NCBI GenBank assembly: GCA_030647125.1
Contig: JAUSKC010000011.1
Span: 1 to 59,217 of the forward strand
DNA: 59,217 bases
Direction: 5' to 3'
DNA from: Nanobdellota archaeon
GTDB lineage: Archaea; Nanobdellota; Nanobdellia; Pacearchaeales; GW2011-AR1
Under the pieces are notes generated by a model. It saw only the letters and a program-made list of their open reading frames with translations. It had not been told where the DNA came from and did not search any database. Below are positions 1 through 59,217 of this stretch, in pieces; the stretch's first letter is position 1; the number at the start of each line of letters is the position of its first letter. Position numbers and translations under genes: made by a program.

Positions 1-2
1 GC

Positions 3-1238
3 TCTGATTATATTTGGTTAAATAAAATGAATAATCCTAATTTTGATAACAATGGTGCGTATTATTCTACTCCAAAAAAAGATCAGGATTGGTTAACTGA
101 TAAGACCTATGTTAAAACAAGTGATGGGACTAATCCAACAGGAAAAATCTATAGTCCTACTTTAGGATACACTTTTGATTTAGCTGGGAATGATTATATT
201 AATTTTTACAAATGTAATTTATATGGTTCTGTAATTAGGAAGAATCGTGTAAAAGATTTTCCCAATGGGCCGATCCCTGATCATATAACAATAGATAGTT
301 GTGATATTAAGTATAGTTTGGATTATGGTTCGTTATTTGACTTGTACAAAGGCCATGATTACTGGACAATTAAAAACTCTGAACTTAGTTACGCAACAAA
401 TGCAATTTATACTAAAACTTTTGACGGTATTCCTGGTGCAAGATTTTTGAAAGTTGAAAATAATTATATTCACGACATTGGCGGTCCTAATTTTATTCAT
501 CAAGATGCTCATGCTGTTGGAATACAAGGTGGGGAAGGGCATATAATTCAAAATAACACTATTGAAAATACCGGCTCAGCTATAGAATTCTGGAGTTCTA
601 GTGATTCTATGTTTAATATGACCGTTCGTAATAATTTCATAAAAAATATCCGTGTAATGTCAACTACTGGAGGAAACGGAATTGTAATTTCTGGAGATAA
701 TAAATTTGCAACTTCAGGAAGAAGAACTGGTTTCAGGATTTATAATAATATTATAATAAATACTGGAATTGGAGCTACCGAAGCTGATTGGCAGGGCTTT
801 GGGATTTCTAGTAATAATGTAGATCGAGTTGAAATTTATAACAATGTTCTTTACAACAATTTAGGGGGAATTCGTTTGTCTCCAAATACAATTTTTGTTT
901 ATGGTTCCGTCTATAACAACATAATTGTAAATCCACAAAGTGAAATTTATGCAAAAATTAGTGGCAACAAATTCTTTTTGGACTGGGATAATAATTTGTA
1001 TTATCCTTTGAGCAGTTTGAAAGATACTGATAGTTATTCTTTGTTTGGGTTAAGAGAGACAAATTCTATTTTAGCCGATCCAATGTTTGTTTCTTTAAAT
1101 CCTTCTAACAAAACTGATTTCAAATTGAAAGAAAATAGCCCTGCAATTGATAAAGGAAAAGATGTTGGATTGTCAAAGGATTCTTTAGGAAATGATATTG
1201 ATGGAAATCCAGATATTGGAGCTTACGAGATTAAATAA
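3..1238 (+). CDS. Right-handed parallel beta-helix (pectate-lyase-like) protein, 5' truncated by the window edge
   Basis: Reading frame is open upstream of the listed ATG to base 3 (SDYIWLNKMNNPN...); repeated N-rich beta-helix rungs (VENNYIHDIGG, IIQNNTIENTG, IYNNVLYNN) and DIGAYEIK end. Confidence 0.75.
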   Translation, partial: SDYIWLNKMNNPNFDNNGAYYSTPKKDQDWLTDKTYVKTSDGTNPTGKIYSPTLGYTFDLAGNDYINFYKCNLYGSVIRKNRVKDFPNGPIPDHITIDSCDIKYSLDYGSLFDLYKGHDYWTIKNSELSYATNAIYTKTFDGIPGARFLKVENNYIHDIGGPNFIHQDAHAVGIQGGEGHIIQNNTIENTGSAIEFWSSSDSMFNMTVRNNFIKNIRVMSTTGGNGIVISGDNKFATSGRRTGFRIYNNIIINTGIGATEADWQGFGISSNNVDRVEIYNNVLYNNLGGIRLSPNTIFVYGSVYNNIIVNPQSEIYAKISGNKFFLDWDNNLYYPLSSLKDTDSYSLFGLRETNSILADPMFVSLNPSNKTDFKLKENSPAIDKGKDVGLSKDSLGNDIDGNPDIGAYEIK

Positions 1239-1244
1239 CCCTAC

Positions 1245-1655
1245 TTAATCTAGTGAGTAATATCTCCGTTTTGGTATTCCATTAATATTTATAAATTCAG
1301 AATAAATTTTATTATCCATCCAGCCCAAGATTATTCCCATATTTTTTGTTGTTAGCCCAAAATTATCAGCCAATTCTTTTGTTGTTGTGCCAGGATTTTG
1401 CTGTAAATATTCTACTATTCTTTGTTTTCTTTCCATTCTTTTTTTATCCCTCTCAATTATATCACTTGTTACTCTTTTTTGAGATTTAATTTGTTGGTAT
1501 TGAGATGAATTTAATTGTGATCGGTTACTTGCTAAGACCAATCTTTCTAGCACTCTTATTTGCGCAGCTAAACTTTCATTTTCTCTTTGGTCTTCTCTTT
1601 CAAAAATTTCTAGAATTTCTTGATCCATAGTAACTACTTTATCGTGGTTACTCAC
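1245..1655 (-). CDS. Winged-helix/HTH domain protein with N-terminal coiled coil
   Basis: RIVEYLQQNPGTTTKELADNFGLTTKNMGIILGWM resembles a wHTH. Confidence 0.5.
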   Translation of the reverse strand: MSNHDKVVTMDQEILEIFEREDQRENESLAAQIRVLERLVLASNRSQLNSSQYQQIKSQKRVTSDIIERDKKRMERKQRIVEYLQQNPGTTTKELADNFGLTTKNMGIILGWMDNKIYSEFININGIPKRRYYSLD

Positions 1656-1741
1656 CTTATAAACTTTTCTCCCACCCCATATTGTTGTAATCTAATAGTA
1701 GTTAATTTAATAAGATTTATAAACACTGATTTTATGGGTTT

Positions 1742-2713
1742 TTGATGGCAACAGCATTAGATTACCGATTAAGCAATGGCTTTGAAGAGCATGTAATAGA
1801 TTTGCATCCAGAATATGCTTTTCTTAAAGATGAAGAGTATACAAGAAGCAAATTCTCAAAAAGAGAAGATGCAGAGCAAATTGTAGCTAGCGTGCTGTAT
1901 GATTATCAATATTCAAAGGATTCTGTAAAAAGTATTGCTGAAAAATACAAAATAACAAAATATCAAATAGAAAAATTAACAAATATAGCAGAAAGAACAG
2001 GTGGATTAGATGAAAGATTTGTCAGAAGAAAGATTAGAAATTCTATTCTATCAAAATCAAGCGGTCATGATTTACATAATTTAGAAGATGTTTTGGAATT
2101 AAAAGAAGCGCACGGCTTTAATGATTCACAAATTGAATACTTAAGGGGCTACACTAAAACTAAAGAGCCAGTAAGAGCAAGATCTGAAAGAATTTCCAAA
2201 GTTAAGGGTTATAGAACTGAAGGTTATAATTTTGAAGATGATTTTAAAGTATTAAGAAATGAAATAGATATTGCATATGACACTATTCAAACAAATATGA
2301 ATGAAGATCTTGATAAAGTAGAAATTCCAGCTGATCCTCAACCTAATAAATTTTATGAAAAATATGTCAAGCCTATTGAAGAAAGGTTTACTTTGGAATG
2401 GCAGGCACAACTTGCTTCAATAGATGCTTTAAGAGATGCTAATGAAAATGACTATGCAGACAAGGGCTACATAATTGGAGAAGTTCCAAGATTTTTCAGT
2501 TTGCAAAATTTCAAGTGGATGGCTGAAGATGCTTGGAGATTTATAAAAAGCCCAAGACAATACTGGAATGAACAAATTCCTGAAGATCCATTGGACAAAA
2601 GCAGATATAAAATAAAATATGTGCCTGGCAAAGAACCTACATGGTTTAAAGTAAAAGAAACTTTTTCCGACTTAAAAGATATTTTGATGAAACCGCTTAC
2701 TATACACTTCTAA
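1742..2713 (+). CDS. Hypothetical protein with possible N-terminal HTH
   Basis: 323-aa ORF; KDSVKSIAEKYKITKYQIEKL HTH-like segment. Confidence 0.5.
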   Translation: MMATALDYRLSNGFEEHVIDLHPEYAFLKDEEYTRSKFSKREDAEQIVASVLYDYQYSKDSVKSIAEKYKITKYQIEKLTNIAERTGGLDERFVRRKIRNSILSKSSGHDLHNLEDVLELKEAHGFNDSQIEYLRGYTKTKEPVRARSERISKVKGYRTEGYNFEDDFKVLRNEIDIAYDTIQTNMNEDLDKVEIPADPQPNKFYEKYVKPIEERFTLEWQAQLASIDALRDANENDYADKGYIIGEVPRFFSLQNFKWMAEDAWRFIKSPRQYWNEQIPEDPLDKSRYKIKYVPGKEPTWFKVKETFSDLKDILMKPLTIHF

Positions 2714-2726
2714 AAAACCTGAAAGA

Positions 2727-2870
2727 TTAAATTTTTATCCCGCTTTCTTTGAGATCTTTTGTATGCTGATCCAAATCACCTTCATTTAAACAATCCCAGC
2801 AAGTATGAATTCCGCTAGCATCTTTTACAATTCCTACCCCTTTGCATTTTGGACAATCCTTATTTGGCAT
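2727..2870 (-). CDS. 47-aa zinc-ribbon-like microprotein (not in ORF track)
   Basis: Translated by hand: MPNKDCPKCKGVGIVKDASGIHTCWDCLNEGDLDQHTKDLKESGIKI; two CxxC pairs. Confidence 0.65.
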   Translation of the reverse strand: MPNKDCPKCKGVGIVKDASGIHTCWDCLNEGDLDQHTKDLKESGIKI

Positions 2871-2925
2871 TAATATATAGAATTTCAGTGTATTAAAGGT
2901 TTATTGCATAAAAAAGTGCATTTCA

Positions 2926-3336
2926 TTACTGCATGAACTCAATATAAACACTTCCTTCAAGCTGATTTACTGTTATTATCCTATTTGGATGCTCGTTTTT
3001 TTGGCTTCGAATTATTCCATTCTCACAAACTCCATTCTGATTCTTTATCAAGACCTTATCTTCTGGAGATTTAATTCTCGCTCCAACTTTTTGCGCCAAA
3101 AGAAGTTTTGTTTCGCCCGCTAGCCTCCATATCTTCCCAGCCGTTTCAACAATTCCTTCCATAACTCCATATTCTTGTCCCCAACTTATTCCAAAAAATA
3201 ATTCATACCACTTCGTATCAAATACGTAATTTCCATCTTTTCTATACCTTAAAGAATATTCTTTTATATCTTCATACCATTCGACAACTTTCATCTTAGA
3301 ATCGCCAATTTTCATTTTAGAATTATTGCACAACAA
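2926..3336 (-). CDS. Hypothetical protein
   Basis: 136-aa ORF; an internal start (MKIGDSKMKVVEWY) is possible. Confidence 0.45.
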   Translation of the reverse strand: MLCNNSKMKIGDSKMKVVEWYEDIKEYSLRYRKDGNYVFDTKWYELFFGISWGQEYGVMEGIVETAGKIWRLAGETKLLLAQKVGARIKSPEDKVLIKNQNGVCENGIIRSQKNEHPNRIITVNQLEGSVYIEFMQ

Positions 3337-3733
3337 TAGTCGCTTTCATACCCGGATGAGGAGTGCAATGATAAGCATAAGTTCCAGGCGTGTTAAAAGT
3401 ATGAGAATAACTTTGCCCGTTTGAAAGCATTTCTGAATCAAGTTCGCTTCCGGAATCAGAAGTTACTGTATGTTTTACACTATCATAATTAGTCCAAGTC
3501 ACGCTATCCCCAACATTAACTGTCAACGTTGATGGAGAAAAAGCGAAGCTTTTAATTTCTACAGCTTTGGAATTTTGCGACGGCGTATTGGAATTTCCTG
3601 ATGGTGTGTTTGAACCGCTTGAAGAAGGAGTATTTCCACTAGAACTATAACTTCCAGAATACAAATAAAATGCTCCAAACCCAACTATTACTATAGCAAG
3701 AATAACTAAAGATATTGCCAGCCCTTTTGCCAT
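3323..3733 (-). CDS. Secreted cupredoxin (plastocyanin-like) copper protein
   Basis: Signal/TM anchor, Ser/Thr-rich linker, then FSPSTLTVNVGDSVTWTNYDSVKHTVT...YAYHCTPHPGMKATIVV with H...C..H..M ligands. Confidence 0.85.
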   Translation of the reverse strand: MAKGLAISLVILAIVIVGFGAFYLYSGSYSSSGNTPSSSGSNTPSGNSNTPSQNSKAVEIKSFAFSPSTLTVNVGDSVTWTNYDSVKHTVTSDSGSELDSEMLSNGQSYSHTFNTPGTYAYHCTPHPGMKATIVVQ

Positions 3734-3806
3734 TATAATTATAAAACTACCTTGTTTAAAAATATTGTGCCTTAAGTTTTAAATACTATTTTTCCTTATT
3801 TTGTTA

Positions 3807-4724
3807 ATGGAGTGGATTAAATCTTTAAGCACTTTTTTTGTTTTGCTAGTTATAGGTTTATTAACATTTTATTTTTTCATTCCGACAAATTCTGTAAATT
3901 ATGTCTTGCAGGAATCGCAAGGTTCAAACTTCAGTTTATCCCAAACAACAAATGACAGCTTTCAATTTTATCAAAATATGAGATATTCTGATTACAAAAT
4001 TTCTTACAGGATTACTGGCTGTCCAATTGGGAAGAAAGATGAAATGAAAAGAGCGATTGCGTATATTGAAGATAAAACAATTCTGCAATTTTATGAAGTA
4101 GTTGACAGCGAAGAGATAAGTGTAACTTGCGACAATACTCTCAAGATTGAGGGTTCTGCGTTCATTGCTGGCGAAGGTGGAACAACAAATGTAACGAAAA
4201 CAAATAACTTTAATGTTATTGATAACGGGCAGGTATTGTTGTTAAGGGAAACACAATGCGCCGAGCCGATTGTTGCATCTCATGAGCTTATGCATTCTCT
4301 TGGTTTTCAGCACTCTACAAATCCAAGCAATTTAATGTATCCGACGGTAGATTGCAGGCAGACAATCGGCGACGATACTGTTAATTACATAAATAAATTA
4401 TATTCTTACCCGAGCTTTTCAGATTTAAGTTTTGAAAATGTTACAGCAACGATAAAAGGGAAATACCTTAATGGAAATTTTATAATAAGAAACAACGGTT
4501 TAATAAATTCCGAAAATGCGACGGTGATTGTGTATTCCGGAAACAGCATAGTAAAGAAAATATCATTGGGGAGTATTAACGTTGGATATGGAATAGAAAT
4601 AATGTTTGAAAATCAATGGTCTCCTCAAATTTCCAGCGACGAGAGTTTAAGATTTGTCATCGACGCAAGATTTAATGAATTGGATAAATCAAATAACGAA
4701 GTTGTTTTAAATGAAAAAAAGTAA
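3807..4724 (+). CDS. Membrane-anchored/secreted metzincin (matrixin-like) zinc metalloprotease
   Basis: N-terminal TM; HELMHSLGFQH matches HExxHxxGxxH; C-terminal CARDB-like beta domain. ATG at 3807 preferred over TTG at 3801. Confidence 0.75.
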   Translation: MEWIKSLSTFFVLLVIGLLTFYFFIPTNSVNYVLQESQGSNFSLSQTTNDSFQFYQNMRYSDYKISYRITGCPIGKKDEMKRAIAYIEDKTILQFYEVVDSEEISVTCDNTLKIEGSAFIAGEGGTTNVTKTNNFNVIDNGQVLLLRETQCAEPIVASHELMHSLGFQHSTNPSNLMYPTVDCRQTIGDDTVNYINKLYSYPSFSDLSFENVTATIKGKYLNGNFIIRNNGLINSENATVIVYSGNSIVKKISLGSINVGYGIEIMFENQWSPQISSDESLRFVIDARFNELDKSNNEVVLNEKK

Positions 4725-4736
4725 AAAAAGAAAAAG

Positions 4737-4817
4737 TTAGTCGAGATCAAGCTCGTCTAAGAATGAATCTTCCTCATCATCCTCGAATTCTGGAACTTCT
4801 TTCAATTCCTCGTTCAT
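4737..4817 (-). CDS. Candidate 26-aa highly acidic microprotein
   Basis: MNEELKEVPEFEDDEEDSFLDELDLD; GGGTGA ribosome-binding-like sequence directly upstream; TATA-like CCTTATATATC further upstream. Confidence 0.35.
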   Translation of the reverse strand: MNEELKEVPEFEDDEEDSFLDELDLD

Positions 4818-4827
4818 TTCACCCTAT

Positions 4828-4847
4828 AAAACTTCGTGAGAAGTTTT
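4828..4847. other. Perfect 8-bp hairpin AAAACTTC-GTGA-GAAGTTTT followed by T-rich tract on + strand
   Basis: Direct reading; may be 3'-end signal for the + strand protease or 5'-leader hairpin of the - strand microprotein. Confidence 0.5.
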
Positions 4848-4996
4848 TGTTTTAACCTCATTTTTATTAACTTATGATATATAAGGTTTTTAAATACTTC
4901 TATAAAAAAGAGCAATCTTTATTCTGCAACTTATATTTTCATAAAAGAAAATATTTATAAATAGTTTTTTCCAATCAATTTGAAGAGTGATAAAAA

Positions 4997-5884
4997 ATGA
5001 ATAAAGGAATTTTAGTTTTTGTTTTTGTTTTCCTATTAATAGGTTTTGTTTCTGCAACAGATACTGCAATAAAAGTTAAGACCGTTCCAAATGATCAAGT
5101 TCAAGTAGTTGTGTATGATGCTCATTCATCTGACTTTCACTTGTATCAAAAATTCATTGAAACGTCAAATATTTACGGAGATGTCAATGTAACCTTTTCT
5201 TCAACTGTTGAGGACTTTAAAATAATGATTTATGTTAAAAGTTTTGGCAAGAGTATTGCAGATAGCCGTTCTAGTGATATATATTCTGCAGGAGAGTCTA
5301 TCTATATTGAGGTCTTCCCTGATGGCTTTACTCCAGTAGAAACACCAAACGAAACAACAACTGAAACAGTAGCTCAAACCCAAGAAACTAACAATTCTAT
5401 TTCAGAGAACGTAACAGATAATTCAACAGAAGTCAGCAGCACTCCTGTTACAGATTCTTCAGACAAGTCCTCATTCACAGGTCTAGCAACTCTTGGTTCA
5501 ACTCTTTTCTCAACACCTACTGTCTATTATTTCATAGGTGGAATCATAATAGTTTTAGTTGCAATATTCTTTGTAGTAAGAAAAAAAGGTGGAAACGATG
5601 AATATGGAGAGACAAGGCCTCCTAAAGAAATAATTGTAAGAAAGTTAAGTGAAGTTCAAGCAGAAAGAGCTCAAGTTCAATCAGTTCAAAAAAGTGAAGC
5701 CTTAAAACATGCTGAAGCACGATTGAACGAACTCCAAAACGAAGTTAATAAATTAAGAAGAGACGACCAATCATTAAAAGAGACAGAACAGAAAATACGA
5801 GAGAATCGTGAGTTAATAAGACGACTTAAAGGCAACGACGGCAACCAAGGCAATAACCCCGGCAATCCCAACATGCCAAGATAA
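4997..5884 (+). CDS. Secreted/membrane protein: signal peptide, Ser/Thr-rich linker, TM helix, cytoplasmic coiled coil
   Basis: N-terminal signal, YYFIGGIIIVLVAIFFVV TM, C-terminal heptad-like segment. Confidence 0.6.
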   Translation: MNKGILVFVFVFLLIGFVSATDTAIKVKTVPNDQVQVVVYDAHSSDFHLYQKFIETSNIYGDVNVTFSSTVEDFKIMIYVKSFGKSIADSRSSDIYSAGESIYIEVFPDGFTPVETPNETTTETVAQTQETNNSISENVTDNSTEVSSTPVTDSSDKSSFTGLATLGSTLFSTPTVYYFIGGIIIVLVAIFFVVRKKGGNDEYGETRPPKEIIVRKLSEVQAERAQVQSVQKSEALKHAEARLNELQNEVNKLRRDDQSLKETEQKIRENRELIRRLKGNDGNQGNNPGNPNMPR

Positions 5885-5936
5885 TTATTTTCTATTATAT
5901 ATCTCTTAAACTGCACGTAATATTTATAAATTAAAT

Positions 5937-6200
5937 ATGTATAATATAAATATGGAAAAAATAGAGCTTGATATTGTAATATATCCAGAAAATCAAGGCA
6001 AAAAGAAGGTTTATAGCATAAGCTCTGTTCAATTCCCCAATGTAGTTACTCAAGGAGATAGTATTGAAGAAGCGAAAAAAATGCTAAGAGAAGCTATTCT
6101 TCTTTATTTGGAATCAGCACCTTGGGAAAATGAGAAGATTGTATCCATAAAAAATATGGAAAGATCTAATACTCCAATAATAAGTAAATTATTTCTTTAA
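5937..6200 (+). CDS. HicB-like antitoxin
   Basis: SVQFPNVVTQGDSIEEAKKMLREAILLYLE is the HicB partial RNase H-fold signature. Confidence 0.7.
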   Translation: MYNINMEKIELDIVIYPENQGKKKVYSISSVQFPNVVTQGDSIEEAKKMLREAILLYLESAPWENEKIVSIKNMERSNTPIISKLFL

Positions 6201-6391
6201 TATCTAAGCAAATCATTTAATTCCTTTATTATTTCTTCTCTAATTCCTGCTTCGTGACATGCTCTTATTAGATTTTGCCTCACAATATTTGTTGGGGTTT
6301 TAACATTTACTAGGACGATTGGTCTTCTTAATGAAGGATTTTTATTTATGATTATATGATCTCCTCTTTTACAAATCCTTCCATGCTTCAT
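6197..6391 (-). CDS. Short HicA-like (YcfA) toxin domain
   Basis: KRGDHIIINKNPSLRRPIVLVNVK...NLIRACHEAGI resembles HicA RGSHHxF..P..R..VPVH..K..xLrxILRqAGI; N-terminal helix appears to be missing. Confidence 0.5.
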   Translation of the reverse strand: MKHGRICKRGDHIIINKNPSLRRPIVLVNVKTPTNIVRQNLIRACHEAGIREEIIKELNDLLRY

Positions 6392-6587
6392 CCTCTTCTT
6401 TGCTGAGCCAAGTTTCAGAAAAAGATTTTTCTGACAAAAGAGTCCATTCGGAGACAGATTTCTTTATAATTATTTCATCATCTTTTCTAATTACAATTAA
6501 TCTATCACCTTCTTTAATATCTTTTCTCATATCTAAAGGAATAACTACCTGTCCTCTTGAACTCATTTTTGTTGTATCAATTTGCAT
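6369..6587 (-). CDS. AbrB/MazE/SpoVT-type antitoxin
   Basis: SSRGQVVIPLDMRKDIKEGDRLIVIRKDDEIIIKK swapped-hairpin signature. Confidence 0.85.
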   Translation of the reverse strand: MQIDTTKMSSRGQVVIPLDMRKDIKEGDRLIVIRKDDEIIIKKSVSEWTLLSEKSFSETWLSKEEDEAWKDL

Positions 6588-6740
6588 AAATAAGATTAAC
6601 CTTATTTATATTTAAATTTTTTGTTCGAGATTTGTATAATAAAAAATCCCCTCTCACGAATTAGAACGTAATCTGATAGTTTCGAACAAACCATCCGTTT
6701 TTATGGTCTTAAACATATATAATCTACACAAATCAATCTT

Positions 6741-7277
6741 TTAATCTTTTCTACTTCTTTTATTCTCAATTATTATCTTTGAATCCATATTCATTTTCTC
6801 AAAATAATCTGCAAGATAATCAATCAAATTATCATAGATCTCAATTATTGATTCAGGTGGATATTCAACAGAGCTTCTTATGCCCTTTTTCTCAGGAAAA
6901 GAAACAAAGTTGATCTCTTCATCACTCCAGGCCTCTAAAGTAGTCCATGGGTCCAAAATAAAGCTCTGATGAGTCAAAGAATTTCTCCAAGGATATAATT
7001 GGGAGACTACTCTATCTTTATTATTAAGGGTTTTTGAGAGTAATAGATTAAATCTTTCTCCCGGGTCCCTTATATCTGAATGAATAACTTTCGCTAAACT
7101 TTCGATTCCTATAAATGAGATCTGAAAAATAAGTTTTCCATCAACGCTCTCTTTTGTTAATCTTTTTAATAGGTTAACTCTCCTCTTATGAAATATTATA
7201 AATTTCTTAATATCTATCTTAACTTCGATTTTCTCTTCTTCTAACGAGTTGCTAAACTCCCTCAAATTATCTACCAT
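6741..7277 (-). CDS. Hypothetical protein, possible HEPN-like
   Basis: All-helical appearance with WRNSLTHQ (RX4H motif). Confidence 0.4.
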   Translation of the reverse strand: MVDNLREFSNSLEEEKIEVKIDIKKFIIFHKRRVNLLKRLTKESVDGKLIFQISFIGIESLAKVIHSDIRDPGERFNLLLSKTLNNKDRVVSQLYPWRNSLTHQSFILDPWTTLEAWSDEEINFVSFPEKKGIRSSVEYPPESIIEIYDNLIDYLADYFEKMNMDSKIIIENKRSRKD

Positions 7278-7627
7278 CTTAAAATGATTTTATCTTTTTC
7301 CAATCTCTCCTTTAAACCCCTTGGACCTAATCTCAAATTCTTAAAGATTTTTCTCATTTCTTCCATACTCTGTTTAGAGTTTTGATTAATTTCATAGATT
7401 ATACCAAACATAAGAATAACTGACATAAAAAAGATAGAATACATTGCAAAAGGGTCTTCCTGATAAATATAAATTCCAGAAGAAACAAGAGCGTTACCAA
7501 CAATTCCCGCCATAACTCCCATATACAAGAAGAAGTAATCATTAAAACGTCTATCATTTCTTTCAAGTTTTCTCTTCAGAATATTTAATAGATTCTTATA
7601 TTCTTCAACTTCTTCTTTCTTTTTCAT
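7271..7627 (-). CDS. Two-TM membrane protein, overlaps the HEPN-like gene
   Basis: Two hydrophobic segments flanked by charged coiled coil; 7-nt overlap with next gene. Confidence 0.55.
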   Translation of the reverse strand: MKKKEEVEEYKNLLNILKRKLERNDRRFNDYFFLYMGVMAGIVGNALVSSGIYIYQEDPFAMYSIFFMSVILMFGIIYEINQNSKQSMEEMRKIFKNLRLGPRGLKERLEKDKIILRW

Positions 7628-7677
7628 CTTTCTAAATCCTATAGAATTTATGAATAATAATTTTATTTAAATATCGA

Positions 7678-8664
7678 TTATATCTTCTTACATCTACAAC
7701 TAGAACTTTCAATCCCTCTTGAATTTGTCCTATAATTTACATCACAATTCCACCCTAAATCTGTATAATTAGATAGATGATTATCTTCAGCATAACCACA
7801 AACAATATTCTTTCTATCCCCCGAGCTTAGATATTTAAAATAATCAGGGGTTGTTCCATTTCCTGAAGAGTTTTCCCCACTTGAAGATTCTAAAGCATCT
7901 ATTCTAGAATCATGGTTTGTTAATGTCAACAAGATATTATCAACCGTATCAATTATCGTGTTTTTCCAAGATTCTAGGAGTGAGATTCTTTGATTAAAGT
8001 TACTTATATTACTATTTATTGAAGTTAAATCAACACTAGTATTAATTCCTGGTATTCCCTGGGGACCCTGCGGTCCTGTTGCACCAGTATCTCCTCGAGG
8101 ACCTTGAACACTTGTTATTAATTGTGAATTATATTCAACTCCATAGATGGTAATAGCACATGAATTCAAATTTTTATTAATCGTTACTTCTATATTACCT
8201 GTAAAACTTTTTAATTTAGTGGTTTCATCAAATAAGGTTATACTTCCTTTTATCTGATGATTTTGAAATTCATCAGTTATAATATATCCAGTAATAATTC
8301 CGTTATAGCTTACATCCGAGTTTGTAAGTTTAATATCTGAACTAAAGGGGGTATCAACGGTTAAACTTGAAGAGATAGGTTTAACGAGATATATCACCAT
8401 AGGACCAGAAAGCCCATTTTCTAATATTGTTGAACCTTGCCATCCACCGCTATTCTGAACCCCTTGATATTCTTTTATCCCTTGAATATTTAAAGCGGTC
8501 CAATGATTACCACTTACAAATTGATTAATACTACTACAAGAACCATCAATAAACCTTACATTTTTCATGATTATACCTTGAGGTTCTAATGCCACTACAT
8601 TTACACTAGAAATCACTATTAAAAACAATCCAAGGATCAACAAAACAAATACACCCCTCTTCAT
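7678..8664 (-). CDS. Secreted collagen-like repeat protein
   Basis: Signal peptide; GPRGDTGATGPQGPQGIPGIN (seven G-X-Y triplets) followed by coiled coil and Cys-containing C-terminus. Confidence 0.75.
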   Translation of the reverse strand: MKRGVFVLLILGLFLIVISSVNVVALEPQGIIMKNVRFIDGSCSSINQFVSGNHWTALNIQGIKEYQGVQNSGGWQGSTILENGLSGPMVIYLVKPISSSLTVDTPFSSDIKLTNSDVSYNGIITGYIITDEFQNHQIKGSITLFDETTKLKSFTGNIEVTINKNLNSCAITIYGVEYNSQLITSVQGPRGDTGATGPQGPQGIPGINTSVDLTSINSNISNFNQRISLLESWKNTIIDTVDNILLTLTNHDSRIDALESSSGENSSGNGTTPDYFKYLSSGDRKNIVCGYAEDNHLSNYTDLGWNCDVNYRTNSRGIESSSCRCKKI

Positions 8665-8729
8665 TACCTCATGTATTACATTTTATATATAAATTTATCT
8701 TACTACTATTAATAAAATTATTGCTCTCT

Positions 8730-9671
8730 TTATTTATATTCTCCCCAATTTTCAACCGCATTTAGTGGTGGTGAAGTTAATCTCCCATATTTATTAAATG
8801 CCCCAATATCTGTAAAGTAATCAGGATGATAAAAATCACTTGTACCAGCATCTATACAAGGTGAAATACTTTGCAGTGTCATTCCAGCCGTTGTTACATT
8901 ATCAGATACCAATTCATACTTCCCTTGATATTTATCTTTGAATAAAGGGTCTGCTGAAATATTGTTGATTAGTGTTGGACTGGTCCTCCAATCAGTGCTT
9001 AAACTATTGTTATAAAAATTGTTAAAGCTAACTAATGTACCATATCCATCATGAGGCAATTCAACTCCTATATCTCTATGATTACATATTATACTATTTG
9101 TTAATGTAGTAGTGGTCGCTAAGGTTTGCCCCCAATCTTCTATATCAACTCCAGTTTGTGTTTCTCCATAAATGCTTGTTCCATCCATCGTGCAGTTATT
9201 TATTAAAGTATTCCTACTTCCTTTAATATAAGCATTTATTTCTCCATTTCCTATAGATAATATCTTTTCTAATCTCATATTATCACAATCCTTAAAGAAA
9301 ACTCCTGCCCAAGCATTTGTTATAGTCATATTTTCTAAAGTAACTGATGTTGCTCTTTCTCCATAGAATACTGAAGAAGTGAAAATATTTCTATTAAGAC
9401 CCTTGATAGTAGTTCTATCTACTCCCTGTCCTCGAATTACAAAGGGGGTATTAACTTTTAATTCTGGTTGTTCTAAATAAACTCCTTCACTAATCTTAAT
9501 TATATCTCCCGATTGAACATTATAAATTGCTTTTTGAATTGTTTTGTAAGGATGTATTTCAGTTCCATCTTCATTTTGTGAATGATTATTTTGATCTACA
9601 TAAATATCTTTTGCTGGGACTAATGAAGTCAGTCCTAACAAGGTTAATGATAGTATTTTACTTAATTTCAT
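8730..9671 (-). CDS. Secreted right-handed beta-helix protein
   Basis: Signal peptide; IYVDQNN...GTEIHPYKTIQKAIYNVQSGDIIKISEGVYLEQ (DUF1565-like) plus beta-helix rungs. Confidence 0.75.
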   Translation of the reverse strand: MKLSKILSLTLLGLTSLVPAKDIYVDQNNHSQNEDGTEIHPYKTIQKAIYNVQSGDIIKISEGVYLEQPELKVNTPFVIRGQGVDRTTIKGLNRNIFTSSVFYGERATSVTLENMTITNAWAGVFFKDCDNMRLEKILSIGNGEINAYIKGSRNTLINNCTMDGTSIYGETQTGVDIEDWGQTLATTTTLTNSIICNHRDIGVELPHDGYGTLVSFNNFYNNSLSTDWRTSPTLINNISADPLFKDKYQGKYELVSDNVTTAGMTLQSISPCIDAGTSDFYHPDYFTDIGAFNKYGRLTSPPLNAVENWGEYK

Positions 9672-9776
9672 TAGTTACTCCTATAGTATTCAGGTCTTTA
9701 TAGACAAAAACTGCCTGATTAAATGGCTTGCAAGATATATTATATAAATTTATCCCTAACGAATCCTAAATATAAA

Positions 9777-9925
9777 TCCCCTCTCCCAGAGTCGAACTGG
9801 GGATCTCCCGGGTGCTGTTTGGCAACCGAATTGGCTTATCAGGTTTCATAGTTATCCTAAACGGAATCTCCACCCTAAGTTTTACAACCTACAGCCAGAC
9901 GCTCTAACCACTGAGCTAAGAGGGG
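9777..9925 (-). tRNA. tRNA-Tyr(GTA) with about 76-nt intron (9813-9888) after position 37
   Basis: Acceptor CCCCTCT/AGAGGGG, D-stem GCTC/GAGC, anticodon stem TCTGG/CCGGG, T-arm CCCAG-TTCGACT-CTGGG, A73; CCA not encoded. Confidence 0.85.
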
Positions 9926-9981
9926 TCTTCAATTCTCTTAGCGAACGGGGTTTTCCCATGAGCTAAGAGGGGTCTTCAATT
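9912..9981. repeat. 23-nt direct repeat of the tRNA-Tyr 5' end (9912-9934 and 9959-9981)
   Basis: tgagctaagaggggtcttcaatt occurs twice exactly. Confidence 0.9.
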
Positions 9982-10083
9982 TTGTTACAAACCTATTACA
10001 GAATTATGCTTATCTGTACCTAAGCTTGATATTATTTTATGATTTGATGTTTTATAAATCTTTATTATTCAAAGAACTAATTA

Positions 10084-11478
10084 TTAAAAGTCCTCGCTTA
10101 CAGCCTTTTGATCAGCAACAAAGAAAGCCCTATTAGAATCCGACTCTTCCATTTTGCCGTTCTTTTCAAACCTTGCTTTTGCGGAAGGAAGCGCAAATCT
10201 TCCTAAAACGCCAAACTTTGAATATACAATATAAGACATTGTTCTTGTTTCCCCTGGCCCCATTCGCCTGAAATTCCATTCTATTCTTCTTGTTTTCTCA
10301 TCGACGTGTGAAGGCATCTCTCCGCCGAACCTTTCGTGCATTTTCACCAAAGGAGGCAATCTATCTGTTATATGAACGTTTTCAATATAATCCTTTGCTC
10401 TTGCATTCAATGTAACCTTTAAAGCAAATTCTCCACCCTTCGCCTTAACAAAGTTTATTTTCTTTTTTAATTCAAGATCTGTTTTCTTTATTCTTTTAGC
10501 AAGTATAACAATTGCTATAATGAAAATAATTATTAGCAATGGGAAAGTCCAGTTTGTAGATACTTTAACGTTCAAGCTCTCTCCCGGCTTTAATTGCCTA
10601 TCCCATACATAATAAACCGTCGTCCCATCTCTTTGGACAGAATCAACATCAGGAGAAATGGTGGTGAAAAGCCGCGAAATCATGTTTTTTGTTATAGTTG
10701 TCGTCGTATTTTCAACAGTGTTCCCAAGATTTGTTTTTGTTATTTGGCTTGTTCTTATTATAAAACCAGAATCTTTTTCAGTTGTGTTAAGTATATTTTT
10801 CTCGCTGAATTTTATCTTTCCTAAAACTTCAGCAGCCCCGTTAGCCACAGAAACATCTGCATTCATAGTATAAAATCCTGCAAGGAGTTTGTCAAAGTCC
10901 TCTTTGTTAAGCTCCACTTCAAAGACCTTCTTTTCATGAGGATTTAAAGAAAAACTTTTGTCAAGTGTGAAAAACTCCGATGAAAATTTTACATCCATTT
11001 TAGGAAAATAAAAATTCTTTTTGTTTGTGATGTAAATAATAATCTTTTGTGACTCGGGATTAAAGTCAGCGGCGCCTATTTCAAAAGCGTCTTTTAAATT
11101 TATTATTTCAAAGTTCAATTCCTTATTGTATTTTTGCCCGTTTTCCGCAAGTATTACATAAGGCAATGAATAAAACCCTCTGTATTGCATGCCTTCTCTT
11201 GGGTAGACCTTTAATAATATATTCTTTGTCTCTCCTTGTTTAATGCGTATAGGATCTGAGGGCTCTGTAAAAAAACCTAATTCATTATTTATTGTGAATG
11301 TCTGCCCTAATCTTTCATTTGTTATTGAAATATTAAAAGTTGCAGGCGCATTGAGGTCAGCAATCATAACTTCATTAGAACTTAATTTCTTCACAGTAAT
11401 ATCGTCGGCAGCAATTAAAGGAACAATAAGTAATGCAAGAAAAAACATCACCAAAAATTTATTTTTCATAATTTTCAT
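10084..11478 (-). CDS. Cell-surface membrane protein with extracellular beta domains and cytoplasmic DUF11-like domain
   Basis: Signal peptide, FPLLIIIFIIAIVILAKRIKK TM, C-terminal ...VHITDRLPPLV...WNFRRMGPGETRTMSYIVYSK. Confidence 0.6.
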   Translation of the reverse strand: MKIMKNKFLVMFFLALLIVPLIAADDITVKKLSSNEVMIADLNAPATFNISITNERLGQTFTINNELGFFTEPSDPIRIKQGETKNILLKVYPREGMQYRGFYSLPYVILAENGQKYNKELNFEIINLKDAFEIGAADFNPESQKIIIYITNKKNFYFPKMDVKFSSEFFTLDKSFSLNPHEKKVFEVELNKEDFDKLLAGFYTMNADVSVANGAAEVLGKIKFSEKNILNTTEKDSGFIIRTSQITKTNLGNTVENTTTTITKNMISRLFTTISPDVDSVQRDGTTVYYVWDRQLKPGESLNVKVSTNWTFPLLIIIFIIAIVILAKRIKKTDLELKKKINFVKAKGGEFALKVTLNARAKDYIENVHITDRLPPLVKMHERFGGEMPSHVDEKTRRIEWNFRRMGPGETRTMSYIVYSKFGVLGRFALPSAKARFEKNGKMEESDSNRAFFVADQKAVSEDF

Positions 11479-11524
11479 AATTGTCCCGTGTTTAAAAGCT
11501 TTATTGGAGTTAATTTTTAGAAAT

Positions 11525-11878
11525 TTAATCTAAGTAAAACTTTATTCTTTCAGACAATTTACCAAAATTCAATTTATCAATATATTCTGATGCTCCTGCT
11601 TCCAATACCAATTTTTCTACAGGCATTCCACTTTGAACAATTATAGGAATTATTTTATCAAATTTTCTAATCTGTCTTACTGCTTCAAGCCCGTCAAGAA
11701 GTGGCATCTGATAGTCAGTTATTATCAAATCATAATCTTCATTTCTTACTTTATCCACTAACTCTCTTCCATTAGACGCGGTGCTTATTTTACAATCTTC
11801 TATAATCTCTGAAAGAAAATCTTGAAGTGCTTCTCTTACATTTTCATCGTCCTCGGCAATTATAATCTTTCTAGGCAT
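11525..11878 (-). CDS. Stand-alone response regulator receiver (CheY-like)
   Basis: IIIAEDDENVREAL...DLIITDYQMPLLDGLEAVRQIR...PIIVQSG...GASEYIDKL. Confidence 0.9.
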   Translation of the reverse strand: MPRKIIIAEDDENVREALQDFLSEIIEDCKISTASNGRELVDKVRNEDYDLIITDYQMPLLDGLEAVRQIRKFDKIIPIIVQSGMPVEKLVLEAGASEYIDKLNFGKLSERIKFYLD

Positions 11879-11924
11879 TTATAACGCAAAATTTTCCTTT
11901 TTTTAAAGATTATTATACTAAGAA

Positions 11925-12428
11925 TTATTGTTTTCCTTCGAGATCAAGCCAAGCTTTTGCTTGTGTTGTGTATTCGTCACACTTTCCAATTATATACTCT
12001 TCAAAGTGTTCTATTCTTCCTGGAATTATCCATTTTTCATAAATCGCTCTCAAGAATTTGTTTCCGGCGCTTGTTTCAAATTTTCCCGCATAGTCCCTCA
12101 CCAAAGTTCCGGCAACTTTCATCTCTACGCTGCCTTCATTCATTTTAATTTTTATTCCATCGCGAACAACTTCGGTTTTCTTCAAGCCAATAATTTTAAA
12201 GTTAACCTTTATTTCCATTCTGAAAAAGTCAGTGATTTTTCTGTATCCATTCCACTCTATATCAAGGTTTTTTCCTTCACCTATAATTTTTTCAGTGTAT
12301 TTTGACTCTTCAAGATTTAGCTGCGTCTCGTCGATAAGCCAGAAATAACAAAATTTGTAAAACTCGCTGAAGTCGAACACTCCATCGTACTTCATCTTGG
12401 TTGAATAAATCTTCTCTTTTTCAGGCAT
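11925..12428 (-). CDS. Hypothetical protein
   Basis: 167-aa ORF. Confidence 0.55.
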   Translation of the reverse strand: MPEKEKIYSTKMKYDGVFDFSEFYKFCYFWLIDETQLNLEESKYTEKIIGEGKNLDIEWNGYRKITDFFRMEIKVNFKIIGLKKTEVVRDGIKIKMNEGSVEMKVAGTLVRDYAGKFETSAGNKFLRAIYEKWIIPGRIEHFEEYIIGKCDEYTTQAKAWLDLEGKQ

Positions 12429-12511
12429 AACATAAAAACAAAAATCTTATTTAAATAGTTTTTCTTTCGCAGAATTTGATAACTTCAGAAGATTAATAAG
12501 ATAATTTAGAA

Positions 12512-12814
12512 TTATTCTTCATACCACTTAACAGCTTTTTTTATCTGACCTTCTTCAATGTTTCTGTCTGCTTCAAGAGGTATCTTTTTTAAATAATCAT
12601 CAATTAAAATATATTCTCCTTTTATTTGAGGGTTTTCAACATAAATTCCATCATTTCCCTGCTTGTACATTCTCATTACTGCGGGTGCATTTTCTCTTTG
12701 GGAAATTTTAACTTTATTAACACCAGGGGCGGTTAAAAAATTTGCAACAGATCCAATAGCCCCTCCTATTATCAAACTAAAAAGACAAACTTCAAGTTTA
12801 CTTATTTCTCCCAT
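12512..12814 (-). CDS. Hypothetical membrane-anchored protein
   Basis: 100-aa ORF with N-terminal hydrophobic segment. Confidence 0.5.
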   Translation of the reverse strand: MGEISKLEVCLFSLIIGGAIGSVANFLTAPGVNKVKISQRENAPAVMRMYKQGNDGIYVENPQIKGEYILIDDYLKKIPLEADRNIEEGQIKKAVKWYEE

Positions 12815-12867
12815 AGAAAATCTATAAATATATCATTTAAAAGTATTTATGTCCTATAATAAATATC

Positions 12868-14523
12868 TTAATTCAAAATCAAAACTTTCTCAACGCTTTT
12901 GTCTTTTTCAGCCAGCAATCTCGAATTTTCGATTGCGGCCTTTGCAAAACCAATAAACAAAGGATGCGGACTTAACGGGCGTGATTTAAGTTCAGGATGC
13001 GCCTGCGTCGCAACAAAAAATAATTTATCAGAGAGTTCAATAAACTCCATTAATTTCCCATTAGGTGATTTGCCCGAAAAAACAAGTCCTTTTGATTCAA
13101 GAATTTCTATATAATTATTATTGACTTCGTATCTGTGCCTGTGCCTTTCATAAACTTCAGATGAATGATAAAGATTTTTTGCTAAACTTCCTTCTTTCAA
13201 AACCGCCGGATATTTTCCAAGACGCATTGTTCCGCCAAGATTTTTAACATCTTTTTGCTCGTTCATAATGTCAATTACCGGGTCAGCGCTTTCAGGTTTA
13301 ATTTCCGTCGTGTGCGCGTACGTCAATCCACAAACATTTCGCGCGAATTCAATTACAGCGAGCTGCATTCCTAAACATAATCCTAAAAAAGGGATATTAT
13401 TTTCACGCGCATAATTAATACATTTTATTTTTCCTTCAATTCCGCGCGAACCGAATCCACCCGGAACTAAAATTCCATTTATATTTTTAAAAACTTGATT
13501 AAAATCAGCATTAGGACTTTCCATTTCAGACGACTCAATCCATTTCAAATTTACTTTATAGCCCAAGTTGCCCTCGCAATGATCAAATGATTCAATTATC
13601 GAAGCATAAGAGTCCTTCAATTGTGTGTACTTTCCTATTATTGCAATGTTTATTTCACCTTTCGGATTATTCATATTTTCAACAAATTTTTTCCAATCGC
13701 GCAAGTCCTTTTGTTTTGGGAAAAGTTTCATTCCTGCAAGAACTTTTTCTGCAGTCATTTGTCTGTCAAGAATTAAAGGAATATCATAAATATTTTTCAC
13801 ATCAGGACCTGAAATAACATAATCGGGCTTCACCCCACAGAACGCAGCAATTTTTTTTGTGATATACTCTTCAAGGGGTTTTTCAGAACGGCAAAAAAGC
13901 ATATTCGGCTGTATTCCCATTTCTCTTAATAATCTTACAGATTGCTGAACCGGCTTTGTCTTTTGTTCTCCGACGCTGCCCATAACCGGAACAAGAGCGC
14001 AATGAATAAAGAAGACCTCATTTTCCAAAGCCAACTCACGAACGGACTCAAGAAATAATTGATTTTCTATATCTCCAACAGTGCCTCCAATTTCTATTAA
14101 AACAATTTCCGCCTCTGACTCTCGCGCAAGTTCTTTGTATAAATGCTGCAGCTCCCCTGTAATGTGTGGAATAGGTTGAACGGTCTTCCCCAAGTAGTCG
14201 CCCCTTCTTTCTTTTTCTATAACTCTCTGAAATATTTTTCCTGTTGTTATAGACGATTTATTTGTCAAAGTCAAATTCATAAATCTTTCATAATTTCCCA
14301 AATCCATGTCAACCTCCGAGCCATCATCCAAAACAAATACTTCTCCATGTTCTATAGGATTCATCGTCCCAGCGTCGACATTTATGTAAGGATCAATTTT
14401 TATAGGCACAACTTTATAGCCCTTTGATTGCAATAATTTTCCTAAAGAAGAAATAAAGAGACCTTTTCCGAGACCGGAAATAACTCCACCAGTAACTACA
14501 ATGTATCTAACCTCCCTTTCCAT
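12868..14523 (-). CDS. pyrG: CTP synthase
   Basis: YIVVTGGVISGLGKGLFISSLGKLLQSKGYKV; GATase GLCLGMQLAVIEFARNV; full length. Confidence 0.98.
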   Translation of the reverse strand: MEREVRYIVVTGGVISGLGKGLFISSLGKLLQSKGYKVVPIKIDPYINVDAGTMNPIEHGEVFVLDDGSEVDMDLGNYERFMNLTLTNKSSITTGKIFQRVIEKERRGDYLGKTVQPIPHITGELQHLYKELARESEAEIVLIEIGGTVGDIENQLFLESVRELALENEVFFIHCALVPVMGSVGEQKTKPVQQSVRLLREMGIQPNMLFCRSEKPLEEYITKKIAAFCGVKPDYVISGPDVKNIYDIPLILDRQMTAEKVLAGMKLFPKQKDLRDWKKFVENMNNPKGEINIAIIGKYTQLKDSYASIIESFDHCEGNLGYKVNLKWIESSEMESPNADFNQVFKNINGILVPGGFGSRGIEGKIKCINYARENNIPFLGLCLGMQLAVIEFARNVCGLTYAHTTEIKPESADPVIDIMNEQKDVKNLGGTMRLGKYPAVLKEGSLAKNLYHSSEVYERHRHRYEVNNNYIEILESKGLVFSGKSPNGKLMEFIELSDKLFFVATQAHPELKSRPLSPHPLFIGFAKAAIENSRLLAEKDKSVEKVLILN

Positions 14524-14612
14524 GGATATGAAAAATTTTCGTTTGCTTAAAAAGATTTGTATATTTTTGTAAGTGAACTAAAAAATTTGTTAGAATTTTT
14601 GCGGGGTGAAGG

Positions 14613-15137
14613 TTATTCTGCATCCTCTAAAGGATTGTAGAAATCTTGGTCCCTTCCAATCTTTATAGTCCCTTGTTTTTTATGCAGTTCTGACCTTCTT
14701 TTCAGCTTTTGTTCTTCTTCCCTTATTTCTTCCAACTCTCTTAATTCAGGATAAATTTCAGGATGGAAATTCAAAATGTCTCTCGAAGTTATAATCCCTA
14801 ACAATACCCCTTCTTTTATCACGGGAAGTCGTGTAAATTTGTATTTTTTCATTTTATTTATAACTTCTTCAAGGTTGGCTTCCGGGCGTATTGTGGCAAG
14901 TTTCTTAGGCGAAATTTCAATTGCTTTTATCTTGGCCAAATCTCTTTCTGACTTTTTTACAATAGCCCAAAGAATGTCTTTCTCAGCAATTATGCCTACA
15001 AGTTTTTTCCCTCTTACAAGCAAAACGCTGCCGACTTTCTTTTTTATCATAAGTTTAGAAATGTCCATAAGAGAAATAGAAGGATCCGCGGTCACCGGCT
15101 CACGCGTCATAATGTCCGAAACGAGCACTTTATGCAT
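14613..15137 (-). CDS. CBS-domain pair protein
   Basis: VSDIMTREPVTADPSISLMDISKLMIKKKVGSVLLV and second CBS repeat. Confidence 0.9.
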   Translation of the reverse strand: MHKVLVSDIMTREPVTADPSISLMDISKLMIKKKVGSVLLVRGKKLVGIIAEKDILWAIVKKSERDLAKIKAIEISPKKLATIRPEANLEEVINKMKKYKFTRLPVIKEGVLLGIITSRDILNFHPEIYPELRELEEIREEEQKLKRRSELHKKQGTIKIGRDQDFYNPLEDAE

Positions 15138-15233
15138 AACAATACAAAACATTGAAATTAATAAAGATTGTTATAAAAAAAACCACATATTTTATGCAAC
15201 AATGTTTAAAAAATCCATAGAGATTTGTTTAAT

Positions 15234-15515
15234 ATGAGTATTGAATATAAAGTAAAAGATACTGATGAATTAAAAAAATTAGAGGATGCAATGGGTAAAA
15301 TCTCCTGTTCTTTTGTTCCTGATCAAGAATATTTAGTAGAATATCTTCCTTTTTTATATCAAGGGACAGTTCAAATAAAACCTGAAAATTTTGATATAAT
15401 AAAAATTGAAAGGGGTAATATGCAATTTATAGGAATGGATAACCAAAATCATCACATCTTTCTTAAAAATGGCAGTTATACTTATAGAATTCATCTAAAT
15501 AAAGAGGAAAAATAA
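15234..15515 (+). CDS. Hypothetical protein, abuts thermosome gene
   Basis: ORF ending directly before the ATG at 15516. Confidence 0.55.
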   Translation: MSIEYKVKDTDELKKLEDAMGKISCSFVPDQEYLVEYLPFLYQGTVQIKPENFDIIKIERGNMQFIGMDNQNHHIFLKNGSYTYRIHLNKEEK

Positions 15516-17129
15516 ATGTCAGACAAACCCGTCGTTTTAATGCCTGAAGATATTCAGCGTCTTATGGGAAAGGACGCGCAGCGAAATAATATTATGGCTG
15601 CAAAATTAGTCGCTGAAATAGTAAAAACAACTCTTGGTCCTAAAGGAATGGATAAAATGTTGGTCTCTCCCACCGGGGAAATAATTGTCACAAACGACGG
15701 AGTTACAATTCTTGATGAAATGCAAATAGAACATCCTGCCGCAAAAATGATGGTTGAAATCGCGCGAACGCAAGAAAGTGAAGTTGGCGATGGAACGACA
15801 ACAGCGGTAATGCTCGCCGGCAAGTTGCTTGAAAACGCAGAAAAATTATTGGACAGAAAAATTCATCCAACTGTTATAACAAAAGGTTATCGTTTAGCCG
15901 CCGAAAAAGCTCAAGAAATATTAAAAGACATTTCTATAAGAATTACTTCAGAAGATAAAGAGGTCTTGAAGCAAATTGCAATGACTGCAATGACAGGCAA
16001 AGGAGCAGAAGACTCTCGTGAACGATTCTCAGAAATTTTAATCGCAGCCGTTTCTCAAATTTCCACAGATGGAAAAATTGACATAAATGACATTAAAATA
16101 CAAAAATCAAAAGGTGATGGAATAAAAGACACTGAATTAATTTCAGGAATAGTTTTGGATAAAGGAAAAACTTCCCAAGATATGCCTCAAATAGTTCACA
16201 ACGCAAAAATCGCTTTGATTGATTTCCCTTTGGAATTAAAAAGTCCTGAAATAAACACAAGTGTTTCAATAAATTCACCCGAACAATTGCAAAGTTTTCT
16301 AATTCAAGAAGAAAGAACAATTAAAGAAATGGTTGACCGCGTTCGTGCTTCCGGAGCAAATGTAATTTTCTGCCAAAAAGGAATAGATGACTTCGCTCAA
16401 TTTTTGTTAAGCAAGTCAAAGATCTACGCTGCCCGAAGAATTTCAAAGTCCGACATGGAAAAAATATCAAAAGCAACCGGAGGAAAGATTGTTTCAAATC
16501 TTGGATTGCTTAACTCTAATGAATTAGGAAATGCAAATATTGTTGAAGAAGTAATTCACGGAGAAGACAAACTAACTTATATTCGCGGATGCCAAAACCC
16601 TAAAGCGCTTACAATTTTAATTCGCGGAGGCACAGAACATGTAATAGACGAAATTGAACGCGCATTAAAAGATGGTTTGGGAGACATAATAAGCTCATTA
16701 AAAACAGGTTTAATCGTACCTGGTGGTGGAGCAATTGAAATGGAGCTTTCAAAACGATTAAAAGAATTTTCTCAAGGATTGAGCGGAAGAGAACAGCTTG
16801 CCGTCGAAGAATTTGCTTCTGCTTTGGAATTTATTCCTGCAACGTTAGCAGAAAACGCAGGCATTGACCCAATTGATATCTTAACAGAATTAAGATCACG
16901 CCACGACGCAGGAGAAAGAAACGTCGGGCTAAATTTATTCAACAACCGAATTGAGAATGTTTTAGAAGCGCGTATAATAGAGCCGTACCAAATTAAAAGC
17001 CAAGCAATAAATTCAGCGTCAGAAGTTGCAATAATGATATTAAGAATAGACGATGTTATTGCCTCACAAGACAAAAGAAAAAAAGGTATGAACATGAATG
17101 GTTTGCCAAATCGGTTTGAAGAATTCTAA
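15516..17129 (+). CDS. Thermosome subunit (group II chaperonin)
   Basis: [48 protein letters not shown]. Confidence 0.98.
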
Positions 17130-17659
17130 TGTTAAATCTCAGTGAATTATTTAGACAAGAGTCCGGCACATTTTACAAGTTTCTTCATATATTTAATCCA
17201 GATATTTATTTAGTTGAAAGTGTCTCAGATTTCCAAGAATCAAAAATAAATCTTCCTGAATTATGGTGCAAAAAATTCTTAATCAATCGACATGGTTCGG
17301 ACGGATTATTTATATTAAAAAATGTTGGAATAAATTATCTTGATAAAGCTTCAAAAGAAAAAGGTGATTTTTTTGAAGTTCATGATGGAACTGGATCTTG
17401 TGTAATGTTTTGGGGAAGAAAAAACTCTTTGTTTGACTCTGGAACTTATTATCAAGAAATGGTTGAAAATGCTGGATTAAGAAAAAAGGATTTTATTTAC
17501 GAACTTTATTTTGGATATATCAAAGAGAAAGATCTTCCATTTATAATTAAAGTAAATAAGAATGAATTAACAACCATTATAGAAGACAAAGAAATTAATA
17601 TCTTTTTGAAATTAAAAGGATTTATCCCAAAAGATCTTGAGCCTGCTTATTCTCAATAA
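17129..17659 (+). CDS. Hypothetical protein
   Basis: 176-aa ORF overlapping the thermosome stop codon. Confidence 0.55.
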   Translation: MLNLSELFRQESGTFYKFLHIFNPDIYLVESVSDFQESKINLPELWCKKFLINRHGSDGLFILKNVGINYLDKASKEKGDFFEVHDGTGSCVMFWGRKNSLFDSGTYYQEMVENAGLRKKDFIYELYFGYIKEKDLPFIIKVNKNELTTIIEDKEINIFLKLKGFIPKDLEPAYSQ

Positions 17660-17689
17660 CTTTAAATAATTCTTTTTTCTTTCTATTTT

Positions 17690-18229
17690 ATGAAAAGAGG
17701 GTTTCAAAGAAAATACTTACCTGAATTTGTTTATGGGGGTATCGACGGTAGTGTCACAACTTTTGCAGTTGTCGCAGGAGCAATAGGCGCTTCGCTTGGT
17801 CCTGCAATCGTTTTAATTTTGGGCTTTGCGAATTTATTTGGCGACGGTTTTTCAATGGCGATGTCAAATTACCTATCAACAAAATCAAATTCTGATTTAA
17901 TGAGCTCTAAAATTAAAAGAGCTATTTTTCCCGGAAGTGTAAAAAAACCGTTAAACACTGCCTTAGTAACATTTTTTTCTTTTTTGATTATTGGAACTAT
18001 CCCATTAATTCCTTTTGTGTTAGCCCTGTTTCTTCCAATCATAAAAACTCATGAATTTCTTTATTCAATAATTTTGACTGGAATTGCTTTCCTACTCGTT
18101 GGCGCAATTAAAGGAGAAGTTGTAGGCAAACACTTTGCGCGCTCGGCTATAGAGACATTAATTATTGGAAGTTTGGCAGCATTAATCGCATTCCTCGTCG
18201 GTTTCTTATTAAAAGGAATAACTGGTTGA
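17690..18229 (+). CDS. VIT1/CCC1-family transporter
   Basis: YGGIDGSVTTFAVVAGAIGASLGPAIVLILGFANLFGDGFSMAMSNYLSTKS. Confidence 0.9.
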   Translation: MKRGFQRKYLPEFVYGGIDGSVTTFAVVAGAIGASLGPAIVLILGFANLFGDGFSMAMSNYLSTKSNSDLMSSKIKRAIFPGSVKKPLNTALVTFFSFLIIGTIPLIPFVLALFLPIIKTHEFLYSIILTGIAFLLVGAIKGEVVGKHFARSAIETLIIGSLAALIAFLVGFLLKGITG

Positions 18230-18508
18230 TTATTTTCTATCCAAAATCCTTATATTGGATAAATCTTTGATAATTGAAATTTCTAAGCTGTCATCTTTAA
18301 GTTTTTCCCTTATTTTCTTCAACGCTTTATTTCTTCCAGGTCCGCTAAGAGGTATATCATAAATATCTTTTATGGGCTCAAATACTGGTGCCTTGCCAGT
18401 AGTATTAAGTTTGCCTGCAGTAACTTTACAAAAATATCTATAATAATCCTCGGGCTTTTGGTATATCTTAAAGATACATGTATTATATTTATTCATTTTA
18501 TTTCTCAT
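18230..18508 (-). CDS. Hypothetical protein
   Basis: 92-aa ORF. Confidence 0.5.
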   Translation of the reverse strand: MRNKMNKYNTCIFKIYQKPEDYYRYFCKVTAGKLNTTGKAPVFEPIKDIYDIPLSGPGRNKALKKIREKLKDDSLEISIIKDLSNIRILDRK

Positions 18509-18551
18509 TAATAAGTTATTTATATGTTTTATTGTCTAAAAATAGGGGTTA

Positions 18552-18881
18552 TTATTTCAAAATAGAATTTATTCTCGTTTTCAAAGAGTCCTCATTCTGA
18601 AGCCCAACAATTCGGCCAAACTCTCCTCCATCTTTGAAAATTATTAAACATGGAATTCCTCCAACATTGAATTGCTGCGCGTATTTTAAATTTTCTTCAA
18701 CATTTATTTTAGCAAAGTTTAATTTGCTTTTCATTTCCTCACTTACATCCTTAAAAATAGGAGCCATCATCCTGCACGGCCCGCACCATGCAGCCCAGAA
18801 ATCAACAATTGTGGGTTTCTTATTCTGAAGAACTTCTTTCTTAAAATTATCATCGTTTAACTCTTTCACTGTCATAATCAA
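18552..18881 (-). CDS. Thioredoxin
   Basis: VDFWAAWCGPCRMMAPIF and GGIPCLIIFKDG. Confidence 0.95.
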   Translation of the reverse strand: MIMTVKELNDDNFKKEVLQNKKPTIVDFWAAWCGPCRMMAPIFKDVSEEMKSKLNFAKINVEENLKYAQQFNVGGIPCLIIFKDGGEFGRIVGLQNEDSLKTRINSILK

Positions 18882-18971
18882 AAAAAATTCCCTAGTTATT
18901 TAAATGTTACGAAGTGAAGAAGAAAAAGTGAAACAAAACATTTTTAACTTGTTTTTCGTCTATTTTAATAT

Positions 18972-19104
18972 GGACCTGTAGTCTAACGGTAGAACTATTC
19001 GTTTACACGCGAAGGACACCTAACGGTTTCCTACCGCACTATCTTCCCTTAAGATAGTCAAGCTAAAAACCGAATGAGCCGAGGTTCAACTCCTCGCAGG
19101 TCCA
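18972..19104 (+). tRNA. tRNA-Val(TAC) with about 62-nt intron (19008-19069)
   Basis: Acceptor GGACCTG/CAGGTCC, anticodon stem ATTCG/CGAAT, T-arm CGAGG-TTCAACT-CCTCG, A73. Confidence 0.85.
19025..19048 (+). repeat. Intron block ggtttcctaccgcactatcttccc shared with tRNA-Gly intron
   Basis: 23/24 identical to 22865-22888. Confidence 0.95.
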
Positions 19105-19138
19105 TATAATTTAAAAAGAAGAGTGGCATCGAAATAAT

Positions 19139-20629
19139 ATGAAAAGAGGGATAATAATTTTATTACTTCTAAGCATTTTATTAATCTCACCCTTAATTCA
19201 AGCCCAAACCTACTCTGGATTTAATAGGTTTAGTGATAATGTTAAATTATTTTTTTCTAATGGGGATAACAAAGTTAAATTAGCTTTAGAAATAAGAGAA
19301 AAAGAAGTAAATTCTGCTTTAGAAAACATAGAGAATGGAAATACCGAGAATGTGGTTAAAAATCTTGATAAAGCTCGAGATAAGCTTAAAATTGTTCAGG
19401 AGAAAATATCTTTAAATAATTCTGAGGAAGTTAAAAAAAGTGTTGAAAAGATAAAAGAAAAGATTAACAAAGAAAATCTTTCAGAAGAATTTAAGGAGTA
19501 TAAATTGGAGGAAGAAAAAACACAGCTGACAGCAGAACTTACTCTAAAAACTTTTGAATATTGCAAGGCATTAGCTCAAGAAGATTATAGTTTGATGTTA
19601 AAAGAGGAGAAATGTAATCCAGAAACAGCTACTCCAGGGCTTGAAAAAGAATTGAAAGAATTAAAGAATATTCAGGAGAAATCATTTGTTCAATTAATGC
19701 TAAATATTAGAAGTTGCATAGATGACCCCGGAACATGTAATTGTGAAGAAAATACAGATATTGCTCAAAAAGCAAAATGTGAAAAACTGGTTGCTCTTGC
19801 AATTAAATGTGAATATAAAGATGATGAAACTGCTTGTGATGAATTAGAATCTATAAAACCCAAAAAAGGAGATAGTTTTGCAGAAAGTTTTGTTCCTGAT
19901 TTTTTAAAGAATTTGTTTAAAGAAAAAGATTATATGATTGGTTATGGTATAAATCATTCATGTGGGGTTCCTGAAGAGTGCTGGGATGAGAATGATAAAC
20001 CAGAATGTAAGCAATATGATTATTTAAAAGAAACAAAAGATGATTGGGATGAATATGGAAATTATATAGGAACAAAAAAAGAATGCGGCACTAAAGGACC
20101 AATACCCACAATGCAAGAATCAATTCCTCAATGTTTTGAGGGAGATAAATTTCTAGAAGAAAAATGTGGCAAGATTACTATGGTTGAAAACGAGGATGGT
20201 TTAATAAATTATATTATTGGAAAGGAAATTGATAATATTATAGAAGAATTTGAAAATAAATCTGAGCAACATACTATTGATGTTAATGGAACAAAGGGGC
20301 AAACTATGATTAATGAAATAAAAGAAGAAATTAATCAAATAAATAAGCAGATTGTAAATATAACATATGCTGCCGGGACTGGTCCGGGAGGGGAATCAGG
20401 AGTTGTTATAGAAGGAGATGAAGAAGGAGTCAAAACAGGGGATAATAATGGGGATGATGGTTTGAAACCTGAAGTTAAAACCTCTACTTCTGGAGATGGA
20501 ACTAATGAGAATGAAGTTGTTGAAGATGGAAACAAAAATGAGGTTAATTATGATCCTTCAATAACTAATGCACCTGGAGACACTATAGATGACCCAGATG
20601 GAGAACCTACAGAGACTATTAATCCATAA
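19139..20629 (+). CDS. Secreted Cys-containing coiled-coil protein of unknown function
   Basis: Signal peptide, helical middle region, Asp/Gly/Thr-rich C-terminus. Confidence 0.6.
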   Translation: MKRGIIILLLLSILLISPLIQAQTYSGFNRFSDNVKLFFSNGDNKVKLALEIREKEVNSALENIENGNTENVVKNLDKARDKLKIVQEKISLNNSEEVKKSVEKIKEKINKENLSEEFKEYKLEEEKTQLTAELTLKTFEYCKALAQEDYSLMLKEEKCNPETATPGLEKELKELKNIQEKSFVQLMLNIRSCIDDPGTCNCEENTDIAQKAKCEKLVALAIKCEYKDDETACDELESIKPKKGDSFAESFVPDFLKNLFKEKDYMIGYGINHSCGVPEECWDENDKPECKQYDYLKETKDDWDEYGNYIGTKKECGTKGPIPTMQESIPQCFEGDKFLEEKCGKITMVENEDGLINYIIGKEIDNIIEEFENKSEQHTIDVNGTKGQTMINEIKEEINQINKQIVNITYAAGTGPGGESGVVIEGDEEGVKTGDNNGDDGLKPEVKTSTSGDGTNENEVVEDGNKNEVNYDPSITNAPGDTIDDPDGEPTETINP

Positions 20630-20652
20630 AATAGTTTGATCTACCTAAATCA

Positions 20653-21279
20653 ATGAAAAAGAGAAGTATAATAAAAAAAGACATAAAAATTGTAGAGAAA
20701 GAATTGGGGTTGGTTGAAAAAAGAATATGGAGATGGGTTTTTCATTTTCCATACAAAAAACTTTTTATCCTAATAGTTTTAGCAATACTTGCATACATTA
20801 TTTTTAGAAATCCTGAAGTTCAAAGTTTCGTTTCTTCTTTGGGCTCATTAAAATATCTTGGAATTTTTATAGCAGGAATGCTTTTTACATTTGGATTTAC
20901 GACGCCTTTTGCAGTTGGTTTTTTTATAATCCTAAATCCGTCTAACCCTTTTCTTGTAGCAATTATAGGGGGAATAGGGGCGCTATTGGGAGACCTTTTA
21001 ATTTTCTCTTTTATAAGATTTAGTTTTATGGATGAATTTAAACGTCTTGAAAAAACAAGAGTTATAATGTCTCTAAGAAAAGAAATGAAATTACATCTTA
21101 GCCATAGAATAAGATTATACACTTTGTACACTCTTGCAGGAATTATTATTGCCTCCCCTCTTCCTGATGAAGCTGGAGTCATAATGCTTGCAGGTCTCAC
21201 CCATATTAAAATAAAAATAATGGCTGTTATAAGTTTTACATTCAATACTTTAGGAATACTTATAATGTGTTTGATATAG
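20653..21279 (+). CDS. Polytopic membrane protein
   Basis: Several TM segments; possibly VTT/DedA-like, not certain. Confidence 0.5.
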   Translation: MKKRSIIKKDIKIVEKELGLVEKRIWRWVFHFPYKKLFILIVLAILAYIIFRNPEVQSFVSSLGSLKYLGIFIAGMLFTFGFTTPFAVGFFIILNPSNPFLVAIIGGIGALLGDLLIFSFIRFSFMDEFKRLEKTRVIMSLRKEMKLHLSHRIRLYTLYTLAGIIIASPLPDEAGVIMLAGLTHIKIKIMAVISFTFNTLGILIMCLI

Positions 21280-21380
21280 GCCTTAAAAAAATGAATAAAA
21301 AAGAAATCTCTAATGGGGTGGTGCATAAAGCGCCGGAGGATTTACCAGTTCGTTTCTCTTCAAAGTTAAATACCAAACAA

Positions 21381-21854
21381 CTACACACACTTACTTTTTT
21401 TAAACACAAAATAAGTTGGGATATAAAGTGTTATGAAATGATTTACCATATTATATAAATCCCATCTCAAAGCATAATATCCAGACAGCATATAACGAAC
21501 TTCTATAAGAATTACTATAATCAACGTAAAAGCCAAGACCTTTGCTTGAAGATTCTTTATTCTTTTTATTAAAAAAAATAACAAAGAACCCATTACTGTC
21601 GTTCCTGCAATCTTTCCCATAGCATACCAGAATAAAGGGGTAGTTGAAATAAACTTGAAGGCCTCTGGAATTGGATAATAATATATCTCAAGGGGCTCAT
21701 AAAAAGCATGAACAAGAGTATCAAGTAAAGTAAATACTCCAACAATAACTAAAAGCCATAAAAAGAATTTCCAAAATCTCTTTTTAGGTTCCCTCTTCTC
21801 CATAATGTAAACATCAATTTTAAGTATAAAAGGTTTTTTATTTACACCGAACAT
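21381..21854 (-). CDS. Polytopic membrane protein
   Basis: About four TM segments. Confidence 0.5.
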   Translation of the reverse strand: MFGVNKKPFILKIDVYIMEKREPKKRFWKFFLWLLVIVGVFTLLDTLVHAFYEPLEIYYYPIPEAFKFISTTPLFWYAMGKIAGTTVMGSLLFFLIKRIKNLQAKVLAFTLIIVILIEVRYMLSGYYALRWDLYNMVNHFITLYIPTYFVFKKSKCV

Positions 21855-21882
21855 AATAAAGTTGTTCTAAGAAAATTAAAAA

Positions 21883-22158
21883 CTATTTCTTGAATTTTCC
21901 AATGAGCCAACTTATAAAAGCTCCAATTAAAGTAATAAAAATTATTGGAAGTATATATGCTTCATAGCCCCCATAATATGGCATTAAATTATGTATCTCT
22001 AATATAATTTTACAAACACCGGTTGGAGTAAAGGAACATTGCATTAAAGATAGTACAAACAAAATAGTGAAAGGAATAGAAACAATCAATCCAATCACCC
22101 CACCCTTCAACCAACTCGGCCAATCTTTCCAACCCATAATATAATTAATAAAATACAA
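21883..22158 (-). CDS. Small membrane protein
   Basis: Two hydrophobic segments. Confidence 0.5.
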   Translation of the reverse strand: MYFINYIMGWKDWPSWLKGGVIGLIVSIPFTILFVLSLMQCSFTPTGVCKIILEIHNLMPYYGGYEAYILPIIFITLIGAFISWLIGKFKK

Positions 22159-22290
22159 TTTAAATATCTATCTAAATCTTGCATAAAAAGTGTTTAATAA
22201 AAAAAACAATAATGCTATACTTGTTTACACAAAGTAGGTTTTTACTTTTAATATACAAATTTTTAAAAACTTCAATCTCTTTGAATTTCT

Positions 22291-22536
22291 ATGAACATAA
22301 ACTCTGGATCGGGTTCTGCAAGAGGAGGCTATGGTGGAGCAGATCAAGATCCAGATGATTGGGTGGATAGAGAGGAGGAAAGAGCCGAACCAAATCAAAC
22401 AAATTCTCTTCCTAAAGAAAAAAAGCTAGCAATTCTAGAAAAAATCATAATCAGCTCGGCTGTAACTGCTGGAGTTATCGCTCTTGGCGCTTCGGTTTAC
22501 TATGCTGGAAGAGGAATTTATAATTATTTTAATTAA
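22291..22536 (+). CDS. Small TM protein
   Basis: 81 aa with one C-terminal TM. Confidence 0.45.
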   Translation: MNINSGSGSARGGYGGADQDPDDWVDREEERAEPNQTNSLPKEKKLAILEKIIISSAVTAGVIALGASVYYAGRGIYNYFN

Positions 22537-22578
22537 ATCTTTAGTAAGTTTTTTAAACATAAATTATCAAATTCTAAA

Positions 22579-22773
22579 ATGAAAATAACTTGTTTCGACG
22601 ACGAGATTATCAAAAGAATAGACACGCTAAATAAAAAGGTAAAAACCCCTAGTTATAGGATGAGAATGAGAAATGCTGAAATTGTTGATCTAGTTGACGT
22701 CACTCAAGAGAGTTTTCTCCCTTATTCCGAGCCTGCGAGGGTCTATGAAATTCATGAATGGGCAAGACAATAA
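22579..22773 (+). CDS. Hypothetical small protein
   Basis: 64-aa ORF. Confidence 0.4.
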   Translation: MKITCFDDEIIKRIDTLNKKVKTPSYRMRMRNAEIVDLVDVTQESFLPYSEPARVYEIHEWARQ

Positions 22774-22813
22774 GATTTTAAACTATTCTTTTACTTTATT
22801 TTAAGTATTCAAA

Positions 22814-22954
22814 GCGCCGCTGGTTTATCGGTAGAATATCTCGTTGCCAAGCGCAGGAAACCAAGGTTTCCTACCGCACTACCTTCCCCTTTTCGGCAAG
22901 GCAGAACGCAAACGCAAAGACGAGGTGAGCCGAGTTCGACTCTCGGGTGGCGCA
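22814..22954 (+). tRNA. tRNA-Gly(GCC) with about 70-nt intron (22850-22919)
   Basis: Acceptor GCGCCGC/GTGGCGC, anticodon stem TCTCG/CGAGG, T-arm CCGAG-TTCGACT-CTCGG, A73. Confidence 0.85.
22865..22888 (+). repeat. Intron block ggtttcctaccgcactaccttccc shared with tRNA-Val intron
   Basis: 23/24 identical to 19025-19048. Confidence 0.95.
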
Positions 22955-23033
22955 TACTATTTTAGCCGTTCATGCCGAACCATAATTAAATGTTCATCAA
23001 AAACTTTATAAGTAAAAAACATCATTTGTTACC

Positions 23034-24623
23034 ATGACAGAAAACGACAAACCACGAAAATCTGAAGATAAGGACTCCATAGAAGGAATTCCTGAAATGC
23101 ACATTGAAAAATATTCTAATAATAAGAAAATAATTAATGAAATGAACGAGCCTCAAAAAGAAATTGACAAGACAAAAAAAGAGCTTGACAAATTGAAAGC
23201 ATGGATACTTAAAAAATTTCCATTTACTCAATCAATAAGCATTTTGCCTCCTCAAGTCATACCGCACTTTGTTCAGGAAGAAGAAATCCCAAAAGAGGCC
23301 GAAAAATACATGCAAATCTTTATGATTGTTCCTGAAGAGAAATTCAAAGAAATCCCAAAAATAAAAAAAGAAATTATTGTAGAGCTTGAAAAGATAAAAG
23401 AAAAAACATGGTTGCAAATTAAAACTCCCGTCGATCTTTGGGAAATTTGCTTTGACAGCAAGTTTGAATTAATTGCCGGAATTTCTTTGTCAATGCCTTT
23501 GCACGACACTGGAATTTTACAAGGCCTAAGAGTTGCAGAAATTCATAAGTCACTTGTTTTGCAAAAGTTCGAAAAGTATGTCGTCTCTTACGTTCTTGGT
23601 GGAAGCCTAATTCGTGGTGACGTTACAAAAGAATCGGACGTTGATGTCTTCGTCGTTATAAACGATACCGACGTGAAAAGAATGCCGCGTTTGGAATTAA
23701 AAGAACGTCTAAGAGGAATAATCTACCAATATATAGCTGAAGCAACAGCTTTGGCAGGAGTTAAGCAAAATGTTTTGAACGTGCAGGTCTATTTGCTGAC
23801 CGACTTTTGGGAGTCAGTTAAAGACGCTAACCCTGTAATGTTTACTTTCATACGTGATGGAGTTCCTATTTATGATAGAGGAACTTTTATGCCATGGAAA
23901 GCGCTTTTGAAAATGGGCAAATTAAAGCCATCGCCGGAAGCAATTGATATGTTTATGTCTATGGGAGATAAGACAGTTAAAAGAGCAAAATTGGCGTTGC
24001 TGGATATTGTTATTCACGATATTTATTGGAGTGTTTTGACTCCTGCCCAAGCAATGTTTATGCTTAATGGGTTGCCGCCACCAACTCACAAAGAAATTTT
24101 GCAGGGCGCTTTCAGAAAAGAATTCGTAGAAAAAGAAAAAATGATTGAACCAAAATATGCAAAAATCTTAGAAGAAATCGTCGGAATTTACAAGGACTAC
24201 GAGCACGAAAAGATTAAAGAAATAAAAGGCGCAAAAGTTGACCAGCTCATAAAAGATACAGAGGACTTCCTTAAAAGAATGGAAACATTAAGAAAACAAA
24301 TTGACAAGCGCGCGCAAGAAAAGACAGTAGAACAAATTAACAAAGACATATTTGATTTGCTTAAACAAGTTACAGAAGAGAAAAATCAAAATGAAATTAT
24401 AAAATCATTTGAAAAGAACTTTGTAAAAAAAGGAAAATTCACAAATCAACACTTAAAGATACTTCATGAAATTATAAAAGTTAAGCAAGAATTCAAAAAA
24501 GGAAAATCAAACGCGCACAAAGTTGATGACGCGCGAAAGGGTGCATCAATCTTAATTAATAGTTTGACTGAATATCTGCAGAGAAAAGATATGGCATTAA
24601 TGGAAAAAAAGAGTGGGAATTAA
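23034..24623 (+). CDS. Nucleotidyltransferase-domain protein with long helical C-terminus
   Basis: LGGSLIRGDVTKESDVDVFVVI is the Pol-beta NTase motif. Confidence 0.75.
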   Translation: MTENDKPRKSEDKDSIEGIPEMHIEKYSNNKKIINEMNEPQKEIDKTKKELDKLKAWILKKFPFTQSISILPPQVIPHFVQEEEIPKEAEKYMQIFMIVPEEKFKEIPKIKKEIIVELEKIKEKTWLQIKTPVDLWEICFDSKFELIAGISLSMPLHDTGILQGLRVAEIHKSLVLQKFEKYVVSYVLGGSLIRGDVTKESDVDVFVVINDTDVKRMPRLELKERLRGIIYQYIAEATALAGVKQNVLNVQVYLLTDFWESVKDANPVMFTFIRDGVPIYDRGTFMPWKALLKMGKLKPSPEAIDMFMSMGDKTVKRAKLALLDIVIHDIYWSVLTPAQAMFMLNGLPPPTHKEILQGAFRKEFVEKEKMIEPKYAKILEEIVGIYKDYEHEKIKEIKGAKVDQLIKDTEDFLKRMETLRKQIDKRAQEKTVEQINKDIFDLLKQVTEEKNQNEIIKSFEKNFVKKGKFTNQHLKILHEIIKVKQEFKKGKSNAHKVDDARKGASILINSLTEYLQRKDMALMEKKSGN

Positions 24624-24640
24624 ATTTATCCACTAGTAAA

Positions 24641-24985
24641 ATGACCAAAATAAATAAATTAGAAAGCGGAGAGGTTTTTTCCAGCAGGGACAAGTTTATT
24701 ATCGTCGGTGATTCTGTGGAAATTGATAATGAAAGATTTCATAATGTAGGTTCTATTATGAAAGTAAATTTGGCTTTATACTCTGCCGGAATTGACAATG
24801 GCCATGCAATTCTTACAACTGGTTATAATCATCCTGAGGATTTGCCAGGTCCAGGCGTGAGAAGAGCAACAAGTTTGGAAATAGCTTATCTTAAGAAATA
24901 TCTTGCTCAAGGAAACGCAAACGGTTTGGCGTATAAAATTAAAGAATTAGAAAGAATTGGAATAGATGCGCAACATCTTAATTAA
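24641..24985 (+). CDS. Hypothetical protein
   Basis: 114-aa ORF. Confidence 0.45.
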   Translation: MTKINKLESGEVFSSRDKFIIVGDSVEIDNERFHNVGSIMKVNLALYSAGIDNGHAILTTGYNHPEDLPGPGVRRATSLEIAYLKKYLAQGNANGLAYKIKELERIGIDAQHLN

Positions 24986-25023
24986 ATTGTAAATCTTATA
25001 AACCGCTCATTTCTATTTTAATT

Positions 25024-26148
25024 ATGAAATACCTTTTTATCCTTGGCAGAAACCCAGAACTTTCAGTTAAAGAAATCTTTGCATATTTTTCTGCGCGCAG
25101 TCTAGAAATATTAAGTCACAAATTAATTGAAAATGGATTGCTTATTGATTTAGACGGCCAAATAGGAAATATCGTCGATGAACTTGGAGGAGTAATCTCT
25201 ATAGGGCAAGTCATTGTTGAAGGAAACCTTAAAGATTTAATTAAAAAACTTGACAAGATTACACTTTATCCTGGTAAAGAAAATAAATTTAACTATGTTG
25301 TTTGGGGATTTTGCGAAGAAGAATATTACTATGAACTTGGAGGTTATTTGCGTGCGCGTTTTAAAGAAGAAAAACTAAAGACCTCTGAAAAACCTTTAAC
25401 CGGATTAATGGAACTCCAATCAGGCAATAAAATTAAAATTGTTGGAAATCGTGTTTCTGAACAATTCTTTTTATTTTCATCTGATTCAGAAAACTTTTTC
25501 TTTGGAAAAATAATTTACGAATTTAATTCTTCTGAAGTTGAAAAGCGCGACATGAACAAACCATCCCGCCGTTCAGAACTTGCAATCTCGCCGCGCCTAG
25601 CAAAGATAATGCTAAATCTTGCAAACGTTAAAGAAAATGATAAAATTATTGACCCTTTTTGCGGCGTTGGAATAATCTTAACAGAGGCTTTACTTAAAAA
25701 AATTAAAGTTGTGGGAATTGACTTTGACATAAATGCCATTGAAGGAGCAGAAGAAAACTTATCATGGAATAAATTTAATAAAAATGATTACAAATTAATT
25801 TCAGACGATTCAAGAAAAATTAAAATTAATACTTCTTTTTCCGCACTCGTTTGTGAGCCCGACTTTGGAGAGCTTTTAAGAAAAATACCAACAGAAGCAA
25901 ACGCAAAAAAGACAATAAAAAACTATGAGGACTTAATGATCTCTGTCATAAATAATTTGAAAAGAAACGTTCATGGCAAATTTGTTTTTACTGCACCCTT
26001 AATTTTAATGTTCAATAGAAAAAGAAAGCGCGCAAATATTGAAAGAATAACTCAAGAAACAGGTTTAAAACTCGCCGACGGATTCCCTATAGACGACTTG
26101 AGAAAAGACCAAATCGTTGGCAGAGAGATTATTGTTTTGGAACAATAA
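25024..26148 (+). CDS. Trm-G10-like THUMP/SAM RNA methyltransferase
   Basis: IIDPFCGVGIILTEALLKKIKVVGIDFDINAIEGAEENL; N-terminal THUMP-like region. Confidence 0.8.
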   Translation: MKYLFILGRNPELSVKEIFAYFSARSLEILSHKLIENGLLIDLDGQIGNIVDELGGVISIGQVIVEGNLKDLIKKLDKITLYPGKENKFNYVVWGFCEEEYYYELGGYLRARFKEEKLKTSEKPLTGLMELQSGNKIKIVGNRVSEQFFLFSSDSENFFFGKIIYEFNSSEVEKRDMNKPSRRSELAISPRLAKIMLNLANVKENDKIIDPFCGVGIILTEALLKKIKVVGIDFDINAIEGAEENLSWNKFNKNDYKLISDDSRKIKINTSFSALVCEPDFGELLRKIPTEANAKKTIKNYEDLMISVINNLKRNVHGKFVFTAPLILMFNRKRKRANIERITQETGLKLADGFPIDDLRKDQIVGREIIVLEQ

Positions 26149-26179
26149 TCTTTATAACATTAATTTATAATAAAATTCT

Positions 26180-26638
26180 ATGAAAGCAGATCAAAAATTT
26201 GATAAATTTATATTAAGACACTTTAATAATTGGGAACTATATCTTCACGAAGCTCAATTTCCTTACTTAGGAAGAACTTACGCTTGGGCAAAAAGAGAAG
26301 ATGCTGATTTAATTACTCAAATGACTTCTGAAGAAACAAGTGAATTATTTACAAGCGTTATTCCATTATGGGATAGTGCAATGCAAGAATTTTTAGGGGA
26401 AAATTATAGTAGGCCAAATGTAGCAATTCTTGGTAACACCACACCACATCTTCATGCTCATTTAATTCCACGACTTACTAAACCAATAAATAAATTTGGA
26501 ATTGAATTTATCGATCCAAATCCAAAAGGAAACTATGCACCTTATGAAAAAAGAAAATTATCTGAAGAATTATTAATGGAAATAAAAGACACATTAATTT
26601 TGGGATTAACTTCCCAAGATTTATTACGTAATCTTTAA
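26180..26638 (+). CDS. HIT-family protein
   Basis: HLHAHLIPR (HxHxH) motif. Confidence 0.75.
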   Translation: MKADQKFDKFILRHFNNWELYLHEAQFPYLGRTYAWAKREDADLITQMTSEETSELFTSVIPLWDSAMQEFLGENYSRPNVAILGNTTPHLHAHLIPRLTKPINKFGIEFIDPNPKGNYAPYEKRKLSEELLMEIKDTLILGLTSQDLLRNL

Positions 26639-26662
26639 AAAGCATTTTTATCATCAATCTAC

Positions 26663-26920
26663 ATGAAAGGAAAAGTTTTACAATTCAGACAAGGAAGACA
26701 TACAGTTGATCCACGACATTTTTTAATTGAAGTAGCTGGCGTCTCTGATAGAGAGAAAGCAAGTAAATTAGTTGGTAAAGAAGTTGCATGGAAGTCCCCT
26801 GCAGGAAGAATTATTCTTGGAAAAATATCTGGAGCTCACGGAAACAACGGCGTTGTCCGAGCCATATTTCAAAGAGGTCTTCCAGGCCAAGCGTTAACGA
26901 CTGAGGTTGAGGTAAAATAA
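26663..26920 (+). CDS. Ribosomal protein eL33 (L35Ae)
   Basis: VGKEVAWKSPAGRIILGKISGAHGNNGVVRAIFQRGLPGQAL. Confidence 0.9.
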   Translation: MKGKVLQFRQGRHTVDPRHFLIEVAGVSDREKASKLVGKEVAWKSPAGRIILGKISGAHGNNGVVRAIFQRGLPGQALTTEVEVK

Positions 26921-26921
26921 A

Positions 26922-27485
26922 ATGGTCGGACTAAGAAAAGCAAGCGCTTACTCTAAAAGAATCGTTGTTCCTTTTACAAGGACTTCAAGAAAGAAAAATC
27001 GTGCTTATATCAAGATGGTCCCACCTCAAAAAATTGTAAAATTCACTATGGGCGACGAAAAACTTGCAAAAGCAGGAAAACTGCCTTACCATCTCACTGT
27101 TCTTTCTGAAGAGAAAATCCAAATAAGAAATAACGCTCTGGAAGCGTGCAGACAATTCGTTAACAGATTAATGGATGAAAATCTTTCAGGCCAGTACGTC
27201 TTCAAAATCATACCCTACCCTCACCACATTCAAAGGGAAAATAAAATGCTTACAGGAGCTGGTGCAGACCGTATGCAGACAGGAATGCAGCTATCATTCG
27301 GAAAGTCTGTTGGCAAAGCGGCAATTGTCAAGAAAGGCGAGCGTATCTTCATCTTTGAGCTTCCAAATCCAAAAGCAGTGGCATTCTCGCGCCATTTGAT
27401 TAAGCAAATAAAGGCAAAGCTCCCTGGTAGAATAAGAGTTGTTGAGAGCTTTAATAGCCCTCAAAAGCTAGCACCAAGCCAATAA
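26922..27485 (+). CDS. Ribosomal protein uL16 (L10e)
   Basis: YHIRVYPHHIxREN-type motif IIPYPHHIQRENKMLTGAGADRMQTGMQLSFGKSVGKAA. Confidence 0.95.
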   Translation: MVGLRKASAYSKRIVVPFTRTSRKKNRAYIKMVPPQKIVKFTMGDEKLAKAGKLPYHLTVLSEEKIQIRNNALEACRQFVNRLMDENLSGQYVFKIIPYPHHIQRENKMLTGAGADRMQTGMQLSFGKSVGKAAIVKKGERIFIFELPNPKAVAFSRHLIKQIKAKLPGRIRVVESFNSPQKLAPSQ

Positions 27486-27547
27486 TGTTTCACTTAGCGG
27501 TGACAACAAACCAAAAGATTTAAATAGTATTTAACTCTATATTTTCT

Positions 27548-27928
27548 ATGGCAATCATTTATAGAAGAGATGAAAAGAAAAGAATAGACTACTTTGTAGA
27601 TGATAGAGGAAACCCCATTCCATTTAAAATTTCTAACAGGAAAGGTGATGAAAACGGACAAGAATTTACAGACGGTTTTTCTTATCTCGGCTCAAGAGAT
27701 ATGTACAAACAAATGGGTTTGAAAATGGGCTTTGAAGATGAAACAGGGTCGGATAGATTAGAAATGCTTGCATGGGAAAGAAGTTGTGAAAACAATGCAT
27801 TTGCTGTAAATTTAGTAAGATTAGTAAGAGATAGTATGACTACGGGCACACTTCCTCTCAGACCTAAAATATTCACACCTCAAATAAATCTACCTGATAT
27901 AAATAAATATCAAACAAGTACACAATAA
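27548..27928 (+). CDS. Hypothetical protein
   Basis: 126-aa ORF. Confidence 0.5.
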   Translation: MAIIYRRDEKKRIDYFVDDRGNPIPFKISNRKGDENGQEFTDGFSYLGSRDMYKQMGLKMGFEDETGSDRLEMLAWERSCENNAFAVNLVRLVRDSMTTGTLPLRPKIFTPQINLPDINKYQTSTQ

Positions 27929-27929
27929 A

Positions 27930-28562
27930 ATGGCTAAAGTAATTGATATGGCTGAAATGGAAAGACCTGACTACGGCGCTGAAATGAAAAAATACGCTTA
28001 CGGTGCAATAGCTGGAAGACATATAGAACAAAAAGATCCTAGAGGCGCACAAATTTCTTTGGAAAAACTTGCATCAAAAGACGGATTAAATTTAGGAAAA
28101 GATCTTGAAGCTTTTGTAAAAGGAACTTATGCATCAAAAGAAGGAATTCAAACAGCTTCAATAATCTCTGCGAACAATTATGGTAAAGCTATGGCTAACT
28201 CAACAGCAAGCAAATTATGGGATTTTTACAAAGACATTAGAGGAAAGTATATCGGTGAAGAGGAAAAAGAAAGAGTAGAAACTGAAGTTGAAAGATTCAA
28301 AGATGTAAATTATGGTGAAATTAAAAAGAAAATGGAAGCTGCAGAAGAAATCTTAAAAAGCAAAACTGACAACTTCACTAAAGAACAAAAAGAAAAAGCT
28401 AAAAAGGAATTAGAAAAATATCAAAAAATCTATATTTTATTTGCAACTCTCAACGATGCTTATTTGGGAAAATACGAATCAAATGTTGAAGAAGAACATA
28501 GAAGAAGATTACTCCAAGAAACTTTCAAAGAAGAAAGAGAAGATTTAGCCGAAGCTGCTTAA
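27930..28562 (+). CDS. Hypothetical helical protein
   Basis: 210-aa ORF one base after previous stop. Confidence 0.5.
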   Translation: MAKVIDMAEMERPDYGAEMKKYAYGAIAGRHIEQKDPRGAQISLEKLASKDGLNLGKDLEAFVKGTYASKEGIQTASIISANNYGKAMANSTASKLWDFYKDIRGKYIGEEEKERVETEVERFKDVNYGEIKKKMEAAEEILKSKTDNFTKEQKEKAKKELEKYQKIYILFATLNDAYLGKYESNVEEEHRRRLLQETFKEEREDLAEAA

Positions 28563-28574
28563 ATAATTTAATCT

Positions 28575-29468
28575 TTATTTCCCGTACTTCTTTTCTATAA
28601 TATCTTTTACAAGACGAGCCATCACATCCAAAAATTCTTCTGCGCGTTCTTGCCACATGTCTAAATCAGCACCTTTTACTTCGTGCCTCTCTCCATGAAT
28701 AATTTGTTTGTATAAAAATAACAAATCTTTGAACCAAGTTACATATTTTATATCAAGCTGATTAGCATCAACAAATGTTTCTTTCAAATCAATTGCAATA
28801 TGTTCTGGCGATGGAGGTGAAATATCTGAAGCCATAAGTGCAGCATGAGCAGAATCAATCATACACCAATAAATTCCATCTAGGACGTTTAACTCAGCCG
28901 CTTTGCTTCGGGCTAAATGCAATGGCGCTCTTTGTAAAGAAGAATAAACTGCCTCGGGTGTTGAACGTATTTTCCCTTCAATCAATAAAAATTTCAAAGG
29001 ATCAAAAAATCCCCCCATATCAATAAGCGCTTCTCCATATCTTAAAACATTTGTAACTACCGGATCTCCTCTCATTAAGTCCTCCCACCAAGTGCTTAAC
29101 TTTACAGTATTAATATGCAAATTTTTTGAATAGGGGTTAGCATTAATTATTAATTCAAGTTCTTGCCTATACCAAGCAATCAATTCCTGGTCCCATTTTA
29201 TTGCAACATCGTCAATAACTATAATAACATCAATATCAGAACCAACTTTCATCATCTTCTTAGCAGCCGAGCCGAAAAGAACAATCGCTTTCACTGACTT
29301 GTCAAATTTCTTATAAACTTTGACTGCAAAATCCATTGCAATTTCATGCTCATCTCTTAAATGCAGCGTCGGAATATTTTTCGCACTTACTTTCTTAGAG
29401 GCCTTCCTCTTTTCTTTTTTAATCGTCTTAGAAACTTGTTTTTCTTCTTTTTTAGATTTCTTAGCCAT
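28575..29468 (-). CDS. Nucleotidyltransferase-domain protein (paralogue-like to 23034-24623)
   Basis: AIVLFGSAAKKMMKVGSDIDVIIVIDD; similar C-terminal layout. Confidence 0.8.
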   Translation of the reverse strand: MAKKSKKEEKQVSKTIKKEKRKASKKVSAKNIPTLHLRDEHEIAMDFAVKVYKKFDKSVKAIVLFGSAAKKMMKVGSDIDVIIVIDDVAIKWDQELIAWYRQELELIINANPYSKNLHINTVKLSTWWEDLMRGDPVVTNVLRYGEALIDMGGFFDPLKFLLIEGKIRSTPEAVYSSLQRAPLHLARSKAAELNVLDGIYWCMIDSAHAALMASDISPPSPEHIAIDLKETFVDANQLDIKYVTWFKDLLFLYKQIIHGERHEVKGADLDMWQERAEEFLDVMARLVKDIIEKKYGK

Positions 29469-29539
29469 TCTTCACCTTTTTTTCACTCCTTTTATTTAGT
29501 AATTTAATATAGTTTTTAAATTATTTGATTTAATTTTAA

Positions 29540-31444
29540 TTATTCCATCGGTCTTCCGCTCATACGCGAGCCCTGCGCTCCTTGACGAGGCCCGCCAAGT
29601 TCAGAAGGAAGTTGTGAAAATCCAGCGCCTTGTGTTTCATAATTAATCTGAGGTAACATCATTCCATATCCTGTAAAGTAACCTTGAGTTAATCCAACTG
29701 ACTGATTCCAGTAAGGCGGCATTCCCGTCGAATAAAACGCAGAACCCATTCCTTGCAGATTATATATTGTTGGTGAAGTTCCAAAATGTTGCGGCCATCC
29801 GGACGTCTCTGCAATTTTTGTTGCATTTTTCAAAACACCTTGCTTCTCCAACATTTCCAGATGTTCTTTTACCGGAACATTTCCCATTCCCAACGGCAAG
29901 TGAGAATCAGAATAACCAAAATTATCAGTAAGATGAACATGCTTAACATACTTCGCAAATTTCTCTGCCTCTTTAACTAAATCCTCGTTGGTAAAGCCGT
30001 GCTTCTTCGCTATATTCAAATGCCCAACATCAAAAGTTATTCCAATAATTTCTTCAGCGGCCTTTTTAGCAGTCGATTCAGAAATTCCTTTTTTAGTAGC
30101 GACGTTAACAAATTGTTTTCGCGACGCTTCAACCAAGTCAGCCATCTCTTGCCCGGTAGAAAAAGCAATCCCAGGATATACATTCTCAATTCCAATTTTA
30201 GGGGCTTTTGATAAATCGCCTTTAACAGCCTCATAAGCATGCAGTGCAACATTAGCAAATGTCTTTGATGATTGTTCTTGTGCAAATTTCTCAACTTGTT
30301 GATACATCTTTGGTTGAACATGCTCTAATGCTTTATTCAAAGATAATAATGCCGCTACTTGATTTCCAGGATCATTTGATTTTATAATATAATTTTGTAG
30401 CTCATCTTCTGAAAGTTGTTTCTTCAAATCTTTTAAAATATCAATACGTTTAGGTATCCCAAGATTCTTCCTATATTCAATAGATATTTCATCCAAAAAC
30501 TTTCTATCCTCATCAGTTCCATACTTATAAGCCTTATTAAAAAGAGCATTTGCAGATAATTCCGCTTGTTTTACATATTCGTGCGCTGAATAAACCCTGC
30601 TTAATTGCTGCTGCTCTTCGTTGTTAAGTTCGCTCGGACTAATTTGATTGGTTATAACTTTTAAAAACTTAGCCCTTATCAAAGGATGAATATCAGAAAT
30701 AATTCTTTCAGCATGTTCCCTGTTGAACTCAACTTGCGAAAGAGAGTTGTTCCATTCAGAATGATTTAAAGTATTAAGTTCATCTTGTATTTCTGGTTTT
30801 ATATTTTTAGTTAAAATTTCTTGCCTTTTTTCTGGAGAATACTCTGGATAAAGTTTTTGCTTAGGTTCAAGAGGAACTAACTGTCCCGTTTCTCTATTAA
30901 CAACAACCATTTTATCAATCATAGGAATTCTTTTTCCATTTTCCTCAACCATTTTCCATTCTGTTCCAGCAATGTTCGCCGAATGCATTGTTATTGGAAC
31001 TCTTCCATTTTCACGCAATTCGAGCGCACGATCAATTATTGTATTAAACCTATTTTCAGTAGTTAATCTGTTTTCTTCAGACCATCTTCCTTGCTGCTGA
31101 TCAATTCCCGAAGGTTCCATCAAAGGCGCGTGCATAGAAATTTCTGCGCCTGTTAATTTCGCCATCCTATTTATTTCTTTAAAATGTTGTCTTGGAATTT
31201 GGTCAAAAACATCAGGAGACAACGCGCCAACTTCAATAGGGACTATTCCTTGATTTAATAATAAATTAACTTGTTGAATTTGATTTGCCGTATCTGGTTT
31301 TGTCGGCGCGCCAATTTGTCCAGACGGCAATCTGAAACCAGTAAAATTATTTTCAACATTGCTTTCGCTTAATCCATAATTTGGTTTCAAACTTGAATAG
31401 CCACCCTGATAAATATTTTCAATTGTATAATCCCCTTTTACCAT
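29540..31444 (-). CDS. AP endonuclease family 2/xylose-isomerase-like TIM-barrel protein, extended
   Basis: ISMHAPLM, GITFDVGHLNIAKKHG, YVKHVHLTDNFGYSDSHLPLGMGNVPV. Confidence 0.7.
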   Translation of the reverse strand: MVKGDYTIENIYQGGYSSLKPNYGLSESNVENNFTGFRLPSGQIGAPTKPDTANQIQQVNLLLNQGIVPIEVGALSPDVFDQIPRQHFKEINRMAKLTGAEISMHAPLMEPSGIDQQQGRWSEENRLTTENRFNTIIDRALELRENGRVPITMHSANIAGTEWKMVEENGKRIPMIDKMVVVNRETGQLVPLEPKQKLYPEYSPEKRQEILTKNIKPEIQDELNTLNHSEWNNSLSQVEFNREHAERIISDIHPLIRAKFLKVITNQISPSELNNEEQQQLSRVYSAHEYVKQAELSANALFNKAYKYGTDEDRKFLDEISIEYRKNLGIPKRIDILKDLKKQLSEDELQNYIIKSNDPGNQVAALLSLNKALEHVQPKMYQQVEKFAQEQSSKTFANVALHAYEAVKGDLSKAPKIGIENVYPGIAFSTGQEMADLVEASRKQFVNVATKKGISESTAKKAAEEIIGITFDVGHLNIAKKHGFTNEDLVKEAEKFAKYVKHVHLTDNFGYSDSHLPLGMGNVPVKEHLEMLEKQGVLKNATKIAETSGWPQHFGTSPTIYNLQGMGSAFYSTGMPPYWNQSVGLTQGYFTGYGMMLPQINYETQGAGFSQLPSELGGPRQGAQGSRMSGRPME

Positions 31445-31482
31445 GCATTACTTAAGAAAAAATTATTTATTAAACTATCTTT

Positions 31483-32094
31483 TTAATCCTCATGCGCTCC
31501 TGAATTCGCGCCGAAAGGATCATAATCTGAAAAAGGGTTATTTTTTCTTTTCAACTGCCTATCTTTTGATTCGTAATCTAAGTTAAACTCCTTTCCTAAA
31601 TTTGCATTTATTCCTTGAAACTCTTGCGCAAAAGTGCCTCTCTTCTCGTGTTTCACGTCGGGGAAGAATTGATTTTGCGTGTTAGGCAAATAAATATCAT
31701 CAGGCCTTATGTTTTGCATTCGCACATCCATTCCCATAATTTTCCTGCGTTCTTTTTCTGTAGGATCTTCAATTTCATACTTTTGTTCCGTTTTCTCCGA
31801 CGCCGAGTATGATTGGTAACTTACTTGTCTTTCTCTTCTTTCAGAATTATCATTCAAATTACCCCGTGCAACAAGAGACAAATCCCCTTCAAGATTAACA
31901 ACTCTTTCACCTCTCTCATTTCCGTTTCTTTCCAACTTCAAAATTTCAGCAAATCTTTTTTTGTCAATATGTGTCTTAGAAAAGTCCTCTTCTTCAGTTT
32001 CATCTTCTTCAATTTCTTCTTCTAATTTTGACTCTTTCTCCAATTCCTTTTTGGATTTCTTTTTTTCCTTAATCTTTTCAGCCACCTTTTTCAT
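31483..32094 (-). CDS. Hypothetical charged/low-complexity protein
   Basis: 203-aa ORF. Confidence 0.5.
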   Translation of the reverse strand: MKKVAEKIKEKKKSKKELEKESKLEEEIEEDETEEEDFSKTHIDKKRFAEILKLERNGNERGERVVNLEGDLSLVARGNLNDNSERRERQVSYQSYSASEKTEQKYEIEDPTEKERRKIMGMDVRMQNIRPDDIYLPNTQNQFFPDVKHEKRGTFAQEFQGINANLGKEFNLDYESKDRQLKRKNNPFSDYDPFGANSGAHED

Positions 32095-32184
32095 AAATTA
32101 CAAAGATAATAGAAATATAAAAACCTACCTAACTATGTATAGCTCACCATTAAAACATATCAGCATGTTTTTGAGCAATTAATT

Positions 32185-33708
32185 TTAAGTAAAGCTCACC
32201 ATTCCGTGGGCTTTCTTATAAACATCAAATAAAGTAAAAGCATTATCTTTCGCAATTACAGCCGCTGTTTCCCTCAAAATCTTTGCCTCAAACCAATCAT
32301 CTTTTCTAACTGGAAAAACACTTTTTTTCTTTTCATCTTTACTTTCTTTTTTTTCAGGCGATTTTTCATAATATCCAATTAAAGCAAGAAAAGGATTGAC
32401 ATCTTCAGAATTTTTTTTGCTTTCTTTTTCCTTTTCAGAATCTTCATTTAAAAAATAATCAATATCTCCTTGCAATTGCTCCAAACTATCAGTCGTCATT
32501 CCTTCAATTAATTTTAATCCATCTTCTATATCTGAATCATTAAGTTTCTCATCAATAGCTTTTAATTCATCTTCATTCAAAGCATAAGCAGACAAAGTTA
32601 CTTCCGCCCTTCCACCAAAAGCATAATGCCCTTGACCAGAAACCCTTTGAGGAATTCCTCTAAATTTAAAATTAACAATATAACAGCTGTAATATTTTCT
32701 TTTTTGTTTTATCTTTTTAATTTCAGGAGGCAATGATTCCTCTTTTAGTTCTGCCTTTCCCAAAAGAGTCAATTCCAAAAGAATTGTGTTAAACGTTTTA
32801 ATATAGTCCGGATTTCTTGCTCCTCCTATTTGCGTCATTTCAAGTTGCTGAGCGGTACGTAAATACGGCTTTGCCCATCTAACATAAAGTTTCAAACTGC
32901 TAACTTGACTTTTCAAGTATGTCTTCTCAAGTTCATATCTTTTTTTCAACTCTCGCCCCGACTCTTTAAGCCAAAGTTCAAATTCCGCAACCCTTCCTAT
33001 AATAATTCTTTTTACTCTATCATTCAAGTCCAACTTATTCGCTTCTTCAAGTGAATCAGCTGCAAGAAAAGCATCTATCAAAGTCACAAAACCAACTTGC
33101 GTCGACGCCATAATCTTTAAGGCAGAATTTCCTTTTTGTGAATCAACACGATCCATCCAAATTTGCTTCAGCGACAATCTTGCTGCTTGTTTTATTCTTT
33201 CATCTTTATCGTTTAAATCATCATAATATCCGAGACGTATTTTGAATTCTTTCAAATCATAAATTAAATTTAATATGCTTCTCACAACTGTATTTATATC
33301 TCCCATTAATTTTGAGCCCTGCTGCTGCATAACAGTAAGTCTCTGTCCTAACTCTCCAAAATGTCCCGAGCCGGGAGAAGAAGTAAAATTATCAACAAGC
33401 TTTTCAACTTTCAAACCAAATTCCTGCATTAAATCCAAAAGAAAAAAATAAATCGGCTCGAGCGTCTCCGAAGACGAATCATAAACAATTGTATGCTTTG
33501 CTTCCGTGCCCGCAAACGGATCAAGCTTTGGCAGCCCCATTTCTCCAGAAAATCTAAGAGCTTGTGACTTTGCCACTTCCACCGCTTTTTGAAATCCTTC
33601 ATTCTCAATAAATCTTTTAAATTCCTTTGTTTTTCTTTTATCCCCTTCACAATTAAAATAAAGATCAGGATTTATTGTTGCAATTATTTCCCTAACATCT
33701 GCTGCCAT
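32185..33708 (-). CDS. Hypothetical 507-aa helical protein
   Basis: Long ORF, no recognised domain. Confidence 0.65.
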   Translation of the reverse strand: MAADVREIIATINPDLYFNCEGDKRKTKEFKRFIENEGFQKAVEVAKSQALRFSGEMGLPKLDPFAGTEAKHTIVYDSSSETLEPIYFFLLDLMQEFGLKVEKLVDNFTSSPGSGHFGELGQRLTVMQQQGSKLMGDINTVVRSILNLIYDLKEFKIRLGYYDDLNDKDERIKQAARLSLKQIWMDRVDSQKGNSALKIMASTQVGFVTLIDAFLAADSLEEANKLDLNDRVKRIIIGRVAEFELWLKESGRELKKRYELEKTYLKSQVSSLKLYVRWAKPYLRTAQQLEMTQIGGARNPDYIKTFNTILLELTLLGKAELKEESLPPEIKKIKQKRKYYSCYIVNFKFRGIPQRVSGQGHYAFGGRAEVTLSAYALNEDELKAIDEKLNDSDIEDGLKLIEGMTTDSLEQLQGDIDYFLNEDSEKEKESKKNSEDVNPFLALIGYYEKSPEKKESKDEKKKSVFPVRKDDWFEAKILRETAAVIAKDNAFTLFDVYKKAHGMVSFT

Positions 33709-33795
33709 CTTTTATTTAATAACGTCTAATGAGTTTAAAAAATGTGCGAAATTGAATATGCTAAATTTTAAAAAGAAATTATTCATAGGTAAATA

Positions 33796-34179
33796 ATGGG
33801 ACTTTTCGGAATAGGAAAGAAAAAAGAAGTTATCGACTTGTCAGAGCAATATCATAGACATCAGCAACGTCTTTCAAGCATGAGATCAGATATCAAAGAA
33901 AATAAAGCCGCGCAAGCTCCATCTTCTCAAGAAAATTTAGTTATGGGTGGATTTTTCGGTGGAATGTCCAATGTTGGAAATTCAAACTCAATAAGCGAAG
34001 AAAATAATAATTTAAACAACGAACCAGAAAGCGCTGAAGAGAAAAGAAAACGACTTGCAAAGCGTCTCACAGATATGACCGACAAAATTGAAGAAATTTC
34101 AAATCAAGTTTATCATATTCAGCAAAGAATAGAAGTTCTTGAAAAAAAGATAAGAGTCGGGAGGTTTGAAAATGAATAA
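33796..34179 (+). CDS. Hypothetical coiled-coil protein
   Basis: 127-aa ORF. Confidence 0.5.
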   Translation: MGLFGIGKKKEVIDLSEQYHRHQQRLSSMRSDIKENKAAQAPSSQENLVMGGFFGGMSNVGNSNSISEENNNLNNEPESAEEKRKRLAKRLTDMTDKIEEISNQVYHIQQRIEVLEKKIRVGRFENE

Positions 34180-34351
34180 AGGACAAGGGCTTGGGATTTT
34201 TTTATTTTTAGCAGGGTTTATTCTGACTATCGCATCGACATCAACAATAAACACTTACGCAGTTTTCAGCGGAAACGGAAACTTTGCCGGCTCAGTTATA
34301 GGGATAATTTTTATAATATCTGGAATATTGCTGTTTGTGGTTAACAAATAA
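34166..34351 (+). CDS. Small two-TM protein
   Basis: 61 aa, overlaps previous ORF by 14 nt. Confidence 0.55.
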   Translation: MKMNKGQGLGIFLFLAGFILTIASTSTINTYAVFSGNGNFAGSVIGIIFIISGILLFVVNK

Positions 34352-34394
34352 ACAAACTACAAATATTTATTAATTCGATTATTATTTCTACGTT

Positions 34395-35621
34395 ATGGAA
34401 AAGGGCTTTGAGAAATACGAAAAATACGCAAGGGCCTACGCTTTGAAAAATGCAATTTCACACGATGGAAAAGCGCAAGCAGGCGCGGTTATCGCCGGGC
34501 TTTTTAATGTTGGATTAAAAAAAGAGGATATCGGAAAATATTCTAAAAATATTAAAAAAATCGTCGATGAAATAAACGCTATGGATTTAATTGACCAAGC
34601 AAACGAGTTTGAGGATTCAAAAGAGCTTGTAGGTGAAAGACCTGAAAGAGAAGGCCTGCCTGAATTACCTGATTCAAGCAAAGGAGTCATAATGAGATTC
34701 CGACCTTCGCCATCCGGACCTATGCATATAGGCCATATAATTTCAAATTTATCCAGCGCATTATATGTCAAAAAATATGGTGGAAAATTTTATGTAATAA
34801 TTGACGACACTAATCCTGAAACAACAATTAAATCGGCTTATAAAAATTTGAAAGAGGACTGTGACTGGATTTTCGGCAACGTTTCAGAATACTTGAACGC
34901 GTCTGACCGGCTAAAACTTTATTACAATTACGCTGAAAAATTAATTTCAAAAAATGCGGCGTATGTCTGCTTATGCACCTCTGAAAAGTTTAGGGAATTC
35001 GTCCTAAAAAAAACAGAATGCCCGTGCAGAAATTCAAGCATCAAAGAAAATCTTGAAAAGTGGAAAAAAATGCTGGATAAAAATGGTTACCTTGAAGGAG
35101 GGGTCGTACTAAGATTCAAAACTCTTGAAAAATATAAAGGAATGGCAAACAAAAATCCTGCAATGAGGGATTTTCCTCTTGCAAGAATAGACATTCATTC
35201 ACATCCTTTGCAAAATAAAAAGTACCGCATCTGGCCTTTAATGAACTTGGCCGTTGCTGTTGATGATATAGAACTTGGAATGACCCATATAATTCGCGGA
35301 AAAGATCATAGAGACAATGCCGAAAGACAAAAAATGATTTACGAGGTCTTTGGAAAAAAATATCCCTGGATATTTTTCATAGGAAGAATCAAATTTACGG
35401 ACTTAACTCTTTCAAAAAGAGCTATTACAGAAAAAATTAAGTCAGGAGAATACGAAAATGAAGAAGATGAAAAACTTCCAACACTTGCTTCTTTAAGAAA
35501 GCGTGGTTACAAACCAGAGGCCTTCAAAAAATTCATTGAACAGCGCGGATTGTCTGAAGTTGACAAAGTAATTTCAAGCAAAGATTTATTTGATGTAATC
35601 GACCGACTCAATAAAGAATAA
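34395..35621 (+). CDS. gltX: Archaeal-type glutamyl-tRNA synthetase lacking C-terminal anticodon-binding domain
   Basis: RFRPSPSGPMHIGH, DDTNPE, LSKRAI (KMSKS-like); stop immediately after catalytic/stem region. Confidence 0.85.
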   Translation: MEKGFEKYEKYARAYALKNAISHDGKAQAGAVIAGLFNVGLKKEDIGKYSKNIKKIVDEINAMDLIDQANEFEDSKELVGERPEREGLPELPDSSKGVIMRFRPSPSGPMHIGHIISNLSSALYVKKYGGKFYVIIDDTNPETTIKSAYKNLKEDCDWIFGNVSEYLNASDRLKLYYNYAEKLISKNAAYVCLCTSEKFREFVLKKTECPCRNSSIKENLEKWKKMLDKNGYLEGGVVLRFKTLEKYKGMANKNPAMRDFPLARIDIHSHPLQNKKYRIWPLMNLAVAVDDIELGMTHIIRGKDHRDNAERQKMIYEVFGKKYPWIFFIGRIKFTDLTLSKRAITEKIKSGEYENEEDEKLPTLASLRKRGYKPEAFKKFIEQRGLSEVDKVISSKDLFDVIDRLNKE

Positions 35622-35682
35622 TAACCTTTTTATACTTGGAATCTATATAATTTTAATATTTTCGTTTGAAAGGAGGTGTGAA

Positions 35683-36090
35683 ATGATTCATAAAAGAGGT
35701 CTGTCGGAAGTTATAACTACACTAATTTTTATTCTACTTGCAATAATCGCAATCGGAATTGTGTGGTATATATTCAATAATTTGAGTAATCAGACACAAG
35801 ATCAAATTAACTCAAATTCGCAATGTATCGGGTTGGATATAAGACCAGTTGGAATAAGTGGTACTGACATTCAAGTTACAAGAGGCGCAGGAACGGCTAC
35901 GGAAATCGGTGGTGTTAAAATAAGTCCTGATGGCGGAACACTCCAAGATTGTTTAGGAGATATACCTGTAGGAACAACAAAAACATGTACTCTTACTGGC
36001 ATTTTATCAGTAACTTCTGTTACAGTAGTTCCTTACTTTATAGTTGACGAACAACCGCAAACTTGCGGAACGCCTTCAACATATCCATAA
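35683..36090 (+). CDS. Archaeal type IV pilin/archaellin-like protein
   Basis: KRGLSEVITTLIFILLAIIAIGIVWYIF class III signal/TM. Confidence 0.8.
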   Translation: MIHKRGLSEVITTLIFILLAIIAIGIVWYIFNNLSNQTQDQINSNSQCIGLDIRPVGISGTDIQVTRGAGTATEIGGVKISPDGGTLQDCLGDIPVGTTKTCTLTGILSVTSVTVVPYFIVDEQPQTCGTPSTYP

Positions 36091-36138
36091 ATTTATTTTT
36101 TATTTTTATTCTATTTCTTTATTTTTTTAATTAACAAA

Positions 36139-37350
36139 TTAGGCAGAACTATTTTTCACAGAAATAATTTTATAAACGGCGTCGTTTTCTCTAACACGTG
36201 AAGGCACTTTAATTGCGACTTCGTCGCCTTTCTTCGCAAACTCAACTTGCTTATCTTCTAAATAAACGCTTTCAAGATTAAACTGCTCAATTCCAGTTGT
36301 ATTTCCTATTATTGCAATTTTGTCGCCCGTCTTGACAAATAAGGCCTCAATCTTTAATGATGCGGTCTTTGGCTTATCATAATAATGAGTAATCTTGCCA
36401 ACATAAATTTTTCTTTCAGATGCCCCAGAATTTTCAATCTTCGCGAAATCGTCTGGCGTCGGCAAACCAAGATAAAATCCTGAAGAGAAACCCCTATTAT
36501 AAACCGTTTCCAATTCTTTCAGCGCGTCCTCAATTTCTTTTTTTGAAAGTTTTTCATCAAGTGCTTTTCTATATACACTTACAACACTTGAAACATAACG
36601 CGCATCTCTATTTCGCCCTTCTATTTTAAACGAAGTCACGCCTGCTTTTTTCATCTCTTCAATAAAAGGCAAAGTGCACAAATCCTTTGCAGACAAAACG
36701 CGCTGATTTTCCAGACGCAACTCTTTTCCTGATGTCTCATCCTTAATAGTAACTTCATACGGCCGTCTGCACGGATGCAAACATTTTCCTCTATTTGCTG
36801 ATGAATTAAATAGATGCTGTGACATAAAGCATCTTCCTGAAATTGCAACACACATCGCCCCATGACAAAACATTTCTGTTTCAACTTCTTTGGAAATTTC
36901 TTTCGCCTGTTTCAAATTAACTTCTCGAGCAAGAACAATTCTTTCTGCCCCAAGATCTTTGTAAAACTTCGCTGCCTCCAAATTAGAAATTGATGCCTGC
37001 GTAGAAATATGAAAAGGAACGCCATATTTCTTACAGAGTTGAATTACTGCTAAATCCCAACAGATTACAGCATCAACTTTTCCCTTTACTTCCTTTATTA
37101 TCTCTTTAAGTTTGTCAAGTTCGTCATTGTAAACAATTGTATTAAGCGTTAAATACATTTTAACTTTTCTTTCAGATGAATCACATATCTTTCTCATCTC
37201 GTCAAGTTCGCTTATCTTAAAATTCTTAGCTGCAGCTCTCATATTAAAATCATTCTGCATTCCAAAATAAACTGCGTCAGCTCCCGCTTTTACTGCGGCT
37301 GAAAGCATTGAAAAGTCGCCTGCGGGTGCTAATAATTCATAATTTTCCAT
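36139..37350 (-). CDS. Peptidase U32-family protein
   Basis: ELLAPAGDFSMLSAAVKAGADAVYFG; EMFCHGAMCVAISGRCFMSQHL...NRGKCLHPCRRPY. Confidence 0.9.
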   Translation of the reverse strand: MENYELLAPAGDFSMLSAAVKAGADAVYFGMQNDFNMRAAAKNFKISELDEMRKICDSSERKVKMYLTLNTIVYNDELDKLKEIIKEVKGKVDAVICWDLAVIQLCKKYGVPFHISTQASISNLEAAKFYKDLGAERIVLAREVNLKQAKEISKEVETEMFCHGAMCVAISGRCFMSQHLFNSSANRGKCLHPCRRPYEVTIKDETSGKELRLENQRVLSAKDLCTLPFIEEMKKAGVTSFKIEGRNRDARYVSSVVSVYRKALDEKLSKKEIEDALKELETVYNRGFSSGFYLGLPTPDDFAKIENSGASERKIYVGKITHYYDKPKTASLKIEALFVKTGDKIAIIGNTTGIEQFNLESVYLEDKQVEFAKKGDEVAIKVPSRVRENDAVYKIISVKNSSA

Positions 37351-37483
37351 AACCCAGTCCGGCAAGATAAATTTATAAACTTTTAATTTCAAATATTTTT
37401 ATGGCACAAGTAAATGTTTGGGGGTATCCCCACATTCAAAGTTTATAAGAAAGATTTTTCTAGCTGTGCTTTTATTCTAAATT

Positions 37484-37500
37484 CGAAAGGTTTTAAATAT
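37484..37500 (+). promoter_or_regulatory. BRE/TATA promoter for tRNA-His transcript
   Basis: CGAAAGGTTTTAAATAT about 85-100 nt upstream of tRNA. Confidence 0.5.
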
Positions 37501-37561
37501 GATTCCCCTAAATTAAATTATGGAATCAGCCTTGAGCCAATCTTGAAGGAGGTTGAGTGTC

Positions 37562-37579
37562 AAGGAACCTTGGTTCCTT
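37562..37579. repeat. Perfect inverted repeat AAGGAACC-TT-GGTTCCTT just upstream of tRNA-His
   Basis: Direct reading. Confidence 0.9.
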
Positions 37580-37584
37580 ACAAT

Positions 37585-37656
37585 GGCGAATGTAGTTCAA
37601 CGGTAGAATGTGCGGTTGTGGTCCGTAAGACGAGGGTTCGACTCCCTCTTTTCGCC
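37585..37656 (+). tRNA. tRNA-His(GTG) with encoded G-1 and C73
   Basis: Anticodon arm TGCGG-TTGTGGT-CCGTA, T-arm GAGGG-TTCGACT-CCCTC. Confidence 0.85.
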
Positions 37657-37678
37657 CTGGAACGAAGTGAGGTGTAAA

Positions 37679-38071
37679 ATGAAAATACTATTCGTATGCA
37701 AACACAACAGATTCAGAAGCAAGATTGCCGAGGCCGCTTTCAAGAAGTTTAATAAAAATAAATCTATCAAAGTAAGCAGCGCGGGCGTTTTCAAAGGAAT
37801 TCCTGTAAGTGAAAATGTTCTGAAGATTGGAAAAGAAATTAATTTGAATATTAACAAGAAAACTTCTGGACTTGATGAGAAAAAAATGAAAGGCACTGAT
37901 TTAGTTGTAATAGTTGCAAACGACGTCCCAAAATCAATTTTCAAAAATAAAACCAAAAAGATTATTCAATGGAACATTTCCGACGTAACTCAAGACAACA
38001 AAGAAAAGATAAGATTTATAGCAGAACAAATCGTAAATAAAGTTAAAGGATTAATTGAGGAGTTGAAATGA
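37679..38071 (+). CDS. Low-molecular-weight protein-tyrosine phosphatase/ArsC-like protein
   Basis: FVCKHNRFRSKIAEA (CX5R P-loop). Confidence 0.85.
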   Translation: MKILFVCKHNRFRSKIAEAAFKKFNKNKSIKVSSAGVFKGIPVSENVLKIGKEINLNINKKTSGLDEKKMKGTDLVVIVANDVPKSIFKNKTKKIIQWNISDVTQDNKEKIRFIAEQIVNKVKGLIEELK

Positions 38072-39204
38072 AAACAGATTTAGTTAAAGGATTTAAGGAC
38101 TACACTGGTGAGGAAGCAATAAAACGCGCAGAAGTCCGAAAAATTATCATTGATAATTTCGAGAAATATGGATTTGAGCCAGCAGAAACGCCAGTAGTAG
38201 AATACGAGGAATTTGTAAAAGGAGAAAATCAAAATGACGAAGCCGTTTCAGATATCTTTAAACTTAAAGACAAAGGCGAACGTGAACTTGCACTAAGATA
38301 CGAATTTACTTTTCAATTAAAGCGCCTTATGCAAAACAAAAAACTTCCTTACAAAAGATATCAAATTGGCGAGGTTTTTCGTGATGAGCCCGTCTCCACA
38401 AATAGATTCAGGCAGTTTGTTCAGTGCGACATAGACACAATTGGAAGCACAATAAAAGATGAAGCAGAAATTCTTTCATTAGTCAACGATGTAATGAAAC
38501 AACTTAAAATAAAACCAATAATATTAATTAATAATAGAAAATTAATAAATGAAATTCTAAACTACGAGAAAATAAAAGACAAAGACAAAATGCAGGTTTT
38601 AAGAGAGATAGATAAATATGATAAGCTTCCTGAAAAAGAAGTAAAGAATAATTTGAAAAAATACGGCGCAGACAAAATGCTAAATGATTTAAAAAAAGGA
38701 GAAACATTCTTCAATAAGTTTGACTCTTACAAAGAAATACTTGAATTAATTAATTTATGCAAAAACTACGGCCTCAAGATTATATTTTCACCGACGATAG
38801 TTCGTGGCTTGAGTTATTACAATTCATCTGTATTTGAAGTTAAAGCAGAAGGAATAAAAGAAACAATTGCAGCAGGCGGCAGTTACATGTTCAACGGAAT
38901 CCAATGTACTGGTTTAGCATTTGGCCTTGATCGCTTATCATTACTATCTAATCCAAGTTCTTCAAAAGAAAGAATCTTAATCGTCTCCTTAGGCCAGGAC
39001 AAAGAATCAATAAAACTTGCTCAAAAGCTTCGCAACGAAGGAAAATCAGTAATAATCTACTATGGAAAACCAAGCAAGGCGCTTGAATATGCAAATTCAT
39101 ACAGCATTCAAAATGTAATATTCATAGGCGAAAAAGAAATCAAAGAAAAGAAATTCAAAATAAAAGATCTGAAAACAGGAAAAGAAAAAGAATTAAAAAT
39201 ATAA
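38068..39204 (+). CDS. hisS: Histidyl-tRNA synthetase
   Basis: ALRYEFTFQLKR, YQIGEVFRDEP..NRFRQFVQCDIDTIG, VRGLSYYNSSVFE, AFGLDRL. Confidence 0.9.
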   Translation: MKTDLVKGFKDYTGEEAIKRAEVRKIIIDNFEKYGFEPAETPVVEYEEFVKGENQNDEAVSDIFKLKDKGERELALRYEFTFQLKRLMQNKKLPYKRYQIGEVFRDEPVSTNRFRQFVQCDIDTIGSTIKDEAEILSLVNDVMKQLKIKPIILINNRKLINEILNYEKIKDKDKMQVLREIDKYDKLPEKEVKNNLKKYGADKMLNDLKKGETFFNKFDSYKEILELINLCKNYGLKIIFSPTIVRGLSYYNSSVFEVKAEGIKETIAAGGSYMFNGIQCTGLAFGLDRLSLLSNPSSSKERILIVSLGQDKESIKLAQKLRNEGKSVIIYYGKPSKALEYANSYSIQNVIFIGEKEIKEKKFKIKDLKTGKEKELKI

Positions 39205-39223
39205 ATAAAAGAAATAAATCTTC

Positions 39224-39631
39224 TTAACTAAAGAAACCTTTAGCTCTGAAATATCTTTTTGCTTCTGCATTGAATCCCAAATACCAAATTATAACTCCAT
39301 TTATTATTATTGGTACAATAGAAGAAATCAATGATCGTAAACTAGCAATTATTCCTAAAGCGCAAAGCACAAGAGCAGTTACTCTTGCCCAATTCTCACC
39401 ATCCCAAAGTCCTTTACCGACAAAGAATGCAAAAATTCCGAAGACAATTTCAATTATCCCTGAAACCATTCCAAGGCCGGACATCATGCCGAACCCGTAA
39501 CCTCCAAAGCCCATTATTGAACCATTGAAAGCAAGAGTTATCCCTGAAATAACAGCAAATACAGCACCTATCCAAGCAAGAACTGCAAGAATCGTAACAC
39601 CTATTGGTCTTTCGTTTTTAGCCATATACAC
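39224..39631 (-). CDS. Polytopic membrane protein
   Basis: RPIGVTILAVLAWIGAVFAVISG; four TM segments. Confidence 0.6.
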   Translation of the reverse strand: MYMAKNERPIGVTILAVLAWIGAVFAVISGITLAFNGSIMGFGGYGFGMMSGLGMVSGIIEIVFGIFAFFVGKGLWDGENWARVTALVLCALGIIASLRSLISSIVPIIINGVIIWYLGFNAEAKRYFRAKGFFS

Positions 39632-39670
39632 ACCTCCTTTTCAACTTCATAATAAACGCTTTTATGGTTT

Positions 39671-40210
39671 TTAAAGATTAACAAAGTTCTCAATCAAACT
39701 TTTATTCCTGACTTCAGGATGAAACAGAACTCCGTAAATTTCTTTTTCTTTATGTTTTATCGCTTGAGGAATTTTTGAACTTGTAAATTGCTCAAATTCC
39801 AAAGGTAAAGTTATATAGTTATTATGCAAATGATAAACTTCTTTTTTTTCTTTCATTCCTAAAAAGCTCTTGACAAAATTTTCATTGAACAACCCAATTT
39901 CGCTTTCCTTTCCAAGTTCCCCATTAAAAATTAAAGAAATAACTTGCATTCCCCCACATATTCCCAAAATTGGTTTCTTATAAACTTCAATCCACTTAAA
40001 AGATTCAATTTTATCAATAAAATCGTTGTCCATTAACGAAGTTCCGCAAATAATAATCTTATCTGCCTTCAAATCTTTATCATTGAATTTAGTGTAATGT
40101 TTAGTATAAAACTCAACTCCCACATTTTTCAAAATATCTTCAATTGGCTTTACAAACTCGTAATAATGAAGCCGTTCTTTTGATATGTTAATTATTAATA
40201 TTTTGCTCAT
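39671..40210 (-). CDS. Class I glutamine amidotransferase
   Basis: GICGGMQVISLIF nucleophile elbow; GVLFHPEV. Confidence 0.85.
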   Translation of the reverse strand: MSKILIINISKERLHYYEFVKPIEDILKNVGVEFYTKHYTKFNDKDLKADKIIICGTSLMDNDFIDKIESFKWIEVYKKPILGICGGMQVISLIFNGELGKESEIGLFNENFVKSFLGMKEKKEVYHLHNNYITLPLEFEQFTSSKIPQAIKHKEKEIYGVLFHPEVRNKSLIENFVNL

Positions 40211-40878
40211 TCAACATCCTCCAGTTCCCTTCTCCAATTATTTTTCTCACCATAATCTTTCCAATCCTTAACAATTAATCTTCTTTTGAACAAAGGACAA
40301 TTTAAAACAAAACTTTCAAACTCCCCACCTTCCCCTGCAGGATTTATTTTATATTCCGAATTTAACTTCTTAATATCCTCAACAAACTTATTGTCAATTT
40401 TTCTGCCAAGCCATTTTTTATCTAAAGGAAAAGCTGCAACCCCTGTAATCACAACCTCAAATTTATTTTTTATTAAATCCTCAAGTAATTCAATCTGATC
40501 TTTTTGCCAAAGCGGATTGAAACACTCAATTCCAATTTTATTGCATATCTTTTGTATTCGTGAGGCCTGATATACTGATTCAACAGCGCCTGTTACAATA
40601 CCTTCAATTTTGTATTTCTTCTTAGCGGTAATAATTGCTTCCTCCAAATCTTCCAATTCATTCTCCTTCTCACCTTTTGTCTTAACAATAATCAAAGATA
40701 TCCCCATTGCCCTTGCCTGCACGCTGGTAGCCAATATAGACGGCGTATGAAACATAAAACTATCTTTATTTTCTGATTGAATTGTTATTAAACAAGCAAT
40801 CTCATAGCCCTCTTTCTTTGCAAGCCAAGCTGCATAAGTCGAATCCTTTCCTCCAGAGAATAAAACGCCTAACTTCAT
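40207..40878 (-). CDS. dph6: Diphthine--ammonia ligase-like ATP-pyrophosphatase
   Basis: LGVLFSGGKDSTYAAWLAKKEGYEIACLITI; GAVESVYQASRIQKICNKIGIECFNPLW; AGEGGEFESFVLNCPLF. Confidence 0.9.
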   Translation of the reverse strand: MKLGVLFSGGKDSTYAAWLAKKEGYEIACLITIQSENKDSFMFHTPSILATSVQARAMGISLIIVKTKGEKENELEDLEEAIITAKKKYKIEGIVTGAVESVYQASRIQKICNKIGIECFNPLWQKDQIELLEDLIKNKFEVVITGVAAFPLDKKWLGRKIDNKFVEDIKKLNSEYKINPAGEGGEFESFVLNCPLFKRRLIVKDWKDYGEKNNWRRELEDVE

Positions 40879-40929
40879 ATGCTATTTACTATATATTTGT
40901 TTATAAATATTAAATAAAACAAAAAAATA

Positions 40930-41232
40930 ATGGATGACAAAACAAACGAACTTCTTGAAAGATTATTAAAAAATACCCCAAATCCATTGGTAGTCACAAT
41001 TTCTTGTGATTATATTGAATATAAAAGAGAAACACACTTAAAACAGGAATTTGATCCTAAGATTATTATAGAAGGAAGAGTTAGCCCCGCAGTTATTTTA
41101 AAAGATGAAAACCACACAAAACCAGTTTATCAAATATATACAAACAATCAATTAGCCAGAATATCCGCGCTAGAATTATATAATTACTTTAATGCAAGAA
41201 AAATTCCAACCCTTTTTAGGGACTTGCTTTAG
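40930..41232 (+). CDS. Hypothetical protein
   Basis: 100-aa ORF. Confidence 0.45.
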   Translation: MDDKTNELLERLLKNTPNPLVVTISCDYIEYKRETHLKQEFDPKIIIEGRVSPAVILKDENHTKPVYQIYTNNQLARISALELYNYFNARKIPTLFRDLL

Positions 41233-41272
41233 ATTATAATAATTCTTTTAAATGCCCTTTCTAAGTAACTTT

Positions 41273-41386
41273 ATGACAGAAACATCAGGATCCGATGATT
41301 GGTTTTTATTTTGGATAGTGATAAGTGTCTTAGTCATTGTTCCAATTATAGGAATAAAGAATTTAATCAGAATAGTTCAAGAATAA
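41273..41386 (+). CDS. 37-aa single-TM microprotein (not in ORF track)
   Basis: MTETSGSDDWFLFWIVISVLVIVPIIGIKNLIRIVQE. Confidence 0.5.
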   Translation: MTETSGSDDWFLFWIVISVLVIVPIIGIKNLIRIVQE

Positions 41387-42283
41387 TTATTCAATAGGCT
41401 CAGAAAACTTGTCTTCAACTTCTTGCGCCCGCCTTTTGCCCTCTTCATCAAGTTCTTCAATTTGCTCTTCAATGTTTTCGCGCAGTTCCGCAAAAGGATC
41501 CCCAACTTCTTTGAAATAAACCTCTTTAATCCATATATAAATTTCGTCAAAGTGTTTTTCTTGATCAAGCCAAATTTGACTTTGATTTTCCAGATGCAAC
41601 AAAGGTGAAAATGCAGTAACTTTGTGTTCTTTCTCGCTTCCTATTAATTCTGTATAAGAAACCTTTCGTTTTTGTTCTTTGCTCTTTGGATTTAAATGCG
41701 ACAAAACTTTGTTATAAATCTCTTTTATTTTATCTTTAATGTTCATCGTTCTTTTTGGAAGAGAAAATGAAGTCTCGCGAAGCGCATTGTGATTTATAAT
41801 CTCTTTTTTTATTCTTCTGTTTTCAGTTATTATTGCTTTATTCAATGATTCTATCAATTCCTTCAATGTAACTTTTTTGAAACGTGGCATAGGACTTCGC
41901 GGAATAAGTTCAGGAATTTCGTCCTCAAGTTCAATCCTTTCAAAAGGATATTTTTTCTTTTCATCTTTTTTGCCGAACAAAATTTCATCAATACTTTTTA
42001 TGTATTTATTCAAAAGAATCTCTGACTTTATTCTCAAAAGCAATGATGCTGCAAGAAGAACTTTTGATGAAACAAAAAAGGCTGTCCCTTCCAATTCGCT
42101 CACCTTTTCAAGATATTTATCAGAAAGAATCGTTATGTCTATATCCCACGGATCAAGCTGCTCTGTATTTATTAAATCATAAATAATTTCTTGCCATCCA
42201 ATTTCCCTGCTAAAAAGTAAATTATGTATCTGCTCTTGCTTAACGGACGTTTTCACTTCCTCTTTTTCTCCCATATTAATCAC
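41387..42283 (-). CDS. scpA: ScpA-like kleisin
   Basis: LINTEQLDPWDIDITILSDKYLEKV...KVLLAASLLLRIKSEILL. Confidence 0.85.
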   Translation of the reverse strand: MINMGEKEEVKTSVKQEQIHNLLFSREIGWQEIIYDLINTEQLDPWDIDITILSDKYLEKVSELEGTAFFVSSKVLLAASLLLRIKSEILLNKYIKSIDEILFGKKDEKKKYPFERIELEDEIPELIPRSPMPRFKKVTLKELIESLNKAIITENRRIKKEIINHNALRETSFSLPKRTMNIKDKIKEIYNKVLSHLNPKSKEQKRKVSYTELIGSEKEHKVTAFSPLLHLENQSQIWLDQEKHFDEIYIWIKEVYFKEVGDPFAELRENIEEQIEELDEEGKRRAQEVEDKFSEPIE

Positions 42284-42320
42284 AATTAAACCAATTTTAT
42301 AAAGGATTTGTTTGACTAAT

Positions 42321-42367
42321 ATGCCTGTAGTACCTAAAATAAACCACTTATGCCTGTAGTACCTAAA
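42321..42367. repeat. Two exact copies of ATGCCTGTAGTACCTAAA (42321-42338, 42350-42367)
   Basis: Direct reading. Confidence 0.95.
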
Positions 42368-42454
42368 TTATTATCGTAACTATACAAAGAGAAACAATTA
42401 ATTGATTACTACTTGAGGTGGATTAACCTGTGTTATTTTTTAGGAGTAACACTT

Positions 42455-42470
42455 CCGAAAGATTTAAATA
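42455..42470 (+). promoter_or_regulatory. BRE/TATA promoter CCGAAAGATTTAAATA
   Basis: Matches archaeal BRE/TATA layout and resembles the one upstream of tRNA-His. Confidence 0.55.
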
Positions 42471-42493
42471 GATTAATATTATAGATATTCTAT

Positions 42494-42736
42494 CACCTCT
42501 TTTTCCCCAGGAGAGGCTTCAAGTCTACTATTTGTTGGCTTGAAGAATCTCCCAGGGTTATATTCACTTCGTTCACATAACCCTAGCTCCGATTAAAAAT
42601 CGTTGGACGAGATTGAAACAAGTTCAATACGTAGCTCTGATTTCTCCGAAATCGTCGGAGGATTTATATTCATTTATTATTAAATGTAAAATTATCGTGG
42701 AATAAACCATTTATTATTTAGTATCTGGTTCCACGT
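42494..42736 (+). ncRNA. Candidate structured non-coding RNA, unknown class
   Basis: Serial hairpins: GGAGA..CTTCAAG/CTTGAAG..TCTCC, AGGGTTAT/ATAACCCT, CGATT/AATCG, ATTGAA/TTCAAT, GATTTC/GAAATC or CTCCGA/TCGGAG, CGTGGAA/TTCCACG; no long ORF; upstream promoter. Confidence 0.5.
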
Positions 42737-42756
42737 TTCATATTAATTATCCTAAA

Positions 42757-43038
42757 TCACCAAATAATCTCTTCTGATTGTTCATCTCTAGGATCTTGTG
42801 GTGGACCAATATTTAAATTACCTCCATAAAATGTAAGTGGCCCATAAGTTTCAAATACTTTATGAGTAAGATCATCTGGATTTTTTGATTTCGAGTGAGC
42901 TATTACTTGTTTTTCTAAAACTGCAACATAACCTTTTTTATATTGAAACTTAAGAGAATCATAATTATCAATAAACCATCTAACATCATTTTGTATAGCT
43001 TCAAAGGCCTCTTGTTCACTTTCTTGTCGTTCTACCAT
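42757..43038 (-). CDS. Hypothetical protein
   Basis: 93-aa ORF. Confidence 0.5.
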   Translation of the reverse strand: MVERQESEQEAFEAIQNDVRWFIDNYDSLKFQYKKGYVAVLEKQVIAHSKSKNPDDLTHKVFETYGPLTFYGGNLNIGPPQDPRDEQSEEIIW

Positions 43039-43094
43039 ACTATTAAAATATCCCCCACTTTAAAAGAATTGCTATGATCCAACAATTATGATGT

Positions 43095-43319
43095 TTAATT
43101 CACTTTCTTTTCAGAACTAACAAATTCAGTATAATGGCATTTACCACAGTAAAATCTATTTTCTGCGTGTGCAAGGAAAATTCCAGGCCCACACTTTGGA
43201 CAAAACCTCAATTCTCTTTTTATCTTGCCGCCTTCAATCTTATATTTTGAATACTTCTTGCTTGTAGGATTATTTATGTGCTTCTTCTTTCCCTTCTTTA
43301 CAATTTTCTTTTTTCCCAT
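43095..43319 (-). CDS. Ribosomal protein eS31 (S27ae)
   Basis: [41 protein letters not shown]. Confidence 0.95.
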
Positions 43320-43321
43320 AT

Positions 43322-43651
43322 TTATTCACTACCTTCAGATTTACTTTCGTTAGCTTTCATTTCTTCAGTTGCCTTTTTCTCAGCTTCCTTTTCTTGCTTT
43401 GTCTTAACTTCAATTTTATCCAAATCCGACTTTGTCTTGTAAATAAAAGCTGTAACATTAAACTCACGAGCGCCAAATCGCCCTTCAACTTTCTTTATTC
43501 TAATATTTTCTTCAGGAACAGAAAATTTCTTTGCCAAATCCGATTTAACAACAGAATAACTTGGAGTCACTTCAGCAGAAATCATCACTTTAATTTCTTT
43601 TCTAGGAAAAATTAAGCTTTCTTTTTCTTCGCTAACTTTCAATCCTATCAT
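43322..43651 (-). CDS. Ribosomal protein eS24
   Basis: [59 protein letters not shown]. Confidence 0.9.
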
Positions 43652-43842
43652 CGTGACTTAATGGCAAACTCGCCTTTATTTTTTAATTTCAACTTTTGAG
43701 CAATATCCGACTTTTCAGGATTGAAAACAAAAATTCTTCCTTTCCATGAATCGCTGAATTCATCTGCATTTAACTTATGCTCTTTAATATGTGACTCTTC
43801 AAGAAGTTCATTCGTTATCTTTGATGCTAATTTCTTTGTCAT
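43648..43842 (-). CDS. spt4: Spt4 (RpoE'')-like elongation factor without zinc-ribbon cysteines
   Basis: [34 protein letters not shown] resembles Spt4 C-terminus; syntenic position between rpo7 and eS24; no Cys. Confidence 0.65.
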   Translation of the reverse strand: MTKKLASKITNELLEESHIKEHKLNADEFSDSWKGRIFVFNPEKSDIAQKLKLKNKGEFAIKSR

Positions 43843-43843
43843 T

Positions 43844-44245
43844 TTATTGTTTCTCTATTTTTAGTGCCAAATCCGATAATGAAGGAGTATAAAGATCAAA
43901 ATCTTGACCAACTTCCACCCTCAATTTATCTTCTACTGATCTAAGTTCATTTTCTAAAAAATCTAATAAAGGTTGATAATGTCTAGGAGCACGTAATGAA
44001 AATTCTTTAAATGCACTTCTTGTAATTTTATAATTGGTTGTTAATTGTAAAAGATCTTTTTTAGATTCACCTAATTCATTCTTTATTCGGTCTGTTATTC
44101 CCATAAGATGTATATAAGTCCACAATTTAGGGCTAATTTGTCCACCAAATTCTCCTTTTACAAATTTATTATATTCTTCAGAACATCTCTGAATCAAACT
44201 TGCATTAGATCCAAAAGGATCATCTTGTAAATATAACATTTCCAT
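43844..44245 (-). CDS. Hypothetical protein between rpo7 and spt4
   Basis: 133-aa ORF. Confidence 0.55.
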   Translation of the reverse strand: MEMLYLQDDPFGSNASLIQRCSEEYNKFVKGEFGGQISPKLWTYIHLMGITDRIKNELGESKKDLLQLTTNYKITRSAFKEFSLRAPRHYQPLLDFLENELRSVEDKLRVEVGQDFDLYTPSLSDLALKIEKQ

Positions 44246-44246
44246 T

Positions 44247-44876
44247 TTATTTCTTTTTCTCCTTTTTCCCTTTTCCTTTTGTCTCTTTTCCTTTTACGGT
44301 TCTCGATTCTGATTTCGCAACCCTTTCAGAGTCCTTTTGTTTTTTAACTTTTTCTTCTTCAACCCATTCCAACTTTCCTAATCCAGGTTGTCTCATTGTC
44401 AATCCAATTTTTGGCTCATCGCCTTTATAACTTATCGCAACAATTCTAGCCATGCACAAATCGCCTGCTTTCAAGGTTTTCTTTGACGCCTTCCCTGAAA
44501 GAACATTCGTCTTTGAGAATGATACGTAATCATTCATTGTTTGGCTTATATGAATCATTCCTCTCATAACACCCATATTAATGAACGCTCCGAAATTTGT
44601 TATCTCTTGAATTTCGCCGTAAACCAATTCTTGTATTTCAGGTTTCCATGCAAGAATTTTGAACTTTGAATTATAATAAGCAGCGCCGTCGCCCGGAATT
44701 ATAACACCCTCGCCGACTTCAATAACTTCAACAACTGCAATAACTTTCCCTATCTCTTTGTCATAATAATCAGCGTATGTCTCGTGAAGCTGCTCCTCAA
44801 CGGACTTCGTAGTAGGGAGCCCGAACAATTTCGGTTCAACTCGAACATAATCTTGTACTTCAGTTAAGTAGAACAT
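44247..44876 (-). CDS. RNA polymerase subunit Rpo7 (RpoE')
   Basis: MFYLTEVQDYVRVEPKLFG...EGVIIPGDGAAYYNSKF...EIQEITNFGAFINMGVMRGMIHISQ. Confidence 0.95.
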   Translation of the reverse strand: MFYLTEVQDYVRVEPKLFGLPTTKSVEEQLHETYADYYDKEIGKVIAVVEVIEVGEGVIIPGDGAAYYNSKFKILAWKPEIQELVYGEIQEITNFGAFINMGVMRGMIHISQTMNDYVSFSKTNVLSGKASKKTLKAGDLCMARIVAISYKGDEPKIGLTMRQPGLGKLEWVEEEKVKKQKDSERVAKSESRTVKGKETKGKGKKEKKK

Positions 44877-44919
44877 TTTAATAAAAAAATTAGTCAGAAA
44901 TGCCTTAAAAACCTTTTGT

Positions 44920-45285
44920 TCAAACAATCTCCAATTTCTTTCTGTTTACTATGGTAAAAATACGCCCTTTAAACTTAGATTTTATCTCTTTATCAAGAGT
45001 TGCGATATAAACATGAGGGTTCTTTTTGGCATAAGAAAAAATTCCTTTATCAACATATTTGTTTCCCAATTTTATTTTTTCATATTTTTTATTTTCTAAA
45101 ATGCGCAAAGCAAGTTCAGCATCGAGCTTAAAATGCTTTTTCTTCTTTGAATTTTCAAACGACTTTAATTCGTAAATAACTTCATCTGGAATTATTATTT
45201 TATCTCCCGCTAGCTCGTCCAAAAAATAAAGTTTGTTCTTCACTGCTGTCAAAATAAAATTTGTATCTAAAATAATTGTTCTCAT
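44920..45285 (-). CDS. PIN-domain protein (Fcf1/VapC9-like)
   Basis: IILDTNFILTAVKNKLYFLDEL; PDEVIYELKSF; IATLDKEIK. Confidence 0.85.
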   Translation of the reverse strand: MRTIILDTNFILTAVKNKLYFLDELAGDKIIIPDEVIYELKSFENSKKKKHFKLDAELALRILENKKYEKIKLGNKYVDKGIFSYAKKNPHVYIATLDKEIKSKFKGRIFTIVNRKKLEIV

Positions 45286-45316
45286 AAAATTCTATGGAAA
45301 ACAATGTATAAAAAGA

Positions 45317-46336
45317 TTAACTAGTCGGCGCTTTTCTCATTTCTTCTGCCGCCTTTTCTGGAGAAATTGGATTTATATAGACCCAAGTTCCTCTTTCCCA
45401 TCCACCTGACTTTGTTAACCTAGGCGACAATTCAATATACCAATGATAATTTTTCCCACCATTACCAAGATTTAATGGTGCATCTTGAAGAGAAAAATTA
45501 TAATCAGGATTTTTTAGCAAATGATTTAATCTGGAAAAAGTATTTCTCAAAATACCTGATAAAGACAATGCCTTTTCCCTTGTTATAGTATAACCCTCTT
45601 CATGGTTTGCCGGAACTATCCATGTTTCATAAGGAACTCGCGAAGCAAAAGGAGCTAATACAATAAAATCATTATTTTTCTCTACAATCCTATCACCTGT
45701 TTCCTGCTCTTGTTTCATCAAATCACAAAAGAGACATCGATTATTTTCTAAATTATATTTTGAAGAGGTAAGATACTCTAATCTATTTCTAAAAGGAATC
45801 ACGTCAGTCGCAATTAGTTGAATATGTGGATGATCTAAAGAACCGCCCGCTTCTTTGCCGCGATTTTTAAAAAATTCTGCAAAAAGAAAATTTGGATGCT
45901 TATTCATAAGAGCAACTTTTCTTTGATGTATTGCCCATAAAACTTCATAAGTCAAGTTATGCTTTTCATCAAAACCTTGTTCTCCAAAATCTGCCCCGTG
46001 CTCGCAAGTTATTCCAACTTCATGAATTCCTAAAGCATCGGAAGCACATAACAATCTATCCGACTTTGCGTCATTTTTAGCGTCGCTGACTGCAGAATAT
46101 TTATTTTTTACAAACCTAATCCACCATCGCGGATCATTTTGATTGCTCCCTGAAAACCTATAAGCCAATGTTTCAGGTGTTGTATAATTCTCATTTCCCC
46201 TGCAAAATGGACATGGATCATCAGAACTCAAAGAAGAACGACTATTTATAAAAGCAAATGGTCTATCAAATCGTTCCGGCGCGATTATCACTTCATCTCC
46301 CTCAATAAGGGGATTCTTTCTTCTCTCTTGAGCCAT
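45317..46336 (-). CDS. Galactose-1-phosphate uridylyltransferase-like protein
   Basis: CPFCRGNE; GKEAGGSLDHPHIQLIATDVIP. Confidence 0.8.
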   Translation of the reverse strand: MAQERRKNPLIEGDEVIIAPERFDRPFAFINSRSSLSSDDPCPFCRGNENYTTPETLAYRFSGSNQNDPRWWIRFVKNKYSAVSDAKNDAKSDRLLCASDALGIHEVGITCEHGADFGEQGFDEKHNLTYEVLWAIHQRKVALMNKHPNFLFAEFFKNRGKEAGGSLDHPHIQLIATDVIPFRNRLEYLTSSKYNLENNRCLFCDLMKQEQETGDRIVEKNNDFIVLAPFASRVPYETWIVPANHEEGYTITREKALSLSGILRNTFSRLNHLLKNPDYNFSLQDAPLNLGNGGKNYHWYIELSPRLTKSGGWERGTWVYINPISPEKAAEEMRKAPTS

Positions 46337-46404
46337 AATTAGCCTCTAACTTCACGCAAAATAACAAAACTATTTAAATATTATTAAAAGTTAGTGATAT
46401 CATC

Positions 46405-46475
46405 GGGTCTGTAGTTTATCGGTAGAATATCTGCCTCCAGAGCAGAAGGGAGGGGTTCAATTCCCTTCAGGCCCA
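46405..46475 (+). tRNA. tRNA-Trp(CCA), no intron
   Basis: Acceptor GGGTCTG/CAGGCCC, anticodon arm TCTGC-CTCCAGA-GCAGA, A73. Confidence 0.85.
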
Positions 46476-46532
46476 TGATAATATGCAATCTATTATCTAA
46501 ATAATTAAAAAGTGTTATCAAATCTTTGTTAA

Positions 46533-46853
46533 ATGGGAATTGATTTACATACGGCATTAGTTATTCAAGGAAATGAAGTTTATGTTGACACAACAAGTAA
46601 AGGAGGTAATGATAAACCGCCATATGGTTTTATGATTTACCGATTCGAAAGAGATAATTATAGACCAATTTTATCTTCTGATTTAATCTTTAGTGAAAAA
46701 ACTCGTGCAAAAGAGGAAGGAGAAAAACTAGTCGAAACGATAAAAAAATTGGATTTATCCAAAGAAATATCAAAAATAGAAAGAATTCTTGGAGATGACA
46801 AACAAGCTGTCGAAGAAGTAGTAAAACTTTCACAAGAAGGATTTTCTGAATAA
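46533..46853 (+). CDS. Hypothetical protein
   Basis: 106-aa ORF. Confidence 0.5.
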   Translation: MGIDLHTALVIQGNEVYVDTTSKGGNDKPPYGFMIYRFERDNYRPILSSDLIFSEKTRAKEEGEKLVETIKKLDLSKEISKIERILGDDKQAVEEVVKLSQEGFSE

Positions 46854-46940
46854 GGTAAATTTTTGTTATTATCAAACTATTCGTCGCCGAATGCGACGCA
46901 AATATTAACATTTTTAAACCACCCACTTCTAACCAATCTC

Positions 46941-47504
46941 ATGTCAAAAATGATTTATCACGGAGAAAGCTTGAAGTTTGATTCAAATGGAAGTCCATTG
47001 CCAACTTCATCAGAATTTATTGAAGTTCGCAATTCAGAAATTCATGGAAGGGGTGTCTTCGCCGCGTGTGATATTCCAAAAGGAACAAAAATTATTGAAT
47101 ACGTCGGAGAAAAAATAACCAAAAAAGAATCAGACAAAAGAGCAGACGAACAGTTTGAAAAAGGAGAAAATAAAATATTAGATGAAGGACATGTTTACAT
47201 TTTTGAATTAGACGACGAATACGACATTGATGGAAATGTAAAATGGAACACTGCCCGCTTGATAAATCACTCATGCGGCCCAAACTGCGAAACAGAAGAC
47301 AACGAGAATTATATTTGGATTGAAGCAATGAAAGATATAAAGAAAGGTGAAGAAATAACTTACAATTACGGCTACGATTTGGATTGTTACAAAGACCATC
47401 CTTGCAAATGCGGCTCAGAAAATTGCATTGGTTTTATCTTAGCTGAAGAACACTGGCCACAATTAAGAATTGCAAGAAAAGAGTTAATCCTGGCTGCTAA
47501 TTAA
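46941..47504 (+). CDS. SET-domain lysine methyltransferase with post-SET-like cysteines
   Basis: GRGVFAACDIPKGTKIIEYVGE; LINHSCGPNCE; GEEITYNYGYD; CKCGSENCIGFI. Confidence 0.92.
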   Translation: MSKMIYHGESLKFDSNGSPLPTSSEFIEVRNSEIHGRGVFAACDIPKGTKIIEYVGEKITKKESDKRADEQFEKGENKILDEGHVYIFELDDEYDIDGNVKWNTARLINHSCGPNCETEDNENYIWIEAMKDIKKGEEITYNYGYDLDCYKDHPCKCGSENCIGFILAEEHWPQLRIARKELILAAN

Positions 47505-48224
47505 CTTTTTTAATCTTCCAAAATTAAGAATCTTTTCTCCAATTACATAAACATCAAATTTCTCAAGTTCGCGTTCAGGCACTATAAAAAAATCTTCATC
47601 ATAACTTCCAGATATTAAGTCAGAACCTTCGACCGAACGCAGGAAACTCGGCACAATTATCACTTCTTTTTTCTTCCATTTGCCGAAAAGAAAACACTTG
47701 TAACTTTCTTTTTTTATTCTCTGACTATCATGTAAAGTAACAGACGGATGAATATGACTCATAACTATTGTCTTAACCTCTTTTCCAAAAATCTCAGGAA
47801 ATAATTTATGCCCGTGTGTGAAACAAATTCCATCTTCAATCCAGTAGTCGTGCATAGGACGACCCACTAATTCAAAAGTGTCATGATTTCCTTTTATTAA
47901 AATAATATTATCTTCAGAAATTATATTAGATAAAAAAGAATAAATGTCCAACAAGTCCGTTCCTTCAGAGCGTTGAAAAGAAAAAAAATGTTTTAAGTCG
48001 CCCATAAAAACAATTTTCTTAAGTTTTTTATTTTCTTTTTCAATTTCTTTAATTATTTTATTCAAGTCCTCAATTGTATCAATTATTTGTTGCTTTGGAA
48101 TTGAATAACCTTTAACTCGGAACATCTCTTCATATCCAAGATGCAAATCCCCAATTGCAAGAATCCCTTGCTCAGGGAAAAATACTGATTTTGATATGAA
48201 TTGATATTTACTCATCTTGACCAA
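47484..48224 (-). CDS. Metallophosphoesterase (COG1407-like)
   Basis: AIGDLHLGYEE; GDLKHFF; GNHD; GHKL; MSHIHPS. Confidence 0.85.
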   Translation of the reverse strand: MVKMSKYQFISKSVFFPEQGILAIGDLHLGYEEMFRVKGYSIPKQQIIDTIEDLNKIIKEIEKENKKLKKIVFMGDLKHFFSFQRSEGTDLLDIYSFLSNIISEDNIILIKGNHDTFELVGRPMHDYWIEDGICFTHGHKLFPEIFGKEVKTIVMSHIHPSVTLHDSQRIKKESYKCFLFGKWKKKEVIIVPSFLRSVEGSDLISGSYDEDFFIVPERELEKFDVYVIGEKILNFGRLKKLISSQD

Positions 48225-50811
48225 TACTCTTCATATGCAGCTCGTGGAGTCTTTTTAAAAATTGTTGCTTGTCTTCAATTCTTATTAAGTCCGACTGCCC
48301 TTGCAAAATTAAATTCGATGCAAATGGCGACGGAATGGGGCGCGATGCAATCTTCCATTTTATCTTTCCTTCTTTTATCCATGTAAGTATATTCTTGGCG
48401 TTAGGCAAATCCATCAAATCATCCAAGACCTCTCTACGAGCTTCCCTTAAAATTGGAAACTCACCTGTTATTTTTTTAACTGCGTGATAAAGATAATGCG
48501 ATTTCATTTGCTGTTTTCCAACAGATTTCGTCTGACCTTTATAATTTCGCAAAATCATTAAAGCGCGAGAAGCGCAATGCCTAAAACGGCGCGCCAATAC
48601 ATCCGTCTTCTCAATTGCTTCTTTCAATATCTTTTCCAAGTCGTCCGGCTCTAAATTTTTAAGGGCCTTTTCCAAATTCATTTTCTCTCCTGCAAGATAA
48701 AAACCATTATCATTAATCCCAACTTCTATATCTCTTTCACCTGCTTTACCTACAAGAAATGCAATAGCTCTTGAAAGAACGTCGTTAACCCTTCTTCCAT
48801 ACATTGAATGGAAAAGCAAATAATGTTTCTCGCCACGATATTCTTCAACTAAAATAGTTTTAGCATCTGGAATTTCAAAGAATTTATGCTGCTCATTAAA
48901 ATATTCATATATTGACTTAGCTGTTGACTCGGAAACATACAAATACTCTTTTATAAATTCCAAAACCTCTTCAACTTTCATTCCTGCTTTGAGTTTGTCT
49001 TTCATCAAAGTTCTGAAACGAATTATTTCTAAAGCCGAATCAAATGCCAAAGGCAGCTGTTCAGAAAACCACGACGGAATAGTCGGCGTCCTATTTTCCG
49101 CAGAGTTAACATACAGATTCATTCCCCTAGTAAACCTGTAAACATATTTACTGCCGCCAAGAACAAAAACATCGCCCTTCTTCATTCTCTCCATAAACGA
49201 TTCATCAATAGCTCCAATACTCTCTCCTGATGGCGCAATCTTTACAGTAATAAATGACTCTTCTGGAATTGTTCCAATGTTTGTCAAATACAAAACGCGC
49301 GCAAGCTTCCCTTTTTTCCCGATTTGCTTAGTCACAGGATCATACCAAATCTTACCATAAACAAATGACTTTTCAAGTTCATAATCTCCAGAAAGGTAAG
49401 CAATAACATCAAGAAAGTCCGCCTTCCTCAAATTCTTATAACAATACGATTTTTTTATTAAATTAAACAATTCATCAATATCCCATATTTTGTAAATAGC
49501 CATTCCATAAATCTGCTGAGACAAAACATCAAGACAATTTATTGGAAAACGAATCTTGTTTATTTTTCTTTCAATCATTTCTTTTTGAATTACAGAACAC
49601 TCAACTAAATCATCTCGGTCATTAACAATAAATCTTCCTTTAGCGACGTTATGCAATTGATGCCCTGCACGCCCGAGACGTTGCAACGCCCGAGAGGACG
49701 ACTTTGGTGAACCAAGCATAATAACCAAGTCAATAAAACCAATATCAATTCCTAATTCTAAAGAAGTGGAACAAACAACAACTTTTAATTTTCCTGCACG
49801 AAGATTTTCTTCAATTCTAAATCTATGGGCTTTTGAAAGTGAAGAGTGATGAGCTGCAATATTATCATCTCCATACTCTGTAGGAAACTTATCTTTCAAA
49901 TGTGATACGACTCGCTCGGTTGCTGAACGTGTGTTTGTAAAAATTAAAGTCGTCTTGTGCTCTTTTATCAATTTATCAATTAATGAATAAGTGTTAACTC
50001 CAATATCTTCACCATAAATTAAATCTTTAACAGGAGTCAAAACCTGAACGTCAATTTTTTTATCTAAAGGCACTCGTGCAATAGCCACGCTCCTGTCGTC
50101 CGACTCTCCAACAAGATATTGCGCAACTTCATCCAATGGCTCCACCGTCGCTGACAGTCCAATTTTTGTAGGCCATATCTTGCTAACTTCATTCAAACGC
50201 TCCAGTGTCAAACTCAAATAAGTTCCTCTTTTATTATCCAAAGAGTGTATCTCATCAACAACGCAAAATTCAACCCCCCACATCTTCTCAATAAATTTTG
50301 TTGTAGTTAAAATTATAGCAAGTGATTCCGGAGTAGAAATTAAAATATGTGGCGATTTTCGAAGCATGCGCGCTCGCTCAGAAGCAGTTGTATCTCCAGT
50401 TCTCAATCCAACACGAATATCTTGCAATTTAATCCCTTTCGATTTTGCAAGTGCTTGTATTTCAGCCAACGGCTCTTCCAAATTTTTATGAATATCATTT
50501 GACAAGGCCTTCAAAGGAGAAGTATAAACCGCATAAACGCGCTCTTCAAGTTCGTTCTTCTCGGCAAGCATAACTAAATAATTTAATATAGAAAGAAAAG
50601 CTGTCAGTGTCTTAGTCCCTCCTGTCGGTGCAGAAATTATAATATCTTGCCTTTCCCAAATCGCAGGCACGCCATACTTTTGTGTAAGGGAAAAATCCGC
50701 AAACTTTGAAAAAAACCACTCTTTAACTAAAGGATGAAGATACCCTTTAATATCATTCACATTACGTTCTTTAGCTTCTAGAATTTTTGTCATTTTAGGG
50801 AAAAGAGGCAA
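48208..50811 (-). CDS. Lhr-like superfamily II helicase
   Basis: IIISAPTGGTKTLTAFLSIL; VDEIHSL; KIGLSATVEP; RALQRLGRAGHQ. Confidence 0.92.
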   Translation of the reverse strand: MPLFPKMTKILEAKERNVNDIKGYLHPLVKEWFFSKFADFSLTQKYGVPAIWERQDIIISAPTGGTKTLTAFLSILNYLVMLAEKNELEERVYAVYTSPLKALSNDIHKNLEEPLAEIQALAKSKGIKLQDIRVGLRTGDTTASERARMLRKSPHILISTPESLAIILTTTKFIEKMWGVEFCVVDEIHSLDNKRGTYLSLTLERLNEVSKIWPTKIGLSATVEPLDEVAQYLVGESDDRSVAIARVPLDKKIDVQVLTPVKDLIYGEDIGVNTYSLIDKLIKEHKTTLIFTNTRSATERVVSHLKDKFPTEYGDDNIAAHHSSLSKAHRFRIEENLRAGKLKVVVCSTSLELGIDIGFIDLVIMLGSPKSSSRALQRLGRAGHQLHNVAKGRFIVNDRDDLVECSVIQKEMIERKINKIRFPINCLDVLSQQIYGMAIYKIWDIDELFNLIKKSYCYKNLRKADFLDVIAYLSGDYELEKSFVYGKIWYDPVTKQIGKKGKLARVLYLTNIGTIPEESFITVKIAPSGESIGAIDESFMERMKKGDVFVLGGSKYVYRFTRGMNLYVNSAENRTPTIPSWFSEQLPLAFDSALEIIRFRTLMKDKLKAGMKVEEVLEFIKEYLYVSESTAKSIYEYFNEQHKFFEIPDAKTILVEEYRGEKHYLLFHSMYGRRVNDVLSRAIAFLVGKAGERDIEVGINDNGFYLAGEKMNLEKALKNLEPDDLEKILKEAIEKTDVLARRFRHCASRALMILRNYKGQTKSVGKQQMKSHYLYHAVKKITGEFPILREARREVLDDLMDLPNAKNILTWIKEGKIKWKIASRPIPSPFASNLILQGQSDLIRIEDKQQFLKRLHELHMKSIGQDE

Positions 50812-50847
50812 GATACATACTAGAATATATATTTTAAAATGTTTGGT

Positions 50848-51408
50848 TTAGAAATTTGTCCTTTCTAAGATATAACCAACAGCTCCAAGAAAATTATTAA
50901 AAACTACTTCTGCCCCTGCTTTCTCCAGCGTTTCAATTGTTGACCCTTTGTTTAATATACCAACTGAACGAACTCCAGCTTTCTCACCCGCTTGAATATC
51001 CGAAACTCTATCTCCAATTAACCAGCTTTTTGCCAAATCAATTCCATGCTCTCTTACCGCCGCTTCTAGCATTCCAGTTTTTGGTTTTCTGCAATTGCAA
51101 TTTTTTTTATGCTCTACAACATTGGCTTTTGGATGATGCGGACAAAAATATTCTCCAGAAATCTCTATTCCTTCACGTTTCAATTTTTCATTTATAAAAT
51201 CACTAAAAATATAATAATCTTTGATAGAATAATATCCTCGGGCAATACCTGACTGATTTGTTATAATAATCAATTTATATTTTTCTTGCAATTTCTTTAA
51301 TCCTTCTAAAACTCCTGGAAGAAATTCCAAATCTTTAGGCTTATGAACATATCCTGATTCATCTTTAATAAGAGTATTATCCCTATCTAAAAAAACTGCA
51401 GATTCCAT
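50848..51408 (-). CDS. gmhB: D-glycero-D-manno-heptose 1,7-bisphosphate 7-phosphatase-like HAD phosphatase
   Basis: VFLDRDNTLIKDESGYVHKPKDLEFLPGVLEGL; ITNQSGIARGYY; CPHHP..CNCRKPKTGML. Confidence 0.88.
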   Translation of the reverse strand: MESAVFLDRDNTLIKDESGYVHKPKDLEFLPGVLEGLKKLQEKYKLIIITNQSGIARGYYSIKDYYIFSDFINEKLKREGIEISGEYFCPHHPKANVVEHKKNCNCRKPKTGMLEAAVREHGIDLAKSWLIGDRVSDIQAGEKAGVRSVGILNKGSTIETLEKAGAEVVFNNFLGAVGYILERTNF

Positions 51409-52401
51409 TTAACGAAGATATCTTATTACCTCCTCCCTTGTTGCCGTTGTAGTGCCTGGTTTTTCTACCACAACTCCTGCTGCCGCGTTTGCAATTACCG
51501 AAGCATCATGAACATCAAGACCGGTCGCCAAGCCCAAAGACAAAGCAGCAATAAAAGTATCACCAGCCCCAGTCACATCGGCAACTTTCTTCGCTTTTGT
51601 CCTTATAAGATTTGATTCTCCATTATGATAACTAAAAACGCCGTCACCCCCGCAAGTAATAGCAACATACTTTGGTTTAAGTTCAAGATAAATCTTCTCT
51701 CCAATTCTTTTCAATGTTTCTTCATTTCGCGAATAAGTTATCCTAGATATTTCTTCTGCTTCACTTCTGTTAACACAAACTAAATACGCCCCCATAAATA
51801 AATTTACATTCTTTGGTTTCGGAGCCGCAACGATCTTAACCGACTTGTCTCTCGTCAAATTCAAAATTCTCTGTGCAAGACCCCCTTTGAAAAGATACTT
51901 ATTGTAATCGGAAAGAATAACAATATCATAATTACCTATATCTTCTTTTAATTGATTAAAAATCTTATCTTCTTTTTCTACCTCAAGTTTTGAAAGTAAA
52001 CTTCTTCTCTCACCCATAAATTTTTCTTTTTCTCCTTTATCAAATCTGCAAAGCTGCTGACCATGCGCCATAATTCGATTTTTAACAAGGGTTTTATTAT
52101 GATAAATATAATTAAATTTAATCTTCGCATCATAACATAACTTCTTTATCTCTTCCCCATAAATATCATTTCCAATAATTCCAAAAAGGTTAACATCCGC
52201 TCCAAGAGCAGCGATATTATTGGCTACATTCCCAGCTCCGCCAAGCATAAAACTTTCTTCATCCACAGACATAAGAATTGCAGCCGGCTGTTCAGGATTT
52301 ACCCTTTCTACTTCTCCCCACAAAAAATTATCGAGCAAAATATCTCCAATAACAAGAACTTTCTTAGAACCAAAACATTTTACATTTTCTTCAAGACCCA
52401 T
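51409..52401 (-). CDS. RfaE1/HldE-like sugar (heptose 7-phosphate) kinase, PfkB family
   Basis: VLVIGDILLDNFLWGEVERVNPEQPAAIL; LGGAGNVANNIAALGADV; DVTGAGDTFIAAL. Confidence 0.88.
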   Translation of the reverse strand: MGLEENVKCFGSKKVLVIGDILLDNFLWGEVERVNPEQPAAILMSVDEESFMLGGAGNVANNIAALGADVNLFGIIGNDIYGEEIKKLCYDAKIKFNYIYHNKTLVKNRIMAHGQQLCRFDKGEKEKFMGERRSLLSKLEVEKEDKIFNQLKEDIGNYDIVILSDYNKYLFKGGLAQRILNLTRDKSVKIVAAPKPKNVNLFMGAYLVCVNRSEAEEISRITYSRNEETLKRIGEKIYLELKPKYVAITCGGDGVFSYHNGESNLIRTKAKKVADVTGAGDTFIAALSLGLATGLDVHDASVIANAAAGVVVEKPGTTTATREEVIRYLR

Positions 52402-52524
52402 AATCTTCTTTACTCCTATCCCTTTAAAAAAATATATTCACTCAAAGAACAATTAAGAATCAACTGCAAAAGTTTTTAATCTAAAAAATTTATAACCTTT
52501 TAATATAAGAATTAAGGTGAAAAA

Positions 52525-53919
52525 TTGAAAAATATAGAAAAAAAGAAAGAGGAATCGCGAAACATCTCAATTTATGAGGGTTCGGCAACTTCAGTCATGT
52601 CAGGGGCAGGTGACTCTTATATAGTTCCTTACGCTCTCGTGCTAAATGCAAATAACGCAGAAATAGGTTTCTTGACAAGTTTTGTAAACTTATTCAGTTC
52701 TTTTTCACAACTTTACTCAAGCAAACTTGTCTACACCCATTCAAGAAAAAAAGTCGTTCTTTTCGCGGTCTTCATGCAGGCACTCCTTTGGCTTTCATTG
52801 ATTGCTGTTGGTTTTTTATACTGGCAAGGAATTTTAAAAAATGAAGTTGTTTTGCTTGTAATAATTTTTTATTCTATTATTGCAATTTTCGGCGGAATAG
52901 CAAACCCTTCATGGTTCTCTTGGATGGGAGATATAGTCCCTGTAAAGATTAGAGGGGAATATTTTTCTAAAAGAAATATAATTTGTGGACTAATTGCCTT
53001 AATTGTAACCGTCGCCGCTTCTTTCCTTTTGGATTATATGAAAAACATCGGATTCTTAATTTTCGGATTTTGGATTTTGTTTGGTTTGGCCTCTCTGGGC
53101 CGTTTCATTTCATTATTATTCTTTACAAAAATGTACGAGCCAAAAACAAAAGTTGACAAAAAAAGTTACTTCACATTCAGCCAATTCATAAAAAAAGCCC
53201 CTTCAACAAACTTTGGAAAATTTTCAATTTATGTAGGACTGATTAATTTAGCTACATATTTTGCTTCGCCCTTCTTTTTAGTTTACATGCTTAAAGATTT
53301 AAATTACAATTATGTTTGGTTCACACTAGTCAACTTTTCGAGTGCAATTTTTACAGCAATTAGTTTGCCTTTATGGGGAAAAATAGGCGACTATTATGGG
53401 AATAAAAAACTATTAACAATCGGCGCAATTATAATCCCCTTTGCCCCACTCCCTTGGTTGATATTCAAAAATCCAATTGCATTAATATTCACCGCTCAAA
53501 TAATAGCAGGTTTTGGATGGGCCGCTTTCAATCTTGCAGCGTCAAACTTTATTTACGACGCTGTAACGCCTCAAAGAAGAGCAATATGCGTCGCGTATTA
53601 CACAGTAATTAACGGCGTATGCATATTTATTGGCGCATTCCTAGGAGGCCTATTTGCAGAATATGTCGTCCTATCTTGGATAAATGTCTTACTTATAATA
53701 TTCTTAATTTCAGCTATATTAAGAGTCGTATTCTCACTAATAATGATTCCAAAAATTAAAGAAGTCAGAAATATTCCTGAAAACAAAGAAAGATTAAACT
53801 TCAACCAGTACATCAATCTTATTACGCCCCGCCCTTTCCATGATTTATTCCGTGGAGTTAAAGGTTCCATCGTAGAAACAAGCCAGATTAACAAAATATC
53901 AAAAACCTCAAAGAGATAA
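52525..53919 (+). CDS. MFS transporter
   Basis: About 12 TM helices; PVKIRGEYFSKRN loop. Confidence 0.8.
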   Translation: MKNIEKKKEESRNISIYEGSATSVMSGAGDSYIVPYALVLNANNAEIGFLTSFVNLFSSFSQLYSSKLVYTHSRKKVVLFAVFMQALLWLSLIAVGFLYWQGILKNEVVLLVIIFYSIIAIFGGIANPSWFSWMGDIVPVKIRGEYFSKRNIICGLIALIVTVAASFLLDYMKNIGFLIFGFWILFGLASLGRFISLLFFTKMYEPKTKVDKKSYFTFSQFIKKAPSTNFGKFSIYVGLINLATYFASPFFLVYMLKDLNYNYVWFTLVNFSSAIFTAISLPLWGKIGDYYGNKKLLTIGAIIIPFAPLPWLIFKNPIALIFTAQIIAGFGWAAFNLAASNFIYDAVTPQRRAICVAYYTVINGVCIFIGAFLGGLFAEYVVLSWINVLLIIFLISAILRVVFSLIMIPKIKEVRNIPENKERLNFNQYINLITPRPFHDLFRGVKGSIVETSQINKISKTSKR

Positions 53920-53949
53920 ATTTATAATTTTATACTTTATGGGATATTC

Positions 53950-55092
53950 ATGAAAAACATTTATCTAGACAACGCAGCGACAACGCAGATTGATGAAAAG
54001 GTCTTGAAAACAATGCTGCCTTATTTCAATGAAAAATACGGAAACGCATCATCAAAGCATATTTTTGGAGCAGAGGCCAAAGAAACACTAGCAAAAGCGC
54101 GCAAGACAATTGCAAAATCCATAGGCGCCTCACCGGACGAAATTGTCTTCACCTCGGGCGGAACCGAAAGCAACAATTTTACATTAAAAGGATTATTTTT
54201 TTCTAACATAAAAAAAGGAAAAAATCATATTATTACAACAAAAGTCGAACATGATTGCGTCTTAAATTCTTGTAAATGGCTCGAGACGCAAGGAGCAAAA
54301 GTAACTTACCTCGATGTCAACTCAGAAGGATTTATTATTCCGTCACAAATCGAAAAAACAATAACAGAAAAAACTTTCTTGGTCTCAGTAATTCATGGCC
54401 ATAACGAAATTGGAACAATAAACGACTTAAGAAAAATTGGAGAAATATGTAAACAAAAAAATGTTTTATTTCACTCAGACGCATGTCAAAGTTATACAAA
54501 AGTTCCAATTGATGTCAAAAAAGATAATATTGATTTGCTAACTTTGAACGCGCATAAAATTCACGGCCCTAAAGGCGTCGGTGCCTTATACATTCGTAAA
54601 GGAATTGAAATAACTCCATTGCTAACAGGTGGTGGACAAGAAAAAGGTCTCCGAAGCGGAACAGAAAATATTCCTGGAATTGTTGGCTTTGCAAGCGCAT
54701 CAGAAGCAATTTCATCTTCAGACATAAAAAGAATGAACACATTAAGAGACAAACTAATTAACAACTTAACAAAAATACCTAATGTAAAATTAAATGGAGC
54801 TACCGGAGAAAAACGACTATGCAACAATGTAAACTTAACTTTTGATAACATCGACGGCGAAATACTTGGTGGATATTTGGAGCATTACGGAATTATGAGT
54901 TCAACAGGAAGCGCATGTATGTCAAACACAAATCAACACTCAAGCCACGTTCTAAAAGCGCTTGGCTTATCAGAAAAAGACGCTTCAAGCTCAATTCGCC
55001 TTTCCCTTTCAAAATACACGACAGAAAAAGAAATTGACTTTGTCCTGGAAGTCCTACCAAAGATTGTAGAAAAATTAACGCGATATTCTTAA
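53950..55092 (+). CDS. Cysteine desulfurase (NifS/IscS family)
   Basis: IYLDNAATTQIDEKVL; NAHKIHGPKGVGALY; STGSACMSNTNQHSSHVL. Confidence 0.95.
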   Translation: MKNIYLDNAATTQIDEKVLKTMLPYFNEKYGNASSKHIFGAEAKETLAKARKTIAKSIGASPDEIVFTSGGTESNNFTLKGLFFSNIKKGKNHIITTKVEHDCVLNSCKWLETQGAKVTYLDVNSEGFIIPSQIEKTITEKTFLVSVIHGHNEIGTINDLRKIGEICKQKNVLFHSDACQSYTKVPIDVKKDNIDLLTLNAHKIHGPKGVGALYIRKGIEITPLLTGGGQEKGLRSGTENIPGIVGFASASEAISSSDIKRMNTLRDKLINNLTKIPNVKLNGATGEKRLCNNVNLTFDNIDGEILGGYLEHYGIMSSTGSACMSNTNQHSSHVLKALGLSEKDASSSIRLSLSKYTTEKEIDFVLEVLPKIVEKLTRYS

Positions 55093-55116
55093 AAACAGGA
55101 AAAATTTCTTAAAAGA

Positions 55117-55458
55117 ATGATAGAAACATCAGATTTAGGACGTGAACTTGAAGACAAGCTCCCAAATACAGAATTTATTTGGAAATCTTCAGATTCAGGA
55201 ACTAGAAAGAATTGCAGACGGCTAAGAAAGTCTTTATTAGGACGGTCTTTATTATCTGTCTTAGGAATTTATAGTAAAGAAAAAATATTAAGCGAAGAAG
55301 AAATAATTGAGGCCTTTAAAAGATCACAAATTTATAATAATGAACCAAAAGAAGTATTTTTTGATATCATATTAAAAAGACCAATATATTTCGAAGACAA
55401 TAATCATATAGAAATTAAAAAAGATAACGGCAATTACCACGTATCTGTCTACAGGTAA
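55117..55458 (+). CDS. Hypothetical protein
   Basis: 113-aa ORF. Confidence 0.45.
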   Translation: MIETSDLGRELEDKLPNTEFIWKSSDSGTRKNCRRLRKSLLGRSLLSVLGIYSKEKILSEEEIIEAFKRSQIYNNEPKEVFFDIILKRPIYFEDNNHIEIKKDNGNYHVSVYR

Positions 55459-55480
55459 TTTATAATATTTAATAAAATAA

Positions 55481-55825
55481 TTATTTTATCTTAAATCCGT
55501 TTACATGACTCAATTCTTCCAAGAAAGATGGTTCTACATAAATAACTGGATGTCCTTCTTCTTCTCTAATTAAAACCCCTCTTGAACCACCATAATGGTG
55601 AGTCCCGCTCGACATAAATCCATCAAAATCAAAGGTCTCTTTTTCCACTTTTGAAACACGTGCCGGAATAACACATTCCCCCCCATGAACAAGTGTAGAA
55701 AATGAAGCAATATAAAAATCTCCAACCTTTGGAATCCCAGGAACAAGTGGTTTGAAAATTTCTCTGTCTATCATAAAAATCGATTCAATTTTGGATTTAA
55801 AAGGATTTATATCATTAAATAGCAA
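55481..55825 (-). CDS. Hypothetical protein
   Basis: 114-aa ORF overlapping next gene. Confidence 0.5.
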   Translation of the reverse strand: MLFNDINPFKSKIESIFMIDREIFKPLVPGIPKVGDFYIASFSTLVHGGECVIPARVSKVEKETFDFDGFMSSGTHHYGGSRGVLIREEEGHPVIYVEPSFLEELSHVNGFKIK

Positions 55826-56765
55826 CTTGAGTTTTTCGTCCTTGATTAACCAATGACTTTTTAGTGCAATATTCTTGAAATTCCAAAAAACACTCTTGAG
55901 AACAGCACCCGTGAAGTTTAAACTGGCAATCTAAACAAAGAACAACAAATCTGTCACATTCTGGATTTCTACAATTCTTATATAAATCACACGAAACACT
56001 GCAAACTTCACATTCAGTTATCGGTTTTTTATTTTCATTATTGACATCAGCTACCATTCTTTTATCAAAAACAAAAAGTTTTCCTTCCCAAAAAGTGTCT
56101 GGGTATTTTTGAACAAAATTTATTATCCCACCATGAATCTGGTTCACATCTTTAAAGCCCGCTTCTTTCAAAACTACAGAGGCCTTTTCGCAACGGATTC
56201 CGCCCGTGCAATACATAACAATTTTCTTGTCTTTTATTCCTTTTATTTTCTCAAGCCCTTTTGCTTTTTCAGGAAATTCGCGGAAAGTTTTTGTATTAAC
56301 TTGAATAGAATCTTTGAACTTCCCAATCTTGTGCTCGTAATCATTTCGTGCATCCATAAAAATAATATTTTCCTTCAAGTGCCCATCCGAATCATAAAGT
56401 TCAAGTATTTCTTCAGGAGAAAGATAATTTCCCGTATTTCCTAGATCAACTTTTTTCTTAAGAGCAACAATTTCATCTCTTACAAGAATTGTCATTTTAG
56501 TAAAGGGCGACGCCGTTCCAACATCCCCTTTAAACCATAAATCAGAAAACGCAAGTTTAGAATGCATTAATATTTTATATTTCTCAATTTGCCCTTTAGT
56601 TCCAGAAACCGAGCCATTAATTCCTTCTTCAGCAATAAGTATCCGTCCTTTCAAACCAATCCTTTCGCATTCTTCCAAATGAGTTCTCCTAAATTCTTCT
56701 AATTTTTCCATACTCCCAAGATTAACGAACTTGTAAAATAAAAGAATGTGAATATCTTGTTCCAT
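55815..56765 (-). CDS. Rhodanese/TrhO (UPF0176)-like tRNA hydroxylase
   Basis: GRILIAEEGINGSVSGT; MYCTGGIRCEKASVVLKEAGF; Cys-rich C-terminus. Confidence 0.9.
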   Translation of the reverse strand: MEQDIHILLFYKFVNLGSMEKLEEFRRTHLEECERIGLKGRILIAEEGINGSVSGTKGQIEKYKILMHSKLAFSDLWFKGDVGTASPFTKMTILVRDEIVALKKKVDLGNTGNYLSPEEILELYDSDGHLKENIIFMDARNDYEHKIGKFKDSIQVNTKTFREFPEKAKGLEKIKGIKDKKIVMYCTGGIRCEKASVVLKEAGFKDVNQIHGGIINFVQKYPDTFWEGKLFVFDKRMVADVNNENKKPITECEVCSVSCDLYKNCRNPECDRFVVLCLDCQFKLHGCCSQECFLEFQEYCTKKSLVNQGRKTQVAI

Positions 56766-56815
56766 ATAAATAACCAAATCTTAAACCTTAAAAACTCTTC
56801 CCCACGTCTTTCCTT

Positions 56816-57193
56816 ATGAAAGATATCTTGGATAATAAAGACCTTAAAATGGAAAATATGTATGATTTTGAAATAGATAAAGTAATAGAAGCGGTAAAAT
56901 CAAACAACGCAAAATCCGTGTTATTACAATTCCCAGATGGTTTAAAACACCGAGGAAAAGAAGTTGTCGACGCAATTGAAGAAAACACCAAGTGTGAATG
57001 TATTATATGGTTGGGAAATTGTTTCGGAGGATGTGATATTCCTATTACTTTAAACCACAAAATTGATTTAGTCATTCAATTTGGTCACAACAAATTCATA
57101 AAAAATCCTGAAGGGTGGGATCATGGAACCCAACCCGTTCCAAAGAACCAAAATTCTTTTGAAGAAGGATGGGATGGGGGAAAGAACAACTAA
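56816..57193 (+). CDS. dph2: Dph2 N-terminal part
   Basis: LLQFPDGLKHRGKEV..; IWLGNCFGGCDIPI; LVIQFGHNKFIKN. Confidence 0.8.
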   Translation: MKDILDNKDLKMENMYDFEIDKVIEAVKSNNAKSVLLQFPDGLKHRGKEVVDAIEENTKCECIIWLGNCFGGCDIPITLNHKIDLVIQFGHNKFIKNPEGWDHGTQPVPKNQNSFEEGWDGGKNN

Positions 57194-57194
57194 A

Positions 57195-57923
57195 ATGAAA
57201 CTTGTTTTTATTGATGTAAAATATAATGGAGAAGTTAAATTAACAAAAGAGTGTTTACAATATTTGAAAAAATTCAAGAGCGTCGGACTTTTCACAACAA
57301 CACAATTTAATTATAAAATTAACCAAGTCGTAAAACAATTGGAAGAAAACGGAAACATCGTCGTCTCCTCACAGCCAGAAAGAACAAATGCAAAATTCCA
57401 AATCTTAGGTTGTGATATGTACCACGGAAATCTCAAACTCCCAAAAAGAGTCGATGTATTTTTATACGTTGGCGACGGAAGATTCCACCCCAATGCGCTC
57501 TTGTTCCACGAAGAAGATAATAAAACTTTCCGCCAAGTCGTGCTCTTTAATCCAACAAACAACAAAACAGAAATTCTTACAGAAAAAGATGTAAAAAAGG
57601 TCTTTGACAGAAGAACAGCCAACATGAAAAAATTCCTTACTGCAAATTCCATCGGAGTCGTCGTCACAACAAAACCCGGACAAGAACATTTGCATTATGT
57701 AGATAAACTAAAAAAGGCCTTCCCAGAAAAGAAATTCTATCCTTTTATTGCAGACCAAATAAACATTTCAGAGTTCCAAAATTTCAAATGGATTCAATCA
57801 TGGATAAATACAGCATGTCCAAGAATAGGAATGGAAGATGCTGCAGAAATTGAAGAGTCCTTGCTTAATGTTGTTGAAGCTCTGCGATTGGGAAATGGAT
57901 CTTTTAAAAGGAGCAAAGTATAA
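57195..57923 (+). CDS. dph2: Dph2 C-terminal part
   Basis: MKLVFIDVKYN; FQILGCDMYH; YVGDGRFHP; NTACPRIGMED. Confidence 0.82.
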   Translation: MKLVFIDVKYNGEVKLTKECLQYLKKFKSVGLFTTTQFNYKINQVVKQLEENGNIVVSSQPERTNAKFQILGCDMYHGNLKLPKRVDVFLYVGDGRFHPNALLFHEEDNKTFRQVVLFNPTNNKTEILTEKDVKKVFDRRTANMKKFLTANSIGVVVTTKPGQEHLHYVDKLKKAFPEKKFYPFIADQINISEFQNFKWIQSWINTACPRIGMEDAAEIEESLLNVVEALRLGNGSFKRSKV

Positions 57924-57931
57924 AAAATAAA

Positions 57932-58075
57932 ATGGAAAACCTTGAAGAACAAGTTCAATATGCAGAGCCACCAAAGGCCTACGACATGTCAAAATTTACA
58001 AATTATTCTTTAGGCAATTATTCGCATGGTGGTTACCAAATTTGTAAAGGCTGCAGCTTAAATTATCAAAGATAG
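57932..58075 (+). CDS. 47-aa CxxC microprotein (not in ORF track)
   Basis: MENLEEQVQYAEPPKAYDMSKFTNYSLGNYSHGGYQICKGCSLNYQR. Confidence 0.5.
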   Translation: MENLEEQVQYAEPPKAYDMSKFTNYSLGNYSHGGYQICKGCSLNYQR

Positions 58076-58105
58076 GTTTAAAAAATTCTTTTCATTCTAA
58101 CTATT

Positions 58106-59053
58106 ATGGCAAAAGAGAAATATGACTTTATTATTATCGGTGGTGGCGGAACTGGTTTAGCGGCAGGAATGTACGCTGCGCGTTTAGGTCTTAAAACTTT
58201 AATTCTTGGTTATACTCACGGTTCTGAATTTCCCATAGGAGGAGTCATAACAACAACAAATATCGTCGAGAACTATCCTGGATTCAAGAAAATTTCCGGA
58301 GAAGATCTGGCAAAAAAACTGGAAGAACACGCGCGGGACTACGAACTTGTAACAATAAAACAAGAATTAGTCGAGTCCGTCAGAAAATCTGGGAAGATAT
58401 TCCTCCTTAAAACAAAAAAAGAAGAATATGAAAGTCGTACCATACTATTTGCAACCGGAACAAAATGGAAAAAATTAGAAGTTCCTGGCGCATTGGACTT
58501 TGAAAATGCAGGAGTAAATTATTGCGCATTATGTGATGGCCCATTATTCAAAAATAAAACTGTTGCTATTGTAGGCGGCTCTGACTCTGCAGCAAAGGAT
58601 GCTCTAGTTTTAGGCGAGCACGCAAAAAAGGTCTATGTAATTTCCCGTAGCACATTGCATCCCGAACCAATAAACATGGAAAGAATAAAAGCAAATAAAA
58701 AAATAGAAGTTATAGAAGGCAATGAAGTCAAAGAAGTTGAAGGTGACAAAGTTGTTACAGGAGTAATTTTAGACAAGCATTACAAAGGACAAAAAGAGCT
58801 CGCTGTAGATGGACTTTTTGTAGCAATCGGCCATATTGTTCTTTCTGAATTAGCAGAGAAATTAGGTGTTAAAGTTGACAAAAAGAAAGAGATAATAATT
58901 AACCATAAAACGTCCGAGACAAATGTTCCAGGGGTATTTGCCGCAGGCGATGTCACCGATAAACCTTTCAAACAATTAATAACTGGAGTTGCAGATGGTT
59001 GCACTGCAGCGTATTCCGCCTACGAATACATAAGCAAAGAAAAAATCAAATAA
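58106..59053 (+). CDS. trxB: Thioredoxin-reductase-like FAD/NAD(P) oxidoreductase
   Basis: FIIIGGGGTGLAAGMYAARLGL; YCALCDGPLF (CxxC); VAIVGGSDSAAKDAL; GVFAAGDVTDK. Confidence 0.93.
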   Translation: MAKEKYDFIIIGGGGTGLAAGMYAARLGLKTLILGYTHGSEFPIGGVITTTNIVENYPGFKKISGEDLAKKLEEHARDYELVTIKQELVESVRKSGKIFLLKTKKEEYESRTILFATGTKWKKLEVPGALDFENAGVNYCALCDGPLFKNKTVAIVGGSDSAAKDALVLGEHAKKVYVISRSTLHPEPINMERIKANKKIEVIEGNEVKEVEGDKVVTGVILDKHYKGQKELAVDGLFVAIGHIVLSELAEKLGVKVDKKKEIIINHKTSETNVPGVFAAGDVTDKPFKQLITGVADGCTAAYSAYEYISKEKIK

Positions 59054-59097
59054 ATAACTTTTTATACTTCTCGCCCAGGATAATTCTATGAAAAGAA

Positions 59098-59217
59098 TAA
59101 AATCAGACCACGGCGATAAAACAATCAACGAGCCAGATGAAATGAAATCCACGCTTGAGGATTTAGGTGTCCCTTTCTCTTGTGAAGATGGAGTTTGTGG
59201 AACATGTTTAATTGAAA
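59098..59217 (+). CDS. [2Fe-2S] ferredoxin, 3' truncated by window end
   Basis: MKRIKSDHGDKTINEPDEMKSTLEDLGVPFSCEDGVCGTCLIE; CxxxxCxxC. Confidence 0.85.

What the first reader, a model, noticed from the sequence alone, without database searches (positions are those of the whole stretch)
19008..19069. tRNA-Val and tRNA-Gly introns are homologous: a shared intron element in two different isotypes
Seen directly: the Val intron has GGTTTCCTACCGCACTATCTTCCC (19025-19048) and the Gly intron has GGTTTCCTACCGCACTACCTTCCC (22865-22888), 23/24 identical. Similarity extends upstream (GCGAAGGACACCTAACGG vs GCGCAGGAAACCAAGG), while the flanking exons differ. Archaeal tRNA introns of different isotypes are usually unrelated. 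This suggests intron transposition (e.g. reverse splicing) or a selected intronic RNA function.
Basis: partly seen in the sequence, partly recalled or inferred. Interest (0 to 1): 0.78.

Follow-up and report, generated by a model that had tools for sequence, protein, structure and literature searches.

The report
Mobile hairpin repeat in tRNA introns
Two different tRNA genes of a tiny uncultured archaeon (Pacearchaeota) carry the same intron because both hold a copy of a short hairpin-forming repeat that, in its relatives, also sits in the introns of eleven other kinds of tRNA, next to ribosomal and SRP RNA genes and between protein genes, with exact intron-free versions of the same tRNAs in related species, so it looks like a small mobile element that makes tRNA introns.

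Summary
Confirmed and extended. The tRNA-Val(UAC) and tRNA-Gly(GCC) introns share a 24-nt block (23/24). Both are ordinary introns at position 37/38 with canonical bulge-helix-bulge (BHB) splice sites, and own-family relatives have the same tRNAs without intron. The shared unit is not the whole intron. It is a ~40-49 nt hairpin element ("EL") starting 0-1 nt after the 5' splice site. A third copy, 49/49 identical to the Val copy, lies in the 16S-23S spacer. Among 85,462 species genomes the exact 21-nt core occurs only in Pacearchaeota/Nanoarchaeota records. Strong matches to a covariance model are confined to one GTDB family. I examined about 32 tRNA-intron copies with 13 amino-acid identities, all sense. 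Other copies lie beside SRP RNA, after tRNAs, in the spacer and between rpoB and rpoA'. Within one genus, six tRNA loci are polymorphic for the intron with exact empty sites; parsimony favours gain at two. Base pairs covary. Best reading: a non-autonomous hairpin element that spreads and, at 37/38, lives as a BHB intron. How it moves is unresolved; no transposase or reverse transcriptase tracks it. Cross-isotype tRNA-intron spread is known from Thermoproteales; the lineage, the discrete element and its non-intron copies appear new.

The parts
18972..19007 (+). tRNA-Val(UAC) 5' exon
   Evidence: Rfam RF00005 hit; BHB analysis
19008..19069 (+). tRNA-Val intron, 62 nt, canonical position 37/38
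   Evidence: BHB: anticodon stem ATTCG/CGAAT, helix TTTA/TAAA, cuts CA|C and AA|C; constrained fold 2.3 kcal/mol above the unconstrained minimum
19009..19057 (+). hairpin element copy 1: GCGAAGGACACCTAACGGTTTCCTACCGCACTATCTTCCCTTAAGATAG, two hairpins
   Evidence: 49/49 identical to the spacer copy; fold of the whole pre-tRNA z = -3.99; relatives covary
19070..19104 (+). tRNA-Val 3' exon
22814..22849 (+). tRNA-Gly(GCC) 5' exon
22850..22919 (+). tRNA-Gly intron, 70 nt, canonical position 37/38
   Evidence: BHB: TCTCG/CGAGG, helix TTGC/GCAA, cuts CA|A and AG|A
22851..22888 (+). hairpin element copy 2: GCGCAGGAAACCAAGGTTTCCTACCGCACTACCTTCCC
   Evidence: 63.5 bits with model R1
22920..22954 (+). 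tRNA-Gly 3' exon

Best explanation
The shared block is one copy each of a short, hairpin-forming, non-autonomous mobile element (about 40-49 nt) of one Pacearchaeota family. Shown: the element is multi-copy, structured, present in introns of many tRNA isotypes at a fixed place and orientation, present outside tRNAs, and present or absent at precise sites between related species. Inferred: it inserts at or next to position 37/38 of tRNA genes, where the intron is removed by the BHB endonuclease, so that insertion there costs little and yields an intron; the 3' part of each intron, which supplies the isotype-specific four bases for the BHB helix, is either what was left of an older small intron or was selected afterwards. 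Not resolved: the step that moves it. A DNA-level insertion (MITE/REP-like) is somewhat more likely than an RNA-level route (reverse splicing or ligation followed by reverse transcription).
For: Three copies in the own genome with 0 in the reversed-pattern control, one of them in the 16S-23S spacer 4 nt after tRNA-Ala and 49/49 identical to the Val copy. Exact core in 13 stretches, all in Pacearchaeota/Nanoarchaeota MAGs, out of 85,462 species genomes; none in viral contigs. Covariance model hits in 86 of 207 genomes of the order, with scores of 40 bits or more only in one family, and at E <= 1e-4 in 11 of 285 genomes across the phylum, all that family. Copies in introns of Val, Gly, Leu, Thr, Asn, Ser, Gln, Arg, Ile, Lys, His, Asp and Trp tRNAs. 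Canonical BHB (4/4 and 5/5) in 24 of 29 scored, with the element starting 0-1 nt after the cut in most. Exact empty sites: Ile, Ser, Gly(CCC), Gly(GCC), Gln and Arg in one genus, and intron-free Gly(GCC) (G001, G013) and Val (G005) relatives of the window genes. Non-intron copies: exactly at the SRP RNA 3' end, rpoB-rpoA' in two congeners, ITS, and upstream of tRNA-Ser with a 13-bp duplicated tRNA start. Hairpin covariation: 15 double-change cells against 1.7 in shuffles.
Against: No enzyme tracks the element: Y1 transposase and reverse transcriptase were not found in the own genome or in several element-rich ones, though the MAGs are incomplete. Copies in tRNA introns have no target-site duplication. 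The isotype-specific 3' part of each intron is not part of the element, so insertion alone does not give a working BHB. Copies do not cluster by genus overall (0.777 same genus/different isotype against 0.781 different/different), although one genus has a shared signature (about 7-8 of 17 against 0 of 15, counted by hand; Fisher p = 0.003-0.008). Within the genus tested, both gains and losses are needed.
Confidence: 0.72

Rival explanations
1. Whole-intron transposition by reverse splicing: the excised intron RNA is inserted into the anticodon loop of another pre-tRNA by the splicing endonuclease and ligase, copied to DNA and recombined into the gene.
For: Fixed position 37/38, fixed orientation (all of about 32 intron copies sense) and the element edge at the 5' splice site. 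Several introns in tRNAs with UUGC or UUGU loops (Gly-GCC, Ser-GCU, His) share the 3' end ACGCAAAG/GCGCAAAG, which fits whole-intron spread between tRNAs with similar loops. SRP RNA is followed by the element with no gap.
Against: Shared identity ends at the element, not at the intron's 3' end. Copies exist in intergenic DNA. Two weaker-type copies lie in antisense orientation at tRNA genes (L060 inside a predicted tRNA intron; L053 only by the adjacent reverse-complement tRNA-like sequence). No reverse transcriptase found in the own genome, G028, G130, G106 or G107. The spacer copies in G028 and G107 do not appear to be at the 23S processing BHB itself.
Confidence: 0.3
2. A selected small RNA or RNA-protein binding element: the intron RNA (and the copies after SRP RNA, tRNAs and in rRNA spacers) has a function, for example in stable-RNA processing, and copies are kept for it.
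For: Covarying hairpin, nearly invariant single-stranded tail, frequent location at stable-RNA genes, orthologous rpoB-rpoA' copies in two species.
Against: Absent from most tRNAs of the same genomes and from many congeners with the same tRNAs; no complementarity to own rRNA above shuffles; no hit to any non-tRNA Rfam family.
Confidence: 0.2
3. Vertical inheritance of an ancient intron plus gene conversion among tRNA genes, with many losses.
For: Same-isotype copies in different genera are slightly more alike (0.821 against 0.781, 19 pairs); Gly(CCC) and Ile introns of G104/G105/G106 look homologous along much of their length.
Against: Loss-only needs 22 events against 12 gain-only and 11 mixed over six loci; copies outside tRNAs; exons and flanks not co-converted.
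Confidence: 0.12
4. Chance or assembly artefact.
For: All genomes are MAGs, and one contig occurs in two bins (L005 and L040 are identical).
Against: Expected 0 matches in shuffles, recurrence in many independent MAGs, compensatory changes.
Confidence: 0.01

Closest known systems
[quoted passage not shown] 2010, as described in PMC4090602 and PMC4033280)
   Same: Very similar intron sequences in tRNAs of different isotypes, BHB splicing, inferred recent gain, mechanism unknown.
   Different: Different lineage (DPANN Pacearchaeota); all strong intron copies here at the canonical 37/38; the shared unit is a hairpin shorter than the intron, with copies outside tRNAs.
tRNA-intron gain by integration of a mobile element in Caldiarchaeum (Sugahara et al. 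2012, PMC3293823)
   Same: Intron gain tied to a mobile element, with a duplicated tRNA 5' fragment upstream of the intact gene; a duplicated tRNA 5' fragment is also seen here at L119 and L052.
   Different: There a 1.8-kb sequence predicted to encode a recombinase; here only 40-80 nt and no gene.
Mitochondrial double-hairpin elements and GC clusters of fungi (PMC4478555; Paquin et al. 2000 cited there)
   Same: About 40-nt palindromic elements without genes, sporadic presence/absence, copy-number variation, mechanism unknown.
   Different: Organellar; not BHB introns of archaeal tRNAs; no sequence relation tested.
Bacterial REP elements / RAYT-mobilised hairpins (from memory)
   Same: Bulged hairpin plus a conserved short single-stranded tag on one side, dispersed copies.
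   Different: No Y1/RAYT enzyme in the own genome; no element found beside the Y1 genes of relatives; strong copies concentrated in tRNA introns.

Membership tests
Archaeal BHB tRNA intron | two 3-nt bulges separated by a 4-bp helix at the exon-intron junctions, extending the anticodon stem | tested here: met
   4/4 and 5/5 for both window introns; constrained folds within 1.4-2.3 kcal/mol of the minimum
Archaeal BHB tRNA intron | position 37/38 and a splicing endonuclease in the genome | tested here: met
   one tRNA_int_endo gene, 104.7 bits, 181-aa frame
Thermoproteales-type intron transposition | near-identical intron sequence in different isotypes of one genome | tested here: met
Thermoproteales-type intron transposition | homologous to the Thermoproteales intron sequences | not tested
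   no Thermoproteales introns compared; the exact core has no match outside Pacearchaeota/Nanoarchaeota MAGs
MITE / REP-type DNA element | cognate transposase (Y1/RAYT) in the genome or in relatives with matching ends | tested here: not met
   PF01797 absent in own and in 10 other of 20 genomes; no element at Y1 loci. Other transposase families were not searched.
MITE / REP-type DNA element | target-site duplication | tested here: inconclusive
   duplications beside several non-intron copies (L119 13 bp, L134 21 bp, L024 19-30 bp, G148 57-83 bp), none at tRNA introns
Rfam families (C/D, H/ACA and others) | match to a curated covariance model | tested here: not met
   only the tRNA model hits 18700-23100, even at E <= 1

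The most novel reading that the evidence does not exclude
A new class of gene-less double-hairpin mobile element in DPANN archaea that creates new spliceable tRNA introns when it lands in the anticodon loop, moving through the RNA splicing/ligation machinery and also landing at the ends of other stable RNAs such as SRP RNA and in the rRNA spacer.
Probability: 0.3. Interest if true: 0.85.

Novelty: new variant of a known kind. Interest (0 to 1): 0.68.

Why it matters
How tRNA introns arise is an open question. Here the source can be named: a discrete, multi-copy element, with exact with-and-without pairs of the same tRNA genes in related species. That makes intron gain in archaea testable by sequence (strain-level empty sites) and by biochemistry (can the excised RNA re-enter an anticodon loop?). 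It also suggests that very small genomes of uncultured DPANN archaea carry active short repeats.

Tried and rejected
Antisense or guide function against own rRNA: longest complementarity 9 nt (16S) and 8 nt (23S), within the shuffled range. Box C/D or H/ACA guide: no Rfam hit. IS200/IS605-type mobilisation: Y1 genes patchy, no element beside them. Reverse transcriptase as driver: patchy. Insertion at the 23S processing BHB: the spacer copies are near it, apparently not at it. Gene conversion with exons: exons not shared beyond ordinary tRNA similarity. Vertical-only descent: loss-only needs 22 events against 12 gain-only. Trans-spliced partner for the 3' half tRNA at L010: no 5' half found with the pattern used. 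Phage/virus source: no exact match in 2.9 million viral contigs. Clustering of copies by genus: not seen overall.

Full report
What is there. The window holds two intron-bearing tRNA genes on the + strand 3.8 kb apart: tRNA-Val(UAC) 18972-19104 and tRNA-Gly(GCC) 22814-22954 (Rfam tRNA model; ARAGORN default missed them). Both introns sit at the canonical position 37/38 and form a strict BHB: Val ATTCG-TTTA-CA|C...TAAA-AA|C-CGAAT, Gly TCTCG-TTGC-CA|A...GCAA-AG|A-CGAGG. A fold forced to contain the BHB costs 2.3 and 1.4 kcal/mol against the free minimum. The 24-nt block is shared 23/24 and has no chance expectation in the window.

The unit is an element, not the intron. The own genome (640 kb, 88.6% complete) holds a third copy, in another contig, inside the 16S-23S spacer 4 nt after tRNA-Ala. 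It is identical to the Val copy over 49 nt (GCGAAGGACACCTAACGGTTTCCTACCGCACTATCTTCCCTTAAGATAG), then both diverge. The unit folds as one bulged hairpin, GCG-A-AGGAMACC...GGTTTCCT-AC-CGC, a short linker ACTA, and often a second hairpin. Five other introns of the own genome lack it (L100-L104).

Spread. The exact 21-nt core is in 13 stretches of 85,462 species genomes, all Pacearchaeota/Nanoarchaeota MAGs, and in none of 2.9 million viral contigs. A covariance model from 11 copies finds 86 of 207 genomes of the order. Scores of 40 bits or more occur only in the window's family; weaker look-alikes with the same layout occur in sister families. In 285 genomes across the phylum only that family is hit at E <= 1e-4. 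I read copies in the introns of tRNAs for Val, Gly (GCC, CCC), Leu (CAA, UAA), Thr, Asn, Ser(GCU), Gln, Arg (UCG, GCG), Ile, Lys, His, Asp and Trp. Anticodons were read from the sequence by eye. All of about 32 strong intron copies are in sense orientation, and in most the element begins 0-1 nt after the 5' splice site. 24 of 29 scored have a full canonical BHB.

Empty sites. For six tRNA loci of one genus (g66, ten genomes), BLAST of element-bearing genes against congeners gave contiguous exons where the intron is absent. The sequences confirm it: tRNA-Ser of G104 ...TTGCTAA[75 nt]ATCCGGG... against G102 ...TTGCTAAATCCGGG..., exons identical; tRNA-Ile of G105 [62 nt] against G104 and G107, exons identical. 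For the window genes, Gly(GCC) is intron-free in G001 and G013 and Val in G005. On an rpoB tree, absence-to-presence is the shorter history for Ser(GCU) and Gly(GCC), one gain each. Over six loci gain-only needs 12 changes, loss-only 22 and a mixture 11. Losses probably occur too: G109 lacks introns that its nearest relatives have. Arg(GCG) of G104 and G106 has a 24-nt intron without the element, so insertion into, or excision from, a small older intron is possible.

Copies outside introns. G101: the element starts at the base after the Rfam-predicted 3' end of SRP RNA (76 bits, E = 3.5e-17, below the family's gathering score). G028 and G130: between rpoB and rpoA' at the same place in both (gene identity read from the translations). 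G107 and G028: spacer before 23S. G122: 2 nt after tRNA-His. G101: before tRNA-Ser, with the first 13 nt of that tRNA repeated on the far side of the element. Similar one-sided duplications flank other non-intron copies, mostly of the weaker sequence type (L134 at a tRNA-Leu 3' end, L024, several in G148). In G148 the two copies of the repeated gene start differ mostly at third codon positions, which simple duplication followed by decay does not predict. I leave that unexplained. Whether the weaker sequence type is the same mobile family is inferred from shared layout, not proven.

Structure. On 37 strong copies, 91.5% of cells in the hairpin pair and 6 of 11 pairs show changes on both sides; 15 such cells were seen against 1.7 in shuffles and at most 8 in slid controls. 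The basal three pairs change together (GCG/CGC, GCA/TGC, GCC/GGC, ACC/GGT), and two copies replace the upper stem by TGGAGAAC/GTTCTCC(G). The alignment was not made with the structure in hand, but the structure was derived from these copies.

Mechanism. Shown: structured, multi-copy, variable presence, precise junctions, intact splice-site motifs. Inferred: it inserts into tRNA anticodon loops and elsewhere; at 37/38 it is spliced out and so tolerated. Unresolved: DNA or RNA route. For RNA: fixed place and orientation, junction at stable-RNA ends, and shared 3' intron ends among tRNAs with similar loops. For DNA: copies in intergenic DNA, one-sided target repeats, two antisense weaker-type copies at tRNA genes, and no reverse transcriptase in several carriers. 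Y1 transposase does not track it either. The genome has a single detected EndA gene of 181 aa, consistent with a strict-BHB enzyme; the oligomer type is inferred from size only.

Known work. Cross-isotype intron spread is reported for Thermoproteales (PMC4090602, PMC4033280), and a mobile-element model for Caldiarchaeum (PMC3293823). Searches for DPANN or Pacearchaeota tRNA introns of this kind found no report in the library held; most subscription papers are not held, and the original Thermoproteales paper was not read. The nearest look-alikes outside archaea are mitochondrial double-hairpin elements and GC clusters (PMC4478555).

Noticed in passing
L062, L064, L065, L068 (G148); L079 (G189): A shorter variant (TTGTAAGAAACCAAGGTTTCTTACCAACTTCCT, 19 model matches in G148) is in several places followed by the intact start of a gene whose truncated, diverged start precedes the element; differences are mostly at third codon positions.
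   Followed up: partly
L119 (G101), L052 (G186), L037 (G104): The first 11-14 nt of tRNA-Ser are repeated upstream of the intact gene, twice in L052 and with the element in between at L119 and L052: a recurrent insertion place.
   Followed up: partly
L010 / L026 (G023), 1501 onward: A 3' half tRNA preceded by only the 3' half of the hairpin; no 5' half found with the pattern used.
   Followed up: partly
all element copies: Loop AAGG goes with terminal T after CTTCC (13 of 14), other loops with C or A (32 of 42); Fisher p = 7e-6, not corrected for relatedness.
   Followed up: no
L213 3010-6598; L214, L215: 23S rRNA spans about 3.56-3.59 kb against a 2,987-position model, so insertions or introns are likely.
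   Followed up: no
G028 C14:26156-27759 and C11:60359-60970: Dense arrays of tRNA genes beyond the normal set, perhaps a virus or plasmid.
   Followed up: no
L005 (G032) and L040 (G108): The same contig stretch occurs in two MAGs of different genera: cross-binning; counted once.
   Followed up: yes
L018 (G028): The 3' end of tRNA-Gly is repeated in tandem downstream of the gene, possibly an assembly artefact.
   Followed up: no
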